From contig JAJEJC010000006.1 in assembly GCA_022828105.1 (NCBI GenBank), positions 62,001 to 126,000 on the forward strand: 64,000 bases of DNA. The letters run 5' to 3'. The notes beneath the pieces were generated by a model. The model was not told the origin of the DNA. It made no database searches and saw nothing but the letters and a program-made list of their open reading frames with translations. Below, in pieces: positions 1 to 64,000 of this stretch (position 1 is the stretch's first letter; every line of letters starts with the position of its first letter). The DNA comes from Dehalococcoidia bacterium. GTDB lineage: Bacteria > Chloroflexota > Dehalococcoidia > Bin125. Made by a program: the position numbers and the translations under genes.

Positions 1-2205
1 CAACTGCACGTGATCGCGATGAACGCTACGCAAACCCAGACGGACAGGCCGTTCGCCAACATCCGGGTCAGCTCTAGGAACCCGGAGATTGTTGGTAGCG
101 AGAGTATTCGCTGCGGTTTGTCCATTTGCATCCATAATCGACGCCTGAATCTCATACAGTCTGCCATCCGTACTGATTCGGCAGTCCACCTTGCTTGAAC
201 CGAAGCGCCTATCAGTTTCGAAGCCCAACCTGTCACTGATTGACAAAGTGAACGGTGGCGCGCCACGATAAATCGACCATACCAACTCCAAATCAGTCGC
301 TGCTCCGGTCAGGCAAGAAGAATCATTGTGTGACACCGAGAGTTCTAGCTCGAGTGGGCCGCGCACGTACCAATCCGGATAGCTGCTCCCGACCTCAAGT
401 CCCTCCTCGGTCAGTGGAGCGACTCGCACTTGATATCGTCTATCGTTCTCCATGATCGGAATCTTCGCACTGGTCTGCAATCCCACGTCTATACCCTCTT
501 CTCGCTTGTCGTCTCGGCTGACGTAGAGCCGGTAACCGACCACATCGCCACCGTGCTCAGGCGGATGCCAATGCACCACAATGTGAGTCCGCCCCTCGTC
601 AACTTGGGAAATCCGTGCCGGGCGAGTTACGTTTGGGACATCGGCAGGTTCCGACCAGGGTGTCCAAGCACCGTCGCGCAAGAGCCGAACTCTCAGCGCT
701 TCCGGCGCCTGGCCGTGCAGCGAAGTCAGGCTCGTTCTTCCGTATCGCTCCTCGCCAACATACCTCAAGTCGTTGTAGTACCACGACAATTCCGATAGGT
801 CGGATCCTTGTTCGTCCCACTCGAATGCCCAAACGGCTGTGCTCCCTCTCTGATCCTGCCACCAACTCCACTCAGTGAAGCTTGGCGGCGCAGGAGGATC
901 ACCCTCAATCGGAAGGTCAGGTGGATAGGTGCGCAACAGCACTACGGCCTCAGCGGAGCCGACAGGAAGCGTGCGCGTATTGACCGAGATGACGTACTGT
1001 CCACTGGACCAGTAGTACCGGAATGGCAAGAGCGCGTGTGATTGACCAGGCGACACAACCTCGCAACTACTGCCGTAACCATCTTGTGTGCTCGGGCGAA
1101 CACAAACTTCACTCTCGTATCGCGAACCAGTCTCAGGCGGCATCCAGGTGACCTCGATCTCCCTGTCGACGTAGGCGGCCTGGATATCGGTCGCGACTCG
1201 CGTCGGAGGCGACCATCCCTTGGGCGCCTCGTCCGTGCGCAGCTCAAACTCATTCTGTCTGGTAGGCCAACAGTAGGCTTGGTTCGTCGGAATCAAGCAC
1301 ACGTTCAGACCGTACAAGGTGTCTGGAAGCAAGTCGACGAAGCGGGACACGTACGGCGGACCATCAGCGACGACAATCCTCTTTGTTCTGTACCTCCCGC
1401 CGTCGACGACCCATAAGTCGGCTCGATACGTGAGACCACCCGGATGCGGACCCCAACGAATGGTGATGGTGTCGTGCGTCGCCTCTGCCTGCAACTCGTA
1501 GGGGTGCGCCGCCGTCGTCACCTGCGAAGCAGTCGACCACAGCAAGGACTGCGGAGCGTGCAGATCGAGGACATCGCGAAGCTGAGCCACCTGCAGTTCT
1601 CGACGCTCGCCGGTGTCTGGAGCATCGACCTGCCAGACATCGTGAAACCTGAAGAGGGGACCCTGCGTTCCGCGATGATGCTCGACAATCCACTCGCTGG
1701 CACCCTCGACGCGCCAACGAATGGCAAAGTCCTCGGTGCGTCGCTCGTACGGCAAGAATGGCACGCTCCATCTGGCCGACAGTTTCACATCCGATGCCCA
1801 ATCCACTTCACTGGTCACGCTGAGGTCAGTCGGAGCAGGCAAGGGCGGCACGAGCCGTACTTCGACGACCTTGTAGACCGAGGCGCCCGCACTGTCACGC
1901 ACATTGAGTGGGATGTATCGGGTACCCGCGCCTCTCGTCGATCCGAATGGCGAGCCGATCGTCGAGTCGTGGCAACGGATCAGGCCGGGATCGGTTCCCG
2001 AAACGACCTCGCGGCCGTCGACCGTCAAGCGGTAGGGCGCGACGCCGCCCTCGATGGTGTAATCGATCGTGGTCACCGAGCCCAGCGTGCAGGTCTCGCG
2101 GTTGGAGACAGCGGAGAACGTCAGCGGCTCGGGGTCGTCCGCGGAGACGGTCGCGCTCAAGACCACAATGGCAGCCGCGACAATCGGGATCAGCGCGCGC
2201 CTCAT
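1..2205 (-). CDS. Secreted fibronectin-III-like repeat protein, 3' end beyond window
   Basis: The minus strand is open without a stop from an ATG at 2205 to the window edge, giving 735 residues with the C-terminus outside the window. The N-terminus (MRRALIPIVAAAIVVLSATVSA) is a clear signal peptide with a likely cleavage after about residue 22. The remainder is beta-rich, with segments such as ITIRWGPHP, IEVTWMPPE and IVVHWHPPE followed by YRADLWV or VVGYRLYVS. These look like repeated Fn3-type strands, with further Ig-like stretches (TIDYTIEGGVAPYRLTVDG near residue 50, and a similar one near 640). It is probably an extracellular surface or adhesion protein. Exact domain boundaries are uncertain and no catalytic motif is visible. 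Confidence 0.8.
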   Translation of the reverse strand, partial: MRRALIPIVAAAIVVLSATVSADDPEPLTFSAVSNRETCTLGSVTTIDYTIEGGVAPYRLTVDGREVVSGTDPGLIRCHDSTIGSPFGSTRGAGTRYIPLNVRDSAGASVYKVVEVRLVPPLPAPTDLSVTSEVDWASDVKLSARWSVPFLPYERRTEDFAIRWRVEGASEWIVEHHRGTQGPLFRFHDVWQVDAPDTGERRELQVAQLRDVLDLHAPQSLLWSTASQVTTAAHPYELQAEATHDTITIRWGPHPGGLTYRADLWVVDGGRYRTKRIVVADGPPYVSRFVDLLPDTLYGLNVCLIPTNQAYCWPTRQNEFELRTDEAPKGWSPPTRVATDIQAAYVDREIEVTWMPPETGSRYESEVCVRPSTQDGYGSSCEVVSPGQSHALLPFRYYWSSGQYVISVNTRTLPVGSAEAVVLLRTYPPDLPIEGDPPAPPSFTEWSWWQDQRGSTAVWAFEWDEQGSDLSELSWYYNDLRYVGEERYGRTSLTSLHGQAPEALRVRLLRDGAWTPWSEPADVPNVTRPARISQVDEGRTHIVVHWHPPEHGGDVVGYRLYVSRDDKREEGIDVGLQTSAKIPIMENDRRYQVRVAPLTEEGLEVGSSYPDWYVRGPLELELSVSHNDSSCLTGAATDLELVWSIYRGAPPFTLSISDRLGFETDRRFGSSKVDCRISTDGRLYEIQASIMDANGQTAANTLATNNLRVPRADPDVGERPVRLGLRSVHRDHVQL

Positions 2206-2272
2206 GTCTGTAAGACGCTGTTTCCGGCGCGAATGTTCCGAGTGCCCTCGCGCTGAGGGAACAGCACAGCCG

Positions 2273-3067
2273 CTAGGCCGTGACGCCCTCCAGGGCGAAG
2301 TTTCGGACTAGGTCTGCCAATGCCTCTGGGACCTCGAGATCGGCGATGTGGCCGGAACCGGCGAGCTGGACCGACTGCGCGCCGGGGATCGCGGCTCGCC
2401 AGATATCGCCCATCTCGCCGGCGACGACGTTGTCGTGCTCCGAGGTCGCGATCAGCGTGCGCGTGTCGATCCGCATCAGCCGGCGGCCGACGCCCGTGTC
2501 GGGGATCGGCCAGAGGAACTTGGCCGAGGCGCGCAGGTCGAGCAGTTCCTCGACGTAAGCGTCCATCGGATCGCGGTCGGCCATCAGCAGCTCGGCGCGC
2601 CTATCGGGGTCGCTGAACAGCACGGCGGTGGGGAAGCCCGGGTGTTGCGCGAACGGGTCCTCGCCCGGGTGACTCTCGGACCAGAGGCCAAGCGGATTGA
2701 CCAGGGTCAGGGACTGCACGGCGTCGGGCCGGATCGCGGCGATCTCAGCGCCGATCCAGCCGCCGATGCTGACCCCGACGACGTGCGCCGTGCCAACGCC
2801 AAGGGTGTTGAGCAGGTCGACGTTGAAGAGCACGAGGTCAAGCCCGTCGCGGACGCCGGGCAGGTCGTCCTTGGCCGGACCCCAGCCAGGCTGGTAGGGC
2901 GCGATCACGCGGAAATCCTTGGCCAGCGCGTCGAGCGCGTCGCCCCAGCGGGGGATGCCGGTGATCGGGTGGAGGAAAAGCAGCGCGGGCGACTCGGGGT
3001 CCCCGCCTTGCCAGACGTGGGCCGTCTGTCCGCCGGGGGTCAGGTCAAGCGTGGTCAGTTCGGCCAT
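2273..3067 (-). CDS. Alpha/beta hydrolase
   Basis: 264 residues. A GVSIGGW nucleophile elbow puts the catalytic serine at 100; SEHDN gives Asp212 and GSGHIAD gives His240, a complete triad in the right order. HPITG near residue 33 is the usual oxyanion-hole HG-type motif, with P in place of G. The ATG at 3067 is chosen because AGGAG lies just upstream; the frame stays open further upstream only as antisense-like sequence. It overlaps the 3' end of the luciferase-like oxidoreductase by 13 bases, so the two are probably cotranscribed. It may hydrolyse an ester or lactone made by that enzyme; the substrate is unknown. Confidence 0.85.
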   Translation of the reverse strand: MAELTTLDLTPGGQTAHVWQGGDPESPALLFLHPITGIPRWGDALDALAKDFRVIAPYQPGWGPAKDDLPGVRDGLDLVLFNVDLLNTLGVGTAHVVGVSIGGWIGAEIAAIRPDAVQSLTLVNPLGLWSESHPGEDPFAQHPGFPTAVLFSDPDRRAELLMADRDPMDAYVEELLDLRASAKFLWPIPDTGVGRRLMRIDTRTLIATSEHDNVVAGEMGDIWRAAIPGAQSVQLAGSGHIADLEVPEALADLVRNFALEGVTA

Positions 3068-4314
3068 CGGTTCACTCCTGCGATATCGCGCGTGCGCGCG
3101 CGTGGTTGACGTATCGGAATCGGTCTCGGCGACCAGTGGTCCTCGTGATCTTGCCACAAGTGTCGCAGACGTGGGATTACGTGCTCGGCAAAGAGGCGCG
3201 TGCTGCGCAAGGTCAGGTCGTGCGTCATGTCTCCGACATGGAAGACGCCGATCAGGTGTCCGGCCTGGAGCGTGGTGACCAGGTGCTCCAACTGCTCGGT
3301 GACCGTGTCGGGCGAGCCGGCCGCGAGCGAGCCCGAGTCGAGTCGTTCCTGCCAGGTCGGAACTCGCGGCGTCTCCGGATTGGCAAGCGCCTCCTTGGTC
3401 TGCCTGGCCCGTTCGCGGATGCCGCGTTCGGTGCGCCAACCCGGCGCCTCGGTCCAGCCGGGATAGTCGTCGAGCGTGTGCCGCGACGAGTAGTCGAAGT
3501 GAGGCTCGTAGCGCTGCTGCGCCTCGTCGTCGGATTCCGCGACGACGATCGTCTGCGAGACCGCACACTGATAGGGATTGCGCTCAACGCCGCGCGCGTC
3601 GATCCGCGACCAGAAGCCGTCCATCGCCGCTTGCGCGGGGGCGATGCCTCGACTGGCGAGACAGACGTAGTTGTAACCCCGCTCGGCGCAGAAATCCCAG
3701 GTCTCGGACGAGATGCCGTCGGCCGGGATCCAGATCGGCGGATGCGGCTGCTGGATCGGCCGCGGCCAGATGTTGACGTAGCGCAGCTTCGTCGACTCGC
3801 CGTTCCAGGCGAAGACGTCGGGGTCCTGCCAGGCGCGCAGAATCAGGTCGTGATGCTCGCGGTAGACGCGTCGGAACTCGGCCGGATTGGCGCCGTAGGC
3901 GAAGTTCGTATCCATCGGCGTGCCGAGCGGGAATCCGGCCACGATTCGGCCTCCCGAGAGCACGTCAAGCATCGCGATTTCCTCCGCGGCGCGGGTCGCG
4001 GGTCGATAGAGCGCGATTGACATGCCCAGCATCACGATCGCAGCGCGCGAGGTGCGACGGGCCAGGGCCGCGGCCATCAGTTGCGGCGAGGGCATCAGTC
4101 CCAAGACGTTCTGATGATGCTCGTTGACGACCAGCCCGTCGAAGCCGACCTGCTCGGCGTACTCCATCTGGTCGAGGTACTCGTGATAGAGCCGTCCGCC
4201 TTCGACCGGGTCGTAGAGCGATGCGTCGGCGTCGACCCAGACGGAGCGGTTGCGGTCGCGGAAGTCGTCGGGCATATGCGGCCAGGGCATCCCGTGGAAC
4301 CAGTGGAACTTCAT
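3055..4314 (-). CDS. LLM-class flavin-dependent oxidoreductase (luciferase-like monooxygenase)
   Basis: 419 residues of the bacterial luciferase/alkanesulfonate monooxygenase TIM-barrel family. Visible family features are the N-terminal beta strand MKFHWFHGMPW, the DGLVVNEHHQN segment near residue 60, the AEEIAMLDVLSGGRIVAGF segment near 110-130, and PHPPIWIPA near 195. Members use reduced FMN (or F420 in some lineages) and oxygen to oxidise or cleave small organic molecules. It is the middle gene of a three-gene minus-strand cluster (nitroreductase, this gene, alpha/beta hydrolase); the nitroreductase could be its flavin-reducing partner. A paralogue lies at 9227-10417. The specific substrate cannot be read from the sequence. 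Confidence 0.88.
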   Translation of the reverse strand: MKFHWFHGMPWPHMPDDFRDRNRSVWVDADASLYDPVEGGRLYHEYLDQMEYAEQVGFDGLVVNEHHQNVLGLMPSPQLMAAALARRTSRAAIVMLGMSIALYRPATRAAEEIAMLDVLSGGRIVAGFPLGTPMDTNFAYGANPAEFRRVYREHHDLILRAWQDPDVFAWNGESTKLRYVNIWPRPIQQPHPPIWIPADGISSETWDFCAERGYNYVCLASRGIAPAQAAMDGFWSRIDARGVERNPYQCAVSQTIVVAESDDEAQQRYEPHFDYSSRHTLDDYPGWTEAPGWRTERGIRERARQTKEALANPETPRVPTWQERLDSGSLAAGSPDTVTEQLEHLVTTLQAGHLIGVFHVGDMTHDLTLRSTRLFAEHVIPRLRHLWQDHEDHWSPRPIPIRQPRARTRDIAGVNRWPN

Positions 4315-4327
4315 GCGCTGGCCGGGC

Positions 4328-4861
4328 TCAGCCGCGCCAGACGACTTGTGCGGGGCGACGCTCGGCCGGCATCTCGCGCATGTCCTCGGGCGGATAGCCG
4401 AGGTAGAGATAGGCGACGATGCGGTCCTGCTCGCCGATTCCCAGCCAGCGCTTGGCGGCGGGGTTCTCGGCCAGAGCGCCGGTGCTCCACTTCGAGGCCA
4501 GACCTCTCGCGGTCGCGGCGAGCATCATGTTCTGCACCGCGCAGCAGACCGCCGCGTAGTCCTCCTGGTCGCGCACCGGATCGTCCACCACCGCCTGTTG
4601 CGTCACTGCCACGAACAGCGGTGAACGCATCAACTTGCCGCGCGGATCCTTGGCGAACTCGCCTCCGGCGGCCAGGATCGCCTCGCACATCTCCTCGCGG
4701 GCGCGGCCCGAGACGACGTGGAACCGCCAGGGCTCGGTGTGCTTGTGATTCGGCGCCCAGCGGGCCGCCTCTATCAGCTCCTCGACGATCGCCGAGGCGA
4801 CCGGCCGGTCGGAGAAGACGCCAATCGTTCGGCGGCCCCTGATTGCGGTGTCGACATCCAT
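4328..4861 (-). CDS. Nitroreductase-family FMN oxidoreductase
   Basis: 177 residues, slightly short for the family. The N-terminal RGRRTIGVFSDRPV segment, AARWAPNHKHTEPWRF (the FMN-contacting RxAPSxxNxQPW-type motif, with H replacing N) and the C-terminal YLYLGYPPE are typical of NfsA/NfsB-like enzymes that reduce nitro groups, quinones or flavins with NAD(P)H. The ATG at 4861 is preferred over the in-frame TTG at 4870 because GGAGG sits at a usable distance from it. Only 13 bases separate it from the luciferase-like gene, suggesting one operon in which it could supply reduced flavin; that role is inferred. Confidence 0.82.
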   Translation of the reverse strand: MDVDTAIRGRRTIGVFSDRPVASAIVEELIEAARWAPNHKHTEPWRFHVVSGRAREEMCEAILAAGGEFAKDPRGKLMRSPLFVAVTQQAVVDDPVRDQEDYAAVCCAVQNMMLAATARGLASKWSTGALAENPAAKRWLGIGEQDRIVAYLYLGYPPEDMREMPAERRPAQVVWRG

Positions 4862-4945
4862 GTTCGCCAATCCTCCGTCCCCGACTCGCTCGGGGACCCG
4901 CTCGGGGCGCGACCCAGACGCCCGTCCAGCATACGATCACGGGAC

Positions 4946-6247
4946 ATGATTCGCGCGGGCATCGGCCAGACCTTCGAGGCGTTCGGAGTCGGACTGTTCC
5001 GGCTGCACTGGCTGCTCACCGTGATGGCCTTCATGTCGTTCTCGATGAACTTCGCGGTGCTGCCGGTGGTCGCGCACGAATTGGGCGGGACGAACACATC
5101 GGTCGCGATTGCGATGGCCGGCAACGGGATGGCCTGGTTCTTCATCGGACCGTTCGCTGGGGCGCTCACCGACCGCTTGCCCAAGCGCCGACTGATCGTC
5201 CTGGCGCAGACCGCGATCATGATCAACTTCGCCGTGATTGGCTTCCTGATCCTGGTCGGCCGGATTGAAGTGATCTGGCTCACGGTGAGCACCCTGCTGC
5301 TAGGCTCCTGCTTCGCCTTCACCGGACCGGCGAGGCGCGCCTACGTGGGCGACATCGTGCCGCCGCGCCTGGTCGGCAACGGGGTGGCGCTGCTGCAGAC
5401 CGGGTTGACGTTTCCACAGTCGGTCGGTCCGGTCCTGGGCGGCTTGATGTTGCTGGTGCCGTTCATCGACGCCGAGGGCGCGTACTTCATCATGGCCGGG
5501 ATCCTGGCGGTCACGATCGTCTCGCTCTACATGATGCCGCCGGGCAGTCCCCGCAGCGTCGAGCGAGGATCGGTGCTGCGCGAGCTGATGTTGGGACTGA
5601 GATATGCGGTGGTCGAGCCGCGACTGCGCGTGCTCCTGGCGACGCTGTTGTTGGTTTCGGCCACGGCCGGTCCGTTTCAGGTGATGCTGCCGGGCCTGCT
5701 GGAGAACGCATTCGGTATCGAAGCGAGGATCCTGGGTCTGGTCACCTGGCCGCAGGGCGTCGGCTCGTTCCTGGTTGGACTCTCGGTCGCAGGAGTGGTC
5801 GGCACGCGCTGGTCAGGGGCGATTCTGCTGATCATGAGCTGCGCCTTCGGGCTCGGGGTGGCGCTGCTCGGAGTGACGCCGAACGCGCTGGTCATGCTGC
5901 CGGTGATCTTCCTGGTCGGCTCGGGATTCTCGGCGTTCCAGACGCTCAACACGGCGGAGGTGATCCGGCAGTCCCATCCCGAGTTTCACGGGCGTATCAC
6001 GGCACTGACGTTTCTGCCATTCGGCGTCCAATCGTTCACCGGGCTCGGATTCGGGTGGCTGGCCGACCTGATCGGCGAACAGGAGGTGTTCATCATCATG
6101 GGCCTCAGCGCGATCGCGATCAGCCTCGTCCTGGGCACGATCTACTTGCGCATCAAGACCCCGGCGATTCAGGTCCAGCAAGTCGCGCAGCAGGTGCTGC
6201 GGCGATCGCTGCGGCCGGTCGCCGCGGTCATGCGCCCACAGAAGTAG
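4946..6247 (+). CDS. Major facilitator superfamily transporter
   Basis: 433 residues with about 12 hydrophobic segments from residue 15 to 415, for example LLTVMAFMSFSMNFAVLPVV and VIWLTVSTLLLGSCF. The loop after helix 2 reads GALTDRLPKRRLI, the conserved MFS motif A. It is an inner-membrane secondary transporter, likely exporting small molecules; the substrate is unknown. The ATG at 4946 starts just before the first helix; an upstream extension of 76 codons overlaps the divergent nitroreductase and is rejected. The divergent pair leaves only 84 bases for both promoters. It resembles the second MFS protein at 39676-41061. Confidence 0.88.
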   Translation: MIRAGIGQTFEAFGVGLFRLHWLLTVMAFMSFSMNFAVLPVVAHELGGTNTSVAIAMAGNGMAWFFIGPFAGALTDRLPKRRLIVLAQTAIMINFAVIGFLILVGRIEVIWLTVSTLLLGSCFAFTGPARRAYVGDIVPPRLVGNGVALLQTGLTFPQSVGPVLGGLMLLVPFIDAEGAYFIMAGILAVTIVSLYMMPPGSPRSVERGSVLRELMLGLRYAVVEPRLRVLLATLLLVSATAGPFQVMLPGLLENAFGIEARILGLVTWPQGVGSFLVGLSVAGVVGTRWSGAILLIMSCAFGLGVALLGVTPNALVMLPVIFLVGSGFSAFQTLNTAEVIRQSHPEFHGRITALTFLPFGVQSFTGLGFGWLADLIGEQEVFIIMGLSAIAISLVLGTIYLRIKTPAIQVQQVAQQVLRRSLRPVAAVMRPQK

Positions 6248-6262
6248 TGCCGCCTGCGACGG

Positions 6263-8287
6263 CTACACGTACCGGTCAAACCACGCGACCATCCGCTCGT
6301 AGTACTCCTTGACGAGGGCGGGATCGCCGACCCGCATCATCAGATGCGAGCAACCGGGGAAGCGGACCATCTCCGCCGTCTTGCCCCGATAGCGCAGGCC
6401 GGCGAAGTACTCCTCACCCTGGGAGATGGGCACGCGCCAGTCGTGCTCACCGTGCAGAATCAGCACCGGACACTGCACATGTTGGACATAGGAGATCGGC
6501 GAGCGCTCGCGGTACCAGTCGAAGTTGTTGTCCGGCACGTCGCCCCACTGATACGAGCCCCAGGACGGCCCGATGTCGGAGACGCCCCACATCGACCAGA
6601 GGTTGACCACCGGCGCGCCTGCGACTGCCGCTTTGAAACGGTGGTCGTGCCCGATCAGCCAGGTCGTCATGTAGCCGCCGTAGGAGTAGCCGTGCACGCC
6701 GAGCCGGTTGGCGTCGACGTAAGGCCGCTCGCAGACGGCATGGAGCGCGCGCAGCAGGTCGAGCGAATCCTCGCCGCCCCAGTCGACGGTGACCGCGTCG
6801 GTGAACTTCGCGCCATAGGTCGAGGAGCCGCGCGGATTGACGAACAGCACGAGGTAGCCCGCCCCGGCGATCACCTGGTGCAGCACATTGAAGCCCTCGC
6901 CGAAAAACCCGTTCGGCCCGCCGTGGATTTCCATGACCAGCGGGTAGGTCCGCTCGGGGTCGAATCCGGGCGGATAGACAAGGCCGCAGGGAATCTCCCA
7001 GCCGTCCCGCTCGACGCTGAAGAACTCCACATTGCCGACTTCGTGGGAGTCGACGAAGTCCGCAGCCGCCGAAGTCAGAACGGTCGGGGAGCCCCCCTCT
7101 GCCTTCGGCATCTCCCCCCGCGGAGCGGGGGGAGAGAGAGCGGAGTCCGTCGGCATCTCCCCCCGCTCCGCGGGCGGAGCATTGAATGTGACGATCTCGC
7201 CAGGCGCGTCGGGAGTGGTGGAGACGATGGCGATCGATCCGCCGTCGGCCGTGATGTCGAAGCCGTTGATCAGCTCTCGCTCTGCGCGGATTGCCTCGAC
7301 CGGCGCTGAGCCATCCGACTTGACGCGGTAGACGCCCGAGCGTCCGCAGGCGTCGCCGGCAAAGGTGATCTCATCGCCGGACCAGACCATCGTCGGCGGA
7401 CCCGCGATGGGGAAGAACCCGGTCTGCGGATTGACCGTGTCGTCGGTCAGACGGCTCCGCTGACCGCTGTAGCGCTCGACTCGCTCCAGGTAGGCCTGGT
7501 GGCGCTGCGACATGTCGGTGACCGAAACCGCCAGCGCGGAACCGTCCAGTGACCAGCACGGCTTCCCGGCCGACATGATGCCCGGCGTCAGCCGCTCGAC
7601 GTGTCCGCCGCCGGCGACGCCCTGCGTGGACATCACGCAGAGCTCCGAACCGAACGGACGCCGCTGCTCTCGGTCGACGTTGCGGTCGGCGGTGAAGGCG
7701 ACCCAACGTCCGTCGGGCGAGACGACGGGATGCGCGTGGTTGTAGGTGCCCGTCGTGAGCTGCAGCGCGGCTCCGGTCGAGGCGTCCATTCTGAAGAGTT
7801 GGTGCCAGGCGTCCTCGCGATAGCCCAGCGCATCGCCGCGATAGTAGGTGTCCCGCACGACCGTCGTCATTGAACCGTCGCGCTTGCCCCGGTGCGGGTC
7901 GATGTCGACCGTTGCGATCATGCCCGAGCCGTCCGGCAGCCAATCGAAACCCGCAACCGAGTGGGGCAGGTCGGTGAGTCTGCGAGCCTCGCCGCCGTCG
8001 GAGGGCAGCAGCCAGATCTGCCGCGTCGTGCCGTCCACATCTGAGCCAGGCCGGAGGAAGGCGAGCATGGCGCCGTCCGGCGACCAGACCGGACTCGAGT
8101 CGGACTGGCCCGAGGTCAGCCGTCGCGAATCGCCGCCGGCGAACGGCGCGCACTCGATCCAGGAGACCCGCTTGCCGTCCTCGACCTGTCCGCGGACGTA
8201 GGCGACCACGGAGCCGTCGGGCGAGATCGCTGGCGACGAGACGCCGCCCAACTCGAACACGATTTCAGGACCGATGGGAGTCTTCAT
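6263..8287 (-). CDS. S9-family prolyl oligopeptidase-like serine peptidase
   Basis: 674 residues. The N-terminal half is a TolB/WD40-like beta-propeller with repeated SPDG blades (AISPDGSVVAYV, VSPDGRWVAF). The C-terminal alpha/beta-hydrolase domain carries GYSYGGY (Ser535), HGEHDW (Asp616) and GCSHLM (His648). It probably releases short peptides or acyl-amino acids in the cytoplasm, since no signal peptide is visible. The ATG at 8287 has GGAGG four bases upstream. Oddly, residues about 365-403 are encoded by two copies of a palindromic repeat found elsewhere between genes (PPAERGEMP and SPPAPRGEMPKAEGG), an in-frame insertion at the propeller/hydrolase junction. A second S9 enzyme lies at 41863-43986. 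Confidence 0.9.
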   Translation of the reverse strand: MKTPIGPEIVFELGGVSSPAISPDGSVVAYVRGQVEDGKRVSWIECAPFAGGDSRRLTSGQSDSSPVWSPDGAMLAFLRPGSDVDGTTRQIWLLPSDGGEARRLTDLPHSVAGFDWLPDGSGMIATVDIDPHRGKRDGSMTTVVRDTYYRGDALGYREDAWHQLFRMDASTGAALQLTTGTYNHAHPVVSPDGRWVAFTADRNVDREQRRPFGSELCVMSTQGVAGGGHVERLTPGIMSAGKPCWSLDGSALAVSVTDMSQRHQAYLERVERYSGQRSRLTDDTVNPQTGFFPIAGPPTMVWSGDEITFAGDACGRSGVYRVKSDGSAPVEAIRAERELINGFDITADGGSIAIVSTTPDAPGEIVTFNAPPAERGEMPTDSALSPPAPRGEMPKAEGGSPTVLTSAAADFVDSHEVGNVEFFSVERDGWEIPCGLVYPPGFDPERTYPLVMEIHGGPNGFFGEGFNVLHQVIAGAGYLVLFVNPRGSSTYGAKFTDAVTVDWGGEDSLDLLRALHAVCERPYVDANRLGVHGYSYGGYMTTWLIGHDHRFKAAVAGAPVVNLWSMWGVSDIGPSWGSYQWGDVPDNNFDWYRERSPISYVQHVQCPVLILHGEHDWRVPISQGEEYFAGLRYRGKTAEMVRFPGCSHLMMRVGDPALVKEYYERMVAWFDRYV
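7087..7180. repeat. Palindromic repeat, family 1, copy a (inside a coding gene)
   Basis: Two hairpin units read CTCCCCCCGC-GGA-GCGGGGGGAG and a shortened neighbour, each preceded by the shared GCCTTCGGCAT-type arm. Related sequence occurs at 29850-29986, 33364-33415 and 40928-40972. This copy lies wholly inside the S9 peptidase frame and adds no stop codon or frameshift. Confidence 0.8.
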
Positions 8288-8380
8288 CACACGCCTCCGT
8301 CCAATGCGCAGACCGCCGATCTTCGACCCCTATCCTACCCAGCGAGACCGCCACTCCCATTCCAGCAACGGAGCCACACC

Positions 8381-9148
8381 ATGTCCAGCATCGACCGAGA
8401 CGGCGTCAGCATCCACTACGAGGCGAGCGGCTCCGGGCCGGCGATCCTGCTCTCGCACGGCTACGGCGCGACCTCGCAGATGTGGGCTGGCCAGCGTGAG
8501 CTGCTATCGGCGAATCATCGACTGATCGTCTGGGACATGCGCGGGCACGGACTGACCGACTCGCCCGAGGACCCGTCCTGCTATTGCGAGGCGGAGACGG
8601 TCGCCGACATGGCCGCGATCCTCGACGCCGAGAGCATCAACGACGCCGTGATCGGCGGGCTCTCGCTGGGCGGCTACATGTCGCTGGCGTTCCACGTCGC
8701 GCATCCCCAGCGGACGCGGGCGTTGATGCTCTTCGACACCGGCCCGGGCTACAACAATCCCAAGGCTCGCGAGGGCTGGAACACCGGTATGGCGATTCCC
8801 CGGGCGGAGGCGCTCGAGCGCGACGGCCTGGCCGCGCTGGGCGGCTCGGAGGAGGTCCGCGTCTCGACGCATCGTTCAGCCGAGGGTCTGGCCAGGGCCG
8901 CGCGAGGGATGCTGGCCCAGTTCGACAACCGCATCATCCAGTCGCTGACGAGCATCGACAAGCCAACGCTGGTGCTCGTCGGCGAGAACGACGAGCCGTT
9001 CCTGGCCGGCACCGACTACATGGCCAACAAGATTCCAGGCAGCACCAAGGTCGTGGTGCCCAGCGCCGGCCACGCGGCCAACATCGACAACCCGCCCGAC
9101 TTCAACGACGCGGTCGCGTCGTTCCTCTCCGCGCTCCCCTCTCCTTGA
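8381..9148 (+). CDS. Alpha/beta hydrolase
   Basis: 255 residues of the classical alpha/beta-hydrolase fold. ILLSHGYGA supplies the oxyanion-hole HG near residue 26, GGLSLGGY gives the nucleophilic serine near 95, VGENDEPF gives the acid near 207, and SAGHAAN gives the histidine near 235. The motif spacing resembles 3-oxoadipate enol-lactonases and haloperoxidase-like hydrolases, but the substrate cannot be assigned. It is followed 78 bases later by a luciferase-like monooxygenase in the same direction, repeating the hydrolase/flavin-monooxygenase pairing seen at 2273-4314. Confidence 0.87.
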   Translation: MSSIDRDGVSIHYEASGSGPAILLSHGYGATSQMWAGQRELLSANHRLIVWDMRGHGLTDSPEDPSCYCEAETVADMAAILDAESINDAVIGGLSLGGYMSLAFHVAHPQRTRALMLFDTGPGYNNPKAREGWNTGMAIPRAEALERDGLAALGGSEEVRVSTHRSAEGLARAARGMLAQFDNRIIQSLTSIDKPTLVLVGENDEPFLAGTDYMANKIPGSTKVVVPSAGHAANIDNPPDFNDAVASFLSALPSP

Positions 9149-9180
9149 GGCATCCTGAGCGCTGCACAGTGATTAAGTCG

Positions 9181-9198
9181 CCCCCGCGAAGGCGGGGG
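9181..9198. repeat. Intergenic hairpin, family 2, copy a
   Basis: A perfect 7-bp stem CCCCCGC/GCGGGGG with loop GAAG, preceded by AAGTCG. The same AAGTCG plus CCCCGC hairpin layout is at 22541-22575. There is no U-run, so it is better read as a short dispersed palindrome than as an intrinsic terminator. Confidence 0.6.
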
Positions 9199-9226
9199 TG
9201 AAGCCCGCAACAGTTCTGGAGCCATC

Positions 9227-10417
9227 ATGCAGGTCAGTCTCTTCTTCCTTCCATCGGTCGGCACACGCGAGGACATTGAAGCCGGTATGGCCGGTCTGCG
9301 GCCCGAGCTGTACCAGGACACGCTCGCCGACCTGTCCGAGTTCGCGAAGGCCGGCGACGCCCTCGGATACGACTCGATCGGCTTCACCGAGCATCACTTC
9401 CACATCGAGGGATTCGAGGTCTCGCCCAATCCGGTCATGCTCGACCTCTACCTGGCCATGCAGACCGAACGCATCCGCGTCGGCCAACTCGGGCTGGTGC
9501 TGCCGGCGCAGAATCCGATCCGCGTCGCCGAGGACATCGCGATGCTCGATCACATGTCTGGCGGACGCGCAGTGGCCGGCTTCGCGCGCGGCTATCAGCG
9601 CCGCTGGGTCGACACGCTCGCCCAGCAGATCCACGGCGTGCACGCCGCCCGGCCGGGCGATCACGACGCGATCGACGCAGCCAACCGCGCCGCCTTCGAG
9701 GAGCACTTCAACATCATCCGCAAGTGCTGGACCGAGGATATGATCTCGTACCAGGGCGACGCCTGGCAGATCCCGCCCGAGGGCACGCCCTGGGACATCG
9801 AGGCGACGCGCAAGTGGGGCCGCGGCGTCGACGAAAACAACATCGTGCGCGAGATCGGGGTCGTGCCCAAGCCGCTGCAAAAGCCGCACCCGCCGATCTT
9901 CCAGCCCTTCGCATCCTCCGAGCGCACGATCCGCTGGTGCGCGCGCGAAGGCATCACCGCAATCCTGCCGCCGATGTACCCCGAGCTGCAGAATCGGCTC
10001 TACGACGTCTACCAGGAAGAAGCGGCGTCGGTCGGTCGGGAGCTCAAGCCGGGCGAGGGCCTGGGCGTGCTGCGCGACGTGATCATTACCGACACCGACG
10101 AAGAGGCGATGGAGCTCTGGCGACACTCGGCCGCATTCGCCGGCGGCGCCTGGTTCGCCCCCTTCGGATTCGCCGAGGCGCTGCGTCCCCCGGGCGGAGA
10201 GATCATGACCCCCGAGCAGCAGCTCGAAAACGGCCTCCTCTTCGCTGGAACCCTCGACTCAGTCAAGCGCCAGGTCCAGGCAATGATGGACGTCACCCCC
10301 GTCTCCTGGATCTTCATGTACCAGTACAACGGCCTCCTGACCCGAGGCCAGATCCTGAGGTCAATCGAGGAGTTCTCCGAGAAGGTCCTCCCAGAGTTCG
10401 GCGAAATCGGCGGATAA
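9227..10417 (+). CDS. LLM-class flavin-dependent oxidoreductase (luciferase-like monooxygenase)
   Basis: 396 residues. The N-terminal strand MQVSLFFLPSVG, the DSIGFTEHHFH motif near residue 50, the AEDIAMLDHMSGGRAVAGFARG segment near 100-120 and PHPPIFQPFA near 222 identify the luciferase-like TIM-barrel family. Members perform FMNH2-dependent oxygenation or C-S/C-N bond cleavage. An ATG at 9227 with GGAG nearby is the likely start. It is a paralogue of the 3055-4314 gene but diverged; a longer insert near residues 140-200 separates conserved blocks. It could act on the same pathway as the adjacent alpha/beta hydrolase; the substrate is unknown. Confidence 0.88.
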   Translation: MQVSLFFLPSVGTREDIEAGMAGLRPELYQDTLADLSEFAKAGDALGYDSIGFTEHHFHIEGFEVSPNPVMLDLYLAMQTERIRVGQLGLVLPAQNPIRVAEDIAMLDHMSGGRAVAGFARGYQRRWVDTLAQQIHGVHAARPGDHDAIDAANRAAFEEHFNIIRKCWTEDMISYQGDAWQIPPEGTPWDIEATRKWGRGVDENNIVREIGVVPKPLQKPHPPIFQPFASSERTIRWCAREGITAILPPMYPELQNRLYDVYQEEAASVGRELKPGEGLGVLRDVIITDTDEEAMELWRHSAAFAGGAWFAPFGFAEALRPPGGEIMTPEQQLENGLLFAGTLDSVKRQVQAMMDVTPVSWIFMYQYNGLLTRGQILRSIEEFSEKVLPEFGEIGG

Positions 10418-10451
10418 CGCCCCTTACGCAAGTGGTAGGCTGTAAATCGAT

Positions 10452-11921
10452 ATGAGACTCCGAAAGACCTTCCCCGATAGGGAAACATTCACCCGCGCCT
10501 TACGAGAATATCGCGCCTGCCCTACTTACTGGTACGTGCCCAAAGCACGCTCGGTGAACGACACGAACATATCCGAATGCGCGAAGGTACTCACTATTAT
10601 CGCTAACGAATACGACGGAGCAACATGGAACTACTTGACACAGAGCAGCCTGCTGGATCGCCTCATAGAGGAAGGGATCTTGAAACCCAAGGACCAGGAC
10701 AGTTCACAAGAGGATAGAAATGCACTAACCCGCATCACCAAGATTCTATTGGAGACCCTAGGACTACTTTGGGTATTCGACAATCACCGGCTCGTTATCA
10801 CCGACGTTGGAGAAGCACTACGCAACGCAGAGACTATCGAAGCAAGGCGGTCAGTAGTACAGGCACAGATCGCCAAGATTCAGTGTCCAAATCCGCTGCA
10901 AAGCAAGAGAAACCAGCGCGGCTTCAGTGGAATCGTGCCTCACCTGTTCCTGCTAGACGTCCTGAGAAGGACTGACAATGAGATATCCTTCGATGAATTC
11001 GAACTGTTCGTCAATCTCGCTCAAGATCAAGAAGACACTGATAGGATTGTCCAGTACATAACTTCATGGCGCACACTAAGTCCGGAGGAACAGAACGAAC
11101 TGCTTGAGAACTTTGATCGCATTGAAATGGCCAAACACAGCGCAACACAGTTATCATTCCTACCAAGGAAAGGCCGGCTGCCAATGGGACAAACTAGGCG
11201 TAACCGCATCCACCTTAACGCCCCTTATCAACGTGCCTTCTATTGTTACGCCGACTACCTGCTGGCCGATCGTAAGGAAAAGACGATCAGATGCACTTCG
11301 CCTTCAACTGTAGAACGCATGTTGGAGCAAGAAATCGGTCAAGTTAAAGCAACCAGGTATGAAAGCAAGGATGATTGGTTCGCCTACATGGGTGACAGCC
11401 AACAACGCCCTTCCTGGTACTCCCACTTGGCCTTTGCTGTTCAATCCGCCAAAACCGAGGAGGAAGCAAGAGAGGCAGCTTCCAAGGCAGAGGAGACACT
11501 TCCTCCTGATGAACAGCGCAGCATCCGGCGACTCCAGATAGAGAAGGATATCGAATTGTCCTATGCCAACCGTCCCGGTCTCCTGCAGGGGCTAGAGAGG
11601 GACCTAGAGTTTCAAGACAATCAGGTAGAAACGCCAATAGGGAGAATGGACTTGCTGTGCAAGGGTGCGGACGGCAAGTATGTGGTGGTGGAAATCAAGG
11701 CGGGTGCTGTGGAAGACGCCGCCTTTGGGCAGATTCTTCGCTACATCGGCTGGATTCATGAACACTTCGACTCGGGACGTGATAACGTCCGCGGCATTCT
11801 CCTAGCCAGTGAGTTCCCTGACAAGGCAAGGTACTCTAGGCTCGGCCTGATGCGGGATGATGCCGAAGAGTGGCTGAAGCTCTGCTCCCATGGATTCCCC
11901 GTGAAAGGTGAGAGTGCGTAA
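10452..11921 (+). CDS. Type II restriction endonuclease-like protein with C-terminal PD-(D/E)XK nuclease domain
   Basis: 489 residues. The C-terminal third has IGRMDLLCKG (Asp400) followed by YVVVEIKAG (Glu414, Lys416) and FGQILRYIGW, the catalytic core of the PD-(D/E)XK superfamily, closest in appearance to NucS/DUF91-like endonucleases. The first 250 residues are mostly helical and resemble the AlwI-type restriction endonuclease N-terminus; that assignment is less sure. It ends with TAA immediately before the GTG of a DNA methyltransferase, so the two form a compact restriction-modification operon. Base composition and codon use are clearly more AT-rich than the flanking genes, pointing to horizontal acquisition. 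Confidence 0.8.
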   Translation: MRLRKTFPDRETFTRALREYRACPTYWYVPKARSVNDTNISECAKVLTIIANEYDGATWNYLTQSSLLDRLIEEGILKPKDQDSSQEDRNALTRITKILLETLGLLWVFDNHRLVITDVGEALRNAETIEARRSVVQAQIAKIQCPNPLQSKRNQRGFSGIVPHLFLLDVLRRTDNEISFDEFELFVNLAQDQEDTDRIVQYITSWRTLSPEEQNELLENFDRIEMAKHSATQLSFLPRKGRLPMGQTRRNRIHLNAPYQRAFYCYADYLLADRKEKTIRCTSPSTVERMLEQEIGQVKATRYESKDDWFAYMGDSQQRPSWYSHLAFAVQSAKTEEEAREAASKAEETLPPDEQRSIRRLQIEKDIELSYANRPGLLQGLERDLEFQDNQVETPIGRMDLLCKGADGKYVVVEIKAGAVEDAAFGQILRYIGWIHEHFDSGRDNVRGILLASEFPDKARYSRLGLMRDDAEEWLKLCSHGFPVKGESA

Positions 11922-12938
11922 GTGTACAGAATACCAAGCCACTCCACGTGGCCAAACGACTTGGTCGATAAGATCGTCTGTGGGGATGCTACGCGCGCCC
12001 TCCGGGAGCTGCCTGACGCCTGCGTAGCACTTATTGTAACGAGTCCGCCATATTGGAATGCGGTCGATTACGGTGTTGACGGGCAAATCGGCCAGACCTC
12101 ATACGACGCGTACACTGCCGAGCTGCTAGAGGTGTGGCGCGAGGCCGAGCGAGTCTTGATACCCAATGGTAAACTCGCCATTGTCACGCCAATCTTGCCG
12201 ATTCCGAAGTCCGAGATGGCAAGCCAGCACACACGGCACCTAAAGAACATTGCGTTCGATATCGAGTCATCTATACTGCGTTCGGAGTTAGCGCTGCATC
12301 GGTATGGGCTTTTCGTTTGGCAGAAGCAAACGTCAAAGAAAATGTTTGGAAGCTATCCTTATCCTCCAAACATCTATGAAGACAATACCATAGAGTTCAT
12401 AAATGTTTACGTGAAGGATGGTGTCCCGCCGCCGTTGGAGAAGATAGCAAAGCAGCCCAGCCTACTTTCGCAGGATGAGTGGCGAAACCTGACGATGCAG
12501 GTTTGGCCCATGTATCCTGAGGACGTCCAGCGCGCAGGAGGGCATCCCGCTCCGTTTCCCACCGTTCTTCCGCTTCGCCTGATTCGAATGTTTTCATTCG
12601 CTGCTTGTCCCGAACGCGGTTTCGAAGGAGACATTGTAGTTGATATGTTCAACGGCTCTGGTGCTACGACTCTGGCCGCCAAGGCCTCGAACAGGCGTTG
12701 GATGGGAATTGATCTGAATCCGGAGTATTGTGCGCATGCGATAAGGCGATTGCACGATGTCAGCTCGGTGAGCCCACACCTAATCATGTTGGAGGAGGCC
12801 CGAGTTCGAGGCGCGCGTGACAGCCGGCAAGGCGATATCTTTGCCGGTGTTCGTGGTCTGCGGCGCGTTGGTGAGGACGAAGTCAGTTATGAGGCCGCAG
12901 GAGGGCACAGCGGTGATTGGCTAGAGGAGTATGAGTAA
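11922..12938 (+). CDS. DNA methyltransferase of a restriction-modification pair (beta-class order)
   Basis: 338 residues from a GTG start directly abutting the upstream nuclease stop; upstream sequence GTGAAAGGTGAGAG may serve as the ribosome site. Motif IV TSPPY is at residues 40-44 and the SAM-binding motif DMFNGSGATT at 241-250, followed by GIDLNPEYC. This IV-before-I order is the beta class, which modifies adenine N6 or cytosine N4. The 100-240 region between the motifs would hold target recognition. It should protect host DNA from the nuclease at 10452-11921. The recognition sequence cannot be deduced here. It shares the lower GC of its partner. Confidence 0.9.
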   Translation: MYRIPSHSTWPNDLVDKIVCGDATRALRELPDACVALIVTSPPYWNAVDYGVDGQIGQTSYDAYTAELLEVWREAERVLIPNGKLAIVTPILPIPKSEMASQHTRHLKNIAFDIESSILRSELALHRYGLFVWQKQTSKKMFGSYPYPPNIYEDNTIEFINVYVKDGVPPPLEKIAKQPSLLSQDEWRNLTMQVWPMYPEDVQRAGGHPAPFPTVLPLRLIRMFSFAACPERGFEGDIVVDMFNGSGATTLAAKASNRRWMGIDLNPEYCAHAIRRLHDVSSVSPHLIMLEEARVRGARDSRQGDIFAGVRGLRRVGEDEVSYEAAGGHSGDWLEEYE

Positions 12939-13076
12939 GGCACTCGCGACCAAAAGGACGACGGCGAAGCAGAGCTGTGTGAGAAGGTCTCGATTGCAGA
13001 GCCTCGCCAACAGGGCATCCAGAGCACTAGTAGTCGTCAGTGCTTCCACGGCCAAAGTACCTTCCCTGCGTGGAAG

Positions 13077-14108
13077 CTAACCCAATCGCTCCATGATCCG
13101 ACCGATGTTCGCAGGATCCGAGCGCAGCTCCCCGACCGGGAAGGACCTCACCACCTCCGACACTGCCTCGTTGATTGGCGTGGGCACCTCGACTGCCTTG
13201 CCCTGCTCGACGACCCAGCCGTTGAGGGCGTCGATCTCGACTCGGCGGCCTCGGATTACGTCCTGCAGGAAGCTGGGGCGACCGGCGCCGAGGGCCTGGG
13301 CTCCGGCGATCAGTTCGGCGTCCAACTCGGCTGGGTCGGCTCCGTTGGCGACATCGACGAATTTCTGCGAGTCGATGCCCCAGACGCCCTCGATGTTGTG
13401 GCCGTAGGCGCGGCCGACCTGGATCACCTCGGCGGCGATTCTGGTGCAGAGCCAGCGCGTGTCGTCGCGGCTTCGGACTTCGCCTGAGCCGTAGCCCGAA
13501 AGCCCGGCGATGGGATTGGCCATGCAGTTGACGGCCAGCTTGCCCCAGCGCTCGCCCCACAGATTGGTCGTCGACTCCGAGCCGGCGACGTGATTCATGA
13601 TCGCCGCGATCTCGCGGGCGCGGTCGGAGTCCGAGCCGTCCAGCTCGCCGACCTTGAAGCCGAGCGTGCGCGTGTCGGTGCGCATGCAGTGGCCCGGGTC
13701 GTACATGCCCGCGCCAATCGTGATCACGCAGCCCAGCGTGCGCTCGCGCCCGACGACGGCGGCGACGCGCTCGTCATTGATCCCGTTCTGGAAATCGACG
13801 ATCGCGCCGTCATCCCTCACCAGCGGAGAGATGAAGGCCGAGGCCCACTCGGTGTCGTAGCTCTTGACCGCGACGATGCCGATGTCGAAGAGTTCCGAGA
13901 GTTCCTGGGCCTCGTAGAGGTGCTTCGCCTGGACCGGTACGCGGATGTCGCCGATCAGCGGTCCGCTGAGTCGGAGTCCGTCGCGCTTCATTGCGTCGAT
14001 GTGCTCAACCCAGTGGTCGAACAGGGTCACGTCGTAGCCGGCGCGGGTGAGCATCCCGCCGACGACACCGCCGATGGCGCCGGCTCCGATGATGCCGATT
14101 CGGGTCAT
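13077..14108 (-). CDS. 2-dehydropantoate 2-reductase family (ketopantoate reductase-like)
   Basis: 343 residues. GIIGAGAIGG at residues 5-14 is the NADP-binding Rossmann loop, VAVKSYDT near 80 matches the family substrate-loop region, and ERWGKLAVNCMANP places the conserved catalytic lysine at 190. The C-terminal helical domain is complete. Genuine PanE makes pantoate for CoA synthesis, but paralogues in degradative operons reduce other 2-oxo acids. Its ATG overlaps the TGA of the MaoC-type gene by four bases, so it is translationally coupled to two hydratase subunits; that context favours a catabolic 2-oxoacid reductase over pantothenate synthesis. Confidence 0.85.
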   Translation of the reverse strand: MTRIGIIGAGAIGGVVGGMLTRAGYDVTLFDHWVEHIDAMKRDGLRLSGPLIGDIRVPVQAKHLYEAQELSELFDIGIVAVKSYDTEWASAFISPLVRDDGAIVDFQNGINDERVAAVVGRERTLGCVITIGAGMYDPGHCMRTDTRTLGFKVGELDGSDSDRAREIAAIMNHVAGSESTTNLWGERWGKLAVNCMANPIAGLSGYGSGEVRSRDDTRWLCTRIAAEVIQVGRAYGHNIEGVWGIDSQKFVDVANGADPAELDAELIAGAQALGAGRPSFLQDVIRGRRVEIDALNGWVVEQGKAVEVPTPINEAVSEVVRSFPVGELRSDPANIGRIMERLG

Positions 14109-14584
14109 GCGCGGGATCGCCTGGGCAGGCGGACGGTGGCCCAGCCCGGCGTGGTCACGCCGAGTCGGTCGTTCTCCAGCCAGACTTCGAGTTCGACCAG
14201 GCCGTGCTCGTCGTCAAGGTCGGACTTGCCAACCACTTTGCCGCGCGCGTGGACCTCGTCGTCGGGGATGTTCATCCGCCGCATCTCAAAGCGGAACTTC
14301 GACATCCAGCCGGCCGGTCCGGCCCAGTCGGTGACCACGCGGCAGAGCGCGGCCTGGGTCCAGCCGGTGTTGTAGAAGATCGCCGGATGGCCGGCCTCGG
14401 CCGCAAACTCCGGGTCGTGGTGGACCGGGTAGAAGTCCTGCGATCCCGAGACCTGCTCGACCATCTTGGTCCAGTCGAGGGTCAGGTCGTAGCCCTCGAT
14501 CAGGTCGCCCTCGCGGACATCTTCGAAGTACGTCTGCTCGGTCGCGATGCTGTTCGGGCTGTTCGGTGTGGTCTGAGTCGTCAT
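14105..14584 (-). CDS. MaoC-like hydratase/dehydratase subunit
   Basis: 159 residues of the hotdog fold. FEDVREGDLIEGYDLTLD at the N-terminus and SQDFYPVHHDPEFAAEAG near residue 47 form the MaoC hydratase signature, with the Asp and His expected to activate water. HPAIFYNTGWTQAAL follows. The ATG at 14584 overlaps the preceding gene's stop by four bases (ATGA) and its own stop overlaps the next start the same way, so three genes are coupled. With the neighbouring N-terminal-type subunit it probably forms a heteromeric enoyl-CoA hydratase or acyl dehydratase. Confidence 0.82.
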   Translation of the reverse strand: MTTQTTPNSPNSIATEQTYFEDVREGDLIEGYDLTLDWTKMVEQVSGSQDFYPVHHDPEFAAEAGHPAIFYNTGWTQAALCRVVTDWAGPAGWMSKFRFEMRRMNIPDDEVHARGKVVGKSDLDDEHGLVELEVWLENDRLGVTTPGWATVRLPRRSRA

Positions 14585-15129
14585 AGCGGGCGCTCGCCTT
14601 CTTCTGCTTCGACTTGATCGGGAGTCCGGTGCGTACAGAGCGTGTTGGTGCCAACCGCGACCAGCTCGCCGTCCTGGTTGGTGATCCGCATCTCGGTCTT
14701 GATCCAGACCGCGCGCGGGTCGAGTCGGATCGACTTCTCGTAGATGTCGACGACCTCGGTCTGAGTTGCAAGGTGGTCGCCGACCCGTGCCGGCCGCAGG
14801 TACTCCCACTCGGTGTTGAGGTTGATGTTGCGCTCGCCCCGAGTGGGCACCTGGCGCATGAGGGTGACGCCCTCGTCGGTCGTGGGCGGCCAGACGCCTG
14901 CCCCGGCGAAGTAGCGGGTCATCACCGGCGGCGCGATCACCGCGCCCCACTCCGACTGCTCGCCGTACTCGGGATCGAGGAAGAGCGGATTGGTGTCCTC
15001 GACCATGTGGCAGTGGCGTCGGATGCTGTCGTACTCGACCGGATAGCGCCCGCGCACCACAGGCGATGAACGCCCGATCCACTCGCGGCGCACCGCCTCA
15101 ATGTCGTAGGGCCCTTCAGCACGGACCAT
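14581..15129 (-). CDS. MaoC N-terminal-domain dehydratase subunit (FAS1-type)
   Basis: 182 residues resembling the MaoC dehydratase N-terminal family. Visible elements are VEYDSIRRHCHMVEDTNPLFLD near residues 31-53, followed by GAVIAPPVMTRYFAG and LNTEWEYLRPARVGD. In the known enzymes this domain pairs with a catalytic MaoC domain, either fused or as a separate subunit; here the partner is the next gene, sharing an ATGA overlap. The ATG at 15129 has GGAG upstream. It probably dehydrates a 3-hydroxyacyl-CoA or hydrates its enoyl form, or a mesaconyl-like substrate. Confidence 0.8.
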   Translation of the reverse strand: MVRAEGPYDIEAVRREWIGRSSPVVRGRYPVEYDSIRRHCHMVEDTNPLFLDPEYGEQSEWGAVIAPPVMTRYFAGAGVWPPTTDEGVTLMRQVPTRGERNINLNTEWEYLRPARVGDHLATQTEVVDIYEKSIRLDPRAVWIKTEMRITNQDGELVAVGTNTLCTHRTPDQVEAEEGERPL

Positions 15130-15245
15130 CGGTCAACTCCAACTTCTGCTCGACGCTCTGTGGGTAGACTGAGGATAACGGACAGGCCAGGAGCGTCCGT
15201 GTGGAGGTCGGTGATGAACGGTGAGCCCCGCAAAGAGGACACTCA

Positions 15246-15833
15246 ATGACCACGACACAGGATCTGCAAGCGGAGTACGCCGAGGCGTGGGCGAACTTGC
15301 AAGAGGCCAAGCAGAGAATGGTTGAGGTATCGCGGCGGATTGGGCCGGAGCGGGTCGAGGACTACGAACTGCAGGGGCGCGAGGGCAGCGTGAGGCTGTC
15401 TGAGATGTTCGGCGACAAGCAGGACCTCATCCTGATCCACAACATGGGATCGGAGTGCCCCTATTGCACGATGTGGGCTGACGAGTTCCAGGGAGTGCTA
15501 CGGCACCTGCAGGACCGGGCCGGGTTTGTGGTAGTGTCTCCGAACAGCGTGGACGTGCAGCAGGCGCTGCGGAAGAAGCGGGGCTGGACGTTCGAGATGT
15601 ACTCGGCTGAAGGCACCTCGTTCATCAGGGACATGGGCTTCGAGTCCGACGGGGTCTCATACAACTCCAACGCCATGCCGGGAGTGTCGACGTTTCGCAA
15701 GAATGCCGACGGCGCCATCGACCGTATCGCGCGGGACTTCTTCGGTCCGGGCGACCTCTACTGCGGCGCCTGGCACCTGTTCGACCTGCTGGCGGACGGC
15801 GCAGACGGCTGGGAAGCGAAGCTGGAGTACTAG
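15246..15833 (+). CDS. DUF899-type thioredoxin-fold protein
   Basis: 195 residues. An N-terminal helical segment (residues 5-32) precedes a thioredoxin-like core with HNMGSECPYCTMWADEF, giving a CxxC pair at Cys71/Cys74. VVSPNSVDVQQALRKKRGW and the C-terminal FFGPGDLYCGAWHLFDLL are characteristic of the DUF899 family. Function of the family is not established; a redox or peroxiredoxin-like role is plausible from the fold. It stands alone between the divergent MaoC operon and the convergent enoyl-CoA hydratase. Confidence 0.8.
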   Translation: MTTTQDLQAEYAEAWANLQEAKQRMVEVSRRIGPERVEDYELQGREGSVRLSEMFGDKQDLILIHNMGSECPYCTMWADEFQGVLRHLQDRAGFVVVSPNSVDVQQALRKKRGWTFEMYSAEGTSFIRDMGFESDGVSYNSNAMPGVSTFRKNADGAIDRIARDFFGPGDLYCGAWHLFDLLADGADGWEAKLEY

Positions 15834-15847
15834 GTACTCGTGCGCGC

Positions 15848-16714
15848 TTACTGCTCACTCCGCGGACCGAACGGCTCCGGGATGAACGGTTCGTCGCGGG
15901 CGCGGAGGAATGCGCCGAAGCCGCCGGTCTCCCGGGCCGCGTCGAGATGCGCCACTTCAGGGCCATCCGCCGAGGCCTCGACCATCGTCGACAACATCGA
16001 ACCCACGTTGAGCGCGTTGCGCAGGCCCATCGCTTCGAGTCCCCGCGAGGTGATCAGTTTGTTGTAGCGGATCGAGTGCGACGGCACTTGCGCCAACCGA
16101 CGCGCGAGGGCGTCGGCCCGATCCATCAGATCCTCCGCGGGCACGATCTCGTTGATTACGCCGATCCGCAGCGCTTCCTGGGCGTCGAAGTGGTCGCCGG
16201 TCAGCGCGTAGCGGTGAGCGGTCTTCCAGCCGGCCAGCGCGGCAAAGAGCACCGAGCTGTTCGAGATCATCCGCACTTCGGGCTGGGCGAAGACGGCGCG
16301 GTCCGAGGCGAGCGTGATGTCGGCCGCCAGCGAGTACCAGAAGCCGCCGCCGATGCACCAGCCGTTGACGGCGGCGATGATCGGCTTCTCCAGCGTCATC
16401 AAGTGCATCATCATGTCCGGATTGCGCGACGAGAACCGGAACCAGCGCTCGAGGTGCTCGGAAACCGGTTGTGTCGGTCCGCCGACCTCGCTCTCGATGC
16501 CCGAACCAGCAATGTTGTAGCCGGACGAGAACGCGCGGCCGGCGCCGGTGAAGATGATCGATCGCGCCGACGGATCGGCGTTGGCCTGATCCAGCGCGTC
16601 GTGGAACTCGCGCTCCAGGGCAGGCGTGATCGCGTTGAGCGTCTCGGGGTTGTTCCAGGTGATCGTGACGACCGGACCGTCCTGCTCGTAGAGGATGTGC
16701 TCGTAATCGGGCAT
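15848..16714 (-). CDS. Enoyl-CoA hydratase/isomerase family protein
   Basis: 288 residues of the crotonase fold. The NNPETLNAITPALEREF segment at residues 21-38, FSSGYNIAG near 63, and AAVNGWCIGGGFWYSLAADI near 115-134 form the CoA-binding pocket and oxyanion hole. Acidic catalytic positions of classical hydratases appear partly changed (QPEVRMISNSS near 145), so an isomerase, decarboxylase or hydrolase activity is possible. The divergent neighbour is the first of three CoA-transferases, separated by 75 bases, which suggests action on a CoA thioester made by them. Confidence 0.86.
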   Translation of the reverse strand: MPDYEHILYEQDGPVVTITWNNPETLNAITPALEREFHDALDQANADPSARSIIFTGAGRAFSSGYNIAGSGIESEVGGPTQPVSEHLERWFRFSSRNPDMMMHLMTLEKPIIAAVNGWCIGGGFWYSLAADITLASDRAVFAQPEVRMISNSSVLFAALAGWKTAHRYALTGDHFDAQEALRIGVINEIVPAEDLMDRADALARRLAQVPSHSIRYNKLITSRGLEAMGLRNALNVGSMLSTMVEASADGPEVAHLDAARETGGFGAFLRARDEPFIPEPFGPRSEQ

Positions 16715-16789
16715 GGCGCATCTCGCTTTCGCTTGCTGATCAGAGTCTAGGCACAGACCTCGCGTACGCTGCGCCTTCGAGGAGCCGAT

Positions 16790-18082
16790 ATGCCCGGACC
16801 GCTCGACGGGATCAAGGTGCTGGAGTTGGCGCAGATCATCGCCGGACCATTCTGCGGCACGGCGCTTGCCGACCTGGGCGCGGACGTCGTCAAGCTCGAG
16901 TCGCCCCAGGGCGACGCCTCACGCCGCATCGGTCAGTTCGCTCCGGGCGAGAGCAAGGCCTTCCACGGCCTCAACCGCGGCAAGCGGGGGATCGTGCTCG
17001 ACCTCAGCTCATCGCCCGGACAGTCCGTCGCGCATCGCCTGATTCCACAGTTCGATGTCTTCGTCACCAACGTCCGTCCCGGCGTGGCGGAGCGCATTGC
17101 GATGGACTACGACACGCTCGCCCGCTTGCGGCCCGATCTGATTTACCTGGAAGTGACCGGCTACGGCACGCGCGGACCGAGCGCGCAGCGGGCCGGCTCC
17201 GATGTCGTCGTGCAGGCGTATTCGGGCCTGCTCGCCGGCGACATGAAAGTCGATCGGCGTGGCGCGCCGGAGCCGATCACGGCATCCGCGCCGTCCGACT
17301 ACGTCGCCGCGCTGGGCGGCGCGATGGGTGTCTGTGCGGCGCTGTTTCATCGCCAGCGCACGGGCGAGGGTCAGCGCATTGCCACCACACTGCTGGGCGC
17401 GGGGCTCGCGCTGCAGGCCCCCTGGGCCGGCGACGTGCCGGTCTCGGACGCGATCCTGATCGAGCCGCTGCGCCGGATGATGTCGGAGATGCGCGAGGCG
17501 GGCGCGAGCTATGCCGAGCTGATCGACGCCCGCCGTAGCCGCCCGAACCAGGGCAGGGCATTCCGCATCTACTACGCCGGCTATCCGGTCAAGGACGGCG
17601 CGATCATCCTCGGCGCGCTCACGCCACAGAATCGCGACCAGATCCGCCGCGCCCTGGGCATCGTCGACGATCCCACCGACGACGACGACTTCAACGCCAT
17701 CGGTCCGGACGCCGACGCCATCGTGTCGCGGATTGAAGAACAGATTCGCTCCGCGCTGGCCGGCGGCACCATCGAGGAGTGGATGGCGAAACTCGATGCC
17801 GTCGGCGCTCCCGCCTCGCCCGTCAACTGGCTCGAAGACATGGCCGACGATCCGCAAGTCGTGGCGATGGACATGATGCCCACGATCGAGCATCCCCTCA
17901 CCGGTCCCGAGCGCCAGGTCGGCCCATTGGTCCAGATGTCGAAAAGCACCACCGGCTCGGACCGCTCGTCGCCGCCCCTTGACGCAGACACCGACGCCGT
18001 CCTCCGGAAGCACGGCTTCACCGACGACGAAATCGGCAGTTTGCGCGCCGCAGGCGTTGTCGGAGCCGACGCAAGCGGCTAG
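16790..18082 (+). CDS. CaiB/BaiF family III CoA-transferase, tandem copy 1
   Basis: 430 residues. The N-terminal GIKVLELAQIIAGPFCG, LGADVVKLESPQGD and NRGKRGIVLDL are class III CoA-transferase signatures. SDYVAALGGAMGVCAALFHR puts the catalytic aspartate at residue 170, equivalent in position to Asp169 of formyl-CoA transferase. The enzyme moves CoA between carboxylic acids through an aspartyl-CoA intermediate. GAGGAG precedes the ATG. First of three consecutive paralogues in one direction (gaps 44 and 18 bases); it is the most diverged of the three, for example LLAGDMKVDRRGAPEP where the other two share LM(A/V)GD. Confidence 0.92.
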   Translation: MPGPLDGIKVLELAQIIAGPFCGTALADLGADVVKLESPQGDASRRIGQFAPGESKAFHGLNRGKRGIVLDLSSSPGQSVAHRLIPQFDVFVTNVRPGVAERIAMDYDTLARLRPDLIYLEVTGYGTRGPSAQRAGSDVVVQAYSGLLAGDMKVDRRGAPEPITASAPSDYVAALGGAMGVCAALFHRQRTGEGQRIATTLLGAGLALQAPWAGDVPVSDAILIEPLRRMMSEMREAGASYAELIDARRSRPNQGRAFRIYYAGYPVKDGAIILGALTPQNRDQIRRALGIVDDPTDDDDFNAIGPDADAIVSRIEEQIRSALAGGTIEEWMAKLDAVGAPASPVNWLEDMADDPQVVAMDMMPTIEHPLTGPERQVGPLVQMSKSTTGSDRSSPPLDADTDAVLRKHGFTDDEIGSLRAAGVVGADASG

Positions 18083-18126
18083 TTGCCTATCCTCACTCAA
18101 ACTCGCTTTACAGCAAGGAGACTCCG

Positions 18127-19428
18127 ATGCCTGGTGCGCTCGATGGAATCAAGGTGCTTGAGGTGACGCAGATCATCGCCGGGCCGATGTGCGGAGTGAT
18201 GCTCTCCGACATGGGCGCGGACGTGATCAAGATTGAGTCGGCCGCCGGCGACGGGATGCGGCTGCTCGGCCAGTTCGCGCCGCACGAGAGCAAGGGCTAC
18301 CACGTCTTCAATCGCGGTAAGCGGGGCATGGTCCTCAACCTGCAGCATCCCGACGGACAGGCCGTGGTCCATCGAATGATACCCGAGATGGACGTGTTTC
18401 TGATCAACGCGCGGCCAGGCGTGCCGCAGCGGTTGGGCATCGACTACGACAGCCTGCGTTCACTCAATCCGTCGCTGATCTACCTGGAGAACACCGCCTA
18501 CGGACCGAGCGGGCCGTCGGCGCACCGTGCCGGCGCAGACATCATCGCCCAGGCCTACTCGGGACTGATGGCCGGCGACGAGAAAGTCGACGAACACGGC
18601 GGACCCGACCTGATCACGGCGACTACGCCGGCCGACTTCGCCGCCGCCATGACCAGCTCGATCGCAGTCTGCGCGGCGCTCTTCCACCGCGAGCGGACAG
18701 GCGAGGGCCAGAAGATCGACACCTCGCTGCTGGCCGGGGCGATGATGCTGCAGAACGCCTTCGCCTCGCGCTTGCCGGTCTCCGACGCGATCATGCTGCA
18801 ACCGGTCCTGGACGGCCTCGCGGCCGTGCGCGAGCGCGGCGGCTCCTATCGCGAGATGCTGGCCGCCAAGGGCGGCATCCGCGCGCTCGTCGGCGGCGCG
18901 TTCCTCCTCTACTACGGCGGCTACCAGACCTCCGACGGCGCGATCATGCTGGGTTGCGTCACACCCTCGAATCGCAACCAGGTCCGTAACGCGCTTGGAC
19001 TTGGACCCGACGACGATCCCACCGATAGCGGCGACTTCAACGCGATGGCCGAGGACTCCGCTGAGATCGTGGCCAGGGTGCGCGCGCTGATCAGTGAGCG
19101 CTTCGCCGCCGACACAACCGAGAACTGGGTCGCGAAGCTCGATCAGGCCGGCGCGCCCGCCGCACAGGTCAACATGCCCGAGGAGATGGTCGACGATCCG
19201 CAGGTGCGGGCGCTCGGCATCATGGTCGACCTGGAGCATCCAATCACCGGTCCCGAGACGATGGTCGGTCCGCCCTTCGACATGTCGGCCACGCCGACCG
19301 CTGCGCGCGGATCCTCGCCGCCGCTCGACGGAGACACCGACGAGGTGCTGGCCCAGTACGGCTACAGCGCAGAAGGGATTGCGTCGCTACGGGCGTCGGG
19401 CGCGGCGGGACTGCCCGCTCAGAGCTAA
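18127..19428 (+). CDS. CaiB/BaiF family III CoA-transferase, tandem copy 2
   Basis: 433 residues, colinear with copies 1 and 3. GIKVLEVTQIIAGPMCGVML, GADVIKIESAAGDG and FNRGKRGMVLNLQ are shared blocks; the catalytic aspartate is Asp170 in TTPADFAAAM. The C-terminal domain GAFLLYYGGYQTSDGAIMLG is nearly identical in copy 3. AAGGAG precedes the ATG. The gene follows copy 1 by 44 bases and is followed by copy 3 after 18 bases, so all three are probably one transcript. Whether the copies form heteromers or have split substrate ranges is not shown by sequence. Confidence 0.92.
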   Translation: MPGALDGIKVLEVTQIIAGPMCGVMLSDMGADVIKIESAAGDGMRLLGQFAPHESKGYHVFNRGKRGMVLNLQHPDGQAVVHRMIPEMDVFLINARPGVPQRLGIDYDSLRSLNPSLIYLENTAYGPSGPSAHRAGADIIAQAYSGLMAGDEKVDEHGGPDLITATTPADFAAAMTSSIAVCAALFHRERTGEGQKIDTSLLAGAMMLQNAFASRLPVSDAIMLQPVLDGLAAVRERGGSYREMLAAKGGIRALVGGAFLLYYGGYQTSDGAIMLGCVTPSNRNQVRNALGLGPDDDPTDSGDFNAMAEDSAEIVARVRALISERFAADTTENWVAKLDQAGAPAAQVNMPEEMVDDPQVRALGIMVDLEHPITGPETMVGPPFDMSATPTAARGSSPPLDGDTDEVLAQYGYSAEGIASLRASGAAGLPAQS

Positions 19429-19446
19429 GAACCCCAGGAGCCTGCG

Positions 19447-20745
19447 ATGCCCGGACCGCTCGACGGGATTCGAGTCCTCGAACTGACCCAGATCATCGCC
19501 GGACCGATGTGCGGGGTGATGCTCTCCGACTTCGGCGCCGACGTGGTCAAGATCGAGTCGCCCCTGGGCGATGGCATACGCGTGATCGGGCAGTTCGCGC
19601 CGAATGAGTCGAAGGGTTACCACGTCTTCAACCGAGGCAAGCGCGGCATCGTGCTGAACTTGCAGACTTCGGAGGGACGTTCGGTGATTCACCGCCTGAT
19701 CCGCGACTTCGATGTCTTCTTGATCAACGCCCGACCCGGTGTGGCCGAACGGTTGGGCATCGACTACGAAACGCTGAGCGCCCACAACCAACGCTTGATC
19801 TACCTCGACAACACCGCCTTCGGCCCTGAAGGTCCCTCAGCCGGCCGCGCCGGCGCCGACATCATCGCGCAGGCCTACTCCGGACTCATGGTCGGCGACG
19901 GCAAGGTGGACGCGCAGGGCAACCCCACGTTGATCACCGCCACCACACCCGCCGACTTCGGCGCAGCCTTCACCGGAGCTGCCGCCGTCTGCGCTGCGCT
20001 GTTTCATCGCGAGCGCAGCGGTCGCGGCCAGCTCATCGAAACCTCGCTGCTCGGCGCGGCCTTGACCATGCAGACCTCCATCGCCTCGCGCCAGCCGGTC
20101 AGCGATGCGATCCTCGTACAGCCCTCCCGGGACGCGATGTATGACGTGCGCGCACGCGGAGGTTCGTATCGCGAGTTGATCGAGGCACGCAGCGGAATAC
20201 GCTCGCTCACCGGCTCCGCATATCTGCTCTACTACGGCGGCTATCAGACCGCCGACGGCGCAATCATGTTGGGCTGCGTCACACCGACGAATCGACAGCA
20301 GGTTCGCAACGCCATCGGACTGACCAATGCCGATGATGCGACCGACGCGCCGGGATTCAATCCGCTCGATCCGGGCGCTGCGTCGGTGGTGGAACATGCC
20401 CAGCGCAACATCGCCGATCGATTCCGCAGCAACACGACTGAGCACTGGTTGAACAGGCTCGACGCCGCCGGCGCGCCGGCCTCGCAGGTCAACACGCCGG
20501 AGGACATCCTCGACGACCCGCAAGTACAAGCCATCGGCGCTCCTCTGCAGCTGGATCATCCGCTGACCGGTCCGGAGACACTGATCGGCCCCACGATCCG
20601 GATGTCCGACTCGCCCGTCGAGGCGCAAGGTCCGTCACCCGTACTTGACGCCGACACGGACGATGTTCTGCGCGAACACGGCTACGACGATGACGAGATC
20701 GCCGCGCTGCGCGCATCGGGCGCCGTCGGGATCGGCAGCGCGTAG
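19447..20745 (+). CDS. CaiB/BaiF family III CoA-transferase, tandem copy 3
   Basis: 432 residues. It begins GIRVLELTQIIAGPMCGVML with GADVVKIESPLGDG and retains Asp170 in TTPADFGAAF, so it should be catalytically competent. Blocks FLINARPGV, RLGIDY, AGADIIAQAYSGLM and LLYYGGYQT are shared with copy 2, indicating a recent duplication relative to copy 1. CAGGAG precedes the ATG. The downstream cytochrome gene is convergent, which marks the end of the three-gene unit. Confidence 0.92.
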   Translation: MPGPLDGIRVLELTQIIAGPMCGVMLSDFGADVVKIESPLGDGIRVIGQFAPNESKGYHVFNRGKRGIVLNLQTSEGRSVIHRLIRDFDVFLINARPGVAERLGIDYETLSAHNQRLIYLDNTAFGPEGPSAGRAGADIIAQAYSGLMVGDGKVDAQGNPTLITATTPADFGAAFTGAAAVCAALFHRERSGRGQLIETSLLGAALTMQTSIASRQPVSDAILVQPSRDAMYDVRARGGSYRELIEARSGIRSLTGSAYLLYYGGYQTADGAIMLGCVTPTNRQQVRNAIGLTNADDATDAPGFNPLDPGAASVVEHAQRNIADRFRSNTTEHWLNRLDAAGAPASQVNTPEDILDDPQVQAIGAPLQLDHPLTGPETLIGPTIRMSDSPVEAQGPSPVLDADTDDVLREHGYDDDEIAALRASGAVGIGSA

Positions 20746-20769
20746 GTTTGCGCCGGCCCGACGCTCTGC

Positions 20770-21276
20770 TCATTTGCCCGCCGGAGGGTAGGGATCGTTC
20801 AGGCTGAACTCTCGTTGGGTGTCGAGGATCGAGATGCCGTCGACCTCCTTGCCCTCCCAGAGCGTCTTCACATACTCCAGCACCGCGATAATCTCCCCAT
20901 GCGTGAGCTCGTCCTTGAAGGCGGGCATGTTGCTGCCAAAGCCGAGGCCGAGTCCGCCCTCACTGACAATGCCGTAGAGCACATTGTCGGAGTGATGCCA
21001 GGTGTGGCCGTCGCCGTCCAGCGGAGGCGGCGGCAGGCGGCCGTCGTCGCCGCGCACCATCCAGTTGTCGGCGCCTTCGCCGTCGGCCCCGTGGCAGGAC
21101 GCGCAGGTCATGGCGAAGATCTGCTCGCCGTTGCGCGGTCCCGAGTCCACGCGTGCCGCCCCGCCCAGGTCAGGCTGTCCCTGCTGCACAGCTTCCTCGG
21201 TCGCGCAGCCCGCCGCCGCGAGGATTGCTGCGGCGGCCAGGATGCTCAAGTGCCAGGGGCGGAGGGCGAACTTCAT
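20770..21276 (-). CDS. Cytochrome c family lipoprotein
   Basis: 168 residues. A signal peptide (hydrophobic residues 10-22) ends in the lipobox LAAAGC, so Cys24 is likely lipidated and the protein anchored outside the membrane. CASCHG places the haem-attachment motif CxxCH at Cys58-His62, and GSNMPAFKDEL near residue 120 offers the distal Met ligand. The rest (GEIIAVLEYVKTLWEG) is the C-terminal helix of a class I cytochrome c. It probably carries electrons in respiration. The frame is open far upstream, but only as antisense of the aminotransferase; the ATG at 21276 precedes the signal peptide directly. Confidence 0.88.
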   Translation of the reverse strand: MKFALRPWHLSILAAAAILAAAGCATEEAVQQGQPDLGGAARVDSGPRNGEQIFAMTCASCHGADGEGADNWMVRGDDGRLPPPPLDGDGHTWHHSDNVLYGIVSEGGLGLGFGSNMPAFKDELTHGEIIAVLEYVKTLWEGKEVDGISILDTQREFSLNDPYPPAGK

Positions 21277-21354
21277 CGGCCGGATCGCATTGGGCCAGGA
21301 CGGCTGGGCGGATAGGCTCACGGTAACCAGAACAGCAGGAACAGGAGCCAGGAG

Positions 21355-22527
21355 ATGGTCTCTCCAACCAGCGCCGCGCAGAATCTGGGCACGGAAACCG
21401 CGTTCGAGGTCCTGGCCAGGGCGAATCGACTCGCCGCCGAGGGACGTTCGATCATCAACCTTGGCATCGGACAGCCCGACTTCGCCACGCCTGGCAACAT
21501 CGTCCAGGCCGGCGAGCAGGCGCTCGCTGACGGCAAGCACGGCTACACGCCGGCCGCCGGCATTCCCGAGCTGCGAGAAGCGGTCGCCCGCGACCTGCAG
21601 CGTCGGCACGGCGCAGAGGTCGATCCCGATTCGGTCCTGATCACGCCCGGCGCCAAGCCGGTCATGTTCTTTGCAGCGCTGCTGATGGGCGAGCCAGGCG
21701 CGGAAATCATGTACCCCAACCCGGGTTTCCCGATCTACGAGTCCGTGATCCGCTTTTCCGGCGCGACGCCGGTGCCGATCGAGCTGCACGAGGCCGACGG
21801 CTTCACCTTTGATCCTGACCAGGTGCTGAGCCAGATCAACGAACGCACGCGGCTGATCATCCTCAACAGTCCCGCCAATCCGACCGGCGGCGTCTACTCC
21901 CGCGAACAGATCGAGCGATTGGTCGAGGGACTGGAGCAATGGCCGGATATCGTCATCCTCAGCGATGAGATCTACTCCCGCATCCTTTACGAAGGCCTGG
22001 AGCACACCTCCTGGCTCAACTACCCGCAGCTCCGTGACCGACTGATTGTGCTCGACGGCTGGAGCAAGACCTACGCAATGACCGGCTGGCGGCTGGGCTT
22101 CGGCGTCTTCCCGCCCGACCTCTTCCCTTTCGCAGAGCGTCTCGCGATCAACAGCTATTCCTGTCCCAACGCCGCGACCCAGTACGCCGCCGTCGAGGCG
22201 CTGGACGGCCCGCAGGAGGCGGTCGAAATCATGACTTCCGCCTTCGACGAACGACGGCGGGTGATCGTCCGCGAACTCAACGATGTGCCGGGCGTCAGTT
22301 GCGTCAACCCGCTCGGCGCGTTTTACGCCTTCCCCAACATCTCCGCAACCGGCATCGACGCGCGCACCATGCAGGAGCGCCTGCTGGATGAGGCCGGGCT
22401 GGCCGTGATCGCCGGGACCAGCTTCGGACATCTCGGCGAGGGCTACCTGCGCTTCAGCTACGCCGCCTCGTTGGAGGAGATCGTCGAGGGCGTCGACCGA
22501 ATGCGTACCCTGTTGGCCAACAGCTAA
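21355..22527 (+). CDS. Pyridoxal-phosphate aminotransferase (aspartate aminotransferase-like)
   Basis: 390 residues of fold type I, class I/II aminotransferases. NLGIGQPDFATP near residue 34 and YTPAAGIPELREAVA near 64 are typical of the AspC/AAT subgroup Ib. NSPANPTGGVY near 172 contains the Asn that contacts the PLP oxygen; SDEIY follows. LDGWSKTYAMTGWRLGF carries the Schiff-base lysine at about 238, and FSYAAS near 367 supplies the carboxylate-binding arginine region. It likely transfers amino groups from an aromatic, branched-chain or acidic amino acid to 2-oxoglutarate. GGAG occurs before the ATG. It is divergent from the cytochrome gene. Confidence 0.9.
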   Translation: MVSPTSAAQNLGTETAFEVLARANRLAAEGRSIINLGIGQPDFATPGNIVQAGEQALADGKHGYTPAAGIPELREAVARDLQRRHGAEVDPDSVLITPGAKPVMFFAALLMGEPGAEIMYPNPGFPIYESVIRFSGATPVPIELHEADGFTFDPDQVLSQINERTRLIILNSPANPTGGVYSREQIERLVEGLEQWPDIVILSDEIYSRILYEGLEHTSWLNYPQLRDRLIVLDGWSKTYAMTGWRLGFGVFPPDLFPFAERLAINSYSCPNAATQYAAVEALDGPQEAVEIMTSAFDERRRVIVRELNDVPGVSCVNPLGAFYAFPNISATGIDARTMQERLLDEAGLAVIAGTSFGHLGEGYLRFSYAASLEEIVEGVDRMRTLLANS

Positions 22528-22540
22528 CCCAACCAAGTCG

Positions 22541-22575
22541 TCCCCGCGCAAGCGGGGACCCCCGCATAGGCGGGG
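22541..22575. repeat. Intergenic double hairpin, family 2, copy b
   Basis: TCCCCGC-GCAA-GCGGGGA (22541-22558) is followed at once by CCCCGC-ATAG-GCGGGG (22560-22575). It is preceded by AAGTCG, like the hairpin at 9181-9198. It lies between the aminotransferase stop and the OsmC-family start. No poly-T tract follows. Confidence 0.6.
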
Positions 22576-22600
22576 ACCGCTCGCTGCAATGGAGGAGCAG

Positions 22601-23071
22601 ATGCCCCGCTTCGAGTACATCTCACGCAACAAGCTCGAACTCAAGGACGGCTTCCGCCACGCGACCCTCGGCGATGTGCCCGAGCCGGTCGTCTACGGCG
22701 TGCAGGGCAAGCTCAAGGAGCACTACGGCGTGCCCGCGGACGCCCCGCCGATGACCGCAACCCTCGACCACATCGTCGCCGCGGTCGGCGGTTGAATGTA
22801 TGGCACCCTCGCGCGGGCGTTGTCCGTGCGCAAGGTCGAGTTCGACCCCAACACCTACAAGGCCGATGTCCTGGGCACGATCGAGGGCGAAGACAACCAG
22901 ACCATCCGGATCACGAAGATCCACGTGGTCTTCCACATCCCGGGCATCGCCGACGATCAGCGCGCTGCCGCCGAACGCGCCGTCAAGTTCCACGCGCCTG
23001 GCTGTCCCGCCCATGAGAGCGTCAAGGACGCGATCGAGATCACCTGGGAAGCCGACTACGGAGACAACTAG
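22601..23071 (+). CDS. OsmC-family peroxidase-like protein with in-frame UGA (candidate selenoprotein)
   Basis: Read through TGA at 22793-22795, the frame gives 156 residues, a normal OsmC-family length. The two halves match one OsmC protein: TATLDHIVAAVGG, then the UGA as residue 65, then MYGTLARAL, and VKFHAPGCPAHES with Cys135. In known OsmC/Ohr proteins the first cysteine sits exactly after this AA-GG block (as in GGC) and the second in a xxCP motif; UGA replaces the first. Nothing else disrupts the frame. The ATG at 22601 has GGAGGAG just upstream and is preferred over the ATG at 22589. Expected role: thiol/selenol reduction of organic peroxides. Alternatives are a nonsense mutation or sequencing error of TGC/TGT. 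No selenocysteine machinery is in the window. Confidence 0.7.
22796..22831 (+). promoter_or_regulatory. Candidate bacterial SECIS-like hairpin after the UGA
   Basis: GCGC at 22811-22814 can pair with GCGC at 22828-22831, and GG at 22815-22816 with CC at 22824-22825. A two-base bulge separates the pairs and the apical loop GCGTTGT carries unpaired G residues. The loop lies roughly 21-27 bases after the UGA, within the range known for bacterial SECIS elements. The stem is short and was folded by eye, so support is weak. Confidence 0.3.
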
Positions 23072-23313
23072 CCCTCGACCGGACGCCGCGAGTTCCAGAT
23101 CACGTCCTTGGGCATCGGCGCCGGTTGCGGCTGCGGCTCGACCGCGGGACGGTTGGCGACGTCGCCGGTGGTGATGTCGATGAAATCGTCCAGCACCACG
23201 GGCTTGCCGCCGATCGTGAAGCGGGCATTTGAGGAGATCGGGAAGTCCCGATCCGGCTCCTCGGCCTCGGCCTCACTCTCTTCGGCGGCTGCGTCCTGGT
23301 CTCGCTCCGACAT
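23068..23313 (-). CDS. Small acidic hypothetical protein
   Basis: 81 residues: an acidic low-complexity N-terminus rich in Glu/Asp/Ala (residues 2-22), then SSNARFTIGGKPVVLDDFIDITTGDV and a proline/glutamine-rich tail. I do not recognise a family. It converges on the OsmC-family gene with a 4-base overlap of stop codons and is divergent from the RibD-like gene. The ribosome site is weak. The ordered middle segment favours a real protein, but a spurious frame cannot be excluded. Confidence 0.45.
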   Translation of the reverse strand: MSERDQDAAAEESEAEAEEPDRDFPISSNARFTIGGKPVVLDDFIDITTGDVANRPAVEPQPQPAPMPKDVIWNSRRPVEG

Positions 23314-23335
23314 GACCGCAACCTAGCATGAGCCC

Positions 23336-24079
23336 ATGGACGCGCCTGAGCTTGACTACACCCGGCTAAGCTTCCCCGACCCGCCTGCGGAACGGCCGTT
23401 CGTCGCGATCAACATGGTCATGTCCGCCGACGGCCGGACCGTCGTGGACGGCACGGAACGGGGTTTGGGCTCCGACCTCGATCAGCGGCTGATGCGGGAA
23501 CTCCGCGTCCACTTCGATGTCGTCATGAACGGCGGCGCGACCTTCCGCGCCTCCGGCACGTCGGCGCGGCTCAACAATCCGAAGCTGGAACAGTGGCGCG
23601 TCGAGCGCGGCATGACGCCCTCGCCGATCGCGGCCGTGCTGACCCGCAGCGGCGACCTCCCGCCCGAGCGCCGCTTCTTCACCGACCACGGATTCGAGGC
23701 CGTCATCTACCTCTCCAGCGCCGCCCCGGACTCAGTCCGCCGCGAACTGGAGTCCAGGGGCCGCCCGGTCGTTGTCGTGCCCGAGGGCGCCGAAGCTCCC
23801 GCCGCGCTTGACCACATGAGACAAGAACTCGGGGCGACCCGCGCCCTCGTCGAAGGCGGCGCAACCCTCAACGGCGAACTCATCCGACGAGGCCTCGTGG
23901 ACGAGTACTTCCTCACGCTCACCCCGAGAATCACCGGCGGCGACACCGCCCACCCCGCCGTCCAATGGCCCGGCAAGCCAACGATGTCAGGTATCCGCCA
24001 ACTCAACCTGGTGCACGCAACCCCTGCGGCGACCGGCGAGATCCTCCTGCGGTATCGAGTCGAACGCGTCTCTGACTAA
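23336..24079 (+). CDS. RibD C-terminal / dihydrofolate reductase-like protein
   Basis: 247 residues. RPFVAINMVMSADGRTV near residue 20-37, GLGSDLDQRLMRELR and VVMNGGATFRASG (the RibD reductase substrate segment), then LVEGGATLNGELIRRGLVDEYFLTLTP near 180-205 make this the RibD C-terminal reductase family. In riboflavin synthesis such enzymes reduce the ribosyl group of the pyrimidine intermediate with NADPH; stand-alone members are also common with unknown substrates. No deaminase domain is attached and no other riboflavin gene is nearby, so a side role is quite possible. Confidence 0.85.
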   Translation: MDAPELDYTRLSFPDPPAERPFVAINMVMSADGRTVVDGTERGLGSDLDQRLMRELRVHFDVVMNGGATFRASGTSARLNNPKLEQWRVERGMTPSPIAAVLTRSGDLPPERRFFTDHGFEAVIYLSSAAPDSVRRELESRGRPVVVVPEGAEAPAALDHMRQELGATRALVEGGATLNGELIRRGLVDEYFLTLTPRITGGDTAHPAVQWPGKPTMSGIRQLNLVHATPAATGEILLRYRVERVSD

Positions 24080-25020
24080 CTTTCGCGCACCAGCTTGCTC
24101 AGCGAGTGCAGTTCGACGCCCAACGCCTTGCCTCGGATCGTGTTGCAGACCTCTCCGACGTAGACGGCGCCCGTTGAGTCAACGGCGATTCCGTGCGGGG
24201 CGATGAACTTGCCCGCTTCATCTCCCTCGTCGGGGTGACCGAGTAGGGCCAGGCGGTTGCCCGAGCGGTCGTAGATGCTGACCCGGTGGCCCAGGCCCGG
24301 CGCGCCCTGCATGCCGCCCATCTCGTTCAGCTCGCCGATGTAGATGTTGCCGTCCGGCGCGAGCGTGAGCCCGTCGGGACGGTGGATGTTGTTCCACATC
24401 GTCACGAACTGGCCCGACTCCGAGAAGACCTGCACGCGGTGCGCCTCGCGGTCGGCGATGTAGAGCAACCCGTCCTCGTCGATCGCGATATTGTGCGGAC
24501 GGATGAACTGCCCGGCGTCGATGCCCGGCGTGCCCCAGGTCTGCTGGTGGTTGCCGTCCGCGTCGAAGCGGTGGACGCAACTGTTGCCGTAGCCGTCGGT
24601 GACGAAGATGTCGCCGCTCTTCGGGCTGACCGCGGCGTGTGTGGGCCGATTGAACGGCTTGCCGCCCCATGCGGGCGCCGGGTTGTAGGGGTCGCCCAGC
24701 GTCTGCAGCAACTCGCCCTCGGGCGACCAGCGAGTGATCGTGTGCGTCCCGTCGTCGGCGCCCCAGACATCGCCCTCGGGACCGATCCAGATGCCGTGGG
24801 ACCGCTCCGTGAAGTTGCCCTGTCCCCAGCTTCCTTGCCACTTGCCGTCCGCGTCGAAGACCATGACGGGGTGATCGACGTTGCGGGTCAGCACAAACAC
24901 CGTGTCATTGGCGTCGACCGCGACTCCGGGGCATTCCACGAGGGTGACTCCGTCGGGAAGCTGCTCCCAGAGATCGAGCGCGGTGTAACTGAAGTTGCCG
25001 TCGGACAATCGCGCGGTCAT
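24076..25020 (-). CDS. NHL-repeat beta-propeller protein
   Basis: 314 residues with at least five NHL-type blades: GVAVDANDTVFVLTR, GIWIGPEGDVWGAD, HAAVSPKSGDIFVTDG, NIAIDEDGLLYIADR, GLTLAPDGNIYIGE and GIAVDSTGAVYVGE. Spacing of about 45-50 residues fits a six-bladed propeller resembling the peptidyl-alpha-hydroxyglycine lyase fold. No signal peptide is visible. Start ATG 25020 has AAGGAG seven bases upstream. It may be a lyase or lactonase-like enzyme, or a binding scaffold; the activity is not determined. It converges with the RibD-like gene, overlapping its stop by 4 bases. Confidence 0.83.
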   Translation of the reverse strand: MTARLSDGNFSYTALDLWEQLPDGVTLVECPGVAVDANDTVFVLTRNVDHPVMVFDADGKWQGSWGQGNFTERSHGIWIGPEGDVWGADDGTHTITRWSPEGELLQTLGDPYNPAPAWGGKPFNRPTHAAVSPKSGDIFVTDGYGNSCVHRFDADGNHQQTWGTPGIDAGQFIRPHNIAIDEDGLLYIADREAHRVQVFSESGQFVTMWNNIHRPDGLTLAPDGNIYIGELNEMGGMQGAPGLGHRVSIYDRSGNRLALLGHPDEGDEAGKFIAPHGIAVDSTGAVYVGEVCNTIRGKALGVELHSLSKLVRES

Positions 25021-25140
25021 CGTTATGCTCCTTGCGGTAAGGCGCTTATGTGACTGCGCCGCCGTCGCACTGCGCCTGAGTCTAACCGCGCAATACTCTG
25101 TCGTGAGTGGGCTCGCAGCGAGCCTCGCGGAGAGGATCCC

Positions 25141-26805
25141 GTGTCTGACGCCAGACCACTTGACGAGCTGTCGCAACAACTCGAAGCGGCCCCGCCGATC
25201 CAGTCGAGCATCGATGTCAACTCCGCGGAGTTCCGCGAGAACACGGCCTGGATGCAGGGCTTGGTCGGCGAGTTGCGCGAACGCGAATCGACGGTGCGGG
25301 CCGGCGGCGGTCCGCGCAGCGTCGAACGGCATCACGCCCGCGGCAAACTGCTCGCGCGCGAGCGGATCGAGCGGATGCTGGATCCGGACTCCCCGTTCCT
25401 CGAACTCTCGCCGCTCGCGGCCAATGGGATGTACGACGACGAGGCGCCCGGCGCGGGGATCGTCACCGGCATCGGTCGAGTCGCGGGACGCGAGATCATG
25501 GCAGTCGCCAACGACGCAACCGTGAAGGGCGGCAGCTACTACCCGATCACGGTCAAGAAGCACCTGCGCGCGCAGGAGATTGCCGCCCAGAACCGCCTGC
25601 CCTGCGTCTACCTGGTCGACTCGGGCGGCGCGTTCCTGCCGATGCAGGCGGACGTCTTTCCCGATCGCGACCACTTCGGCCGCATCTTCTACAACCAGGC
25701 GACGATGTCCGCAGCCGGCATCCCGCAGATCGCCGCGGTGATGGGATCATGCACCGCCGGCGGCGCGTATGTGCCGGCGATGTCGGACGAAGCGATCATC
25801 GTCGACGGCGTGGGGACTATCTTCCTCGGCGGCCCGCCGCTCGTCCGTGCGGCGACCGGCGAAGAGATCTCGGCCGAGGAACTCGGCGGCGGGCTCGTCC
25901 ACACGCAGGTTTCCGGCGTCGCCGACCATCTCGCTGAGGACGATGAACACGCGCTTGAACTGGTCCGCGCCGCGGTCGCCAACCTGGGCCGCGACTCCGC
26001 AACCGCCTGGCCCGTGACGCCGCCGGAGCAGGTTGAATCACCGCTCTACGACCCGGCCGAGATCTACGGGATCGTGCCCCAATCGACGCGCAAGCCGTTC
26101 GATGTCCGCGAAGTGATCGCCCGCTTCGTCGATGGGTCCCGCTTCCATGAGTTCAAGCCGTCGTACGGCTCGACATTGGTCTGCGGTTTCGCGCGGGTGA
26201 TGGGCCACCCGATCGGGATTGTCGCGAACAACGGCATTCTGTTCTCGGAGTCGGCGCTCAAGGGCGCGCACTTCATCCAGCTCTGCGCCAAGCGCGGCAC
26301 GCCGCTGATGTTTCTGCAGAACATCACCGGATTCATGGTCGGACGGCGATACGAACACGAAGGGATCGCCAAGCACGGCGCGAAGATGGTTACCGCCGTC
26401 GCCTGCGCCGAGGTGCCCAAGTTCTCAATTGTGCTGGGCGGCTCGTTCGGCGCGGGCAACTACGCCATGTGCGGCCGCGCCTATTCGCCGCGGCTGCTGT
26501 GGAGCTGGCCGAATGCGCGCGTGTCGGTGATGGGCGGCGAACAGGCTGCCAACGTGTTACTCACGATCCGTCAGGACGCGCTCGCCCGACAGGGCGAGAC
26601 GATGAGCGCCGACCAGCAACGAGAGTTCATGGCCCCGACGCTGGCCAAGTACGAAGAAGAAGGCGCGGCCTACTACGGCTCGGCCCGGATCTGGGATGAC
26701 GGCATCCTCGATCCGGCCGACACCAGGCAAGCGCTCGGCGTCGGTCTGGCGGCCGCTCGCAACGCGCCCGTGCCCGAGTCGCAGTTCGGCGTATTCCGAA
26801 TGTAG
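25141..26805 (+). CDS. Biotin-dependent acyl-CoA carboxylase, carboxyltransferase (beta) subunit
   Basis: 554 residues from a GTG start. The layout matches propionyl-/methylcrotonyl-CoA carboxylase beta subunits: [20 protein letters not shown] near residue 60, [18 protein letters not shown] near 158, [18 protein letters not shown] near 202, and the second carboxyltransferase half with [11 protein letters not shown] near 398 and [18 protein letters not shown] near 430. The PMQADVFPD motif is typical of methylcrotonyl-CoA carboxylase. It transfers CO2 from carboxybiotin to an acyl-CoA. The biotin carboxylase/carrier partner is probably the gene at 45361-47262, 20 kb away. Confidence 0.92.
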
Positions 26806-26811
26806 CTCGCG

Positions 26812-29334
26812 ATGGCAACACAGAATCCACAACAAGAGACGGAATCGACGGGCGAACGCCGCCTGCCGAGGCTCGCCGGACTCGACGGCATTCGCGGTCT
26901 CGCGGCGCTCGCCGTCGTGCTGTACCACGCCGGCGTCGCCTGGCTGCCGGCCGGATTCCTCGGCGTCGATGTGTTCTTCGTCGTTTCCGGATTCCTGATC
27001 ACCGCGCTGTTGATCTCGGAGCGCGAGCACGACGGAAGCACCGATCTGCTGCAGTTCTGGCTGCGCCGGGCGCGGCGTCTGCTTCCGGTCCTCGCGCTCG
27101 TACTGATCGTGACCACTGCCTATGCCGCGCTGATGCTCCAGGACACGCTGATCGACCATCTGCGCGAGGTCCTGGTCGCCGCCGTCTACATCACCAACTG
27201 GGACCAGATCGTGCGCGGCGTCTCCTACTTCGAGATGTTCGAGCGGCCCTCGCAACTCCGCCACCTCTGGTCGCTGGCCGTCGAGGAGCAGTTCTACGTC
27301 ATCTGGCCGCTGCTGTTCGCCGCGCTCGCGCGGCTGCTGCGGATGCGCTGGCTGTGGTGCATCGTGGTCGCGCTGGCCGCGCTCTCAGTGGTCTGGATGG
27401 CCCTGCTCTTCAATCCCGGCGACGAGCCGTCCCGCGTCTACTTCGGCAGCGACGCGCGCGCCTTCACAATCCTGATCGGCGTCGCCGCCGCCTTCGTCTG
27501 GAAGCCCTGGCGGCGGACCTGGAACCCGCCGCTCGGAGCGCTCATGGATGCCTTGGCCCTCGCAGCGCTCGTCGGACTCGGCGTGATCATGGCCGTGGGT
27601 CGGCACTGGAGCGACTGGATGTACCCCTGGGGCCTGCTGGCCACGTCGTTCGCGACGATCCTGCTGGTCGCCTTCGTCATCCGCCCGGGATCGATGATTG
27701 GCCGCGCGCTGGAGACGGCGCCGCTGCGCTGGATGGGCGAGCGCAGCTACAGCATCTACCTCTGGCACTGGCCCGTATTGCTGGCCATGCAGTGGGAGTT
27801 CAACTTCGTCCCCAACACGATCCTGACCGTTGCGGTCGGCCTGTTGGCGACGTTCATGCTCGCCGAGCTCAGTTACCGCCTCGTCGAGCGACCGATGCGC
27901 CGGCCCGCGTTCTGGAGCCTGACCCGGATACGCGGACGGCTGCGCGAGCTGCGCCCGTACCTGCTGGCGACCGCGTCGCTGGCGGCGGCCGTGCTGCTAG
28001 CCCTGGTTGCAGGATTCGCCCTGCTGCCCGGCCGCTCGCTCTCGGACCTCGCCTTCACGGTCGGGGCCGAGCAATCGGGCTTCGAAGCAGAGCAACAGTA
28101 CGACCAGGCAGCGGGTGGGCAGGCGACGCAACCGCTACCGATTCGCCCGTCGCAAGACACCCGGCTCAGCGCGTCGGCCACCATCGGCGCAGCCTCTGCG
28201 GAGGAACAGACGACACCGGCCACAGGCGACATCCCGCCATACATGCGACCGATCGAGCGTGACGCAACCACTGAACCGCCGCCGGGCACTGCGTTGGGCG
28301 AATCGGCAGAGCTATCCACGTTGGGAGCCGGCGACGATCCGTCGGCCCTCGTGACGCAACCGCCGCTCGTCGAGTATCCGCCGGGCGAATACTTCGCTCA
28401 GTACACCGTTCGCGCCGGAGATCATCTCAACGGCATCTCGCGCCAGTTCGACACGACGATTGACGAGCTGGCTCGACTCAACGGGGAGGAGATCCGGCGA
28501 ATCATCCATCCCGGCGACGTGTTACAGGTGCCCTGTCCAGACGCCGCGCCCTGCGCGTTCCTGCGCCTGGAGCAAAAGGGCCAAGGCTGCGTGACCTTGC
28601 GAACAGCGCTGTCGCTGGATGCCCGAGCGCACGCTCTGCCGGTCTGCAAGTCGGACACGATGCTTGTCTCGCTGCCGCTGCGACTCAGTGCGATGCCAAC
28701 GCATTCGCTCAGCTCCATGCCGAAGTGGGAATGGAACGGCTCGGAATCCGAAGGACTCGACTTCACCCTGTTGCTCGACCACGTTGCAGAAACTCCCGGC
28801 GGCGCGACCGTGCTCAGGCTGACCCACGGATTGCCCCCGCTGGCGATCGGCGATTCCGTGATGGCGGGAGCCATGTCTCAACTGGAGGAAGTCGGGATCG
28901 AGGTGAATGCGGAGATCGGTCGCCAGGCCTACCAGGGATTTACGATCCTCAAGCAGGATCGTGAGCGCAACGGCCCGCGGGACACGGTGATCTTCCACGC
29001 CGTCGGCGCGCATTACATGGACGCCAAAGGCTTCGGCAAGTTGCTCAGCGCCGCCGAGGGCGTCAGGCACCTCATCGTCCTGACTCGCCAGTTCCCGCCT
29101 CGCGAACCGCTGCTGAGCTACGAGCGCGACACGAACAAGATGCTGCGCGAGGAAGCGGCCAAGCATGATTGGGTCACGTTGGTCGATTGGAATGAGATCA
29201 CAAACGGCCGCGAGTCAGAGGTCTCATGGGATGGGACGCATCTGAACCCGGTCGGCCGGCAACTCTACGCCGATCAGATCCTGGCCGCGATCGTCAGCCG
29301 CCCGCCGCCGCTCCTGGCATTGTCGGGCTGGTAG
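26812..29334 (+). CDS. Membrane acyltransferase-3 with C-terminal LysM and SGNH-like domains
   Basis: 840 residues. Residues about 20-370 are an OafA-type acyltransferase-3: GLDGIRGLAALAVVLYHAG with the catalytic His, then GVDVFFVVSGFLITALL, SLAVEEQFYVIWPLL and roughly 10 helices. After an 11th helix near 385-405 comes a low-complexity extracytoplasmic linker, then a LysM domain (YTVRAGDHLNGISRQFDTT to HPGDVLQVP, about 530-575). Residues about 675-835 form an SGNH-like domain with GDSVMAGAM (GDS motif) and WDGTHLNPVGRQLYAD (catalytic Asp/His). It probably O-acetylates a cell-envelope glycan, with LysM binding it. It follows the carboxylase gene by 6 bases. Confidence 0.88.
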   Translation: MATQNPQQETESTGERRLPRLAGLDGIRGLAALAVVLYHAGVAWLPAGFLGVDVFFVVSGFLITALLISEREHDGSTDLLQFWLRRARRLLPVLALVLIVTTAYAALMLQDTLIDHLREVLVAAVYITNWDQIVRGVSYFEMFERPSQLRHLWSLAVEEQFYVIWPLLFAALARLLRMRWLWCIVVALAALSVVWMALLFNPGDEPSRVYFGSDARAFTILIGVAAAFVWKPWRRTWNPPLGALMDALALAALVGLGVIMAVGRHWSDWMYPWGLLATSFATILLVAFVIRPGSMIGRALETAPLRWMGERSYSIYLWHWPVLLAMQWEFNFVPNTILTVAVGLLATFMLAELSYRLVERPMRRPAFWSLTRIRGRLRELRPYLLATASLAAAVLLALVAGFALLPGRSLSDLAFTVGAEQSGFEAEQQYDQAAGGQATQPLPIRPSQDTRLSASATIGAASAEEQTTPATGDIPPYMRPIERDATTEPPPGTALGESAELSTLGAGDDPSALVTQPPLVEYPPGEYFAQYTVRAGDHLNGISRQFDTTIDELARLNGEEIRRIIHPGDVLQVPCPDAAPCAFLRLEQKGQGCVTLRTALSLDARAHALPVCKSDTMLVSLPLRLSAMPTHSLSSMPKWEWNGSESEGLDFTLLLDHVAETPGGATVLRLTHGLPPLAIGDSVMAGAMSQLEEVGIEVNAEIGRQAYQGFTILKQDRERNGPRDTVIFHAVGAHYMDAKGFGKLLSAAEGVRHLIVLTRQFPPREPLLSYERDTNKMLREEAAKHDWVTLVDWNEITNGRESEVSWDGTHLNPVGRQLYADQILAAIVSRPPPLLALSGW

Positions 29335-29394
29335 CCGGACGCTCGGACCGCTGCTCGACTGAAGCGGGAGCCTGGAGTCGCAGACGCGTACGCG

Positions 29395-29811
29395 TCACTC
29401 AGGCAGCGACTGACCATAGCCGGTGACCGAAACGACATCGCGCCGCTTGAACAGCCACTCGCCGTCGACTTTGACGACGACATCCTCGTAACCCAGCAGG
29501 ATCGAGGCCACCGACCCATCCGGCGACGGCACCTTGAAGTCGAGGAAGCACTTGTGATGGCACGTGTCGCCCTCAACCTCGAAGAGATGGTTGTCGGTGA
29601 AGTGCATGCCACCGGGGAACGCTTCGGCGAGCTGTCCGCAGAATGGAACCAGCTCCTCGCGCCCTTCGGCCTTGCCAGCCGGTCCGGCGAACACGCCGTC
29701 CTCGGTGAAGGTCGCCGCCCAGCCCTCGCCGTCGGCCTGGTCAACGGTGTAGTTGTAGACCGAACAGAGGTCGATGATCGCAAACCGATCCTCAAGCGAA
29801 ATCTTGCTCAT
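29395..29811 (-). CDS. SnoaL/NTF2-like polyketide-cyclase-fold protein
   Basis: 138 residues with the alpha-plus-beta cone of the NTF2-like superfamily: an N-terminal helix SLEDRFAIIDLCSVYNYTVD with the Asp, then WAATFTEDGVFAG, and beta strands HFTDNHLFEVEGDTCHHKCF. This matches the SnoaL-like domain found in small dehydratases, isomerases and ring-hydroxylating dioxygenase beta subunits. No partner oxygenase is adjacent. AGGAG precedes the ATG by about 6 bases. The biochemical activity is not predictable. Confidence 0.82.
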   Translation of the reverse strand: MSKISLEDRFAIIDLCSVYNYTVDQADGEGWAATFTEDGVFAGPAGKAEGREELVPFCGQLAEAFPGGMHFTDNHLFEVEGDTCHHKCFLDFKVPSPDGSVASILLGYEDVVVKVDGEWLFKRRDVVSVTGYGQSLPE

Positions 29812-29849
29812 TGTTCTCTCCTGTCGCTGCCCGAGTTCGTCTCTTCAAT

Positions 29850-29986
29850 CTCCCCCCGCTCTCCGGGAAGAGATACTTCTTTTCTCTCTTCTCCCCCCGC
29901 TCTGTGGGGGGAGATGTTTCTCGTCTCTTCTCTCCCCCCGCTACGCGGGGGGAGATGCCGAAGGCAGAGGGGGGCTCCCCCTCAAC
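29850..29986. repeat. Palindromic repeat, family 1, copy b (three hairpin units)
   Basis: The 185-base gap between two minus-strand genes is filled by three CTCCCCCCGC...GCGGGGGGAG-type palindromes in a row. The first is decayed (CCGGGAAGAG). The last is followed by ATGCCGAAGGCAGAGGGGGG, matching the arm found in copies a and c. Together they fill the spacer before the SnoaL-like gene. Confidence 0.8.
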
Positions 29987-29996
29987 CCTCGCCTTG

Positions 29997-30395
29997 CTAG
30001 TCCAACACCACAATCGCCTCCACCTCGATCATGAACTCCGGCGCCGCCAGCGCCTGCACGCCGATCAGCGTGCTCGCCGGAGCGGTCGTGCCTCCGAAGA
30101 TCGCCTTGCGGGCATCATTCAGCGCCCGGCCCATCGACGCGTCGTAGTTGACGATGTAGACATTGGTCTTCGCCACGTCGGCCGGGGTCGCTCCGGCCGC
30201 TTCAATCGCCACGGCCAGGTTCTCGTAGGCCTTCTTCGCCTGGGCCGCAAAGTCGCCTTCACCGACGATGCCTCCGTCGACATCCCAGGCCACCTGTCCC
30301 GAGATGTAGATCGTCTTGCTCCCGGTCGCCGAGACGACCTGCGTGAACGAACGCAAGTTGACGAGTCCGTCGGGGTGGATGTGATCGAGTCCCAT
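29997..30395 (-). CDS. RidA/YjgF family protein
   Basis: 132 residues from the ATG at 30395, which has AGAGGAG upstream; an earlier in-frame start at 30413 lacks this. FTQVVSATGSKTIYISGQVAWD, AAQAKKAYENLAVAIEAAGATPADVAKTNVYI and APASTLIGVQALAAPEFMIEVEAI are characteristic blocks of the family, including the conserved EIE-like end (here MIEVEA). The arginine usual for enamine/imine deaminases in PxR(S/T) is replaced (PASTLIG), so this may belong to an Rid subgroup without 2-aminoacrylate deaminase activity. The gene stands between a SnoaL-like gene and a divergent nitroreductase. Confidence 0.85.
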   Translation of the reverse strand: MGLDHIHPDGLVNLRSFTQVVSATGSKTIYISGQVAWDVDGGIVGEGDFAAQAKKAYENLAVAIEAAGATPADVAKTNVYIVNYDASMGRALNDARKAIFGGTTAPASTLIGVQALAAPEFMIEVEAIVVLD

Positions 30396-30478
30396 GAATG
30401 CTCCTCTGCGCATGGCTGCGGTCGGTCAGACTCGCTGGACGCTTACGATAGCGTCGAACGCAATCGCTCGCCTGAACG

Positions 30479-31126
30479 ATGAAGGACCATACGATGCCCC
30501 GCTACGGACGCCTTGGACTGCCGCTCTACGAAGCCATCTACTCGATGCGGGCGATTCGTCGGATGCGGCCGGATCCGCTCTCGGACGAGGACCTGGAGAT
30601 CATCCTCGACGCCGCGCGGCAGGCGCCCAACGGCGGCAACGCCCAGCCCTGGCACTTCATCGTCGTGCGCAATCCGCAGCTCAAGCGCGAACTGGGGACG
30701 CTCTACCACGAGGCCTGGTGGGCCAAGCGCGCAGACGAGGGCATCGAGGGCCCCGACCATCCCGCATTCGAGAACCCGGTCCGCCGCTCCGCCATGCGGC
30801 TCGCCGACGAGATTGGCGACGTGCCGGTCATGATCCTGCTCTGCGCCACCGCACAAGGGCCCGGTGCCGCGAACTCAGTCATACCGTCGGTCCAGAATCT
30901 GCTGCTCGCCGCCCGCGGCCTCGGCATCGGCGGCACGATCACGACGCTGCACCCGGTCGTCGACGAACGCGTCAAGGCGCTGCTCGAGATCCCCGACGAG
31001 GCGCAGATCGTCTACTGCGTCCCGCTCGGCTACCCCAGAGGCCGCTTCGGTCCGCTCAATCGCAAGCCGCTGCGCGACATCGTCTCCGAAGACAAGTGGG
31101 GCGCCACCCCCAACTGGATCGACTGA
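30479..31126 (+). CDS. Nitroreductase-family FMN oxidoreductase
   Basis: 215 residues. MRAIRRMRPDPLSDEDLEIILDAARQAPNGGNAQPWHF near residues 23-60 is the classic FMN-binding N-terminus; SVIPSVQNLLLAARGLGIGGTITT near 140 and VPLGYPRGRFGPLNRKPL near 183-200 complete the family. It likely reduces nitroaromatics, quinones or other electrophiles with NAD(P)H. It is divergent from the RidA gene and convergent with the zinc alcohol dehydrogenase. A second, shorter family member is at 4328-4861. Confidence 0.86.
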   Translation: MKDHTMPRYGRLGLPLYEAIYSMRAIRRMRPDPLSDEDLEIILDAARQAPNGGNAQPWHFIVVRNPQLKRELGTLYHEAWWAKRADEGIEGPDHPAFENPVRRSAMRLADEIGDVPVMILLCATAQGPGAANSVIPSVQNLLLAARGLGIGGTITTLHPVVDERVKALLEIPDEAQIVYCVPLGYPRGRFGPLNRKPLRDIVSEDKWGATPNWID

Positions 31127-31139
31127 CCCTTACGGACCT

Positions 31140-32249
31140 TTACGGCACCAGCATCGAACGCGACACGTTCGTCTCCCGTTCGTGCCACTCGCTGTCCTCG
31201 AATGCCTGATTGACGTCGGCCAGGGGATAGGTGTGCGAGACGATCTTGTCGTAGGGAATGTCCCGCTGATTCTTGAGCAGCATGTCCATCATCAGCGGCA
31301 GCAGATGCGGCCGGTACATCACCGAGCCCATGATCTTCTTGCCGCTCAGGATCGTGCTCGGATCAATCTCGACCGTGCGACCGCGCACGATGTCGCCAAT
31401 CTCGACGAACGTGCCGCCGTTGGCCAGGTAGGTCAGACCCTCGGCCAGGAGCTCCGCTCGGCCGACAAGTTCCATCACGATGTTCGCCCCGCGACCCTCG
31501 GTCAGCTCCCAGACCGCGCGGCGGCGCGTGTCGGGCGTGTTGAACTCCTCGATGTTAATCGTGTGATCGGCCCCGAACTCCTCGGCCAGCGCCAGACGCT
31601 GCGGCAGCCGGTCGAGCACGATCACCTTGTGCGCGCCCATGTCCTTGGCCATCGCGGTCGCGTTGAGGCCCAGCCCGCCCGCGCCCTGGATCACGACGAA
31701 GTCGTTCTCCTTGCAGCCGGCCCGCATCAGACCCTCGGTCGTCGTGCCCATCGCGCAGTTGACGAAGCCCAGGACCTCGTCCGGCAGCTCGTCCGGGACC
31801 TTGAACACGGGATGATTGGGCCGCAGGTAGTAGTAGTCGGCGTAGGTGCCGGTGAAGTAGGGCGCGACCCCTGCCTCGCGCGACCAGGCGGCCCGATCCG
31901 AGCACCAGTTGGGTTCGCCGCGCGAGCACTGGTAGCACCGCCCGCAAGGCGTGATCGCCGAGTACATCAGCCGGTCGCCGACGGCGATTTCGCGGCCCAG
32001 CGAGTCGGTCGAAACGCCCGCGCCCAGCGCATGCACCACGCCGGTGCCCTCGTGACCCATCACCCGCCCGTTCGACGGCAACGGCGTCTCAACCATGTCG
32101 CCGCGCCAGGTATGCAGGTCCGAGCCGCAGACGCCTGCCTGCGTGATCCGCAAGACGATCCCGCCCGGCTCCGGCTCGGGAACCGGGTACTCCTCAATCA
32201 CAAACGGCTGCCGGTACTCCTTGACAACCACAACACGTCCGCTGGGCAT
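31140..32249 (-). CDS. Zinc-dependent alcohol dehydrogenase (MDR family)
   Basis: 369 residues. GVCGSDLH gives Cys41 and GHEGTG gives His66/Glu67 as the catalytic zinc site. CGRCYQCSRGEPNWC provides the four structural-zinc cysteines at 102, 105, 108 and 116. IQGAGGLGLNATAMAK is the Rossmann NAD(P) loop followed by VLDR, whose Asp favours NAD. It oxidises an alcohol or reduces an aldehyde; the substrate is unknown. It lies downstream of the PhyH dioxygenase on the same strand, but a strong hairpin sits between them. Confidence 0.9.
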   Translation of the reverse strand: MPSGRVVVVKEYRQPFVIEEYPVPEPEPGGIVLRITQAGVCGSDLHTWRGDMVETPLPSNGRVMGHEGTGVVHALGAGVSTDSLGREIAVGDRLMYSAITPCGRCYQCSRGEPNWCSDRAAWSREAGVAPYFTGTYADYYYLRPNHPVFKVPDELPDEVLGFVNCAMGTTTEGLMRAGCKENDFVVIQGAGGLGLNATAMAKDMGAHKVIVLDRLPQRLALAEEFGADHTINIEEFNTPDTRRRAVWELTEGRGANIVMELVGRAELLAEGLTYLANGGTFVEIGDIVRGRTVEIDPSTILSGKKIMGSVMYRPHLLPLMMDMLLKNQRDIPYDKIVSHTYPLADVNQAFEDSEWHERETNVSRSMLVP

Positions 32250-32344
32250 GAGCGACTCCTCTCCAGCCTGCTGGTGAGGCGAAGTCTACGGATTTCGAGA
32301 TTGCCACAGAGGCAGCGCGAGCCGCTTTGATCCGGCGCGCCTTG

Positions 32345-32376
32345 CCCACAACACCGCCCGAAGGCGGCGTTGTGGG
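32345..32376 (-). terminator. Strong intergenic hairpin, possible transcription stop
   Basis: CCCACAACACCGCC pairs with GGCGGCGTTGTGGG across loop CGAA, a 14-bp stem with a single mismatch. It lies between the PhyH dioxygenase stop and the alcohol dehydrogenase start. No U-tract follows on either strand, so it is either an atypical terminator or a dispersed palindrome. Confidence 0.4.
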
Positions 32377-32395
32377 AAGCCAACGGCGGGGAAGC

Positions 32396-33313
32396 TCAGT
32401 TCCGCTGCTTGTCTTCGTACGTGTCGAAAAAGCGGTTCTTGACCGTCTTCTGGTTCTCGTAGATCGAGCCCTGCTTCGGCGACGCCGGCAGCGGCAGGTA
32501 GGCGGGGACCTCGGTCTGGCGCGGTTGCTCGACCGGTTCGCCGGCGCACATGAAGCTCCAGTACTGCTCCAGTGTCTGCGGCCCCAGACCCATGATCGGC
32601 CAAGCGTCGGCGGCGGCGTAGCCGAAGAGCAGCAAACGTCGCTGATTCTCGGAGCGGTTCAGGGCTGAGCCGTGCATCGTTCGCACGTGATGGAACGAGA
32701 CGGAGCCAGCCGGACCCTCCAGTGCGACGAGGTCCTGTTCCATGTCCCAGTCGAACTCCTCGGGCTCAACCGCGCCGGTGAAGTAACGGCCCTCGGGGTG
32801 GTGGTGGTCGTAGATCTGCCGCTTGTGCGATCCGGGCACGACCAGCAGCGGACCATTGATCGCGAAGCAGTCGTCCAGCAGGATGCCCGCCGCGACGAGG
32901 TCGTCGTTCGTGTGCGGGTAGAAGGGCCAGTCCTGGTGCCACTCGACCGGCGCGCCGTACTCGGCCGCCTTCATGTTCAGCTTGTCGTTCTGCAAGCGGA
33001 CGTTGGGGCCAATCAGCGCCGTCACCACCTCCATCAGCACCGGATGCTGGGCCAGCTCTCGGAAGAACGGCCAATGCGACGACGGCGACTTCAGCCGCCG
33101 CACGCGAGGCTCTTCCGGCGTGTGCGAGTCTTCGAGGTCGTACTGCGCGTTGTGGTCGGTCAGTCCCGCCGCCTCGGCGACAATCCGGTCGGTCTCGTCG
33201 CGCAGCGACTGCAGCACGTCGTCGGGCAGCAGCTTGGGCATCAGCAGGTAGCCGTTCTCGTGATAGAACTCAACCTGTTCCCGGGTGATCGTCGATGCAG
33301 TCGCAGTAGTCAT
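32396..33313 (-). CDS. Phytanoyl-CoA dioxygenase (PhyH) family protein
   Basis: 305 residues from the ATG at 33313, which follows a GAGGGGG ribosome site; an upstream in-frame start at 33349 adds 12 unlikely residues. WHQDWPF supplies His126 and Asp128 and TMHGSALNRS supplies His214 plus Arg220, the Fe(II) triad and 2-oxoglutarate-binding arginine. NGPLLVVPGSHKR near 153-165 is also typical. It is probably a 2-oxoglutarate-dependent hydroxylase acting on a small molecule or CoA ester. No substrate partner is evident nearby. Confidence 0.9.
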   Translation of the reverse strand: MTTATASTITREQVEFYHENGYLLMPKLLPDDVLQSLRDETDRIVAEAAGLTDHNAQYDLEDSHTPEEPRVRRLKSPSSHWPFFRELAQHPVLMEVVTALIGPNVRLQNDKLNMKAAEYGAPVEWHQDWPFYPHTNDDLVAAGILLDDCFAINGPLLVVPGSHKRQIYDHHHPEGRYFTGAVEPEEFDWDMEQDLVALEGPAGSVSFHHVRTMHGSALNRSENQRRLLLFGYAAADAWPIMGLGPQTLEQYWSFMCAGEPVEQPRQTEVPAYLPLPASPKQGSIYENQKTVKNRFFDTYEDKQRN

Positions 33314-33363
33314 GAGTCCCCCTCGCGCAACACCAAACAGGATAGACACTTCCCTCTATTCCC

Positions 33364-33415
33364 ATCTCTCCCCCCGCCTCCGGCGGAGGGAGATGCCGAA
33401 GGCCGAGAGGGGGCA
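33364..33415. repeat. Palindromic repeat, family 1, copy c
   Basis: CTCCCCCCGCCTCCGGCGGAGGGAG is followed by ATGCCGAAGGCCGAGAGGGGG. It lies in the 200-base divergent gap between the PhyH gene and the small hypothetical gene, in the same orientation as copy b. Confidence 0.75.
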
Positions 33416-33516
33416 CGCCGACGCCCAGTAAACCCTCCACACATCACAACCCCACACAGAACACCAGTTCACATATCATCGAACCCCTGACGCCACCCAG
33501 ATCAGGAGTTCACCTC

Positions 33517-33891
33517 ATGTCCCACACCGCCAACCCACCCCTCCCCTTCACCAACGACGCCATCATCGACCAACTCCGACACCAGGCCACCAACGGCCCC
33601 GCCTACGTCCAGCACAGCGCCACAAAGGCGCTCGCTCACATCAAGGGCCTCTACGCCCAGGCCCAATACGAAGCCAGGCTCGCCTACGACACCGCCCGCG
33701 CCGCCCTGCGCAACGACGCCAATGAAGTCCCCGAGGAGATCAGCCCCGGCTACGAACGGTTCGTTGAGATTCAGAACGGCTCGCCCCCGACCGAAGAAGA
33801 AATCGCACGCGCCGAGAAGCACTTCGGCATCACTCTCGACGAACCGGAAGACGAGGAGGGATCCAACCTTGAAGAAGACGAACCTCCCTAA
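33517..33891 (+). CDS. Hypothetical acidic protein
   Basis: 124 residues from an ATG with AGGAG upstream. The middle is a predicted helix pair (AYVQHSATKALAHIKGLYAQAQYEARLAYDTARAAL, residues 28-65), followed by EEEIARAEKHFGITLDEP and an acidic C-terminal tail. Residue composition and the ribosome site support a real gene, but I do not recognise the family. It is divergent from the PhyH gene and 150 bases ahead of the gamma-glutamyltransferase, and may be in its transcript. Confidence 0.55.
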   Translation: MSHTANPPLPFTNDAIIDQLRHQATNGPAYVQHSATKALAHIKGLYAQAQYEARLAYDTARAALRNDANEVPEEISPGYERFVEIQNGSPPTEEEIARAEKHFGITLDEPEDEEGSNLEEDEPP

Positions 33892-34041
33892 GAGCGAGCC
33901 CGCCTCGCCGCCTCTGCCGTTTTTTCTCACGGAGCGTCGAGACCAACCTCTGCGGGGTCATCCCTGGGCTCCCATGCCCCAGATTGCGCGACCATTCCGG
34001 CGCGCTCCAGGCGGCCGTGCGCCGCGCCTAGACTGTCCGGC

Positions 34042-35676
34042 ATGACCAACCTCCCCGAACACCCCTTCCGCTTCGAGTCCCGACGCTCGCCCGTGCTTTC
34101 TCGCAAGGGGATCGTCGCGACCAGCCAACCGCTGGCCTCGCTGGCCGGGTTGCGCATCCTGCGCGAAGGCGGCAACGCCGCCGACGCCGCCGTCGCAGCC
34201 GCCGCGGCGCTGGCCGTGGTCGAGCCGACCTCGACCGGCATCGGCGGCGACTGCTTTTGCCTCTTCTACCGCGCCGACGACCAATCGGTCTCGGCCATGA
34301 ATGGCAGTGGACGCGCGCCGGCGGCGCTCGACCTCGACGTCATCGAGCGCTGCGGCGGCTGGGATCGGCAGGGAGCGCACGCGGTGACGGTGCCGGGCTC
34401 GATCATGGGCTGGCACGACACGGTCGCCCGTTTCGGACGGATGACGCTCGCCGATGTCCTCCGGCCGGCGATCGAGATCGCCGAAGAGGGATTTGTCATG
34501 ACCCCGGCGATCGCGCGCGGTTGGGCCGGCCAGGCCGAGTTGCTGGCCGATACAGGACCGGCCGGACAGGACCTGCTGCTCGACGGTGCTGCGCCGCGAG
34601 CGGGCGAGGTCTGGGTCAACCCGCTGATCGCGAACGTCATGCGCGAGGTCGCCGACGGCGGCCCCGACGCCTTCTACCGGGGACGACCGGCGGAACGCAT
34701 CGTGGCAGCGCTCGAGGAGCACGGCGGAGTGATGTCGCTCGGCGACCTGGCCGGCCATTGCTCGACCTTCGACGACCCAATCTCCACCACCTACCGCCGA
34801 CACCGAGTCTGGGAGTGCCCGCCCAACGGACAGGGCATCACGACCTTGATGGCGCTCAACATCCTGGAGGGGTTCGAGATCGACCAGCTCGACGCCCGCT
34901 CGCCCGAGGCGCTGCATCTGATCATCGAGTCGCTGCGCCTCGCCTTCGCCGATGCCCGCGCGCTGGTCGCCGACCCCGCGCAGGTCGATGTGCCGATCGA
35001 CGAGATGCTGAGCAAGGCCTACGCCGCCAGGCGGCGGGCGCTGATTTGCGAAGACGCGGCAATCGAGCTGGCCGCGCCCGGTCTGCTGCCGGGCAAGTCC
35101 GACACGGTCTATCTCTCCGCCGCCGACGGCGATGGCAACGCCTGCTCCTTCATCAATTCCAACTACGAGGGTTTTGGTAGCTGCATCGTCCCGCGAGATT
35201 GCGGCTTCAGCCTGCAGAATCGCGGCGCCGGATTCGTCGTCGACGATCCGGACCATCCCAACGCGCTCGCCGGCGGCAAGCGGCCCTATCACACGATCAT
35301 GCCCTCGATGATCACTCGCCCCGACGGCAGCCTCTTCGCCAGCTACGGCGTGATGGGCGGCTGGAATCAACCCCAGGGACAGACCCAGGTGGTGGTCAAT
35401 CTGATCGACCGCGGCATGGACGCGCAGTCCGCGATCGACGCGCCGCGCGTCTCGATGTACGAGGAGCCGCCCAATGGCCGCATCTACGTCGAGGACACCT
35501 TCGGCGTCGAGCTGCTCGCGCGTCTCGCCGAGCTCGGCCATCCGGTCGTGCCCGCCAGCGGAGCGATCCGTACCGGCGTCGTCGGCAAGGGCCAGATCAT
35601 CTACCGCGACCCTGACTCAGGCGTCCTCTGGGGCGGCAGCGATCCTCGCGCCGATGGCTGCGCCGTCCCGCTCTAG
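34042..35676 (+). CDS. ggt: Gamma-glutamyltransferase family protein
   Basis: 544 residues, an Ntn-hydrolase precursor. The large-subunit signature LREGGNAADAAVAAAAALAVVEP is at residues 40-62. The small subunit would start at Thr355 in GKSDTVYLSAADGDGNACSFINSNYEGFGS, the autoprocessing site and nucleophile (known enzymes have TTHxS). No signal peptide is seen, unlike periplasmic Ggt, so it may be cytoplasmic or belong to a related branch such as cephalosporin acylase-like proteins. The normal role is transfer or hydrolysis of gamma-glutamyl groups from glutathione or peptides. Confidence 0.87.
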   Translation: MTNLPEHPFRFESRRSPVLSRKGIVATSQPLASLAGLRILREGGNAADAAVAAAAALAVVEPTSTGIGGDCFCLFYRADDQSVSAMNGSGRAPAALDLDVIERCGGWDRQGAHAVTVPGSIMGWHDTVARFGRMTLADVLRPAIEIAEEGFVMTPAIARGWAGQAELLADTGPAGQDLLLDGAAPRAGEVWVNPLIANVMREVADGGPDAFYRGRPAERIVAALEEHGGVMSLGDLAGHCSTFDDPISTTYRRHRVWECPPNGQGITTLMALNILEGFEIDQLDARSPEALHLIIESLRLAFADARALVADPAQVDVPIDEMLSKAYAARRRALICEDAAIELAAPGLLPGKSDTVYLSAADGDGNACSFINSNYEGFGSCIVPRDCGFSLQNRGAGFVVDDPDHPNALAGGKRPYHTIMPSMITRPDGSLFASYGVMGGWNQPQGQTQVVVNLIDRGMDAQSAIDAPRVSMYEEPPNGRIYVEDTFGVELLARLAELGHPVVPASGAIRTGVVGKGQIIYRDPDSGVLWGGSDPRADGCAVPL

Positions 35677-35684
35677 TGATTCGG

Positions 35685-37019
35685 CTAGCGCCCGCCGGCC
35701 AGCGGCGGCTCATCCGCCAGCGTCCCGTCGGCGATGAAGCCGGCGATCTCCGCTGCCGAGAAGCCCAGCTCCTCGCATATCGCGCGGTTGTCGCCGCCCA
35801 ACCTCGGCGCAGGCCGCATCTCCGGACGTTCCTGATCGCTGAAGCGGATCGGGAAGCCGCCGTACTCGTACACGCCAACGCCGGGCTGATCCCACTCGAC
35901 GATGAACTCCCGCTCCCGCAGCTGCGCCGACCGCATGAGGTCGCCGTTCGTGAGCACCGGCAGAGCCGTCACCTCGGCCGCCTGCAGACGCTCCGCCAGC
36001 GCGAACCGATCCTGCGGCCGGGTCCACTCCGAGATCAGCAGATCCAGCTCGTCGTGATGCGCAAACCGCCCGTCAACCGTGTCGAAGCGCGAGTCTGCAA
36101 TCCTCGGATCGTCGACAACCCTGCGGAAACGCCGCCAGGCCTCGTCATCCTCGATCGTGATCGCAATCCACATGTCCATCGACTCGCGCGAGTCAGGACG
36201 CTCGTCGCGGCAACGGTAGACGCCCTGCGGCGCGCAGTCGCGGGATAGGTTGCCGCGCGTCGGCGCCTGTCCCTGGACAGAGGTTTCGAGCAGCAACTCG
36301 CCCGAGATTGCGGCGTACGTCTGGAGCTGGGACAGGTCGACGAAACAGCCCTGCCCCGTCTCTTCTCGCTCCCACAGCGCCGCCAGCACGGCGAACGTGC
36401 CGTGCAGCCCGCCGACCGGATCGGGGAAGGCGTGGCCCATCTTCATCGGTCCGCCCTCGGCGTATCCCGTAGCCGAGGCCGCGCCAGAGTGCGCTTCCAG
36501 CACCGGCCCGTACGACACCCGCTGGCGGAAGGGTCCCGTGTGACCGTAGCCGGTGCAGGAGACCGAGATGATCTGCGGGTTCCAGTGGCTGACCGTCTCA
36601 TAGTCGATGCCCAGGCTCTTCACGCCGCGCGGGCTGAAGTTGTCGACGATTACGTCCGACGCTTCGACCAGCCGACGCCAGATGCGCTTGCCCGACTCCG
36701 ACTTCAAGTCGGCGCAGAGTCCGCGCTTGTTGCGGTTGAGCTTGTTGAAGATGCCCGCCCGGTTCCACGGATCGGGACCGGGCTGCCCTTCGGGATAGAC
36801 CGATGCCCGCAGCGTCGGCTCGACCTCCTCGCCGCGCCGCCAGTCGTCCAGCGCCGCTCGCAGGGCCGGGTCGTCGGGCAGGTGTCCGCCGCGGGCGCTG
36901 TCCTGCTCGATCTTGATCACGTCCGCGCCGAGGTCGCCCAGCATCCGCCCGACCAGCGGCCCCGCCCAGGCATAGCCGAACTCGAGCACGCGAATTCCCG
37001 ACAACATGCCGTCAGCCAC
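35685..37019 (-). CDS. CaiB/BaiF CoA-transferase with catalytic Asp
   Basis: 444 residues from a GTG at 37019 with GGAG in place; an ATG at 37007 is an alternative. GIRVLEFGYAWAGPLVGRMLGDLGADVIKIEQ, NRNKRGLCADLK and VIVDNFSPRGVKSLGIDY are family III signatures. FPDPVGGLHGTFAVLAALWERE contains the catalytic aspartate. An insert of about 50 residues near 36-85 separates it from the 16790-20745 group. The start overlaps the stop of another CoA-transferase gene that lacks this aspartate, so the two probably make a heteromeric enzyme. Confidence 0.9.
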   Translation of the reverse strand: MADGMLSGIRVLEFGYAWAGPLVGRMLGDLGADVIKIEQDSARGGHLPDDPALRAALDDWRRGEEVEPTLRASVYPEGQPGPDPWNRAGIFNKLNRNKRGLCADLKSESGKRIWRRLVEASDVIVDNFSPRGVKSLGIDYETVSHWNPQIISVSCTGYGHTGPFRQRVSYGPVLEAHSGAASATGYAEGGPMKMGHAFPDPVGGLHGTFAVLAALWEREETGQGCFVDLSQLQTYAAISGELLLETSVQGQAPTRGNLSRDCAPQGVYRCRDERPDSRESMDMWIAITIEDDEAWRRFRRVVDDPRIADSRFDTVDGRFAHHDELDLLISEWTRPQDRFALAERLQAAEVTALPVLTNGDLMRSAQLREREFIVEWDQPGVGVYEYGGFPIRFSDQERPEMRPAPRLGGDNRAICEELGFSAAEIAGFIADGTLADEPPLAGGR

Positions 37020-38229
37020 CGTTCGCTCCACCCCGCACACCGCGCACGATGCGCACGACGCCCGCTTCGTCCAGTTTCGCAATCTCGCTCTCCAGGAATC
37101 CGGCCTCAGCCAGGATTTCTGCCGAGTGCGCACCCAGTTCCGGAGCGGCTCGAAGTGATTCCGGAGCCGACGGCAACGCAAACGGCACGCCGGGCATCTT
37201 GGCCGAGCCGCCAAGTGCTTCCGGGTATGCCCAGTAGGCGCGCGCCTGGAGCTGTTCGTCTTCCAGCACCTCGTCCATCGCGAGCACGGCGCTGGCCGGC
37301 ACGTGATGCGACTGCAAGTGCTCGACCACCTCGGTGCGAGTACGGGCCATCAGGAAGGGGGCGAACCGACCGTCGATCTCCTCGGCCGCGTCGAAGCGCA
37401 GCCCTGCGGTCGCATAGCGAGGGTCGTGCGCCATCTCCGGCAGGTCCAATGCGATGCAGAGATTGATCCACTGCGCCAGCGTCGGCGCGGCGATGCAGAC
37501 CCAGCCGTCGCTGACCGGCATCAGGGAGACGGGATGATGCGCCTCGGCGTGTCGATTGCTGGCGCGGTGCTTGATCCGTCCCTGGTGCGACCACATGACG
37601 AGGCTCCACTGGTGCGAGGACGCCATGGCCTCCATCGCGCCCACATCGACGAGCTGGCCGCGACCGCTCGTCCGACGCGACCAGAGGGCCGCCATCGCCC
37701 CGACGGCGGCCGTCACTCCGGCCACGTAGGACGCCCACGGTCCCGCGCCCTGCAGCGGCTCGCGCTGCGGATCGCCGGTCAGATAGAGATAGCCGCCGGC
37801 CGCCCAGTCGGTCAGGTCGGAGGATCGCCAGCCGGCCCAGGGACCGGTCAGACCGTAGGACGTCGCTGAAACGTGGATCAGCCTCGGACGGGTCGCACGG
37901 ACGCGGCGGTCGAAGTCCAGCGCCGCGTCCGCCGGCATCGAGCTGACGACCACATCGGCGGCATCGAGCAGCCGGCCGAGCGCTTCGAATCCTTGGGGCG
38001 AAGTCCAGTCGAGCGAGACGCCGCGCTTCCAGGCCGAGAGACACTCGAAGGCGGCGCTTCGTGCAGGCTGTTCCGCATTGAGCAACGGCGGTCGAGTGCG
38101 CAGCGCCGAGCCGTCGATGCGCTCGATCAGCGTGACCTGCGCGCCGGCGGTCGCCAGCAGCCGCGCGCAGTAGGCTCCGGCGACCGTCTCGCTCAGGTCC
38201 AGCACCCGCAGTTGCGACATTCCCGCCAT
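37012..38229 (-). CDS. CaiB/BaiF CoA-transferase-like protein lacking the catalytic Asp
   Basis: 405 residues. LRVLDLSETVAGAYCARLLATAGAQVTLIE and SAWKRGVSLDW mark the family fold. At the position aligned with the nucleophilic aspartate the sequence reads GPWASYVAGVTAAVGAMAALW, with Ser in place of Asp (counting 16 residues back from the shared AAL-aromatic block). It is therefore probably inactive alone and serves as a structural partner of the next gene, which has the Asp. Comparable unequal pairs are known among class III CoA-transferases acting on benzylsuccinate. An ATG nine bases in (38220) is an alternative start. Confidence 0.82.
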   Translation of the reverse strand: MAGMSQLRVLDLSETVAGAYCARLLATAGAQVTLIERIDGSALRTRPPLLNAEQPARSAAFECLSAWKRGVSLDWTSPQGFEALGRLLDAADVVVSSMPADAALDFDRRVRATRPRLIHVSATSYGLTGPWAGWRSSDLTDWAAGGYLYLTGDPQREPLQGAGPWASYVAGVTAAVGAMAALWSRRTSGRGQLVDVGAMEAMASSHQWSLVMWSHQGRIKHRASNRHAEAHHPVSLMPVSDGWVCIAAPTLAQWINLCIALDLPEMAHDPRYATAGLRFDAAEEIDGRFAPFLMARTRTEVVEHLQSHHVPASAVLAMDEVLEDEQLQARAYWAYPEALGGSAKMPGVPFALPSAPESLRAAPELGAHSAEILAEAGFLESEIAKLDEAGVVRIVRGVRGGANGG

Positions 38230-38241
38230 GCGAGAGACCCT

Positions 38242-39132
38242 CTACACCTTCGCCACGGGCACGACGCCCTCGTAGATGCCGGGCATCCATTTGCCATCCG
38301 GGCCGAGCGCCTGCTCAATCATCACCGGCGCCATGTCTTTCGCGGCCGCGTAGAGATCCGCGACGTCATGAAACGATCCGAACGAGGCAGCCCTGAGTCC
38401 GGGCCGCCAGATCACCGTGGGCACTTCCGAGCCGAACTGGTCGATCTCCGCCTTGGTCCGCTCCTGAACGGCGATCTCCATCGAGCGCATGAGCAGATCC
38501 ACCAACCCGCGCGGTCGGTACGGCGACGGCTGCACGCCGAGATCAACGGCCAGCGTTTGTGTCGCGCCCTGGAACAGCGCGGTCTCGAGGTCGAGACCCG
38601 AGGAGAGGCCGCCGTCGACGCACCAGTCGTCCTCGAGCCGCACCGGCGGAAACAGCCCCGGCACAGCAATCGAAGCCATCACGGAGGCCAGCAGTTCACC
38701 ACTGGAGACCACGTGCTTGCGACCGCTGGAGAGGCTGGTGGTCACGACGAACAGGGGGATTTCCGTGGCCGATATCTCATCGATCGCGACGTGCGGCCTG
38801 AACAGATTGCGCAGGAAGCGATTGGAGTACAGCGATGTCCCCCGAGTCAGCAGATTGCGTCCGATTCTGAGCAAGTTGCGATGCCAGAGCCGCGTGCTGC
38901 GCAGTTCCATCCAGAGATCGGCCAGCCCGTCGATGCTGTTCGGGTGGAGAGCCAGGAACGCCCCGTTGACGGCGCCTACCGACGAGCCCACGATCAGATC
39001 AGGTCGGACGCCCTTGCGGATCAGTTCCTCGATGAACGGCACCTGGACAATTCCCGACGCGCCACCACCACTGAGGACTAGCGCAAGCCGCGGTTCGCGG
39101 GCAAGTGGGACTGATTGTTGCGCAAGGGGCAT
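38242..39132 (-). CDS. Patatin-like phospholipase
   Basis: 296 residues. LSGGGASGIVQVPFIEELI at residues 20-38 gives the glycine-rich oxyanion hole (GGGASG); IVGSSVGAVNGAF puts the catalytic serine at 51 in GxSxG; CVDGGLSSG gives Asp173 in the DGG motif. The complete Ser/Asp dyad indicates a lipid acyl hydrolase. No signal peptide or TM segment is visible. It is 12 bases upstream of the CoA-transferase pair on the same strand, which would place a released fatty acid beside CoA-transferase activity; that link is inferred. Confidence 0.88.
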   Translation of the reverse strand: MPLAQQSVPLAREPRLALVLSGGGASGIVQVPFIEELIRKGVRPDLIVGSSVGAVNGAFLALHPNSIDGLADLWMELRSTRLWHRNLLRIGRNLLTRGTSLYSNRFLRNLFRPHVAIDEISATEIPLFVVTTSLSSGRKHVVSSGELLASVMASIAVPGLFPPVRLEDDWCVDGGLSSGLDLETALFQGATQTLAVDLGVQPSPYRPRGLVDLLMRSMEIAVQERTKAEIDQFGSEVPTVIWRPGLRAASFGSFHDVADLYAAAKDMAPVMIEQALGPDGKWMPGIYEGVVPVAKV

Positions 39133-39193
39133 GGGACCTCACCCTATTCCTCTCGTAGGTCAGAGAGGAGCGATAGGGGACGCACGCGCATGC

Positions 39194-39628
39194 TTACGCT
39201 TGCGGCCTTCGATCGGGCACGATTTCGGTCAGGATGCCGTCGGTCGTCTTGGGATGGAAGAACGAAGCGGTGATTTCGTCAATGGGCCCGCCAAAGTCGA
39301 TGTACTGGAGTCCACGCTGCATGAAGAGCTTGGTGTCGCCGACGACATCCGTCGAGCCGTAGCCCAGATGATGCAGCCCGGGTCCCCTGCGCTCGAGGAA
39401 TCGGCCGATCCCGCTCTGGTTGTCGTCCGGCAGCAGAATCTCGATGCGCGTCTCGCCAAGATTGACCTTGACGAAGAAGATTCTGGTTCGCTCGGGCGCG
39501 AAGTAGCCGCCCTTTGGGTAGGGCGTGCGATCGGTGTCGCGCTCGAGTCCAAGTTGGTCAACGAGCACGGCCAGCGACTCCTCCAGCGTGTTTGCGACGA
39601 TGCCCACGTGATCGAGATAGGTAATCAT
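39194..39628 (-). CDS. VOC-family metalloprotein (methylmalonyl-CoA epimerase-like)
   Basis: 144 residues with two beta-alpha-beta-beta-beta modules. YLDHVGIVANTLEESLAVL at the N-terminus gives the first metal His; RIEILLPDD and GPGLHHLGYGSTDV supply Glu and the second His; DGILTEIVPD ends with the final Glu ligand. The pattern matches methylmalonyl-CoA epimerase and glyoxalase I relatives. With biotin carboxylase subunits elsewhere in the window, an epimerase in propionyl-CoA metabolism is plausible, but no mutase is seen, so the assignment stays at family level. Confidence 0.82.
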   Translation of the reverse strand: MITYLDHVGIVANTLEESLAVLVDQLGLERDTDRTPYPKGGYFAPERTRIFFVKVNLGETRIEILLPDDNQSGIGRFLERRGPGLHHLGYGSTDVVGDTKLFMQRGLQYIDFGGPIDEITASFFHPKTTDGILTEIVPDRRPQA

Positions 39629-39675
39629 GCGTGCTCCAAGCCGTAGCCGTTGACTGGCGCCAAGATAATCGACGC

Positions 39676-41061
39676 CTATTGCAACCGCCTGAGCGTCGGT
39701 GAGAACAGGCCGAACAGGGCGAGCGCGGCCAGCAGCATGATCGCGACGACGAACACGGCCAGGCGGATACCGACCAGCTCGGCGACGATGCCGAGCACGA
39801 ACACTCCACCCTGCATGACCGCGAACTGCATCATCAGCACCGACATCGCGCGGCCGCGATAGGCCGGCTCGGCCTGTTCCTGGATCAGCGCCGAGGCCAT
39901 CGCCATGCGTCCCGACTGGCCGATGCCCATCAGGATCATGATCGGCAGGCTCAGCCAGATCCAGGGCGAGATCGCCATGCCCAGGATCGATCCGCCGAGG
40001 AACACGCCCATCAGGATCAACAGCTTGCCGCGGCCGCTGCGCCGCAGCGAGGCGATGATCAACGCAGCGAGGAACGCTCCGATTGCCGAGAAGGTCATGA
40101 ACAGCGCAGCGAGGGCCGGACCCGCGTCAAAGGCATCCTGCACAAATCCAGGCAACAGCCCCTGGAAGGGCGTGCCCAGCATCGAGATGAAGAAGGCAAG
40201 CAGCAGGACCATGCGCAGCACGCGGTGTCGGGCGATGTAGCGGAAGCCGTCGCCGATGTCGCGGAACGCCTCGCGGACGCCGCCGCGTCCGCGACCGGCC
40301 TGCGCGGCGACCGTTGGAATCGGCAGCATCGTGACCATCGCCAGCGCGTAGCAGCCGGCCATCGAGTAGAACGTGACTCCCGCGCCGGCAGTCGCAAGCA
40401 GCACGCCGCCGATCAGTGGCGCGCCGAACTGCATCATGTTCATCGCCGCCGTGTTCAGCGCCACGCCGTTCATGATCCGCTCGGGCGGCACGATCTCCGA
40501 GACCATCGCCTGCCGCGCCGGCACCATCAGGGCGACCAGGACGCCCTGGGACACGGACGAGATCAGCAGGTGCCAGAACTCGAGGATGCCCAGGACCGCC
40601 AGGGATCCGATTACGAACGCGTTGAGCAAGCCGACGAACTGGAAGAGCTGGGTCACCGACTTCTTGGGGTAGCGGTCGGCCAGGACGCCGCCATACGGCC
40701 CAAGCAGGAACTGTACGAGTCCGCTGACCAGCGCGACCAGTCCAACCGCGGCGTAGGACTCGGTCAGTTCATAGACGAGGAAGGTGCGGACGAACATCTG
40801 GCCGATGGCCGAGTACATCTGGCGCAGCGTCGAGACAAAGAACCAGCGGAAGGCTGAGTCGCGGAACGACTCAAAGGTCCGCACGCGCCGGCCGAACATT
40901 CGCATCGGTGGAGCGGCAGGGGTAGTGCCCTCCTCTCCCTGCGCCATCTCCCCCCGCGTTGCGGGGGGAGAAAGAACTTGCTGAGAGGCAGAGTGCGCCC
41001 GGTAGTCGTGCTGGCGAGCGCGTCGCGCGACGACGGAGTCGGTCGGCGGCTTAACCGCCAT
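39676..41061 (-). CDS. Major facilitator superfamily transporter
   Basis: 461 residues with about 12 membrane segments and GGVLADRYPKKSV as motif A. Closely similar in layout to the transporter at 4946-6247. Starts: the ATG at 41061 overlaps the stop of the preceding gene by 11 bases, suggesting coupling, but its first 50 residues are unusual because part (SPPATRGEMAQGEEG, about 31-45) is encoded by palindromic repeat copy d. An ATG at 40905, just before RMFGRRVRTFESF, would exclude the repeat but lacks a well-placed ribosome site. The substrate is unknown. Confidence 0.87.
   Translation of the reverse strand: MAVKPPTDSVVARRARQHDYRAHSASQQVLSPPATRGEMAQGEEGTTPAAPPMRMFGRRVRTFESFRDSAFRWFFVSTLRQMYSAIGQMFVRTFLVYELTESYAAVGLVALVSGLVQFLLGPYGGVLADRYPKKSVTQLFQFVGLLNAFVIGSLAVLGILEFWHLLISSVSQGVLVALMVPARQAMVSEIVPPERIMNGVALNTAAMNMMQFGAPLIGGVLLATAGAGVTFYSMAGCYALAMVTMLPIPTVAAQAGRGRGGVREAFRDIGDGFRYIARHRVLRMVLLLAFFISMLGTPFQGLLPGFVQDAFDAGPALAALFMTFSAIGAFLAALIIASLRRSGRGKLLILMGVFLGGSILGMAISPWIWLSLPIMILMGIGQSGRMAMASALIQEQAEPAYRGRAMSVLMMQFAVMQGGVFVLGIVAELVGIRLAVFVVAIMLLAALALFGLFSPTLRRLQ
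40928..40972. repeat. Palindromic repeat, family 1, copy d
   Basis: CATCTCCCCCCGCGTTGCGGGGGGAG preceded by a CCTCCTCTCCCTGCG arm, in the orientation of copy a. It lies either in the first 50 codons of the MFS gene or just ahead of its true start, depending on which ATG is used. Confidence 0.75.
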
Positions 41062-41842
41062 AGTGCCATCCGGTGTAGAGCGAGGTCAGCGGGCCCTCGT
41101 CAATCGGCAGCGCATCGCCGTCGAAGACGCGGCAGAGCGCGAGGACGTGCTCGCCGATGGGAATGAACTGGTTGGCTTCGGCCGCGACCCAGGCGAGGGA
41201 GTCTTCCAGCACCGGAGCGCCGGCCTCGAGCGAGGGATGCTCCAACTGCTGGTAGGCGACGCCGCGCATCTTGTCGGGCGCGGCGAATTCGGACGAGCGG
41301 CCCTCGATCTTTGAGGGGTCCGAGGGTTGCAGGAACCGCGCGGCGAGATCCATGCCCGACTCGGGCAACAGACTGACCGTGAGCTGCCGCGTCTCACGCA
41401 GATTGCGCAGCGAAGTCGCATCGCGCTCGAATGAGACGCAGAGGATGCGCGGCTTGAACGACACCTGCATCACCCAGTCGGCGACCATCGCATTGGCTGC
41501 GCCTTCCGCAGTGACGGTGCCGATCACGTAGATGCCGTAGGGCAGATGCTGCAGCGCGGATCGAATCCGCGCGTCGCGGCGCCGCTCGCGAGGACTCAGG
41601 GCGCGATCGTTCCTCTGCGGTTCGAATTCGATCTCGACCGTTGGCGTGTCCGCGCCCAGAAGCAGGTCGATGGCGGCGTTGAGCTCCAGCATGCGGACGC
41701 CGGCGGCCTCGTCATCAGGATTGGCGTCGGGGTGGTAGATGCGAGCGAGCCGCCGATAGCGGTCGCGAATCGTGTCGCGGTCTGCGCACAAGCCGACGCC
41801 CAGCAGCGCTGCAGCATCGGCCGCCGTACTCGGAATCGGCAT
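41051..41842 (-). CDS. J-domain fused to flavin-reductase-like FMN-binding domain
   Basis: 263 residues. Residues about 7-62 are a DnaJ J-domain: AAALLGVGLCADRDTIRDRYRRLARIYHPDANPDDEAA, with the HPD motif at 37-39 that stimulates Hsp70 ATPase. Residues about 95-255 form a flavin reductase-like split-barrel domain: LPYGIYVIGTVTAEGAANAMVADWVMQVSF, LCVSFERDATSLRNLRETRQLTVSLL and FIPIGEHVLALCRVFDG. This pairing is unusual. One reading is a flavoenzyme that recruits DnaK; another is that the J-domain is a leftover interaction module. It sits between the peptidase gene upstream and the MFS gene downstream. Confidence 0.85.
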   Translation of the reverse strand: MPIPSTAADAAALLGVGLCADRDTIRDRYRRLARIYHPDANPDDEAAGVRMLELNAAIDLLLGADTPTVEIEFEPQRNDRALSPRERRRDARIRSALQHLPYGIYVIGTVTAEGAANAMVADWVMQVSFKPRILCVSFERDATSLRNLRETRQLTVSLLPESGMDLAARFLQPSDPSKIEGRSSEFAAPDKMRGVAYQQLEHPSLEAGAPVLEDSLAWVAAEANQFIPIGEHVLALCRVFDGDALPIDEGPLTSLYTGWHYGG

Positions 41843-41862
41843 TCTCTCTCCCTCGCCTGAGC

Positions 41863-43986
41863 CTAGAGGTAACGCTCGAAGTGGCGGGCGACACGGCGCT
41901 CCTGGTACTCGAGACCTGCCCGGTCGCGGGGCATGTGACGTTCGGCGGGGAACATCAGCAGGTCGTAATCGCGGTCGGCTTCGACGAGCGCCGTGATCAG
42001 TCTCGCCGTGTGACGGAAGTGGACGTTCTCGTCGACGCCGCCGTGAATCAGCAGCAGCTGACCGCGCAACTTGTCGGCGTGGGCCAGCAGCGAGCCCTCG
42101 CGGTAGCCCTCGACGTTGTTCTGCGGTGTGCCCATGTAGCGCTCGGTGTAGCCGGTGTCGTAGCCGTCCCAGTCGGAGACCGGCGCGCCCGCGACGCCGA
42201 CCTTGAACAGGTCGGGCCGGCGCAGCATCGACATCACGGTCATGTAGCCGCCATAGGACCAGCCGTAGACGCCGACCCGCTCGATGTCTGCCAGACCCTC
42301 GGCAGCAAGTTGCTCGACGACCGCCGCCTGGTCGTCCACTTCGATCGTGCCCATCTGGCGGTGCAGATGCGCCTCAAACTCCAGGCCGCGTCCGGCCATG
42401 CCGCGGTTGTCCAGCTTGAGCACGAGGAACCCCTGCTGGGCCAGGTACTGGGCGCGCAGATCAACGGTTAGTCCCCAGGCGTCAAGCACGGTCTGCGCGT
42501 GCGGACCGCCGTAGACCGCCACCAGCAGCGGATGCGGTCCGTCGTCGTCGGGCCGATAGAGCGCGCCGTACAGCGTCGTCCCGTCGGCGGCGGAGAACGT
42601 ACGCAGCTCGGGCGGCGCAAGTCCGAGCGGCTGCGCCGCCAGTTCGGACTGATGGAGCAGTAGCGGATCCGAGCCGTCGGCCGAGACCAACGACACCGAC
42701 GGCGGTTCACTGAGCGAAGAGTCGAGCATGGTCAGCCACTTGCCGTCGCGCGAGAGCGACGCCGAGTGCACGCCGCCCGGCAATGAGAGCGTCTCGATCT
42801 TGCCACCCGACAGGGATACCCGCTCCACGCGGCGTTCCAGCGGCGAACCGCGGGTCGAGGTGAAGACAACCCGTCCGCGTTCCTGGTCGACCCCAATCAC
42901 GCCATCGACGATCCACTCGCCCTCGGTCAGCGTGCGGATGGCGGAGCCGTCCGGCGCTTGCAGCGACAGATGCCGGTATCCGGTTGCCTCCGACGACCAG
43001 AGAAACGTCCCGTCGTCCAGACCGCGAGCGTCGTCGCCGACGTTGACCCATGGCTCCTGCAGTTCGTCGATCAGCGTGGTAGGCGCATCGGCGCTGACCG
43101 CAATCAGCCGCAGACGCTTCTGTTCACGATCGATCCATTGAGCGATCAGCCGTTGACCATCGTTGCCATCAGGCCACCAGGCGACTCGAACGAGATAACC
43201 GTCCTCGTCGGGCAACGGTTGCCTGACCGCCTCACCCCCCGACACAGGCACGACCCAGAGCGAGACTTCGGCGTTCGCGTCTCCCGCGAACGGGTAGCGG
43301 TGCGTCTCGACGTCCACGTCTTCGACGCCCTGATGCACGATCGGATACGGCGCGATATGTCGCTCGTCGACCCGCAGGTAGGCGATCCGACCGTCCTTCG
43401 ACCACCAGTGACCGCGAAGCTGGCCGAACTCCTCCTGGGCGATGTAGTCGGCCAGGCCGTGGGTGAGGCCGTCTTCGGCGCCCGACGTGAACTGCGTCGC
43501 TGTGCCATCGCCGTCAACGGCGATCACATGCAGTTCGCCGCCGCGTACGAAGGAGAGCTGCGTGCCATCCGGGCTCAGCGTCGGCGTCAACGCGCCCTGC
43601 GTGCCGTCCAGCTCTCGCAGCGGCTCGCCGTCGACGGAGACGCGCACGACTGGTCCGGGGATCATCAGTATGGGCGTCTCGGAGTCGGATGCCCATGAAT
43701 ATGCGCTGACGCCCAACTCTCGCATTCGGGTCCGCTCGCGCAGCAGCTCTTCCTCACGCGACATCGGCGCGTCTGCTCCGGGCCCGGCGATCACCGAACG
43801 CTCGCCGGTCTCGATATCGATCCGCCAGAGCGACCGCACCAGTCCGCCGTCGGCGCCATGCAACCAGGTCACGGCCTTGCTGTCGGGTGTGAAACCGATC
43901 ATTCCCGGCGCGTCCATGCCCGGACGCGGGTAGGTAGCGACATCCGAGATTGTCAGCCGCTCAGCCACTCGACGCACCCAACGCAT
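41863..43986 (-). CDS. S9-family dipeptidyl-peptidase IV-like serine peptidase
   Basis: 707 residues from the ATG at 43986. The N-terminal DPPIV-type beta-propeller (TPTLSPDGTQLSFVRGGELHVI, IAYLRVDERHIAPYPIVH) contains YIAQEEFG-type acidic residues near 185, matching the EE motif that binds the substrate N-terminus. The hydrolase domain has GWSYGGY (Ser577), HGGVDENVHF (Asp652) and ERHMPRD (His684). It would release dipeptides from peptide N-termini. It overlaps the 3' end of the M24 aminopeptidase gene by 26 bases, and both cut near proline, so they probably form a peptide-degrading unit. Confidence 0.9.
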   Translation of the reverse strand: MRWVRRVAERLTISDVATYPRPGMDAPGMIGFTPDSKAVTWLHGADGGLVRSLWRIDIETGERSVIAGPGADAPMSREEELLRERTRMRELGVSAYSWASDSETPILMIPGPVVRVSVDGEPLRELDGTQGALTPTLSPDGTQLSFVRGGELHVIAVDGDGTATQFTSGAEDGLTHGLADYIAQEEFGQLRGHWWSKDGRIAYLRVDERHIAPYPIVHQGVEDVDVETHRYPFAGDANAEVSLWVVPVSGGEAVRQPLPDEDGYLVRVAWWPDGNDGQRLIAQWIDREQKRLRLIAVSADAPTTLIDELQEPWVNVGDDARGLDDGTFLWSSEATGYRHLSLQAPDGSAIRTLTEGEWIVDGVIGVDQERGRVVFTSTRGSPLERRVERVSLSGGKIETLSLPGGVHSASLSRDGKWLTMLDSSLSEPPSVSLVSADGSDPLLLHQSELAAQPLGLAPPELRTFSAADGTTLYGALYRPDDDGPHPLLVAVYGGPHAQTVLDAWGLTVDLRAQYLAQQGFLVLKLDNRGMAGRGLEFEAHLHRQMGTIEVDDQAAVVEQLAAEGLADIERVGVYGWSYGGYMTVMSMLRRPDLFKVGVAGAPVSDWDGYDTGYTERYMGTPQNNVEGYREGSLLAHADKLRGQLLLIHGGVDENVHFRHTARLITALVEADRDYDLLMFPAERHMPRDRAGLEYQERRVARHFERYL

Positions 43987-45364
43987 CACGCCGAATCGCC
44001 TCAATCTCGCTGGCCGACTTGGGCAGCGCGGCGCTCATCACCTCGCAGCCGTCGTCGGTGATCAACACGTCATCCTCGATCCGGATGCCGCCAAAGTCGA
44101 GCAGCCTGTCCACCATCTCCCAGTTGACCATCTCCGCGTAGCGCTCGCGACGTTCGGAATCGGTCAGCAGCGCGGGTACAAAGTAGATGCCAGGTTCAAT
44201 CGTGACGACGTAGCCGGGCGCGAGCGGCAAGTCCGCGCGGAGGTAGGCCAGTCCGAAACGGTCCTCGGGTACGCGGCCCTCGAGATAGCCGGCGCAGTCG
44301 TGGGTCGAGAGACCGAGCATGTGGCCCAGGCCGTGGGGGAAAAAGAGCGCGTGCGCGTCGGCCGCGACGAGGTCCTCGGTCGAGCCGTTCAGAATCCCGA
44401 CATCGACCAGTCCCTGGGCAATGGTCGTGGACGCCTGCAAGTGCAGCGACTTGTACTCGACGCCCGGTCCCGCGGCCGCGAGCGCCTCTTCCTGCGAGGC
44501 CAGCACGACGTTGTAGATGTCTCGTTGGATCCCCGTGAACTCGGCCGAGACGGGGAACGTGCGGGTCACGTCTGAGGCATAGCCTTCAATCTCCGCCCCG
44601 GCGTCGATCAGGACCAGTTCGCCGTCGCGCATCACTCGTTCACCCGGAGTTCCGTGCAGGATGGCCGAGTTGGGTCCGGAGCCGACGATCGAGCCGTATG
44701 CCGTCCGCGCGCCTCCCTGGCGGAAGAATTCCGCCTCCATCTCGATCTGCAGGGCGCGTTCGCTCAGTCCGTGCCTGGCGACCCCTTGGGCGGCGAGATG
44801 TCCGGCCACGGCGGCGTCGACGGCGCGGGTCATCCGGTCGAGCTCGAGCGCGTCCTTGGCGCGGCGCAGCTCGGCCAGCGCCTGGCCCAGACGGTCGGTC
44901 GCGTCTTCGTCGACGACCGCCTCCAGCGTCGACCAGGCGTCGATGCCGTACTCCGGCGCCCGCGCTTCGATATCGCGCGAACCCAACAGCGCGAGATCGC
45001 GGCCGCGCTGCGACTCCAGCCAGCCGGCCAGCTCCGAGCGGTCCTGCGAGCGCCTGACGCCGGTCGTTGCGGCCAGTTCCTCGGCCGAGGGCGGGGCCGA
45101 CATCCAGACCAGGTCTTCAATCGTGAGCGAGGGCGCGAACAGGGTCCAGCCGGCGTCGGGTTCCCAGGCCAGCGCCGCGCCCGGCTCGGCCACGCCGGTC
45201 AGGTACTGGAACTCGGGATGGGCGTGAAACTCGTGAAACTGATCGGTGCCGTCGATCGGGATCGGCAAGCTGGCGGGGATCAGCACGGGTCGATCAGCGC
45301 CGCTAGCCGACCATGCCGCCTCAACCCGTCTGCGTCGTTCCCGCAGCACGTCCGCCTGGTTCAT
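43961..45364 (-). CDS. M24-family Xaa-Pro aminopeptidase
   Basis: 467 residues. The N-terminal creatinase-like domain (FHAHPEFQYLTGVAEPGAAL) is followed by the pita-bread catalytic domain with all five metal ligands: Asp254 and Asp265 in LIDAGAEIEGYASDVTRTF, His348 in FFPHGLGHMLGL, Glu390 in TIEPGIYF and Glu430 in GGIRIEDDVLI. It removes N-terminal residues preceding proline. Its ATG overlaps the TGA of the biotin carboxylase gene by four bases, and its own end overlaps the DPPIV-like gene, so three genes are read as one unit. Confidence 0.92.
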   Translation of the reverse strand: MNQADVLRERRRRVEAAWSASGADRPVLIPASLPIPIDGTDQFHEFHAHPEFQYLTGVAEPGAALAWEPDAGWTLFAPSLTIEDLVWMSAPPSAEELAATTGVRRSQDRSELAGWLESQRGRDLALLGSRDIEARAPEYGIDAWSTLEAVVDEDATDRLGQALAELRRAKDALELDRMTRAVDAAVAGHLAAQGVARHGLSERALQIEMEAEFFRQGGARTAYGSIVGSGPNSAILHGTPGERVMRDGELVLIDAGAEIEGYASDVTRTFPVSAEFTGIQRDIYNVVLASQEEALAAAGPGVEYKSLHLQASTTIAQGLVDVGILNGSTEDLVAADAHALFFPHGLGHMLGLSTHDCAGYLEGRVPEDRFGLAYLRADLPLAPGYVVTIEPGIYFVPALLTDSERRERYAEMVNWEMVDRLLDFGGIRIEDDVLITDDGCEVMSAALPKSASEIEAIRRDALGASSG

Positions 45365-47262
45365 GCGGCGGCCCCCAGTTCGATCAACACGGCGTCCTCG
45401 TCCACCGATGCGCCGGCCGACGTATGCACAGCCGTCACCACGCCCGCATTGGGCGCGGTCAGCAGGTGTTCCATCTTCATCGCTTCCATCACGGCCAGGG
45501 TCTGTCCCGCTTCAACCTCGTCGCCGACTTCGACGAGCAGCTCGATCATCGTGCCGGGCATCGGCGCGCGGACGACGTTTGCGCCTGCTGCGCGGGAGCG
45601 GGCGGCGGCGGTTCGACGGCGGCGCTCGCGCAGGAACACCCAGCGGCGCTCGCCGTGCGACACCACCACGCCCTGGCCGGACACGTCCGCCGACCACTCA
45701 CGTCCACGCGGCGTGCGCTGCGCCGGCTGCCCGTCCACGGCGGCAGTCCAGCCGTGTGGACCGCGTTGTACGTGTACGGCGTGACGGCGACCGTGCAGCA
45801 GGTAGGCGCGGGACAGCTCGCCCGAAGATCGCCAGGCGCCGCGCTCCGACTCGGCCACGGCGGCGACCGCCAGCGCGTCGCACGGTACATCGCGCTCGCC
45901 CAACTCAACCCGGTCCAGCCAGCCGATGTCGACCGCGCCAAGGCGGAAGTCGTCAGACTCCAGGATCGAGGCGAGTTGGTCGAGATTGGTCGTCACGCCG
46001 TCAATCGCCCACGCATCCAGCGCCTCCGCGGCCTGCGCCAGCGCCTCGCCGCGCGACGGGGCGTGGACGATGGTCTTGGCCAGCATCGGATCGTAGAAGG
46101 CGGTCACGGTGTCATTGCTGCGCGGGCCCGTATCGTGCCGCGCCCGCAAGTCTTGCGGCTCGAACCAGTGCAGCCGGCCAGTCGAGGGCACGTATCCGCG
46201 CGAAGGATCCTCCGCATAAATCCGCGTCTCAATCGCGTGACCGTGAAACTCAACCTCGTCCTGATCTATCGGCAGACGATCGCCGGACGCGACGCGGAGC
46301 TGCATCTCGATCAGGTCGAGTCCGGTCAGCGCTTCCGTGACCGGGTGTTCCACCTGGATCCTGGCGTTGACTTCAAGGAAGACGTAGGAGCCGTCGGGCA
46401 GCAGCAGGAACTCGACCGTGCCCGCGCCGACGTAGCCCGCGGCAGCGCAGACACGCAGCGCGGCCTCGCCCAGCTCCTGTCGGAGCGATTCGTCCACCGC
46501 CGGCGACGGCGACTCCTCGATCACCTTCTGCCGTCTGCGTTGGACCGAGCAGTCGCGCTCGCCGAGGTGGATGCCGTTGCCTGAGGCGTCGAACATGACC
46601 TGGACCTCGACGTGCCGGCCTTCGGACAGCGCGCGCTCGACCAGCAAGCGTCCGTCGCCGAATGCAGCGAGCCCCTCCCGGCGGGCGCCAGCGACGGCCG
46701 CTTCGAGGCCGTCCGGAGCGTCGTCCTCGGACCGCAACAGCCGCATCCCGCGTCCGCCGCCACCGGCTGCCGCCTTGATCATCACGGGAAATCCCAACTC
46801 GCCGATCGCTGCGGACAGCGCCGCGTCGCCCTCATCCTCCTCGATGCCGTCCGCAACCGGAACTCCTGCGTCAGCGGCGAGCCGGCGCGCGGCGACTTTG
46901 TCGCCCAGCGCGTCGATCACGTTGGGCGGCGGGCCAATCCAGATCAATCCGGCGTCCCCGACGGCGCGCGCAAAGTCGGCCCGTTCGGAGAGAAAGCCGT
47001 AGCCGGGATGCACCGCGTCCGCGCCCGACAACTCTGCCGCCTCAATGATCGCCTCGATATTGAGATAGCTGTCGCTCGCGGGCGCCGGGCCGATGCGGAC
47101 CGCGTCGTCGGCGGCATCCACGTGCGGCGCTGAGCGGTCGGCGTCCGAGTAGACGGCGACCGTTCGTACGCCAAGCCGGCGGCAGGTGCGAATGATGCGC
47201 GAGGCAATCTCGCCTCGATTGGCAATCAGCACACTCATGGGCAGCCGCGCAGCGCCGGACAT
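45361..47262 (-). CDS. Acyl-CoA carboxylase alpha subunit (biotin carboxylase plus biotin carrier)
   Basis: 633 residues. Residues 10-450 are biotin carboxylase: VLIANRGEIASRIIRTCRRLG, HPGYGFLSE, the ATP-grasp loop KAAAGGGGRGMR and FLEVNARIQVEHPVTE. The C-terminal BCCP domain holds AVMEAMKMEHLL with the biotinyl lysine at 596. Architecture equals the alpha chain of methylcrotonyl-, propionyl- or geranyl-CoA carboxylase. An internal ATG at 47238 is an alternative start. The probable carboxyltransferase partner is at 25141-26805. It leads a minus-strand unit with two proline-specific peptidases, an unusual setting for a carboxylase. Confidence 0.93.
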   Translation of the reverse strand: MSGAARLPMSVLIANRGEIASRIIRTCRRLGVRTVAVYSDADRSAPHVDAADDAVRIGPAPASDSYLNIEAIIEAAELSGADAVHPGYGFLSERADFARAVGDAGLIWIGPPPNVIDALGDKVAARRLAADAGVPVADGIEEDEGDAALSAAIGELGFPVMIKAAAGGGGRGMRLLRSEDDAPDGLEAAVAGARREGLAAFGDGRLLVERALSEGRHVEVQVMFDASGNGIHLGERDCSVQRRRQKVIEESPSPAVDESLRQELGEAALRVCAAAGYVGAGTVEFLLLPDGSYVFLEVNARIQVEHPVTEALTGLDLIEMQLRVASGDRLPIDQDEVEFHGHAIETRIYAEDPSRGYVPSTGRLHWFEPQDLRARHDTGPRSNDTVTAFYDPMLAKTIVHAPSRGEALAQAAEALDAWAIDGVTTNLDQLASILESDDFRLGAVDIGWLDRVELGERDVPCDALAVAAVAESERGAWRSSGELSRAYLLHGRRHAVHVQRGPHGWTAAVDGQPAQRTPRGREWSADVSGQGVVVSHGERRWVFLRERRRRTAAARSRAAGANVVRAPMPGTMIELLVEVGDEVEAGQTLAVMEAMKMEHLLTAPNAGVVTAVHTSAGASVDEDAVLIELGAAA

Positions 47263-47309
47263 GCCCTGAGTCTATCCCCGCCCTCTTGGCAGAGGGATAC
47301 GCTGGTGAC

Positions 47310-48059
47310 ATGACCAGCACCACAGATGAACTCCGCGTTTTCGCCGAGCAGAACTTCGGCCGCCACATCGCCGCCAACAGCTATCCGGGGCGGGGCATCG
47401 TCGTCGGCCGCTTGGAGACCGGCGGCGAGCAGGACATCTGGGTTCAGATCTACTGGATCATGGGGCGCAGCGAACACAGCCGTAACCGCCGCTTCGTGGT
47501 CGGCGGTGAGGACGAGAGCGAACTCCGAACCAATGCGCGCGACCCCGATCTCGTCTCGGATCCGACCAACATCATCTACGACGCGATGCTGGAGTCGCCC
47601 GACGTCTACTTCGTCTCCAACGGTGATCACACGCACACGATCAAGGACGCGATCGAGCGCTCCGCGCGATTCGAGGATGCGCTCGCGGTGCGTGAACGTG
47701 AGGACGATCCGCCGAACTACACGCCGCGCATCGCCGCCATGCTCGATCTGCGCGGTCAGGGCGAACTCGCCTTCGCCATCCTGCGCGCCAACGCCGCCGA
47801 TTCGCAGTTGACCGATCGCGTCACCTGGCGCTTCCCGTTCCCTCCGCGGGGCCTCGCCTACGGCATCACGACCTATCGGCACGACGGCAAACCGTTGCCG
47901 CCGTTCGCTGGCGACCCGCTCTGGCTGCCGCTCAGCGGCTCGTTCCAGCACGTTGCCGACCTGTACTGGAACGCACTGGACTCGCAAAATCGGATCGCGC
48001 TCGCGGTCAAGGTGATCGATTCGGCCGGCTCGCGCATCATCCTGCGTCAGCCCGAGTAA
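47310..48059 (+). CDS. PurO-type IMP cyclohydrolase-like protein
   Basis: 249 residues from the ATG at 47310. The sequence follows the archaeal PurO family: YPGRGIVVGR near residue 25, then VYFVSNGDHTHTIKDAIE near 105-122 and NYTPRIAAML near 140-150, corresponding to the VSNGSHTDTI and NTPRI blocks of the archaeal enzyme. PurO closes the FAICAR ring to IMP in purine synthesis. Bacteria normally use the bifunctional PurH, so either this replaces it or has another role. It is divergent from the carboxylase and 64 bases ahead of formate dehydrogenase. Confidence 0.75.
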   Translation: MTSTTDELRVFAEQNFGRHIAANSYPGRGIVVGRLETGGEQDIWVQIYWIMGRSEHSRNRRFVVGGEDESELRTNARDPDLVSDPTNIIYDAMLESPDVYFVSNGDHTHTIKDAIERSARFEDALAVREREDDPPNYTPRIAAMLDLRGQGELAFAILRANAADSQLTDRVTWRFPFPPRGLAYGITTYRHDGKPLPPFAGDPLWLPLSGSFQHVADLYWNALDSQNRIALAVKVIDSAGSRIILRQPE

Positions 48060-48123
48060 TCGCGACGAAGGCTCGCGACCGACGCTTGTACCATCTGGAT
48101 ATCAACACTCGAGAGGTGCAGCG

Positions 48124-50907
48124 ATGACGACCGGGACGGCTGCGGAGACCCTCACGGTCACCGTCGACGGTGAGTCGGTGGAGACAAGCTCCGGCGCGTC
48201 GATCCTCGACGCCGTTCTGGCCGCCGGCGTCGATCTACCCCACCTCTGCAAGGACCTCGATGGTCCCGCCCTGGGCGCCTGTCGCACCTGCCTGGTCGAG
48301 ATCGACGGGCAGCGCGGGCTGCCCGCCGCCTGCCATACTCCGGCAGCCGACGGACAGGTCGTGCGCACCGACTCCGAGGCCGCGCGTTCGGCCCGCAAGG
48401 GCATCCTCGAACTCACGCTTGCAATGACCGACAGCGCCGCGCATTCGAATGGCGCCGGGGAGAACGAACTGCGTCACCACGCGCGGACGCACGAGGCGAA
48501 GGCCGGCCGCTGGAACGGCCGAGTCAATGGTCACGAGGACGAGTCGAATCACTTCTACAAGTTCAATGCGACTGACTGCATTCTTTGTGGACGCTGCGTC
48601 TCGGCCTGTTCCGATCGCCAACACATCGGCGCGATCGGCATCGCCGGCGCGGGCAAGGCGGCGCGAATCGCGTCTTTTGGCGACGAGCCGCTGGGGGAGT
48701 CGACCTGCACCTCCTGCGGTTCCTGCGTGGCGGCCTGTCCAACCGAAGCATTGACGCCCAAGCGGGGCGCCTCGGGCGCGAAGACGGTCTCGACCGTCTG
48801 TCCATACTGCGGCGTCGGTTGCGGAATCAAGATCACCTCCGAGAACGGCGTCCTCACGCACGTCGACGACGATCCGGAGAATCGCTCATCGCAGGGCCTG
48901 CTCTGCGTCAAGGGACGCTTCGGTACGGCGTTCGTCAATCATCCCGACCGCTTGACGACGCCGCTGATACGCGGGCCTGAGGGTCTGCGCCCGGCCTCCT
49001 GGGATGAGGCGCTCGATCTGGTCGCCGAGAAGTTCGCCGAACATCGCGGCGCGTTCGGCGCGTTCTCCTCGGCCAAGGCGACGAACGAGGACAACTACAT
49101 GCTGCAGAAGTTCGTGCGCGCCGTGATGGGCACGAACAACATCGATCACTGCACGCGGCTCTGCCACTCGCCCTCGGTCGAGGCCATGCTGGCCCAACTC
49201 GGCTCCGGCGCGACCTCGAACAGCTACAGCGACTACGAGGCGTCCGACTGCCTCTTCGTCGTCGGCGCGGATCCGTCCTCCAACCACCCGGTCGCGGCCT
49301 CCAGAATGCGCAGCGCCGTGGACCGCGGCGCTGCCTTGATCGTGCTCAATCCGAAGCGGATCGAACTCTGCGATCACACCGATCTCTGGCTGCAGCAGTA
49401 TCCGGGTACCGACGTCGCGGTGCTCAACGGCATGGCCAGGGTGATCCTCGACGAAGGTCTGGCCGACACCGACTTCATCGAGACGAGGACCGAGGGCTAC
49501 GAGGACTGGCTGGCCGAGCTCGACGAGTACACGCCCGAGGCGGTTGAGCGGATTTCTGGCGTGCAGGCCGACCTCCTGATCCGCGCCGCGCGCACCTATG
49601 CGCGGCCGAATCCTGTTGGAGACGATCCGGGCGGATCGTGCCTGATCTGGGGGATGGGCGTCACCCAGCACACGAACGGCACGGCCAATGCGACGGCGCT
49701 GCTCAATCTCGCTCTGCTCACAGGCCAGGTCGGGCGGATCGGCAACGGGGTTTCGCCGCTGCGCGGCCAGAACAACGTGCAGGGCGCGGGCGACGCCGGC
49801 TGCGTGCCCGACGCATTGCCCGGCTATCAGCGCTACACGCCCGAAGTGCTGGACAAGTTCAACCGCGTCTGGGCCTCGGACCTACCCGCCGCCGAGGGGC
49901 TGCGGGCGACCGATATGGTCGAGAGCATGCTCTCCGACGACGGCGTCGCGTGCATGTACATCGTGGGTGAGAACCCCTTGCTGACCGAGCCGAACCTGGC
50001 GCATGCGCACGAGGCGATCGAGAAGCTCGACTTTCTCGTGGTCCAGGACATCTTCATGCACGAGACGGCGGAGCTGGCCGATGTGGTGTTGCCGGCGGCC
50101 TCGTTTGCCGAAAAGGAAGGCACCTTTACCAACTCGGAACGCAGGGTGCAGCGGGTGCGACAGGTGATTCCGCCGGTCGGCCAATCCCGAGCCGACTGGG
50201 AGATCGTCCAGGATGTCGCGCGCCGCACTGCGCAGCGGCTCGGACAGTCGGCGCTCGGCTTCGAGCATGGCTCCGCCGCGTCGGTCTTCGACGAGCTCGC
50301 CGCACTGACGCCGATTATGGCCGGACTCTCGCACCGCCGCCTGAACGAGCAGGGCGGCATTCAGTGGCCATGTCCCAGCGAAGATCATCCAGGCACGCCA
50401 CGGCTCTACGACGAGTCGTTCCCTCGGGGACTGGGCAAGTTCATCCCGGTCCGCCAGTTGCCGCCTTCGGAGGAGGCGCCCGACGACCGCTACCCGCTGA
50501 TCCTCAACACTGGCCGCGTCCTCTATCACTGGCACGGCGGCACGATCACTCGCCGCGTGGACGGCCTGGTCGATTCATGGCCCGAGTTGCGTGTCGCGAT
50601 CCACCCGAACGACGCGGCGCGGATGGAGATCGTCGACGATGAGGCGGTCTGGGTCGCCTCGCGCCGCGGTCGGCTGGAAGGCGTGAGTTTTGTGACTGAT
50701 GATGTCGCCGAGGGGTCGATCTTTGTGCCGTTTGTCCGGCTGGCCGACTCGGCGGCCAATTGGCTGACCAACAACGCATACGACGAGGTCGCGCGCATCC
50801 CCGAATACAAGGTCTGCGCCGTCGCCGTCGAGCGAGCGGCCGAGCCGAGTGAATGGCGTCACAGCGGCGCCGGAGGCAAGAAGGGCAAGCGTCGCCAGTT
50901 CTGGTAG
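48124..50907 (+). CDS. fdhA: Formate dehydrogenase alpha subunit (molybdo/tungsto-pterin, Cys type)
   Basis: 927 residues. A [2Fe-2S] domain (Cys42, 53, 56, 70) leads into a His-rich linker and two [4Fe-4S] ferredoxin clusters (Cys152/155/158/162 and 195/198/201/205). The molybdopterin domain starts with another cluster (CPYCGVGC and Cys261) and has DHCTRLCHSP, with the metal-binding Cys347 where other formate dehydrogenases carry selenocysteine. The C-terminal dinucleotide-binding domain includes HWHGGTITRR. This is the cytoplasmic NAD-linked type; its usual flavin and ferredoxin partner subunits and FdhD are absent from the window. Confidence 0.92.
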   Translation: MTTGTAAETLTVTVDGESVETSSGASILDAVLAAGVDLPHLCKDLDGPALGACRTCLVEIDGQRGLPAACHTPAADGQVVRTDSEAARSARKGILELTLAMTDSAAHSNGAGENELRHHARTHEAKAGRWNGRVNGHEDESNHFYKFNATDCILCGRCVSACSDRQHIGAIGIAGAGKAARIASFGDEPLGESTCTSCGSCVAACPTEALTPKRGASGAKTVSTVCPYCGVGCGIKITSENGVLTHVDDDPENRSSQGLLCVKGRFGTAFVNHPDRLTTPLIRGPEGLRPASWDEALDLVAEKFAEHRGAFGAFSSAKATNEDNYMLQKFVRAVMGTNNIDHCTRLCHSPSVEAMLAQLGSGATSNSYSDYEASDCLFVVGADPSSNHPVAASRMRSAVDRGAALIVLNPKRIELCDHTDLWLQQYPGTDVAVLNGMARVILDEGLADTDFIETRTEGYEDWLAELDEYTPEAVERISGVQADLLIRAARTYARPNPVGDDPGGSCLIWGMGVTQHTNGTANATALLNLALLTGQVGRIGNGVSPLRGQNNVQGAGDAGCVPDALPGYQRYTPEVLDKFNRVWASDLPAAEGLRATDMVESMLSDDGVACMYIVGENPLLTEPNLAHAHEAIEKLDFLVVQDIFMHETAELADVVLPAASFAEKEGTFTNSERRVQRVRQVIPPVGQSRADWEIVQDVARRTAQRLGQSALGFEHGSAASVFDELAALTPIMAGLSHRRLNEQGGIQWPCPSEDHPGTPRLYDESFPRGLGKFIPVRQLPPSEEAPDDRYPLILNTGRVLYHWHGGTITRRVDGLVDSWPELRVAIHPNDAARMEIVDDEAVWVASRRGRLEGVSFVTDDVAEGSIFVPFVRLADSAANWLTNNAYDEVARIPEYKVCAVAVERAAEPSEWRHSGAGGKKGKRRQFW

Positions 50908-50933
50908 GCACACAGGACCGGTGAGCGCGAGAG

Positions 50934-51869
50934 CTAGGCCTCGGGCGTGGCCACGGCACTCAGGAGCCCCACGACCACGATGCGTTCGGCGTAGCTATGC
51001 GTGTCTGCGTCGAAATCCCCGGAACACGTGATCAACGTGACCACTGACTCCCGCGTCTGGCTGAGGTACTTGACCGCCTCTTCGGAGTCAGGCCGAATCG
51101 TCACCTTATCGACGATGTCGTACACGAAGTAGCGATCTCGGGATCGCTCGAACATGATCAGTTGGTCGCCGACTCGCGTTTCATCAAGTTCCCAGCAGAC
51201 CCCGATGTCGATGTTGCCGTCCCGGTCCTGGTAATCGCGGTGTCCGCCCAGCAGCGCATTGCCCTGTTCCCCGGGGACGGCCGAGCGGTTGAACCAGCCA
51301 ACGACGAACGGATTGTCGGGCGATCCCATCGCGCCGTCGGCGGTCAGACCGACCTGAACCACGGCGGCGCGGATTCCCGCCGAAGGCAGGATCAACTCCC
51401 AGGCCGTCTCGAATCTCGCCCCGCTTGACGGCACCACGCCGTTGTCCAACGGCAAGATGCCGCCTTCCGACCCATCTGAGCCGTGGACCAGCTTGCTCGG
51501 GTCGAGTTCGTCAAGGAGGACGTCGGAGAGCATGTGCACGAACTGGTGCGGTTCGGCAACCGACATCGGCGCCGATCCGGCCAGTTGCTCATCCGCAGCG
51601 CCCGACGTAGCGAGCCCGCCGTAGGCCACATACTTCGGTCGATGGGTCTCATCCGATCCGTTCCATTCGGGCTGCTTCCATTGAGTGACGGACGACCGAT
51701 CAGCGCCAATCAGGGTCAGCGTCAGGATCGGAACGGCCAGGAGCAGTGCCGCAAGTCCGGCAATCATCGCGGCGAACAGTCGCGGCTGCGAGTAGCGCAG
51801 GTCGGTCAGGGACCAGAGCAGATCGTAGCCCCAACCGAAGAGACTAGCGAGGGCGCGGCCGAGCGGCAC
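50934..51869 (-). CDS. Sortase-family transpeptidase, tandem copy 2
   Basis: 311 residues. An N-terminal transmembrane anchor (about 33-54, AAMIAGLAALLLAVPILTLTL) is followed by an extracytoplasmic linker and the sortase barrel. GGHRDY gives His210, TLITCSG gives Cys282 and YAERIVVVG gives Arg296, the full catalytic triad. TWELI-type and GSPDNPFVVGWFNRS blocks are shared with the adjacent sortase. It would cut a sorting signal and attach or pin surface proteins; no substrate with a sorting signal is visible in the window. Its start is 11 bases after the first sortase's stop. Confidence 0.88.
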   Translation of the reverse strand: MPLGRALASLFGWGYDLLWSLTDLRYSQPRLFAAMIAGLAALLLAVPILTLTLIGADRSSVTQWKQPEWNGSDETHRPKYVAYGGLATSGAADEQLAGSAPMSVAEPHQFVHMLSDVLLDELDPSKLVHGSDGSEGGILPLDNGVVPSSGARFETAWELILPSAGIRAAVVQVGLTADGAMGSPDNPFVVGWFNRSAVPGEQGNALLGGHRDYQDRDGNIDIGVCWELDETRVGDQLIMFERSRDRYFVYDIVDKVTIRPDSEEAVKYLSQTRESVVTLITCSGDFDADTHSYAERIVVVGLLSAVATPEA

Positions 51870-51880
51870 GACTCACCCCT

Positions 51881-52888
51881 CTACGCATCCGGCGACGCCA
51901 CGGCTGCCAGCTCGCCCACCACCACCAGTCGGTGCGAGTACCTGTTCGTCTCCGTGTTGAACGAGCCCGTGCAGGTGATCAGCGTGACCACCGGTTCATC
52001 GGTGTCGTGCAGGTACCGAGCCGATTCGCGTTCGGTCGGATCCAGCGTCACCGTCTCCGTCACCGTGTACACGTAGTAGACGTTCAGTTCGGCGTCCCAA
52101 ATCAGCATGTGGTCGCCGATGCGGGTGTTGTTCAACTCCCAGCAGACGCCGGTGCCGATGTTGCCCGAGATGTCCTCGTAGTCGCGGTGTCCAGCCAGCA
52201 GCGTGTTACCGACCTCACCCGGAGCGGCGGTCGAATCCAGCCAGCCAACCACGTAGGGATTGTCGGGCGATCCCATCGCTCCGGTCGGCGTGCGGCCCAG
52301 CGAGACCACCGCGCTCTTCAATCCGGCCGAGGGAATGATGATCTCCCAGCTCGTCCGGTGCGGCTCGCCGCTGGAACGGACCACGCCATTGCCCAGCGGC
52401 AAGATGGCGCCCTCCGAACCGTCGCTGCCGTGCTTCAACGCGGCGACATCGTAGCCGTCCTCCAGCAGGGTGCTCAGCGCGACGACCTCATAGCCCGCGA
52501 CGACGGTCGGTGCGGTTTCCTGTGGCTCCTCGGGTTGAGATTCGCTCTGGACCGGCTCGCCGGCCTGTTCCGCCTGGTCGGTGGCCTGGGCTTCGGCCTG
52601 TACCGGTTCCTCGTCCTGCGACGCCGGCTGCTCGCCCTGGACGATGACCGTCACTTCGGGCTGGCTCGCAGCGTGTTGTTGTACCTCGGCGTCGTCTGAC
52701 TGTTCGCTCTGCGGGTTGGCTTGAGATTCCTGGGTGGTAAGCGCCTGACTTTGAGACTGAGTGGAGTCTTCTCCGCCGGCGACCAGGAACAACACCACAA
52801 GGGTGACTATGAACGCCAGCGGTGCGATCCCGACCGCGGCAAGCAGCACCGGTTGTTCAGTCCACAGTTCTCGCACTCGGTCCAGCAT
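51881..52888 (-). CDS. Sortase-family transpeptidase, tandem copy 1
   Basis: 335 residues. A transmembrane helix at about 14-37 precedes a Gln/Glu-rich disordered linker (40-128) that would span the cell wall. The catalytic domain has AGHRDYED (His234), TLITCTG (Cys306) and YSHRLVVVG (Arg320). The segment GSDGSEGAILPLGNGVVRSSG ahead of the barrel is almost the same in the neighbouring copy, showing a tandem duplication. The linker, absent from the other copy, suggests different reach or substrates. Class cannot be set with certainty; the TLITC motif fits class E/F-like sortases. Confidence 0.88.
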   Translation of the reverse strand: MLDRVRELWTEQPVLLAAVGIAPLAFIVTLVVLFLVAGGEDSTQSQSQALTTQESQANPQSEQSDDAEVQQHAASQPEVTVIVQGEQPASQDEEPVQAEAQATDQAEQAGEPVQSESQPEEPQETAPTVVAGYEVVALSTLLEDGYDVAALKHGSDGSEGAILPLGNGVVRSSGEPHRTSWEIIIPSAGLKSAVVSLGRTPTGAMGSPDNPYVVGWLDSTAAPGEVGNTLLAGHRDYEDISGNIGTGVCWELNNTRIGDHMLIWDAELNVYYVYTVTETVTLDPTERESARYLHDTDEPVVTLITCTGSFNTETNRYSHRLVVVGELAAVASPDA

Positions 52889-54764
52889 TGCCGCTGTTTC
52901 TCTGGGTCAACCCCGACGCCATTGCTGCCAATGTAGGCAGACTGCTCGCGCGCCGCCAAATCGTAATCGCAATCTCAGTTAGCCAAGCGTAAAGCGCATC
53001 TACCTGTTCGGCCGTAGGCTCTTCATGCGGCGGGCAAGTTCCGCGCCTGCATCGCGTCCGCGCTAGCGCATCACCCAGCGTCGCCGTAGGCTGGAACCGT
53101 CCGGGACCTGTGGGGCTGTAGCTCAGCTGGGAGAGCGTTTGACTGGCAGTCAAAAGGCCGGGGGTTCGAGTCCCCCCAGCTCCACCATCATGTACCGAAT
53201 TGCGAACTCCTTCTGCGAGCGCCACTTCAGCGGCGTCCTTGCGCCCGATCGGACTGTCTTCCGGCATCGGAATGGTGTAATTGATCACGGCCCGGCCGGG
53301 CTCGACGTCGATCCGCTTGATGAACGTGCGAAGGAACGCCTTCGACTCGGTGATGTCGCTGGTGCGCAGGAACTCGGCCATGTCGGCGGCGAATTCGGCG
53401 ACGACCTCAGCCTTGTCGAGCAGAACACGGCGTTCGGCCAGCGCCTTCCTGGCCTGCTCGGCGGCCGTCTCTAACTGCTCCTTGCGCGCCATGTGCTCAC
53501 GGATACGCGGCGCGGCATCGTCGATCTCCAGGTCGGTCTTCTCGATCACCCGCCAGATGCAGTCCAGCATCAGCCGAATCCCGTGTAGCTCTTCTTCGAT
53601 CATCTCCAGCCGCTCGCGCTCCTCGCGCGCGGCGCCGTCCATCTCCTCGTCCAGCATCTTGACCAGCTCCCGGATGTTGCTCTCGGTCAGCACATGGTCG
53701 CGCAGTTGGTCGAGGATCAGGGTCTCGAAGCGCCTGGCGTTGAGCCTGGGCGTCTCGCAACTGCCCGAGCCGCGCTTGAGCAACGAGCCGCAGACGTAGT
53801 AGGTGTACTTGCCGCCCTTGGCCTCGGACGCCGTCAACTGCTTGCCGCAGAGCGCGCAGCTGACCAGCCCGGAGAGCAGGTAGGGACTGGACGCGCGGCG
53901 CGGGTTGGACTTGGCCGGCGCCCGCGCATCGAGCATCGCCCCCACCTGTTCGAACTCTTCCTTCGAAGCGATCGCGGGCACCGCATGCTCGACTCGAACC
54001 GGCTCAGAGCCGTCGGTCGCCTTAAGTCCCCAGACCAGGGTGCCCATGTAGACCTCGTTGGAGAGGATCTTGTGGACCGCAGTCTTGATCCAACGCTTGC
54101 CCTTGGCCGAGGGAATGCCTTCTGAGTTGAGCTTCTTCACGATCTCAAGGATGCTCTGTCCACGCAGCGCCATCTCGAAGATGCGCCGCACGACGGCGTC
54201 CCTGGGCGGGTCCAGTTCGAGCCGGGGGCGCTGCTTGCCGCCGTCGGTGACGTAGACCTTGCGGTAGCCGAGCGGCGCATGCGAGGCCAGGTAGAAGCCG
54301 CGCGAGGCCGACTCGCGCATCCCCCGGCGGACCTCTTGGGCGAGATTCTCCGAATAGAACTCGTCGACGCTCTCGATGATTGCCTCCATCAGCTTGCCGG
54401 TCGGGGTGTCGTCGGCGTGCTCGGTGATCGAGGTGACGCGGACGCCGCGCCGGCGCAGCATCGATTTGAAGGCGACTGCGTGCTCGCGCTTGCGCGTGAA
54501 GCGGGAGAATTTCCAGACCAGGATCTCCTGGAAGGGCGATTCGGTCTCCGAGGCTTCGTCCAGCATCTTGCGGAACTGGGGCCGGTCGGCGACGCGTCCC
54601 GACTCCGCCTCGTCAACGTATTCGCGGACGACGCGGTAGCCGTTGCGCTCGGCAAAGTCCCGCAGGGCGCGGAGTTGTGCGGCGACGGAGAGGTCGACAT
54701 CCTGGCGGTCCGACGAGACGCGGGCGTACAGCGCCGCTGGAATCGATTCGCGTGGTTGGTTCAT
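52857..54764 (-). CDS. Large serine recombinase, frame continuing through tRNA-Ala
   Basis: 635 residues from the ATG at 54764 (AGGGA upstream; a GTG at 54788 is also in frame). The resolvase domain starts AALYARVSSDRQD, with catalytic Ser at position 17 and the arginines in WKFSRFTRKREHAV. The recombinase domain (GYRKVYVTDGG to KILSNEVYMGTLVWG), a zinc ribbon (CALCGKQL and later Cys pairs) and a coiled coil (about 365-445) follow. The family integrates or excises phages and islands. The last 110 residues come from antisense tRNA-Ala (GGAGGTRTPG) and chromosomal sequence beyond it, so the native C-terminus is at about 53190 or was lost on integration. Confidence 0.87.
   Translation of the reverse strand: MNQPRESIPAALYARVSSDRQDVDLSVAAQLRALRDFAERNGYRVVREYVDEAESGRVADRPQFRKMLDEASETESPFQEILVWKFSRFTRKREHAVAFKSMLRRRGVRVTSITEHADDTPTGKLMEAIIESVDEFYSENLAQEVRRGMRESASRGFYLASHAPLGYRKVYVTDGGKQRPRLELDPPRDAVVRRIFEMALRGQSILEIVKKLNSEGIPSAKGKRWIKTAVHKILSNEVYMGTLVWGLKATDGSEPVRVEHAVPAIASKEEFEQVGAMLDARAPAKSNPRRASSPYLLSGLVSCALCGKQLTASEAKGGKYTYYVCGSLLKRGSGSCETPRLNARRFETLILDQLRDHVLTESNIRELVKMLDEEMDGAAREERERLEMIEEELHGIRLMLDCIWRVIEKTDLEIDDAAPRIREHMARKEQLETAAEQARKALAERRVLLDKAEVVAEFAADMAEFLRTSDITESKAFLRTFIKRIDVEPGRAVINYTIPMPEDSPIGRKDAAEVALAEGVRNSVHDGGAGGTRTPGLLTASQTLSQLSYSPTGPGRFQPTATLGDALARTRCRRGTCPPHEEPTAEQVDALYAWLTEIAITIWRRASSLPTLAAMASGLTQRNSGNAGPSARTVD
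53112..53187 (+). tRNA. tRNA-Ala (anticodon GGC)
   Basis: A 76-base cloverleaf. The acceptor GGGGCTG pairs with CAGCTCC, the D-arm contains AGCTCAGCTGGGAGAGC, and the anticodon stem TTTGA/TCAAA closes loop CTGGCAG with anticodon GGC. The T-arm carries GGTTCGAGTCC, and CCA is encoded at 53185-53187. The serine recombinase frame on the opposite strand reads through the whole gene. Confidence 0.96.
53160..53187 (+). other. Candidate attachment site (tRNA-Ala 3' end)
   Basis: The T-arm and 3' acceptor of tRNA-Ala border a large serine recombinase gene directly, the usual layout for an integrated element. No second copy of this 28-base end was found to the right within the window, so the other attachment site is outside, lost or nonexistent. 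Confidence 0.35.
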
Positions 54765-54956
54765 CGTGTGTCCCTGTTCTTCGGCCACAGACGGAAGCAG
54801 TGGTAGATCAATGTTCGAAACAGCTTACCCAAACCGCGTCACGAGATGTTGTCACGTACCGTCAATCTGACGTTCTGAGGCGTTAAGGCGTTGAATAGGC
54901 GCGTCTTGTGTTCAGAGTGGGCGATGTTGGTTGTCCGCGGGTGTCGTTGGAGTCTC

Positions 54957-55725
54957 ATGAATGCCCGAGTGGGCCGTCTGACGGTGCCGATCGTGTTGAG
55001 GGAGGAGAAGCGAGAGACGCTGGAGCGCTGGGCGCGCTAGCCGACTGCGTTGCAGGCCCTGGTGCTACGGTTCTGGATCGTGCTCGCCGCGGCAGGCGGG
55101 CAGACCAATCTCGAGATGGCCGCGGAAGTGGGTTGTCATCCGGTCACGGCCGATAAGTGGCGCCGGAGCTACGCGAGCTGCGGCTCGATGGACCGAGCAA
55201 CGGACCGCGTCGGCGAGCGCCGCGCACGACCGGCGACGGGCAAGTGGCAGCCTTGATAGTCCAGACGCTCGAGGAGCAGCCGTGCAACGCGACCTACTGG
55301 TCGACCCGCTCGATGGCCGGCGAGATGAGCATGTTGCAGACGGCTACCTCCAGGATCTCGCGCGCCTTCAGCCTTAAGCGCACCTGGTCGAGCAGTTCCC
55401 GCTCTCGCCGGACTCGCAGTTCATCGACAAGGTGCGCGACGTCACCACGCGCCGCAGCTCCGAGAGCCGGTGCTGGCGGCAGCGCCATCACCGCTTCAGC
55501 TTCCACTTCACCCCGACCTCCAACTCCAGGAAGAGTCTGGTCGAGCGCTGGTTCTCGAAACTGACGACGAAGCGGCCATGGGTCGGTGCCGACCGCAGTG
55601 TCGCTGATCTGCCCCGCGCCGTCGAGTGTCGGATGACCGAGTGGAACGAGAATCTGCGTCCCTTCGCCTGGCCCAGGGCCGCCGACCAGAGTATCGACAC
55701 CCTCGGCCGGATCTCTCGACCGTAA
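54957..55725 (+). pseudogene. IS630-family transposase relic
   Basis: The N-terminal helix-turn-helix half is recognisable (REEKRETLERWAR, then LVLRFWIVLAAAGGQTNLEMAAEVGCHPVTADKWRRSYA) but is cut by TAG at 55038-55040 and later frame changes (LIVQTLEEQPCNATYWSTRSMA). The C-terminal end is present in another frame (FHFTPTSNSRKSLVERWFSKLT, WNENLRPFAW). The DDE core between them is deleted. The whole is about 770 bases against roughly 1.1 kb for an intact gene. No inverted repeats were identified. It is non-functional and lies about 190 bases upstream of the recombinase on the other strand. Confidence 0.75.
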
Positions 55726-55740
55726 TCGCGACTCAGGAAA

Positions 55741-56901
55741 CTAGGCGCAACCCGAGGGTCCACCGTAGACAAGCCACCTGCTATCGGGTGACCACTGAAA
55801 CGCATTGCAAGGCCAGCCGACGATCAGGAAGCGTCGGATCAGCGTGCCGTGTGCGTCATAGATCAGTAGTTCACCGAGATGAGGACTGGCATCTGCGCCG
55901 GGCATCGTCGCAAACCATCGGCGGTCTGGGGACCACCCGCAACGATTGCGCCAATCGCTTAGGTCAACGCCGGGCGGGCGGTCGTGGCAGACTTGGTCCA
56001 GCGCTAGCTGATCGGCAAAGTTGGGAGTTCGGTACCACGCCTGTCGATATGGACTGTTCGGAACCGCCATATCCCGGTCAACGACGCCGTTGCGATCGTA
56101 GATCGTGACGCCGCCAGCCTCGCATAGGTCACCTGTCCGTTCCCTTAGGGCCACAAACTGCCCGTCCGGAGACCATGCGGCATCGCCGCCGAAGGGTCGA
56201 TAGCTATCGGTGAAGTAACCGGAACATTGTTCACCGATGGTATGAACCTCGCCGCCGGAGTCGAGGATGTGCACATTGTCCGTGGGGGCGTTGCGGTCAG
56301 ATCGCTCGCGGATCAAGACGGCGCCGCCCACGGGCGCAGCCAATAGGTCGCCAGACAGGCGCGAGTGCTCGCGAGAGACGGCACCGCGGTCAAGCACGAG
56401 CCGGCTGACCGGCGCATATCCGGAATGTGCGGGCGAGGCTTCAAAGTGTCGATACCAGAGCGCGCCGCCCGCCGGGTCCCACTGCCAGCTGTTCCATTGC
56501 GCATAGCTGGTGACCAGCAACGGATCGCTTCGGGACTCCGGAGACAGCAACCAGAGGCCGCGAACCAAGAGCAGGGGCGCCTGTTCCAGCGTGCCTACGA
56601 TTGAGCGCACCCGGTCGGCCTCGATCCATCCTTCAGCGACTCGCAACCAGTCGCCGCCCGGCAACCGGGCCACTACAACGCGGCGAGAACCAGCGTCAAG
56701 GATCCCATCCTCTCGGGCGATCATCGGTCCATCCCACTCAGCTTCGGGCCAGGAGGGGGACGGATAGAGCGGTGCTCCGTCGCCCACCATTTCGACGAGC
56801 GGCGTCCCCTCAGGAGCTGCATTTCGGACCTCGGGTATGGCATCAGAGCAGGCGTACGCAGCCCATGCCGCGATGCCAATCAGGACACACCAGAGTCTCA
56901 C
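55741..56901 (-). CDS. Lipoprotein with SH3-like segment and TolB-type propeller
   Basis: 386 residues. A short signal peptide ends in WAAYACS, so Cys18 is a likely lipid anchor. Residues 38-105 (GAPLYPSPSWPEAEWDGPMI, PGGDWLRVAEGWIEADRVR) look like an SH3-type fold. The second half has propeller blades AAWSPDGQFVALRER, CGWSPDRRWFATMPG and FQWSPDSRWLVYGG, as in TolB/WD40-like proteins. No catalytic motif is seen. It is divergent from the M23-like gene. A cell-surface role is likely; the exact function is unknown. Confidence 0.72.
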   Translation of the reverse strand: MRLWCVLIGIAAWAAYACSDAIPEVRNAAPEGTPLVEMVGDGAPLYPSPSWPEAEWDGPMIAREDGILDAGSRRVVVARLPGGDWLRVAEGWIEADRVRSIVGTLEQAPLLLVRGLWLLSPESRSDPLLVTSYAQWNSWQWDPAGGALWYRHFEASPAHSGYAPVSRLVLDRGAVSREHSRLSGDLLAAPVGGAVLIRERSDRNAPTDNVHILDSGGEVHTIGEQCSGYFTDSYRPFGGDAAWSPDGQFVALRERTGDLCEAGGVTIYDRNGVVDRDMAVPNSPYRQAWYRTPNFADQLALDQVCHDRPPGVDLSDWRNRCGWSPDRRWFATMPGADASPHLGELLIYDAHGTLIRRFLIVGWPCNAFQWSPDSRWLVYGGPSGCA

Positions 56902-56986
56902 GCCCGTGTCCCTTTCGAGTCGCGGTAGTAGGATTTTCGAGCCCGGCTAGATAAGGACATTTCGCGACACCAAGGAGGGAACTGAC

Positions 56987-57550
56987 ATGGCACTGTACAC
57001 CGTTCGCAGCCCGTTCAACAGCACCGCCTACCTCGGAGTTCGGGACTCTGGCACCAACCGTTGCCAAGCTGGCACAGACAGGTACTGGCATGTCAGCCCG
57101 ACATATGGCACGCGGGGGTTCGACGTGGCATCGACCCAGAGCGGAGCCGCCGATCCGGTCTACGCCCGCCTCGTGAACGGCGTCGGCGTCAGCGCTGGCG
57201 TCTATGCGAGGTCCTACACCTGTGGCGTAGACATCGAGATCAGGTCGGTGAGCGGCACCCGACGCCTGCGCTACTACCACGTCGATCCGACGGACGCGAT
57301 TCGCGAAGGCGCAGGCAACTGGGTCGCGATCGGGACGATGGGGGCGCATGGCTCGATATCGATTCGTGTTGGAACCGTGTATGCCAGCGGGTCATGTGGG
57401 GTCAGTGCGTTCCCGCACGTGCACATCGATACGCTTCACCGGGAGAACACGAGTTCGGGCGATCATTACGATTGGATCAACTGCACCATCGATCAGCCCA
57501 ACATTGTCAACGTGGCGATTAGCTCGGCGACATCACTCTTCTACCTCTGA
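56987..57550 (+). CDS. Degenerate M23 (LytM-like) fold protein
   Basis: 187 residues. The LytM barrel is visible: GFDVASTQSGAADPVYARLVNGVGVSAGVY, CGVDIEIRSVSGTRRLRYYHVD, WVAIGTMG and FPHVHIDT with the HxH metal motif near residues 148-150. The first metal site (HxxxD) is altered: Thr stands where His is expected before Asp in YGTRGFDV. There is no signal peptide. It may have lost peptidase activity or use another ligand, or be an effector or bacteriocin-like domain exported another way. AAGGAGGG precedes the ATG. Confidence 0.6.
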   Translation: MALYTVRSPFNSTAYLGVRDSGTNRCQAGTDRYWHVSPTYGTRGFDVASTQSGAADPVYARLVNGVGVSAGVYARSYTCGVDIEIRSVSGTRRLRYYHVDPTDAIREGAGNWVAIGTMGAHGSISIRVGTVYASGSCGVSAFPHVHIDTLHRENTSSGDHYDWINCTIDQPNIVNVAISSATSLFYL

Positions 57551-57814
57551 TTGCTTGTAGCCGACACCCGCCGTCGCGTCCTCGTTCCCGACTTGCTGTT
57601 CTTCGACGACCTCGGTCAGGAACAGTTCGACCAGCAGCCGTAGTCCGACCTCTGCGCCCTGGTCGTCGCCCGCCACCGCTCGGCGAACGACCACTGGAAC
57701 CTGCTCATTGGAGCGGTAGACGTTCGCTCCAGCGCTGCTGAGTCTGCCTGCCTCAGTTGCGGGGGGGCTAACGCCACTCGGGTTGCGGCAGCGCCTGCGC
57801 GCCGAGCTACTCAT
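57533..57814 (-). CDS. Small hypothetical protein coupled to the broken nuclease-like gene
   Basis: 93 residues. Its ATG overlaps the end of the upstream frame (ATGAGTAG), the translational-coupling layout seen across the window. The centre VYRSNEQVPVVVRRAVAGDDQGAEVGLRLLVELFLTEVVEE appears ordered and helical; the ends are low-complexity. No family is recognised. It converges on the M23-like gene with an 18-base overlap. It is kept because of coupling and composition, but could be spurious. Confidence 0.4.
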   Translation of the reverse strand: MSSSARRRCRNPSGVSPPATEAGRLSSAGANVYRSNEQVPVVVRRAVAGDDQGAEVGLRLLVELFLTEVVEEQQVGNEDATAGVGYKQSEVEE

Positions 57815-58980
57815 CCAGATTCTCTACGGATGCTTCGACCATCCCGTCTGCGTCCGCCTGCAAGCGAGGTACGCGAAGCAGCGCCTCCGGGATCTCGGCA
57901 TCGACATGTGGGTTCAGCGCCAGGCAGGACTGCCAGATCGGCAGCGGCGTGCTGGGCGGAAGCCCATGAAAGAACCAAGCACCGTGCAGGTTGTGCAGCT
58001 GAGTCCGCCCATCGCGGCTCATCCACACCGCATCAGATTGCAGCCGCGTGCCTGGACTAGGAGATCCTTTGGCGTGGCTCGGCGCCGAAGCCGGGCGGTC
58101 GAAGTGGGTAAGAGTCTCATCCTGATGGAAGCTGAACGCGGGAGATCTCACTTTGACTGACACACGCAGCGGCGCCTCCAGATCTGTGGTTCTCTCGTGC
58201 GCATACTTCTTCTGCAGCTTGTCGACCGCGGGCCTGGTCCGGTCCCTGCGAGACGACGAACCGGCTGGTCCGAACCCGATGGTCTTGGCCTGGCTTCGAC
58301 CGCGCAGGTGGTCTGGGAGCGGAATGAGCGATGCCTGCAGCCGCCAGCCTCCGATGGCGATCGGCTTGCTCCAGACCCGGAGCGGCGCTTCGTCCCGTGT
58401 CCTTGATCCGGTGTTCCACCAGGCCAGGATCATGACGGTGCGTTAGTTCCACCAGCGGTCGCGAGTGCGCCTTGGTCGGCTGCTCGTTGAGGACTCCCTG
58501 CACCTGGATGCAGAGCTCGAACTCGGGATTCGGCAGCTCATCGATCCAGCCCAGGAACCGGCGCTCAGGTTGAGTCACCTCGCGATCCTCAAGCGTGCGT
58601 TGGACGACGAGCGGTTCGAGGTAGCAAGCCGAGCGGCCATCCGGAACAAGGAAATCTGGGCGACTGTCGTTCCCGGGCGGACGGGGATGGACCTCCACCA
58701 GCAAACCGAGGCGGCGCAGTAGCTGATGCAATAGGAGCTCAAAGTGTGCGCCCAGCTGCTCACTGGCAATGGGGCCGCTAAAGCGCCGTGGCCAGTCTTG
58801 CCGCGCGCGCTCCGGGAAGTGAGCGAACCGGGGTTCGCTGTAGTCCCGAACACGGTCGATGAAAGACGAGGCCGATTCATTGAGCAAGGAGAAGGAACTC
58901 TCCGTGCGCCTCTTCGGCGTCAGTGGGTCACGGAACCGATGTCGAAAAGCTTCTGCATGGCCTGCCCCGATGGACCGCAC
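57807..58980 (-). pseudogene. Frameshifted PD-(D/E)XK-like hypothetical protein
   Basis: Two overlapping frames together give one protein of about 380 residues. The first (58980 to about 58435) reads SEPRFAHFPERARQDWPRRFSG, then FELLLHQLLRRLGLLVEVHPRPP and SRPDFLVPDG-RSACYLEPLVV, which looks like a nuclease-fold D...E core, though the lysine is missing. The second (58433 to 57807) continues ILAWWNTGSRTRDEAPLRVWS to a natural end, but a stop (TAA) in its frame just upstream prevents a simple join. One frameshift near 58435-58450 explains this. Similar full-length hypothetical proteins occur in other bacteria, to my recollection; the function is unknown. Confidence 0.6.
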
Positions 58981-59077
58981 GTGGATGCTCTGGCCGCCTC
59001 TTCAGGCCTCCATCCAACAAGACTCCCTGTTCCGCTCAGAGTGCTGGCCCGTCGGCTCCCGACGCGCCGATCTGCAA

Positions 59078-60414
59078 TCAATCGATCGCCCGCTTGAGAT
59101 TGAGCGAAAGCAGACGCTCCAGGATCGCTTCGTCGCCGATGTCGGTGGGCCAGCCGTAGGCGACGCAGACGGCGGCGTCGAGGTTGGCATGGAGGTTGTC
59201 GAGCCAGGTGGGGCGTTCGTTGTAGAGATCATTCAAGGTTCGCTCGTTCAGCTGCTGCTCGGCGTGCTCGTTGACGGGCAGCAGACGGGGCGGGAGCGAG
59301 AGGATCACGTCGGGCTCCTCGCGGACCCACTCGGGCGGGTTGAGCCAGAGTCGGCGCTTCTCATCGAGCTCGCGGGCGGCCCCACCGATGGCGTCGCGGT
59401 GCCGTCGCTGCTTCGGGGTCAGCGCCTCGTCGGGCGTGTTCAGCGGCCAGGGGAAGGGGAAGGTCTCGAAGGTCGTGGTCGGCGTGTAGCGGGGGCGGTC
59501 TTCGAGGCTGGTGCCCATGCGCAGTGACCAGAGTTCGTGCACTCGCGAGTGGAGGACGCCGAAGGCGTAGTCGTCGTCGCGGGCGATTGCAATGAGTTGG
59601 TGATCAGGAAGCGTCGGAGCAGCCAGCCACGCGAACACGCGGTGCTTTGACAGAGTTGGGGTAACAATGCAGCGCGATAATGAAGCGATTAGCTTTCGTA
59701 ATGCTGGTCGCGGTTCCGCGTGCAACCACCAACGTTCCCGGTATGCTTCGCGACGGTTCTTGGAGCGTTGTGGATAGACATGAGCCAACACGTACTCAAA
59801 TGGCGCCTCGTAAGCGGCTGCGTCAGCTTCAGGCGTATCGAGGCCAAAGTCGATAATGAACATGTCTCGCGAACGGCGCGTTAAATCCATTCCATTCACC
59901 CATGGAACCACCACATCAGAGTTTGGCTTTCCGTTGACATTGGTTGGCAGTAGAAGCATCTGCCGGGCCTCTTCGCCTGAGAGATCAAATGGCCCGACCT
60001 TCGTATCACCCATTAGCGAGATGCCATGATTCTCCCGCAAGGTGAGCGCCGCTGTGAGATCCACGCCAGTGCTCAGGTTGCTGTTGATCAAGTCGACCGC
60101 TTCTCCATTCAAGGTCATCAAGATCTCGGATCCATTGTCTTGACCTACTATGGAGACCCGAACCGCGGCACCCTCGACGACCCATGGTTCGTCTGACCAA
60201 GCCATGAAGATATCCCCACTCTGCTTGATCCGCTCAAGTACGCCGCGGTTCGACTTACTAGAGATGGAGTTTGTCGCTAACAGTCCAGCGCGCCTCGACG
60301 ATGCTGAGTCGATCTTGCAACGAGCTAACTCATGCCAATAGCACGCGAGATCCGATTCCTTGGATACGGCGCCATCCCACGCTCCAAACAAGTCATCAAC
60401 GTAATCATCACCTA
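59078..60414 (-). pseudogene. MmeI/class I-type DNA methyltransferase, 5' end removed by IS5-type element
   Basis: The remaining 445 codons match the C-terminal two-thirds of large class I SAM-dependent DNA methyltransferases of the MmeI/YeeA kind: DLACYWHELAR, RRAGLLATNSIS, PWVVEGAAVRVSIVG, VVPWVNGMDLTRR, QRSKNRREAYRERWW, RYTPTTTFETFPFP and ERTLNDLYNERPTWL. The frame is open into the insertion sequence at 60415, and the missing N-terminus would have held the SAM-binding and NPPF catalytic motifs. The missing part is not found on the far side of the insertion. It is a dead remnant of a restriction or phage-defence gene. Confidence 0.85.
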
Positions 60415-60422
60415 GGGCCTGT

Positions 60423-60994
60423 TCACATCGAAGGCAGCAGGTCGTAGATGAGCGCCAGGTAGATGCCGCTGAGGAAGATCACGTCGAGTTTGTCGTAGCG
60501 GGTGGCGATCCGGCAGAAGCGCTTGAGCCGACCGAAGAGGCGTTCGATCTCGTTGCGCCGGCGGTAGCGCTGAGCGTCGTAGGCCCAGGGTCGGCGACGG
60601 TTGGACTTGGGCGGGACGACGGGCTCGTAGCCCAGCTCGACGGCCAGGCGGCGTGTGCGGTCGCCCTCGTAGGCGCGGTCCATCAGCAGCGCCGGGCGGC
60701 CTGAGACCGGGCCGAGCGCGCGCAGCAGGGCGCGACCGACCGGTCCGTCTGCCGCCTGACCAGATGAGAGCGAGAGCGCCAGCGGGGTGCGAGCGCCGGC
60801 CGCGACCACGTGCAGCTTGCAGGTCAGGCCGCCGCGCGAGCGTCCGATCGCCTGGCGCCCCTTTGCTTCGGGGCCCCAGTCCCATGCGCGTGGAACTTGA
60901 CGATCGTGCTGTCCAGCGCCAGCGTGTCCAGGTCCACCCCGGCCAACGCTTCGCGCTGCAGTTCGGCCGCCAGCCGTTCCAACACGCCGGCTTT
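60423..60994 (-). pseudogene. IS5-family transposase, C-terminal part
   Basis: From the IS21 junction it reads AGVLERLAAELQREALAGVD, then LALDSTIVKFHAHG with the first catalytic Asp. The frame then shifts to GRQAIGRSRGGLTCKLHVV, MDRAYEGD (second Asp) and NEIERLFGRLKRFCRIATRYDK (catalytic Glu). The frame change around 60855-60865 could be the programmed shift used by this IS group. The N-terminal part lies 2.4 kb away beyond the IS21 element. Confidence 0.8.
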
Positions 60995-61103
60995 TGTATT
61001 GATCGCTCTAAAACTCGGCCAGTGATCGCTCTAAAACCAGGCCACTTGGCGGCCAGGCCCCAACCTGTAATCGGCGGGAGCCGATGCCGGTCGGGAGAGA
61101 GGG

Positions 61104-62561
61104 ATGCTCGGAGTGATGGATATCTACGCGCTGCGGCGCAAGGTGTTGGTCGAGGGCCAGAGTCAACGCAGCGTGGCCCGGGAGATGGGCCTGGCGCGGG
61201 ACACGGTGCGCCGCTACCTGGCGACGCCGACGCCCGAGCGGCAACAGCGGCGGCGATCGAGTCCGGTGCTGGATCACGTCCGACCGCGGCTGGAGCAGTT
61301 GCTGGAGGAGTGGTCGCAGCGGACGACCGGGAAGCAGCGGATCAGCGGTCGCCGACTGCACCGGCAGTTGCGTGAGGAGGGCTACGAAGTCGGCCTGACC
61401 CTCGTGCTCGCCGAGTTGCGCGAGTGGCGCCGGCGGCGGGCCGAGGTGTATGTGCCCCTGGTGCACCGGCCAGCGGAGAGCGCACAGGTCGACTTCTTCG
61501 AGGTCGCGGTCGAGTTGGCCGGCGAACGGCGCCGGGTCTGGCTGCTGTTGTTCCGGCTGATGCACTCGGGCCGCGACTTCGTCCGGCTCTACGAGCGCCA
61601 GGACCAGCTCGCCTTCCTTGACGGCCATGTGCGCGCCTTCGCCCACTTCGGCGGCGTGCCCCGGCGGATGGTCTACGACAACCTCTCGGCGGCAGTCCGG
61701 CGGGTGCAGTTCCCGCGGCGGCAGCTGACCGAGCGCTTCGCCGCGCTGGCCAGTCACTACGCCTTCGAGCCCAGCTTCGCCCGGCCCGGCCAGGGACACG
61801 ACAAGGGAGGCGTCGAGTCGCGCGGCCGGGGGCTGCGCCTGCAGGTGTTCACGCCGGTGCCGCGCGGCGACTCGCTGGAGCAGCTCTCAGAGCGGATCCA
61901 GGCGGAGATCGACCGGTTGGCGCCGGAGCAGGTCTTGCAGCGCTTCGCCCGCGAAGGGCCGCTGCTGCGGCCGTTGCCCCAGGTCGCGTTCGAGCCGCGG
62001 CGGATGCAGCGGGTGTCGGTCAACCGCAGCGCGATGGTGCGACTCGAGGGAGCCTGGTACTCGGCGCCCGAACGCTGGGCGGCGCTCACGGTGACTGCCT
62101 GGGTCGGGGCCTCGGAGGTCGCCTTCCACTGCGGGTCGGAGCAGGTCCGCCATCCCCGTGAGCGCTTCGGCGGCCGCCGGGTGCGTTACCGCCACTACCT
62201 CGGCGAGCTCTCGCGCAAGCCGCAGGCGCTGCGGCAGGTCGCGCCGGAACTGGTCGAGGAACTGGGCGGACCCTACGCCGAGTTGTGGACGCTGCTGGAG
62301 CGCGAACGCGGCGGTCATGAGGCGGCCCGCGCCCTGGCGCGCTTGCTGCAGGCGGCCGCCGAGCACGGCGAAGCGCGCGTGCGAGAGGCCCTGGAGGCCG
62401 GGCTGGCTGGGGACGGCTTCGACGAGCTGGCGATCCGCCGTTCACTGGCCGCGGTCCAGGAGACGGATGAGGTGACCGTCCCCGAACAGCTGCGCGGTTA
62501 CCGGGTGGAGCGCGCCTCGGCGGCCGCCTACGACCGCCTGCTTGAGGGGGCGCTGCAATGA
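61104..62561 (+). CDS. istA: IS21-family transposase IstA
   Basis: 485 residues. The N-terminal helix-turn-helix ([20 protein letters not shown], about 20-40) binds the ends. The DDE core has AQVDFFEV (Asp130), [10 protein letters not shown] (Asp192) and [14 protein letters not shown] (Glu238). It is complete in length. The ATG at 61104 or the one at 61116 could be used. Its stop overlaps the istB start by four bases (ATGA), the standard coupling for this pair. Confidence 0.94.
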
Positions 62562-63355
62562 GCAGTCCAGTCAACGCCGGCGCCCGTGCGGCCGTGCTCG
62601 AGGCGCACTGCCGCGAACTCAGGCTGCCGACCGTGAGGCGACAGTACCCGGAACTGGTTCGCCAGGCGGCGCACGACGGCTGGGACTACGAGGAGTTCCT
62701 GCTGCAACTGCTCGAAGCCGAGGTGCTGGTCCGCCGCGACGGCGCCGTGGCCCGGCTCATGCGCGGCGCGCGCTTCCCCGACCTCAAGACCATGGACCAA
62801 CTCGACTGGGACGCGCTGCGCGGGATCGAGCGGCCGCAGCTCGCCCAACTCGCCACCTGCGACTACCTGGAGCGCGGCGAGGACGTCGTGATCGCCGGAC
62901 CGATCGGCACGGGCAAGACCCATCTCGCGATCGCGCTCGGGGTCGAAGCCGTCCAGCGCCGCCAGCGGGTCGCCTTCATCCGCGCCGCCGATCTCGTCCG
63001 TGAACTGGTCGAGGCGCGCGACGAGCGCACGCTCTCCCGGCTGCATCAGCGCTACCTGCGCGTCGCCCTGCTGATCGTCGACGAGCTCGGCTTCGTGCCC
63101 TTCGACCGCGCCGGCGGCGAACTGCTCTTCAACCTGCTCGCCGACCGCTACGAGCGGCGCTCCACGATCGTCACCACCAACCTCGCGTTCTCCGAGTGGG
63201 TCCAGGTCTTCGGCGACGAGAAGCTGACCACCGCGCTGCTCGACCGTCTCGGTCACCACGCGCACATCCTCACACCCAAGGGCCAGTCCTATCGGACTCG
63301 CCACGCGCGTCAGCCAACCTCGTCGCCGCAGCAGCAGGCAGGAGGTGAGGCCTAG
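62558..63355 (+). CDS. istB: IS21-family ATP-binding helper IstB
   Basis: 265 residues of the AAA+/DnaC-like family. Walker A GPIGTGKT at residues 114-121, Walker [10 protein letters not shown] at about 171-179, and sensor region [17 protein letters not shown] near 206 are intact. It assembles on target DNA and activates IstA. It is coupled to istA by ATGA overlap. Confidence 0.94.
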
Positions 63356-63442
63356 CAACCAACGTCGGGAGAGACCACGTCCGCCTCCAGGTGGCCTAAT
63401 CTTAGACCGATCAAGTGGCCTAGATCAAGAGCGATCAAAACA

Positions 63443-63651
63443 GCTTTGGCCCAGCGGTTGAGGCGCACATAGATCGTGTGCCAGTTGCCGACTTCGCGCG
63501 GCAGGCCGCGCCACGTGCAGCCTTGGTAGAGCACGTAGAGCCAGGCGTCGAGCATCTGGCGGTGCGGGATCTTGAGATGATTGCTCGGCGGCGGCAGCAA
63601 TGGAGCCAGCTGCGCGTACTGAGCGTCGCTCAACTTCTTCTGATCGCTCAT
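63443..63651 (-). pseudogene. IS5-family transposase, N-terminal part
   Basis: MSDQKKLSDAQYAQLAPLLP, then WLYVLYQGCTWRGLPREVG and WHTIYVRLNRWAKA are typical of the DUF4096-like N-terminus of IS5 transposases. The frame meets the IS21 end at 63442, after which only IS21 sequence follows. Joining the WAKA end to the AGVLERL start at 60994 through the shared GCTTT duplication restores a continuous protein. Confidence 0.85.
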
Positions 63652-63721
63652 CTGGTCACCGTGGCCGCGCCGCCGACCAACGCCACTCTGCCACAACTAC
63701 GCCGCGATGTGAACAGGCCCT

Positions 63722-63937
63722 AGGCAAGTCCTTGCTGACTACTTCGGGCGGATCTTGGAACTGACTCTATCTGTGAGTTTCAACGGACTGCTCACGTGCG
63801 GCAACGTCCATCTGACCCATGCGGGAAGGCAGAAGGCTTCGATCACTCAGCCCACACAGATAATCGGCTTCTTCGAATACATGCATAGAATGTGGAATGA
63901 AGATCCGGATGTCGAATCGGTCCGAACACTCGCGTAA
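63722..63937 (+). pseudogene. C-terminal fragment of an unrecognised gene, 5' end removed by the IS5 element
   Basis: The frame enters from the insertion sequence and runs 71 codons to TAA: QVLADYFGRILELTLSVSF, CGNVHLTHAGRQKA, IIGFFEYMHRMWNEDPDVE. It looks like a real globular end, without any start of its own. I do not recognise the family. It is transcribed away from the IS element, opposite to the truncated methyltransferase, and nothing is seen from 63938 to 64000. Confidence 0.5.
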
Positions 63938-64000
63938 GCGCTGGTGAGGCAGCGATCGAGCCGCGTGTCGTCGGCTGATGCCACTACGCGGAGAACTGAG

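What the first reader, a model, noticed from the sequence alone, without database searches (positions are those of the whole stretch)
22601..23071. Candidate selenoprotein: OsmC-family gene with UGA at the first catalytic cysteine
Seen: two abutting frames, both in frame, separated only by TGA at 22793-22795. Joined, they form one OsmC-like protein of 156 residues, with UGA at residue 65 after AAVGG and Cys135 in GCPAH. Known: OsmC/Ohr peroxidases use two conserved cysteines about 66 residues apart, the first after a GG block. The stop falls exactly on that residue, with no other damage. Sec-containing OsmC-like proteins have, as I recall, been reported in marine metagenomes, so the family may be known, but this copy would be unannotated. 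The formate dehydrogenase nearby is Cys-type, so it gives no independent Sec signal.
Basis: partly seen in the sequence, partly recalled or inferred. Interest (0 to 1): 0.88.

Follow-up and report, generated by a model that had tools for sequence, protein, structure and literature searches.

The report
Second selenocysteine-containing OsmC peroxidase family
A gene that looks broken by a stop codon is almost certainly intact: the bacterium reads that UGA as the rare amino acid selenocysteine at the active site of an OsmC-type antioxidant enzyme, and the same arrangement recurs in distant bacterial phyla as a family that the selenoprotein catalogues I could read do not list.

Summary
Confirmed, and stronger than first stated. 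Window 22601-23068 (+) is one 156-codon OsmC-family frame interrupted only by TGA at 22793-22795, residue 65, the first redox-active position. The host genome (2.74 Mb, 97% complete, class Dehalococcoidia) has tRNA-Sec, SelA, SelB and a SelD that itself carries an in-frame TGA. Nearly every homologue found keeps TGA at the same residue: 34 of 36 Chloroflexota genomes and 78 of 80 loci from seven or more phyla. Both halves evolve under purifying selection (dN/dS 0.10 and 0.08). A hairpin with a G-first 3-nt loop lies 23 nt after UGA, fits the published bacterial SECIS model, and is better paired than synonymous recodings. AlphaFold places the protein in the OsmC/Ohr fold (Z to 14.8). So it is a selenoprotein, most likely a Sec-dependent OsmC/Ohr-like peroxidase (function inferred). 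The Sec-OsmC of the literature has motif UxxT and appears to equal NCBIfam NF041052; this family has UxxGT...GCP, scores 18.8 bits against that model's cut-off of 95, and forms a separate clade. Verdict: real; a new variant (second, Sec-dominated family) of a known kind.

The parts
22591..22597 (+). Shine-Dalgarno-like GGAGGAG upstream of the ATG at 22601
   Evidence: read directly from sequence
22601..23071 (+). Sec-containing OsmC-family gene, 156 codons incl. UGA, stop TAG
   Evidence: conserved across phyla; dN/dS
22793..22795 (+). in-frame TGA read as selenocysteine, residue 65, the first catalytic (peroxidatic) position
   Evidence: Cys in L046 and L134 at the same column
22810..22830 (+). 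bSECIS-like hairpin: 9-bp stem 22810-22818 / 22822-22830, 3-nt loop GUU 22819-22821, 23 nt after UGA
   Evidence: fits the model quoted in PMC13188914
23003..23005 (+). TGT codon of Cys135, the second conserved redox residue (GCP)
   Evidence: C135 and P136 invariant in 30 sequences
21355..22527 (+). class I/II aminotransferase immediately upstream, same orientation; neighbour kept in the genus, no functional link shown
   Evidence: 14 of 14 close relatives

Best explanation
The gene encodes a selenoprotein of the OsmC/Ohr fold. SelB carries Sec-tRNA-Sec to the ribosome when the hairpin just downstream of UGA 22793 is in place, so that the codon is read as selenocysteine 65 and a full 156-residue chain is made. 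Sec65 sits where OsmC/Ohr proteins carry their first (peroxidatic) cysteine; Cys135 is the second. By analogy the enzyme reduces organic hydroperoxides or related oxidants: Sec is oxidised, forms a selenylsulfide with Cys135, and is reduced again by a dithiol, possibly a lipoylated protein. Shown here: gene, conservation, Sec machinery, hairpin, fold. Inferred: actual Sec insertion in the cell (about 0.95), peroxidase chemistry (about 0.6), lipoyl donor (about 0.3). The confidence given is for Sec insertion into an OsmC-fold redox protein.
For: TGA kept at one residue in 34 of 36 Chloroflexota genomes and in 78 of 80 loci from at least seven phyla, including isolates of Planococcus, Bacillus, Rubrobacter and Ktedonobacteria. 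Host has tRNA-Sec 70.3 bits, SelA 525.7, SelB 349.9 and SelD 353.5 with its own TGA at LARCGGUGSK. SelA present in 39 of 41 TGA genomes tested and absent from the Bryobacterales Cys genome. Purifying selection on both sides of TGA. Hairpin: 7.92 of 8 pairs against 5.29 +/- 0.28 for synonymous recodings in the window's group, 6.86 against 4.87 +/- 0.13 in 81 others; first loop base G in 12 of 13 and 72 of 81; compensatory changes G-C to C-G and A-U at one pair, family-wide covariation above all 500 shuffles. Fold: pLDDT 94, OsmC/Ohr structures Z up to 14.8. Two Chloroflexota relatives have a glycine-cleavage-H-like (lipoyl domain) gene directly after osmC; Ohr structures with dihydrolipoamide exist (6ebg, 6ebd).
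Against: No protein or selenium measurement. The window's own hairpin is not unusually stable for its base composition (z -0.61), and its genus alignment is too uniform to test covariation. SelA is common in the phylum anyway (321 of 400), so its presence is necessary rather than telling. Two TGA genomes, G095 and G405, lack SelA over the cut-off (drafts). Substrate untested; fold alone shows no function. The genomic neighbours beyond the genus are not conserved.
Confidence: 0.93

Rival explanations
1. Recent pseudogene or sequencing error: a TGC/TGT codon mutated or misread as TGA.
For: A single base separates TGA from a Cys codon.
Against: TGA is at the same residue in all 14 close relatives and in 34 of 36 Chloroflexota genomes and 78 of 80 loci from independent assemblies, with dN/dS about 0.1 on both sides.
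Confidence: 0.01
2. Two separate polypeptides: the first frame ends at TGA and the ribosome restarts at the ATG that directly follows it (TGAATG).
For: In the window's clade TGA is followed at once by ATG (22796), a usual re-initiation arrangement.
Against: In many other clades the next codon is CTG, CTC, CTT or CTA, not ATG; the split would cut the central helix 54-76 in half and remove the first redox residue, which is Cys in L046 and L134.
Confidence: 0.02
3. UGA is reassigned genome-wide (for example to Trp or Cys).
For: A reassignment would also open the frame.
Against: TGA ends 10 of 35 clear long ORFs in the window; the genome has a complete Sec system, and the only other TGA seen inside a gene is in SelD.
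Confidence: 0.01
4. Sec is inserted, but the protein is not a hydroperoxide reductase: it could be another OsmC-fold redox protein (for example of the YhfA kind) acting on a sulfur compound or a metabolite of the neighbouring genes. This concerns the substrate only and is compatible with the main claim.
For: Sequence identity to solved Ohr/OsmC structures is only 8-16%, and 1ml8 (which I recall as E. coli YhfA) scores as well as Ohr; curated OsmC and SACOL1771 models score far below their cut-offs.
Against: Both redox residues and the fold are those of OsmC/Ohr peroxidases; a lipoyl-domain gene follows osmC in two relatives.
Confidence: 0.35

Closest known systems
OsmC-like selenoprotein of the Sargasso Sea and GOS studies (UxxT), NCBIfam NF041052 OsmC_like_Se
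   Same: OsmC fold, in-frame UGA at the first redox position, present in Chloroflexota (26 of 27 members over cut-off have TGA)
   Different: Motif GFULLTQ (UxxT) and AERxC second site; here GGU(M/L)xGT and GCP. Window protein 18.8 bits against cut-off 95; separate clade at 100/100, ordinary Cys OsmC proteins grouping with the UxxT side. Several genomes hold both families.
Ohr / OsmC organic hydroperoxide reductases (Pfam PF02566)
   Same: Fold (Z 11-14.8), two redox residues at matching places, size
   Different: Sec in place of the first Cys; 8-16% identity; none of the curated OsmC subfamily models reaches its cut-off
Sec-containing SelD and other bacterial selenoproteins decoded by SelABCD
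   Same: UGA decoding by SelB with a hairpin in the coding region
   Different: Different protein family; shows that this host probably uses Sec in more than one gene

Membership tests
Bacterial selenoprotein gene | in-frame UGA aligned with Cys in homologues and conserved in relatives | tested here: met
   TGA in 34/36 genomes and 78/80 loci; Cys in L046, L134
Bacterial selenoprotein gene | bSECIS: 3-9 nt loop, 4-16 bp stem, G in first two loop positions, 16-37 nt after UGA (PMC13188914) | tested here: met
   9 bp stem, loop GUU, 23 nt after UGA; family-wide covariation; own stability not exceptional
Bacterial selenoprotein gene | host has SelA, SelB, SelC, SelD | tested here: met
Bacterial selenoprotein gene | selenium present in the protein | not testable with these tools
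   needs 75Se labelling or mass spectrometry
OsmC superfamily (PF02566) | Pfam model over cut-off | tested here: met
   37.8 bits, cut-off 27.5; all 30 members of A1 match at E <= 0.001
OsmC superfamily (PF02566) | OsmC/Ohr fold | tested here: met
   model pLDDT 94, Z to 14.8 against OsmC/Ohr
NF041052 OsmC_like_Se (the described UxxT Sec-OsmC) | model score over 95 bits | tested here: not met
   18.8 bits; seven diverse relatives at most 28.6
NF041052 OsmC_like_Se (the described UxxT Sec-OsmC) | motif UxxT | tested here: not met
   G at +3 in all 30 of A1, T at +4 in nearly all; NF041052 members have ULLT or similar
Ohr organic hydroperoxide reductase | reduction of organic hydroperoxides with a dihydrolipoyl donor | not testable with these tools
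   biochemistry needed; only a hint from a lipoyl-domain neighbour in two relatives

The most novel reading that the evidence does not exclude
A widespread OsmC-fold peroxidase family (UxxGT...GCP) in which selenocysteine is the rule and Cys the rare, derived exception, spread over at least seven phyla, distinct from the described UxxT Sec-OsmC, and missed so far because catalogues built on Sec/Cys pairs lean on Cys homologues.
Probability: 0.6. Interest if true: 0.65.

Novelty: new variant of a known kind. Interest (0 to 1): 0.57.

Why it matters
Genes of this family will tend to be annotated as two fragments, a truncated protein or a pseudogene, possibly in some hundreds of species (421 stretches encode relatives, of which 80 were read here). 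Cultured-looking hosts (Planococcus halotolerans, Planomicrobium okeanokoites, Rubrobacter taiwanensis, Bacillus sp. EB01) make it possible to test Sec use by an OsmC-type peroxidase at the bench, and the few nested Cys forms offer a case in which to study the direction Sec to Cys.

Tried and rejected
Membership in NF041052 was tested and rejected. Pseudogene, re-initiation and genome-wide recoding were tested and rejected. A sequence search of the PDB with the 30-row alignment found nothing at E <= 0.01; only fold comparison did. The plasmid collection has no match. The aminotransferase neighbour was followed: constant in the genus, but not found by similarity next to osmC in other clades, where aminotransferases of other subfamilies sit in Planococcus and KSB1, so it is not taken as a functional partner. 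Covariation in the window's own genus could not be judged for lack of variation. G303's homologue lacks the TGA because it reads TGG (Trp) and is matched only from residue 29; not counted as a Cys form. L105 could not be read in frame.

Full report
Observation. The frame 22601-23071 (+) reads MPRFEY...AAVGG-UGA-MYGTLARAL...GCPAHES...YGDN with one in-frame TGA (22793-22795) and a normal TAG stop. A GGAGGAG motif precedes the ATG. Pfam OsmC matches residues 56-150, across the TGA, at 37.8 bits against a cut-off of 27.5.

Is the UGA kept? In 400 genomes spread over the phylum, 36 have a homologue at E <= 1e-5, and 34 of these carry the in-frame TGA (loci read). Alignment A1 of 30 sequences has residue 65, C135 and P136 invariant (Sec shown as C). 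A scan of GTDB representatives gave 421 stretches that encode relatives, of which the best 80 were kept. Read by script, 78 of the 80 have TGA at the same residue; L134 (Bryobacterales) has Cys and L105 could not be read in frame. Hosts by record title: Chloroflexota, Rokubacteria, Bacillota (Planococcus, Planomicrobium, Bacillus sp. EB01), Actinomycetota (Rubrobacter, Acidimicrobiia), Acidobacteria, Armatimonadetes, KSB1. Against the 14 nearest relatives dN/dS is 0.10 before and 0.08 after the TGA, so what follows the TGA is selected as protein.

Can the host insert Sec? The genome of 2.74 Mb in 10 contigs (97% complete) holds tRNA-Sec with anticodon TCA (C7:157195-157288, 70.3 bits), SelB (C9:431161-433014, 349.9 bits), SelA (C4:26935-28263, 525.7 bits) and SelD (C4:303510-304451, 353.5 bits). 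SelD itself has a TGA, in LARCGGUGSK, which I take, from knowledge of SelD, as its catalytic Cys/Sec site. TGA is otherwise a normal stop here (10 of 35 long ORFs in the window). Of 41 genomes tested with the TGA form, 39 have SelA over the cut-off; the Bryobacterales genome with the Cys form has none. The background is high in this phylum (321 of 400), so this is consistency, not proof; in the set of 14 well-known control genomes only E. coli has SelA over the cut-off.

SECIS. The 2026 review gives the bacterial model as a 3-9 nt loop, 4-16 bp stem, G in the first two loop positions and 16-37 nt from UGA (PMC13188914). In the window RNAfold gives a 9-bp stem 22810-22818/22822-22830 with loop GUU, 23 nt after UGA. 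Across the family a hairpin stands at a fixed place: loop centre 28 nt after UGA in most clades, 25 in the window's genus. Pairs formed (of 8): 7.92 against 5.29 +/- 0.28 for synonymous recodings in the window's group of 13, 6.86 against 4.87 +/- 0.13 in 81 other sequences. The sequences are related, so the spread of the null is too narrow, but the difference is large. On 32 diverse sequences, one stem pair occurs as G-C, C-G and A-U, and the covariation score and cells paired exceed all 500 shuffles; slid registers pair 23-58% against 85%. The window's own hairpin is not exceptional for its base composition (z -0.61), and its genus is too uniform to show covariation.

Fold and chemistry. AlphaFold2 from A1: pLDDT 94.0, pTM 0.85, with helix 54-76 carrying residue 65 and a helix starting at 136 next to C135. 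Foldseek and VIA-align return OsmC/Ohr structures throughout the top (2onf Z 14.8, Ohr and E. coli OsmC Z 12-14), identity 8-16%. In these families the first cysteine attacks the peroxide and the second resolves it (established knowledge of Ohr/OsmC). Sec at the first place fits that chemistry. In L074 and L075 the next gene downstream is a glycine-cleavage-H-like lipoyl protein, 24-58 bp on, which agrees with lipoyl reductants known for Ohr, but it is 2 of 80 loci.

Which family? Literature: OsmC-like selenoproteins with motif UxxT from the Sargasso Sea (3 sequences) and GOS (5), repeated in reviews of 2022 and 2026 (PMC1088965, PMC2398784, PMC9312934, PMC13188914). NCBIfam NF041052 models a Sec-OsmC family; in Chloroflexota its members over the cut-off read GFULLTQ or similar (UxxT), 26 of 27 with TGA, so I equate it with the described one (inference from the motif). 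The window protein scores 18.8 bits against its cut-off of 95, and seven diverse relatives score at most 28.6. In a tree of 70 sequences the UxxG and UxxT families are on opposite sides of branches with 100/100 support, with ordinary Cys OsmC proteins on the UxxT side; some outgroup rows are long-branched. The two Cys members of the UxxG family are not grouped together; one (L046) lies inside a Sec clade, which suggests loss of Sec, though the root is not fixed. Several genomes (G036, G071, G317; G293 with a Cys UxxT copy) hold both families. No paper in the held library pairs OsmC and selenoprotein beyond the UxxT form; the library lacks most subscription papers, so prior description elsewhere cannot be excluded.

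Host. The kinship codes and the titles of the nearest records (Dehalococcoidia and Chloroflexi MAGs such as jk18x22bins.80, SB0664_bin_15, bin125) place it in class Dehalococcoidia. In the phylum sample only the window's own genus had the gene among the genomes marked 'same class', though Dehalococcoidia records elsewhere carry it (L104, L122): a patchy distribution.

Conclusion. Real selenoprotein gene, Sec insertion inferred at about 0.95; OsmC/Ohr-type peroxidase function inferred at about 0.6; a second Sec-OsmC family, new variant of a known kind.

Noticed in passing
L056 1441-2500 (G000:C4:303510-304451): SelD of the host is itself interrupted by TGA at LARCGGUGSK, i.e. probably a Sec-containing SelD.
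   Followed up: partly
L139-L158: NF041052 (UxxT) Sec-OsmC occurs in 27 of 400 Chloroflexota genomes over its cut-off; L144 in G293 is a Cys form in a genome that also has the UxxG Sec form.
   Followed up: partly
window 22540-22578: Palindromic intergenic element GTCCCCGCGCAAGCGGGGACCCCCGCATAGGCGGGGACC between the aminotransferase and osmC; the only exact copy in the window.
   Followed up: partly
L173 (G303:C49:15600-16400): Homologue with TGG (Trp) at the Sec position, matched only over residues 29-153: possibly a decayed copy in a SelA-positive genome.
   Followed up: partly
window 16790-20745: Three tandem paralogues that look like CaiB/BaiF-type CoA-transferases (recognised by eye, not searched).
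   Followed up: no
L074 3489-3860, L075 3514-3897: Glycine-cleavage-H-like lipoyl protein directly after the Sec-osmC gene in two Chloroflexota.
   Followed up: partly
L111, L116, L117, L131: In Planococcus/Planomicrobium the Sec-osmC gene lies between a class V aminotransferase and a glycerate kinase, constant in four species.
   Followed up: partly
L094, L096 (AP024096.1): Ktedonobacteria bacterium brp13 has two near-identical Sec-osmC copies about 21 kb apart.
   Followed up: no
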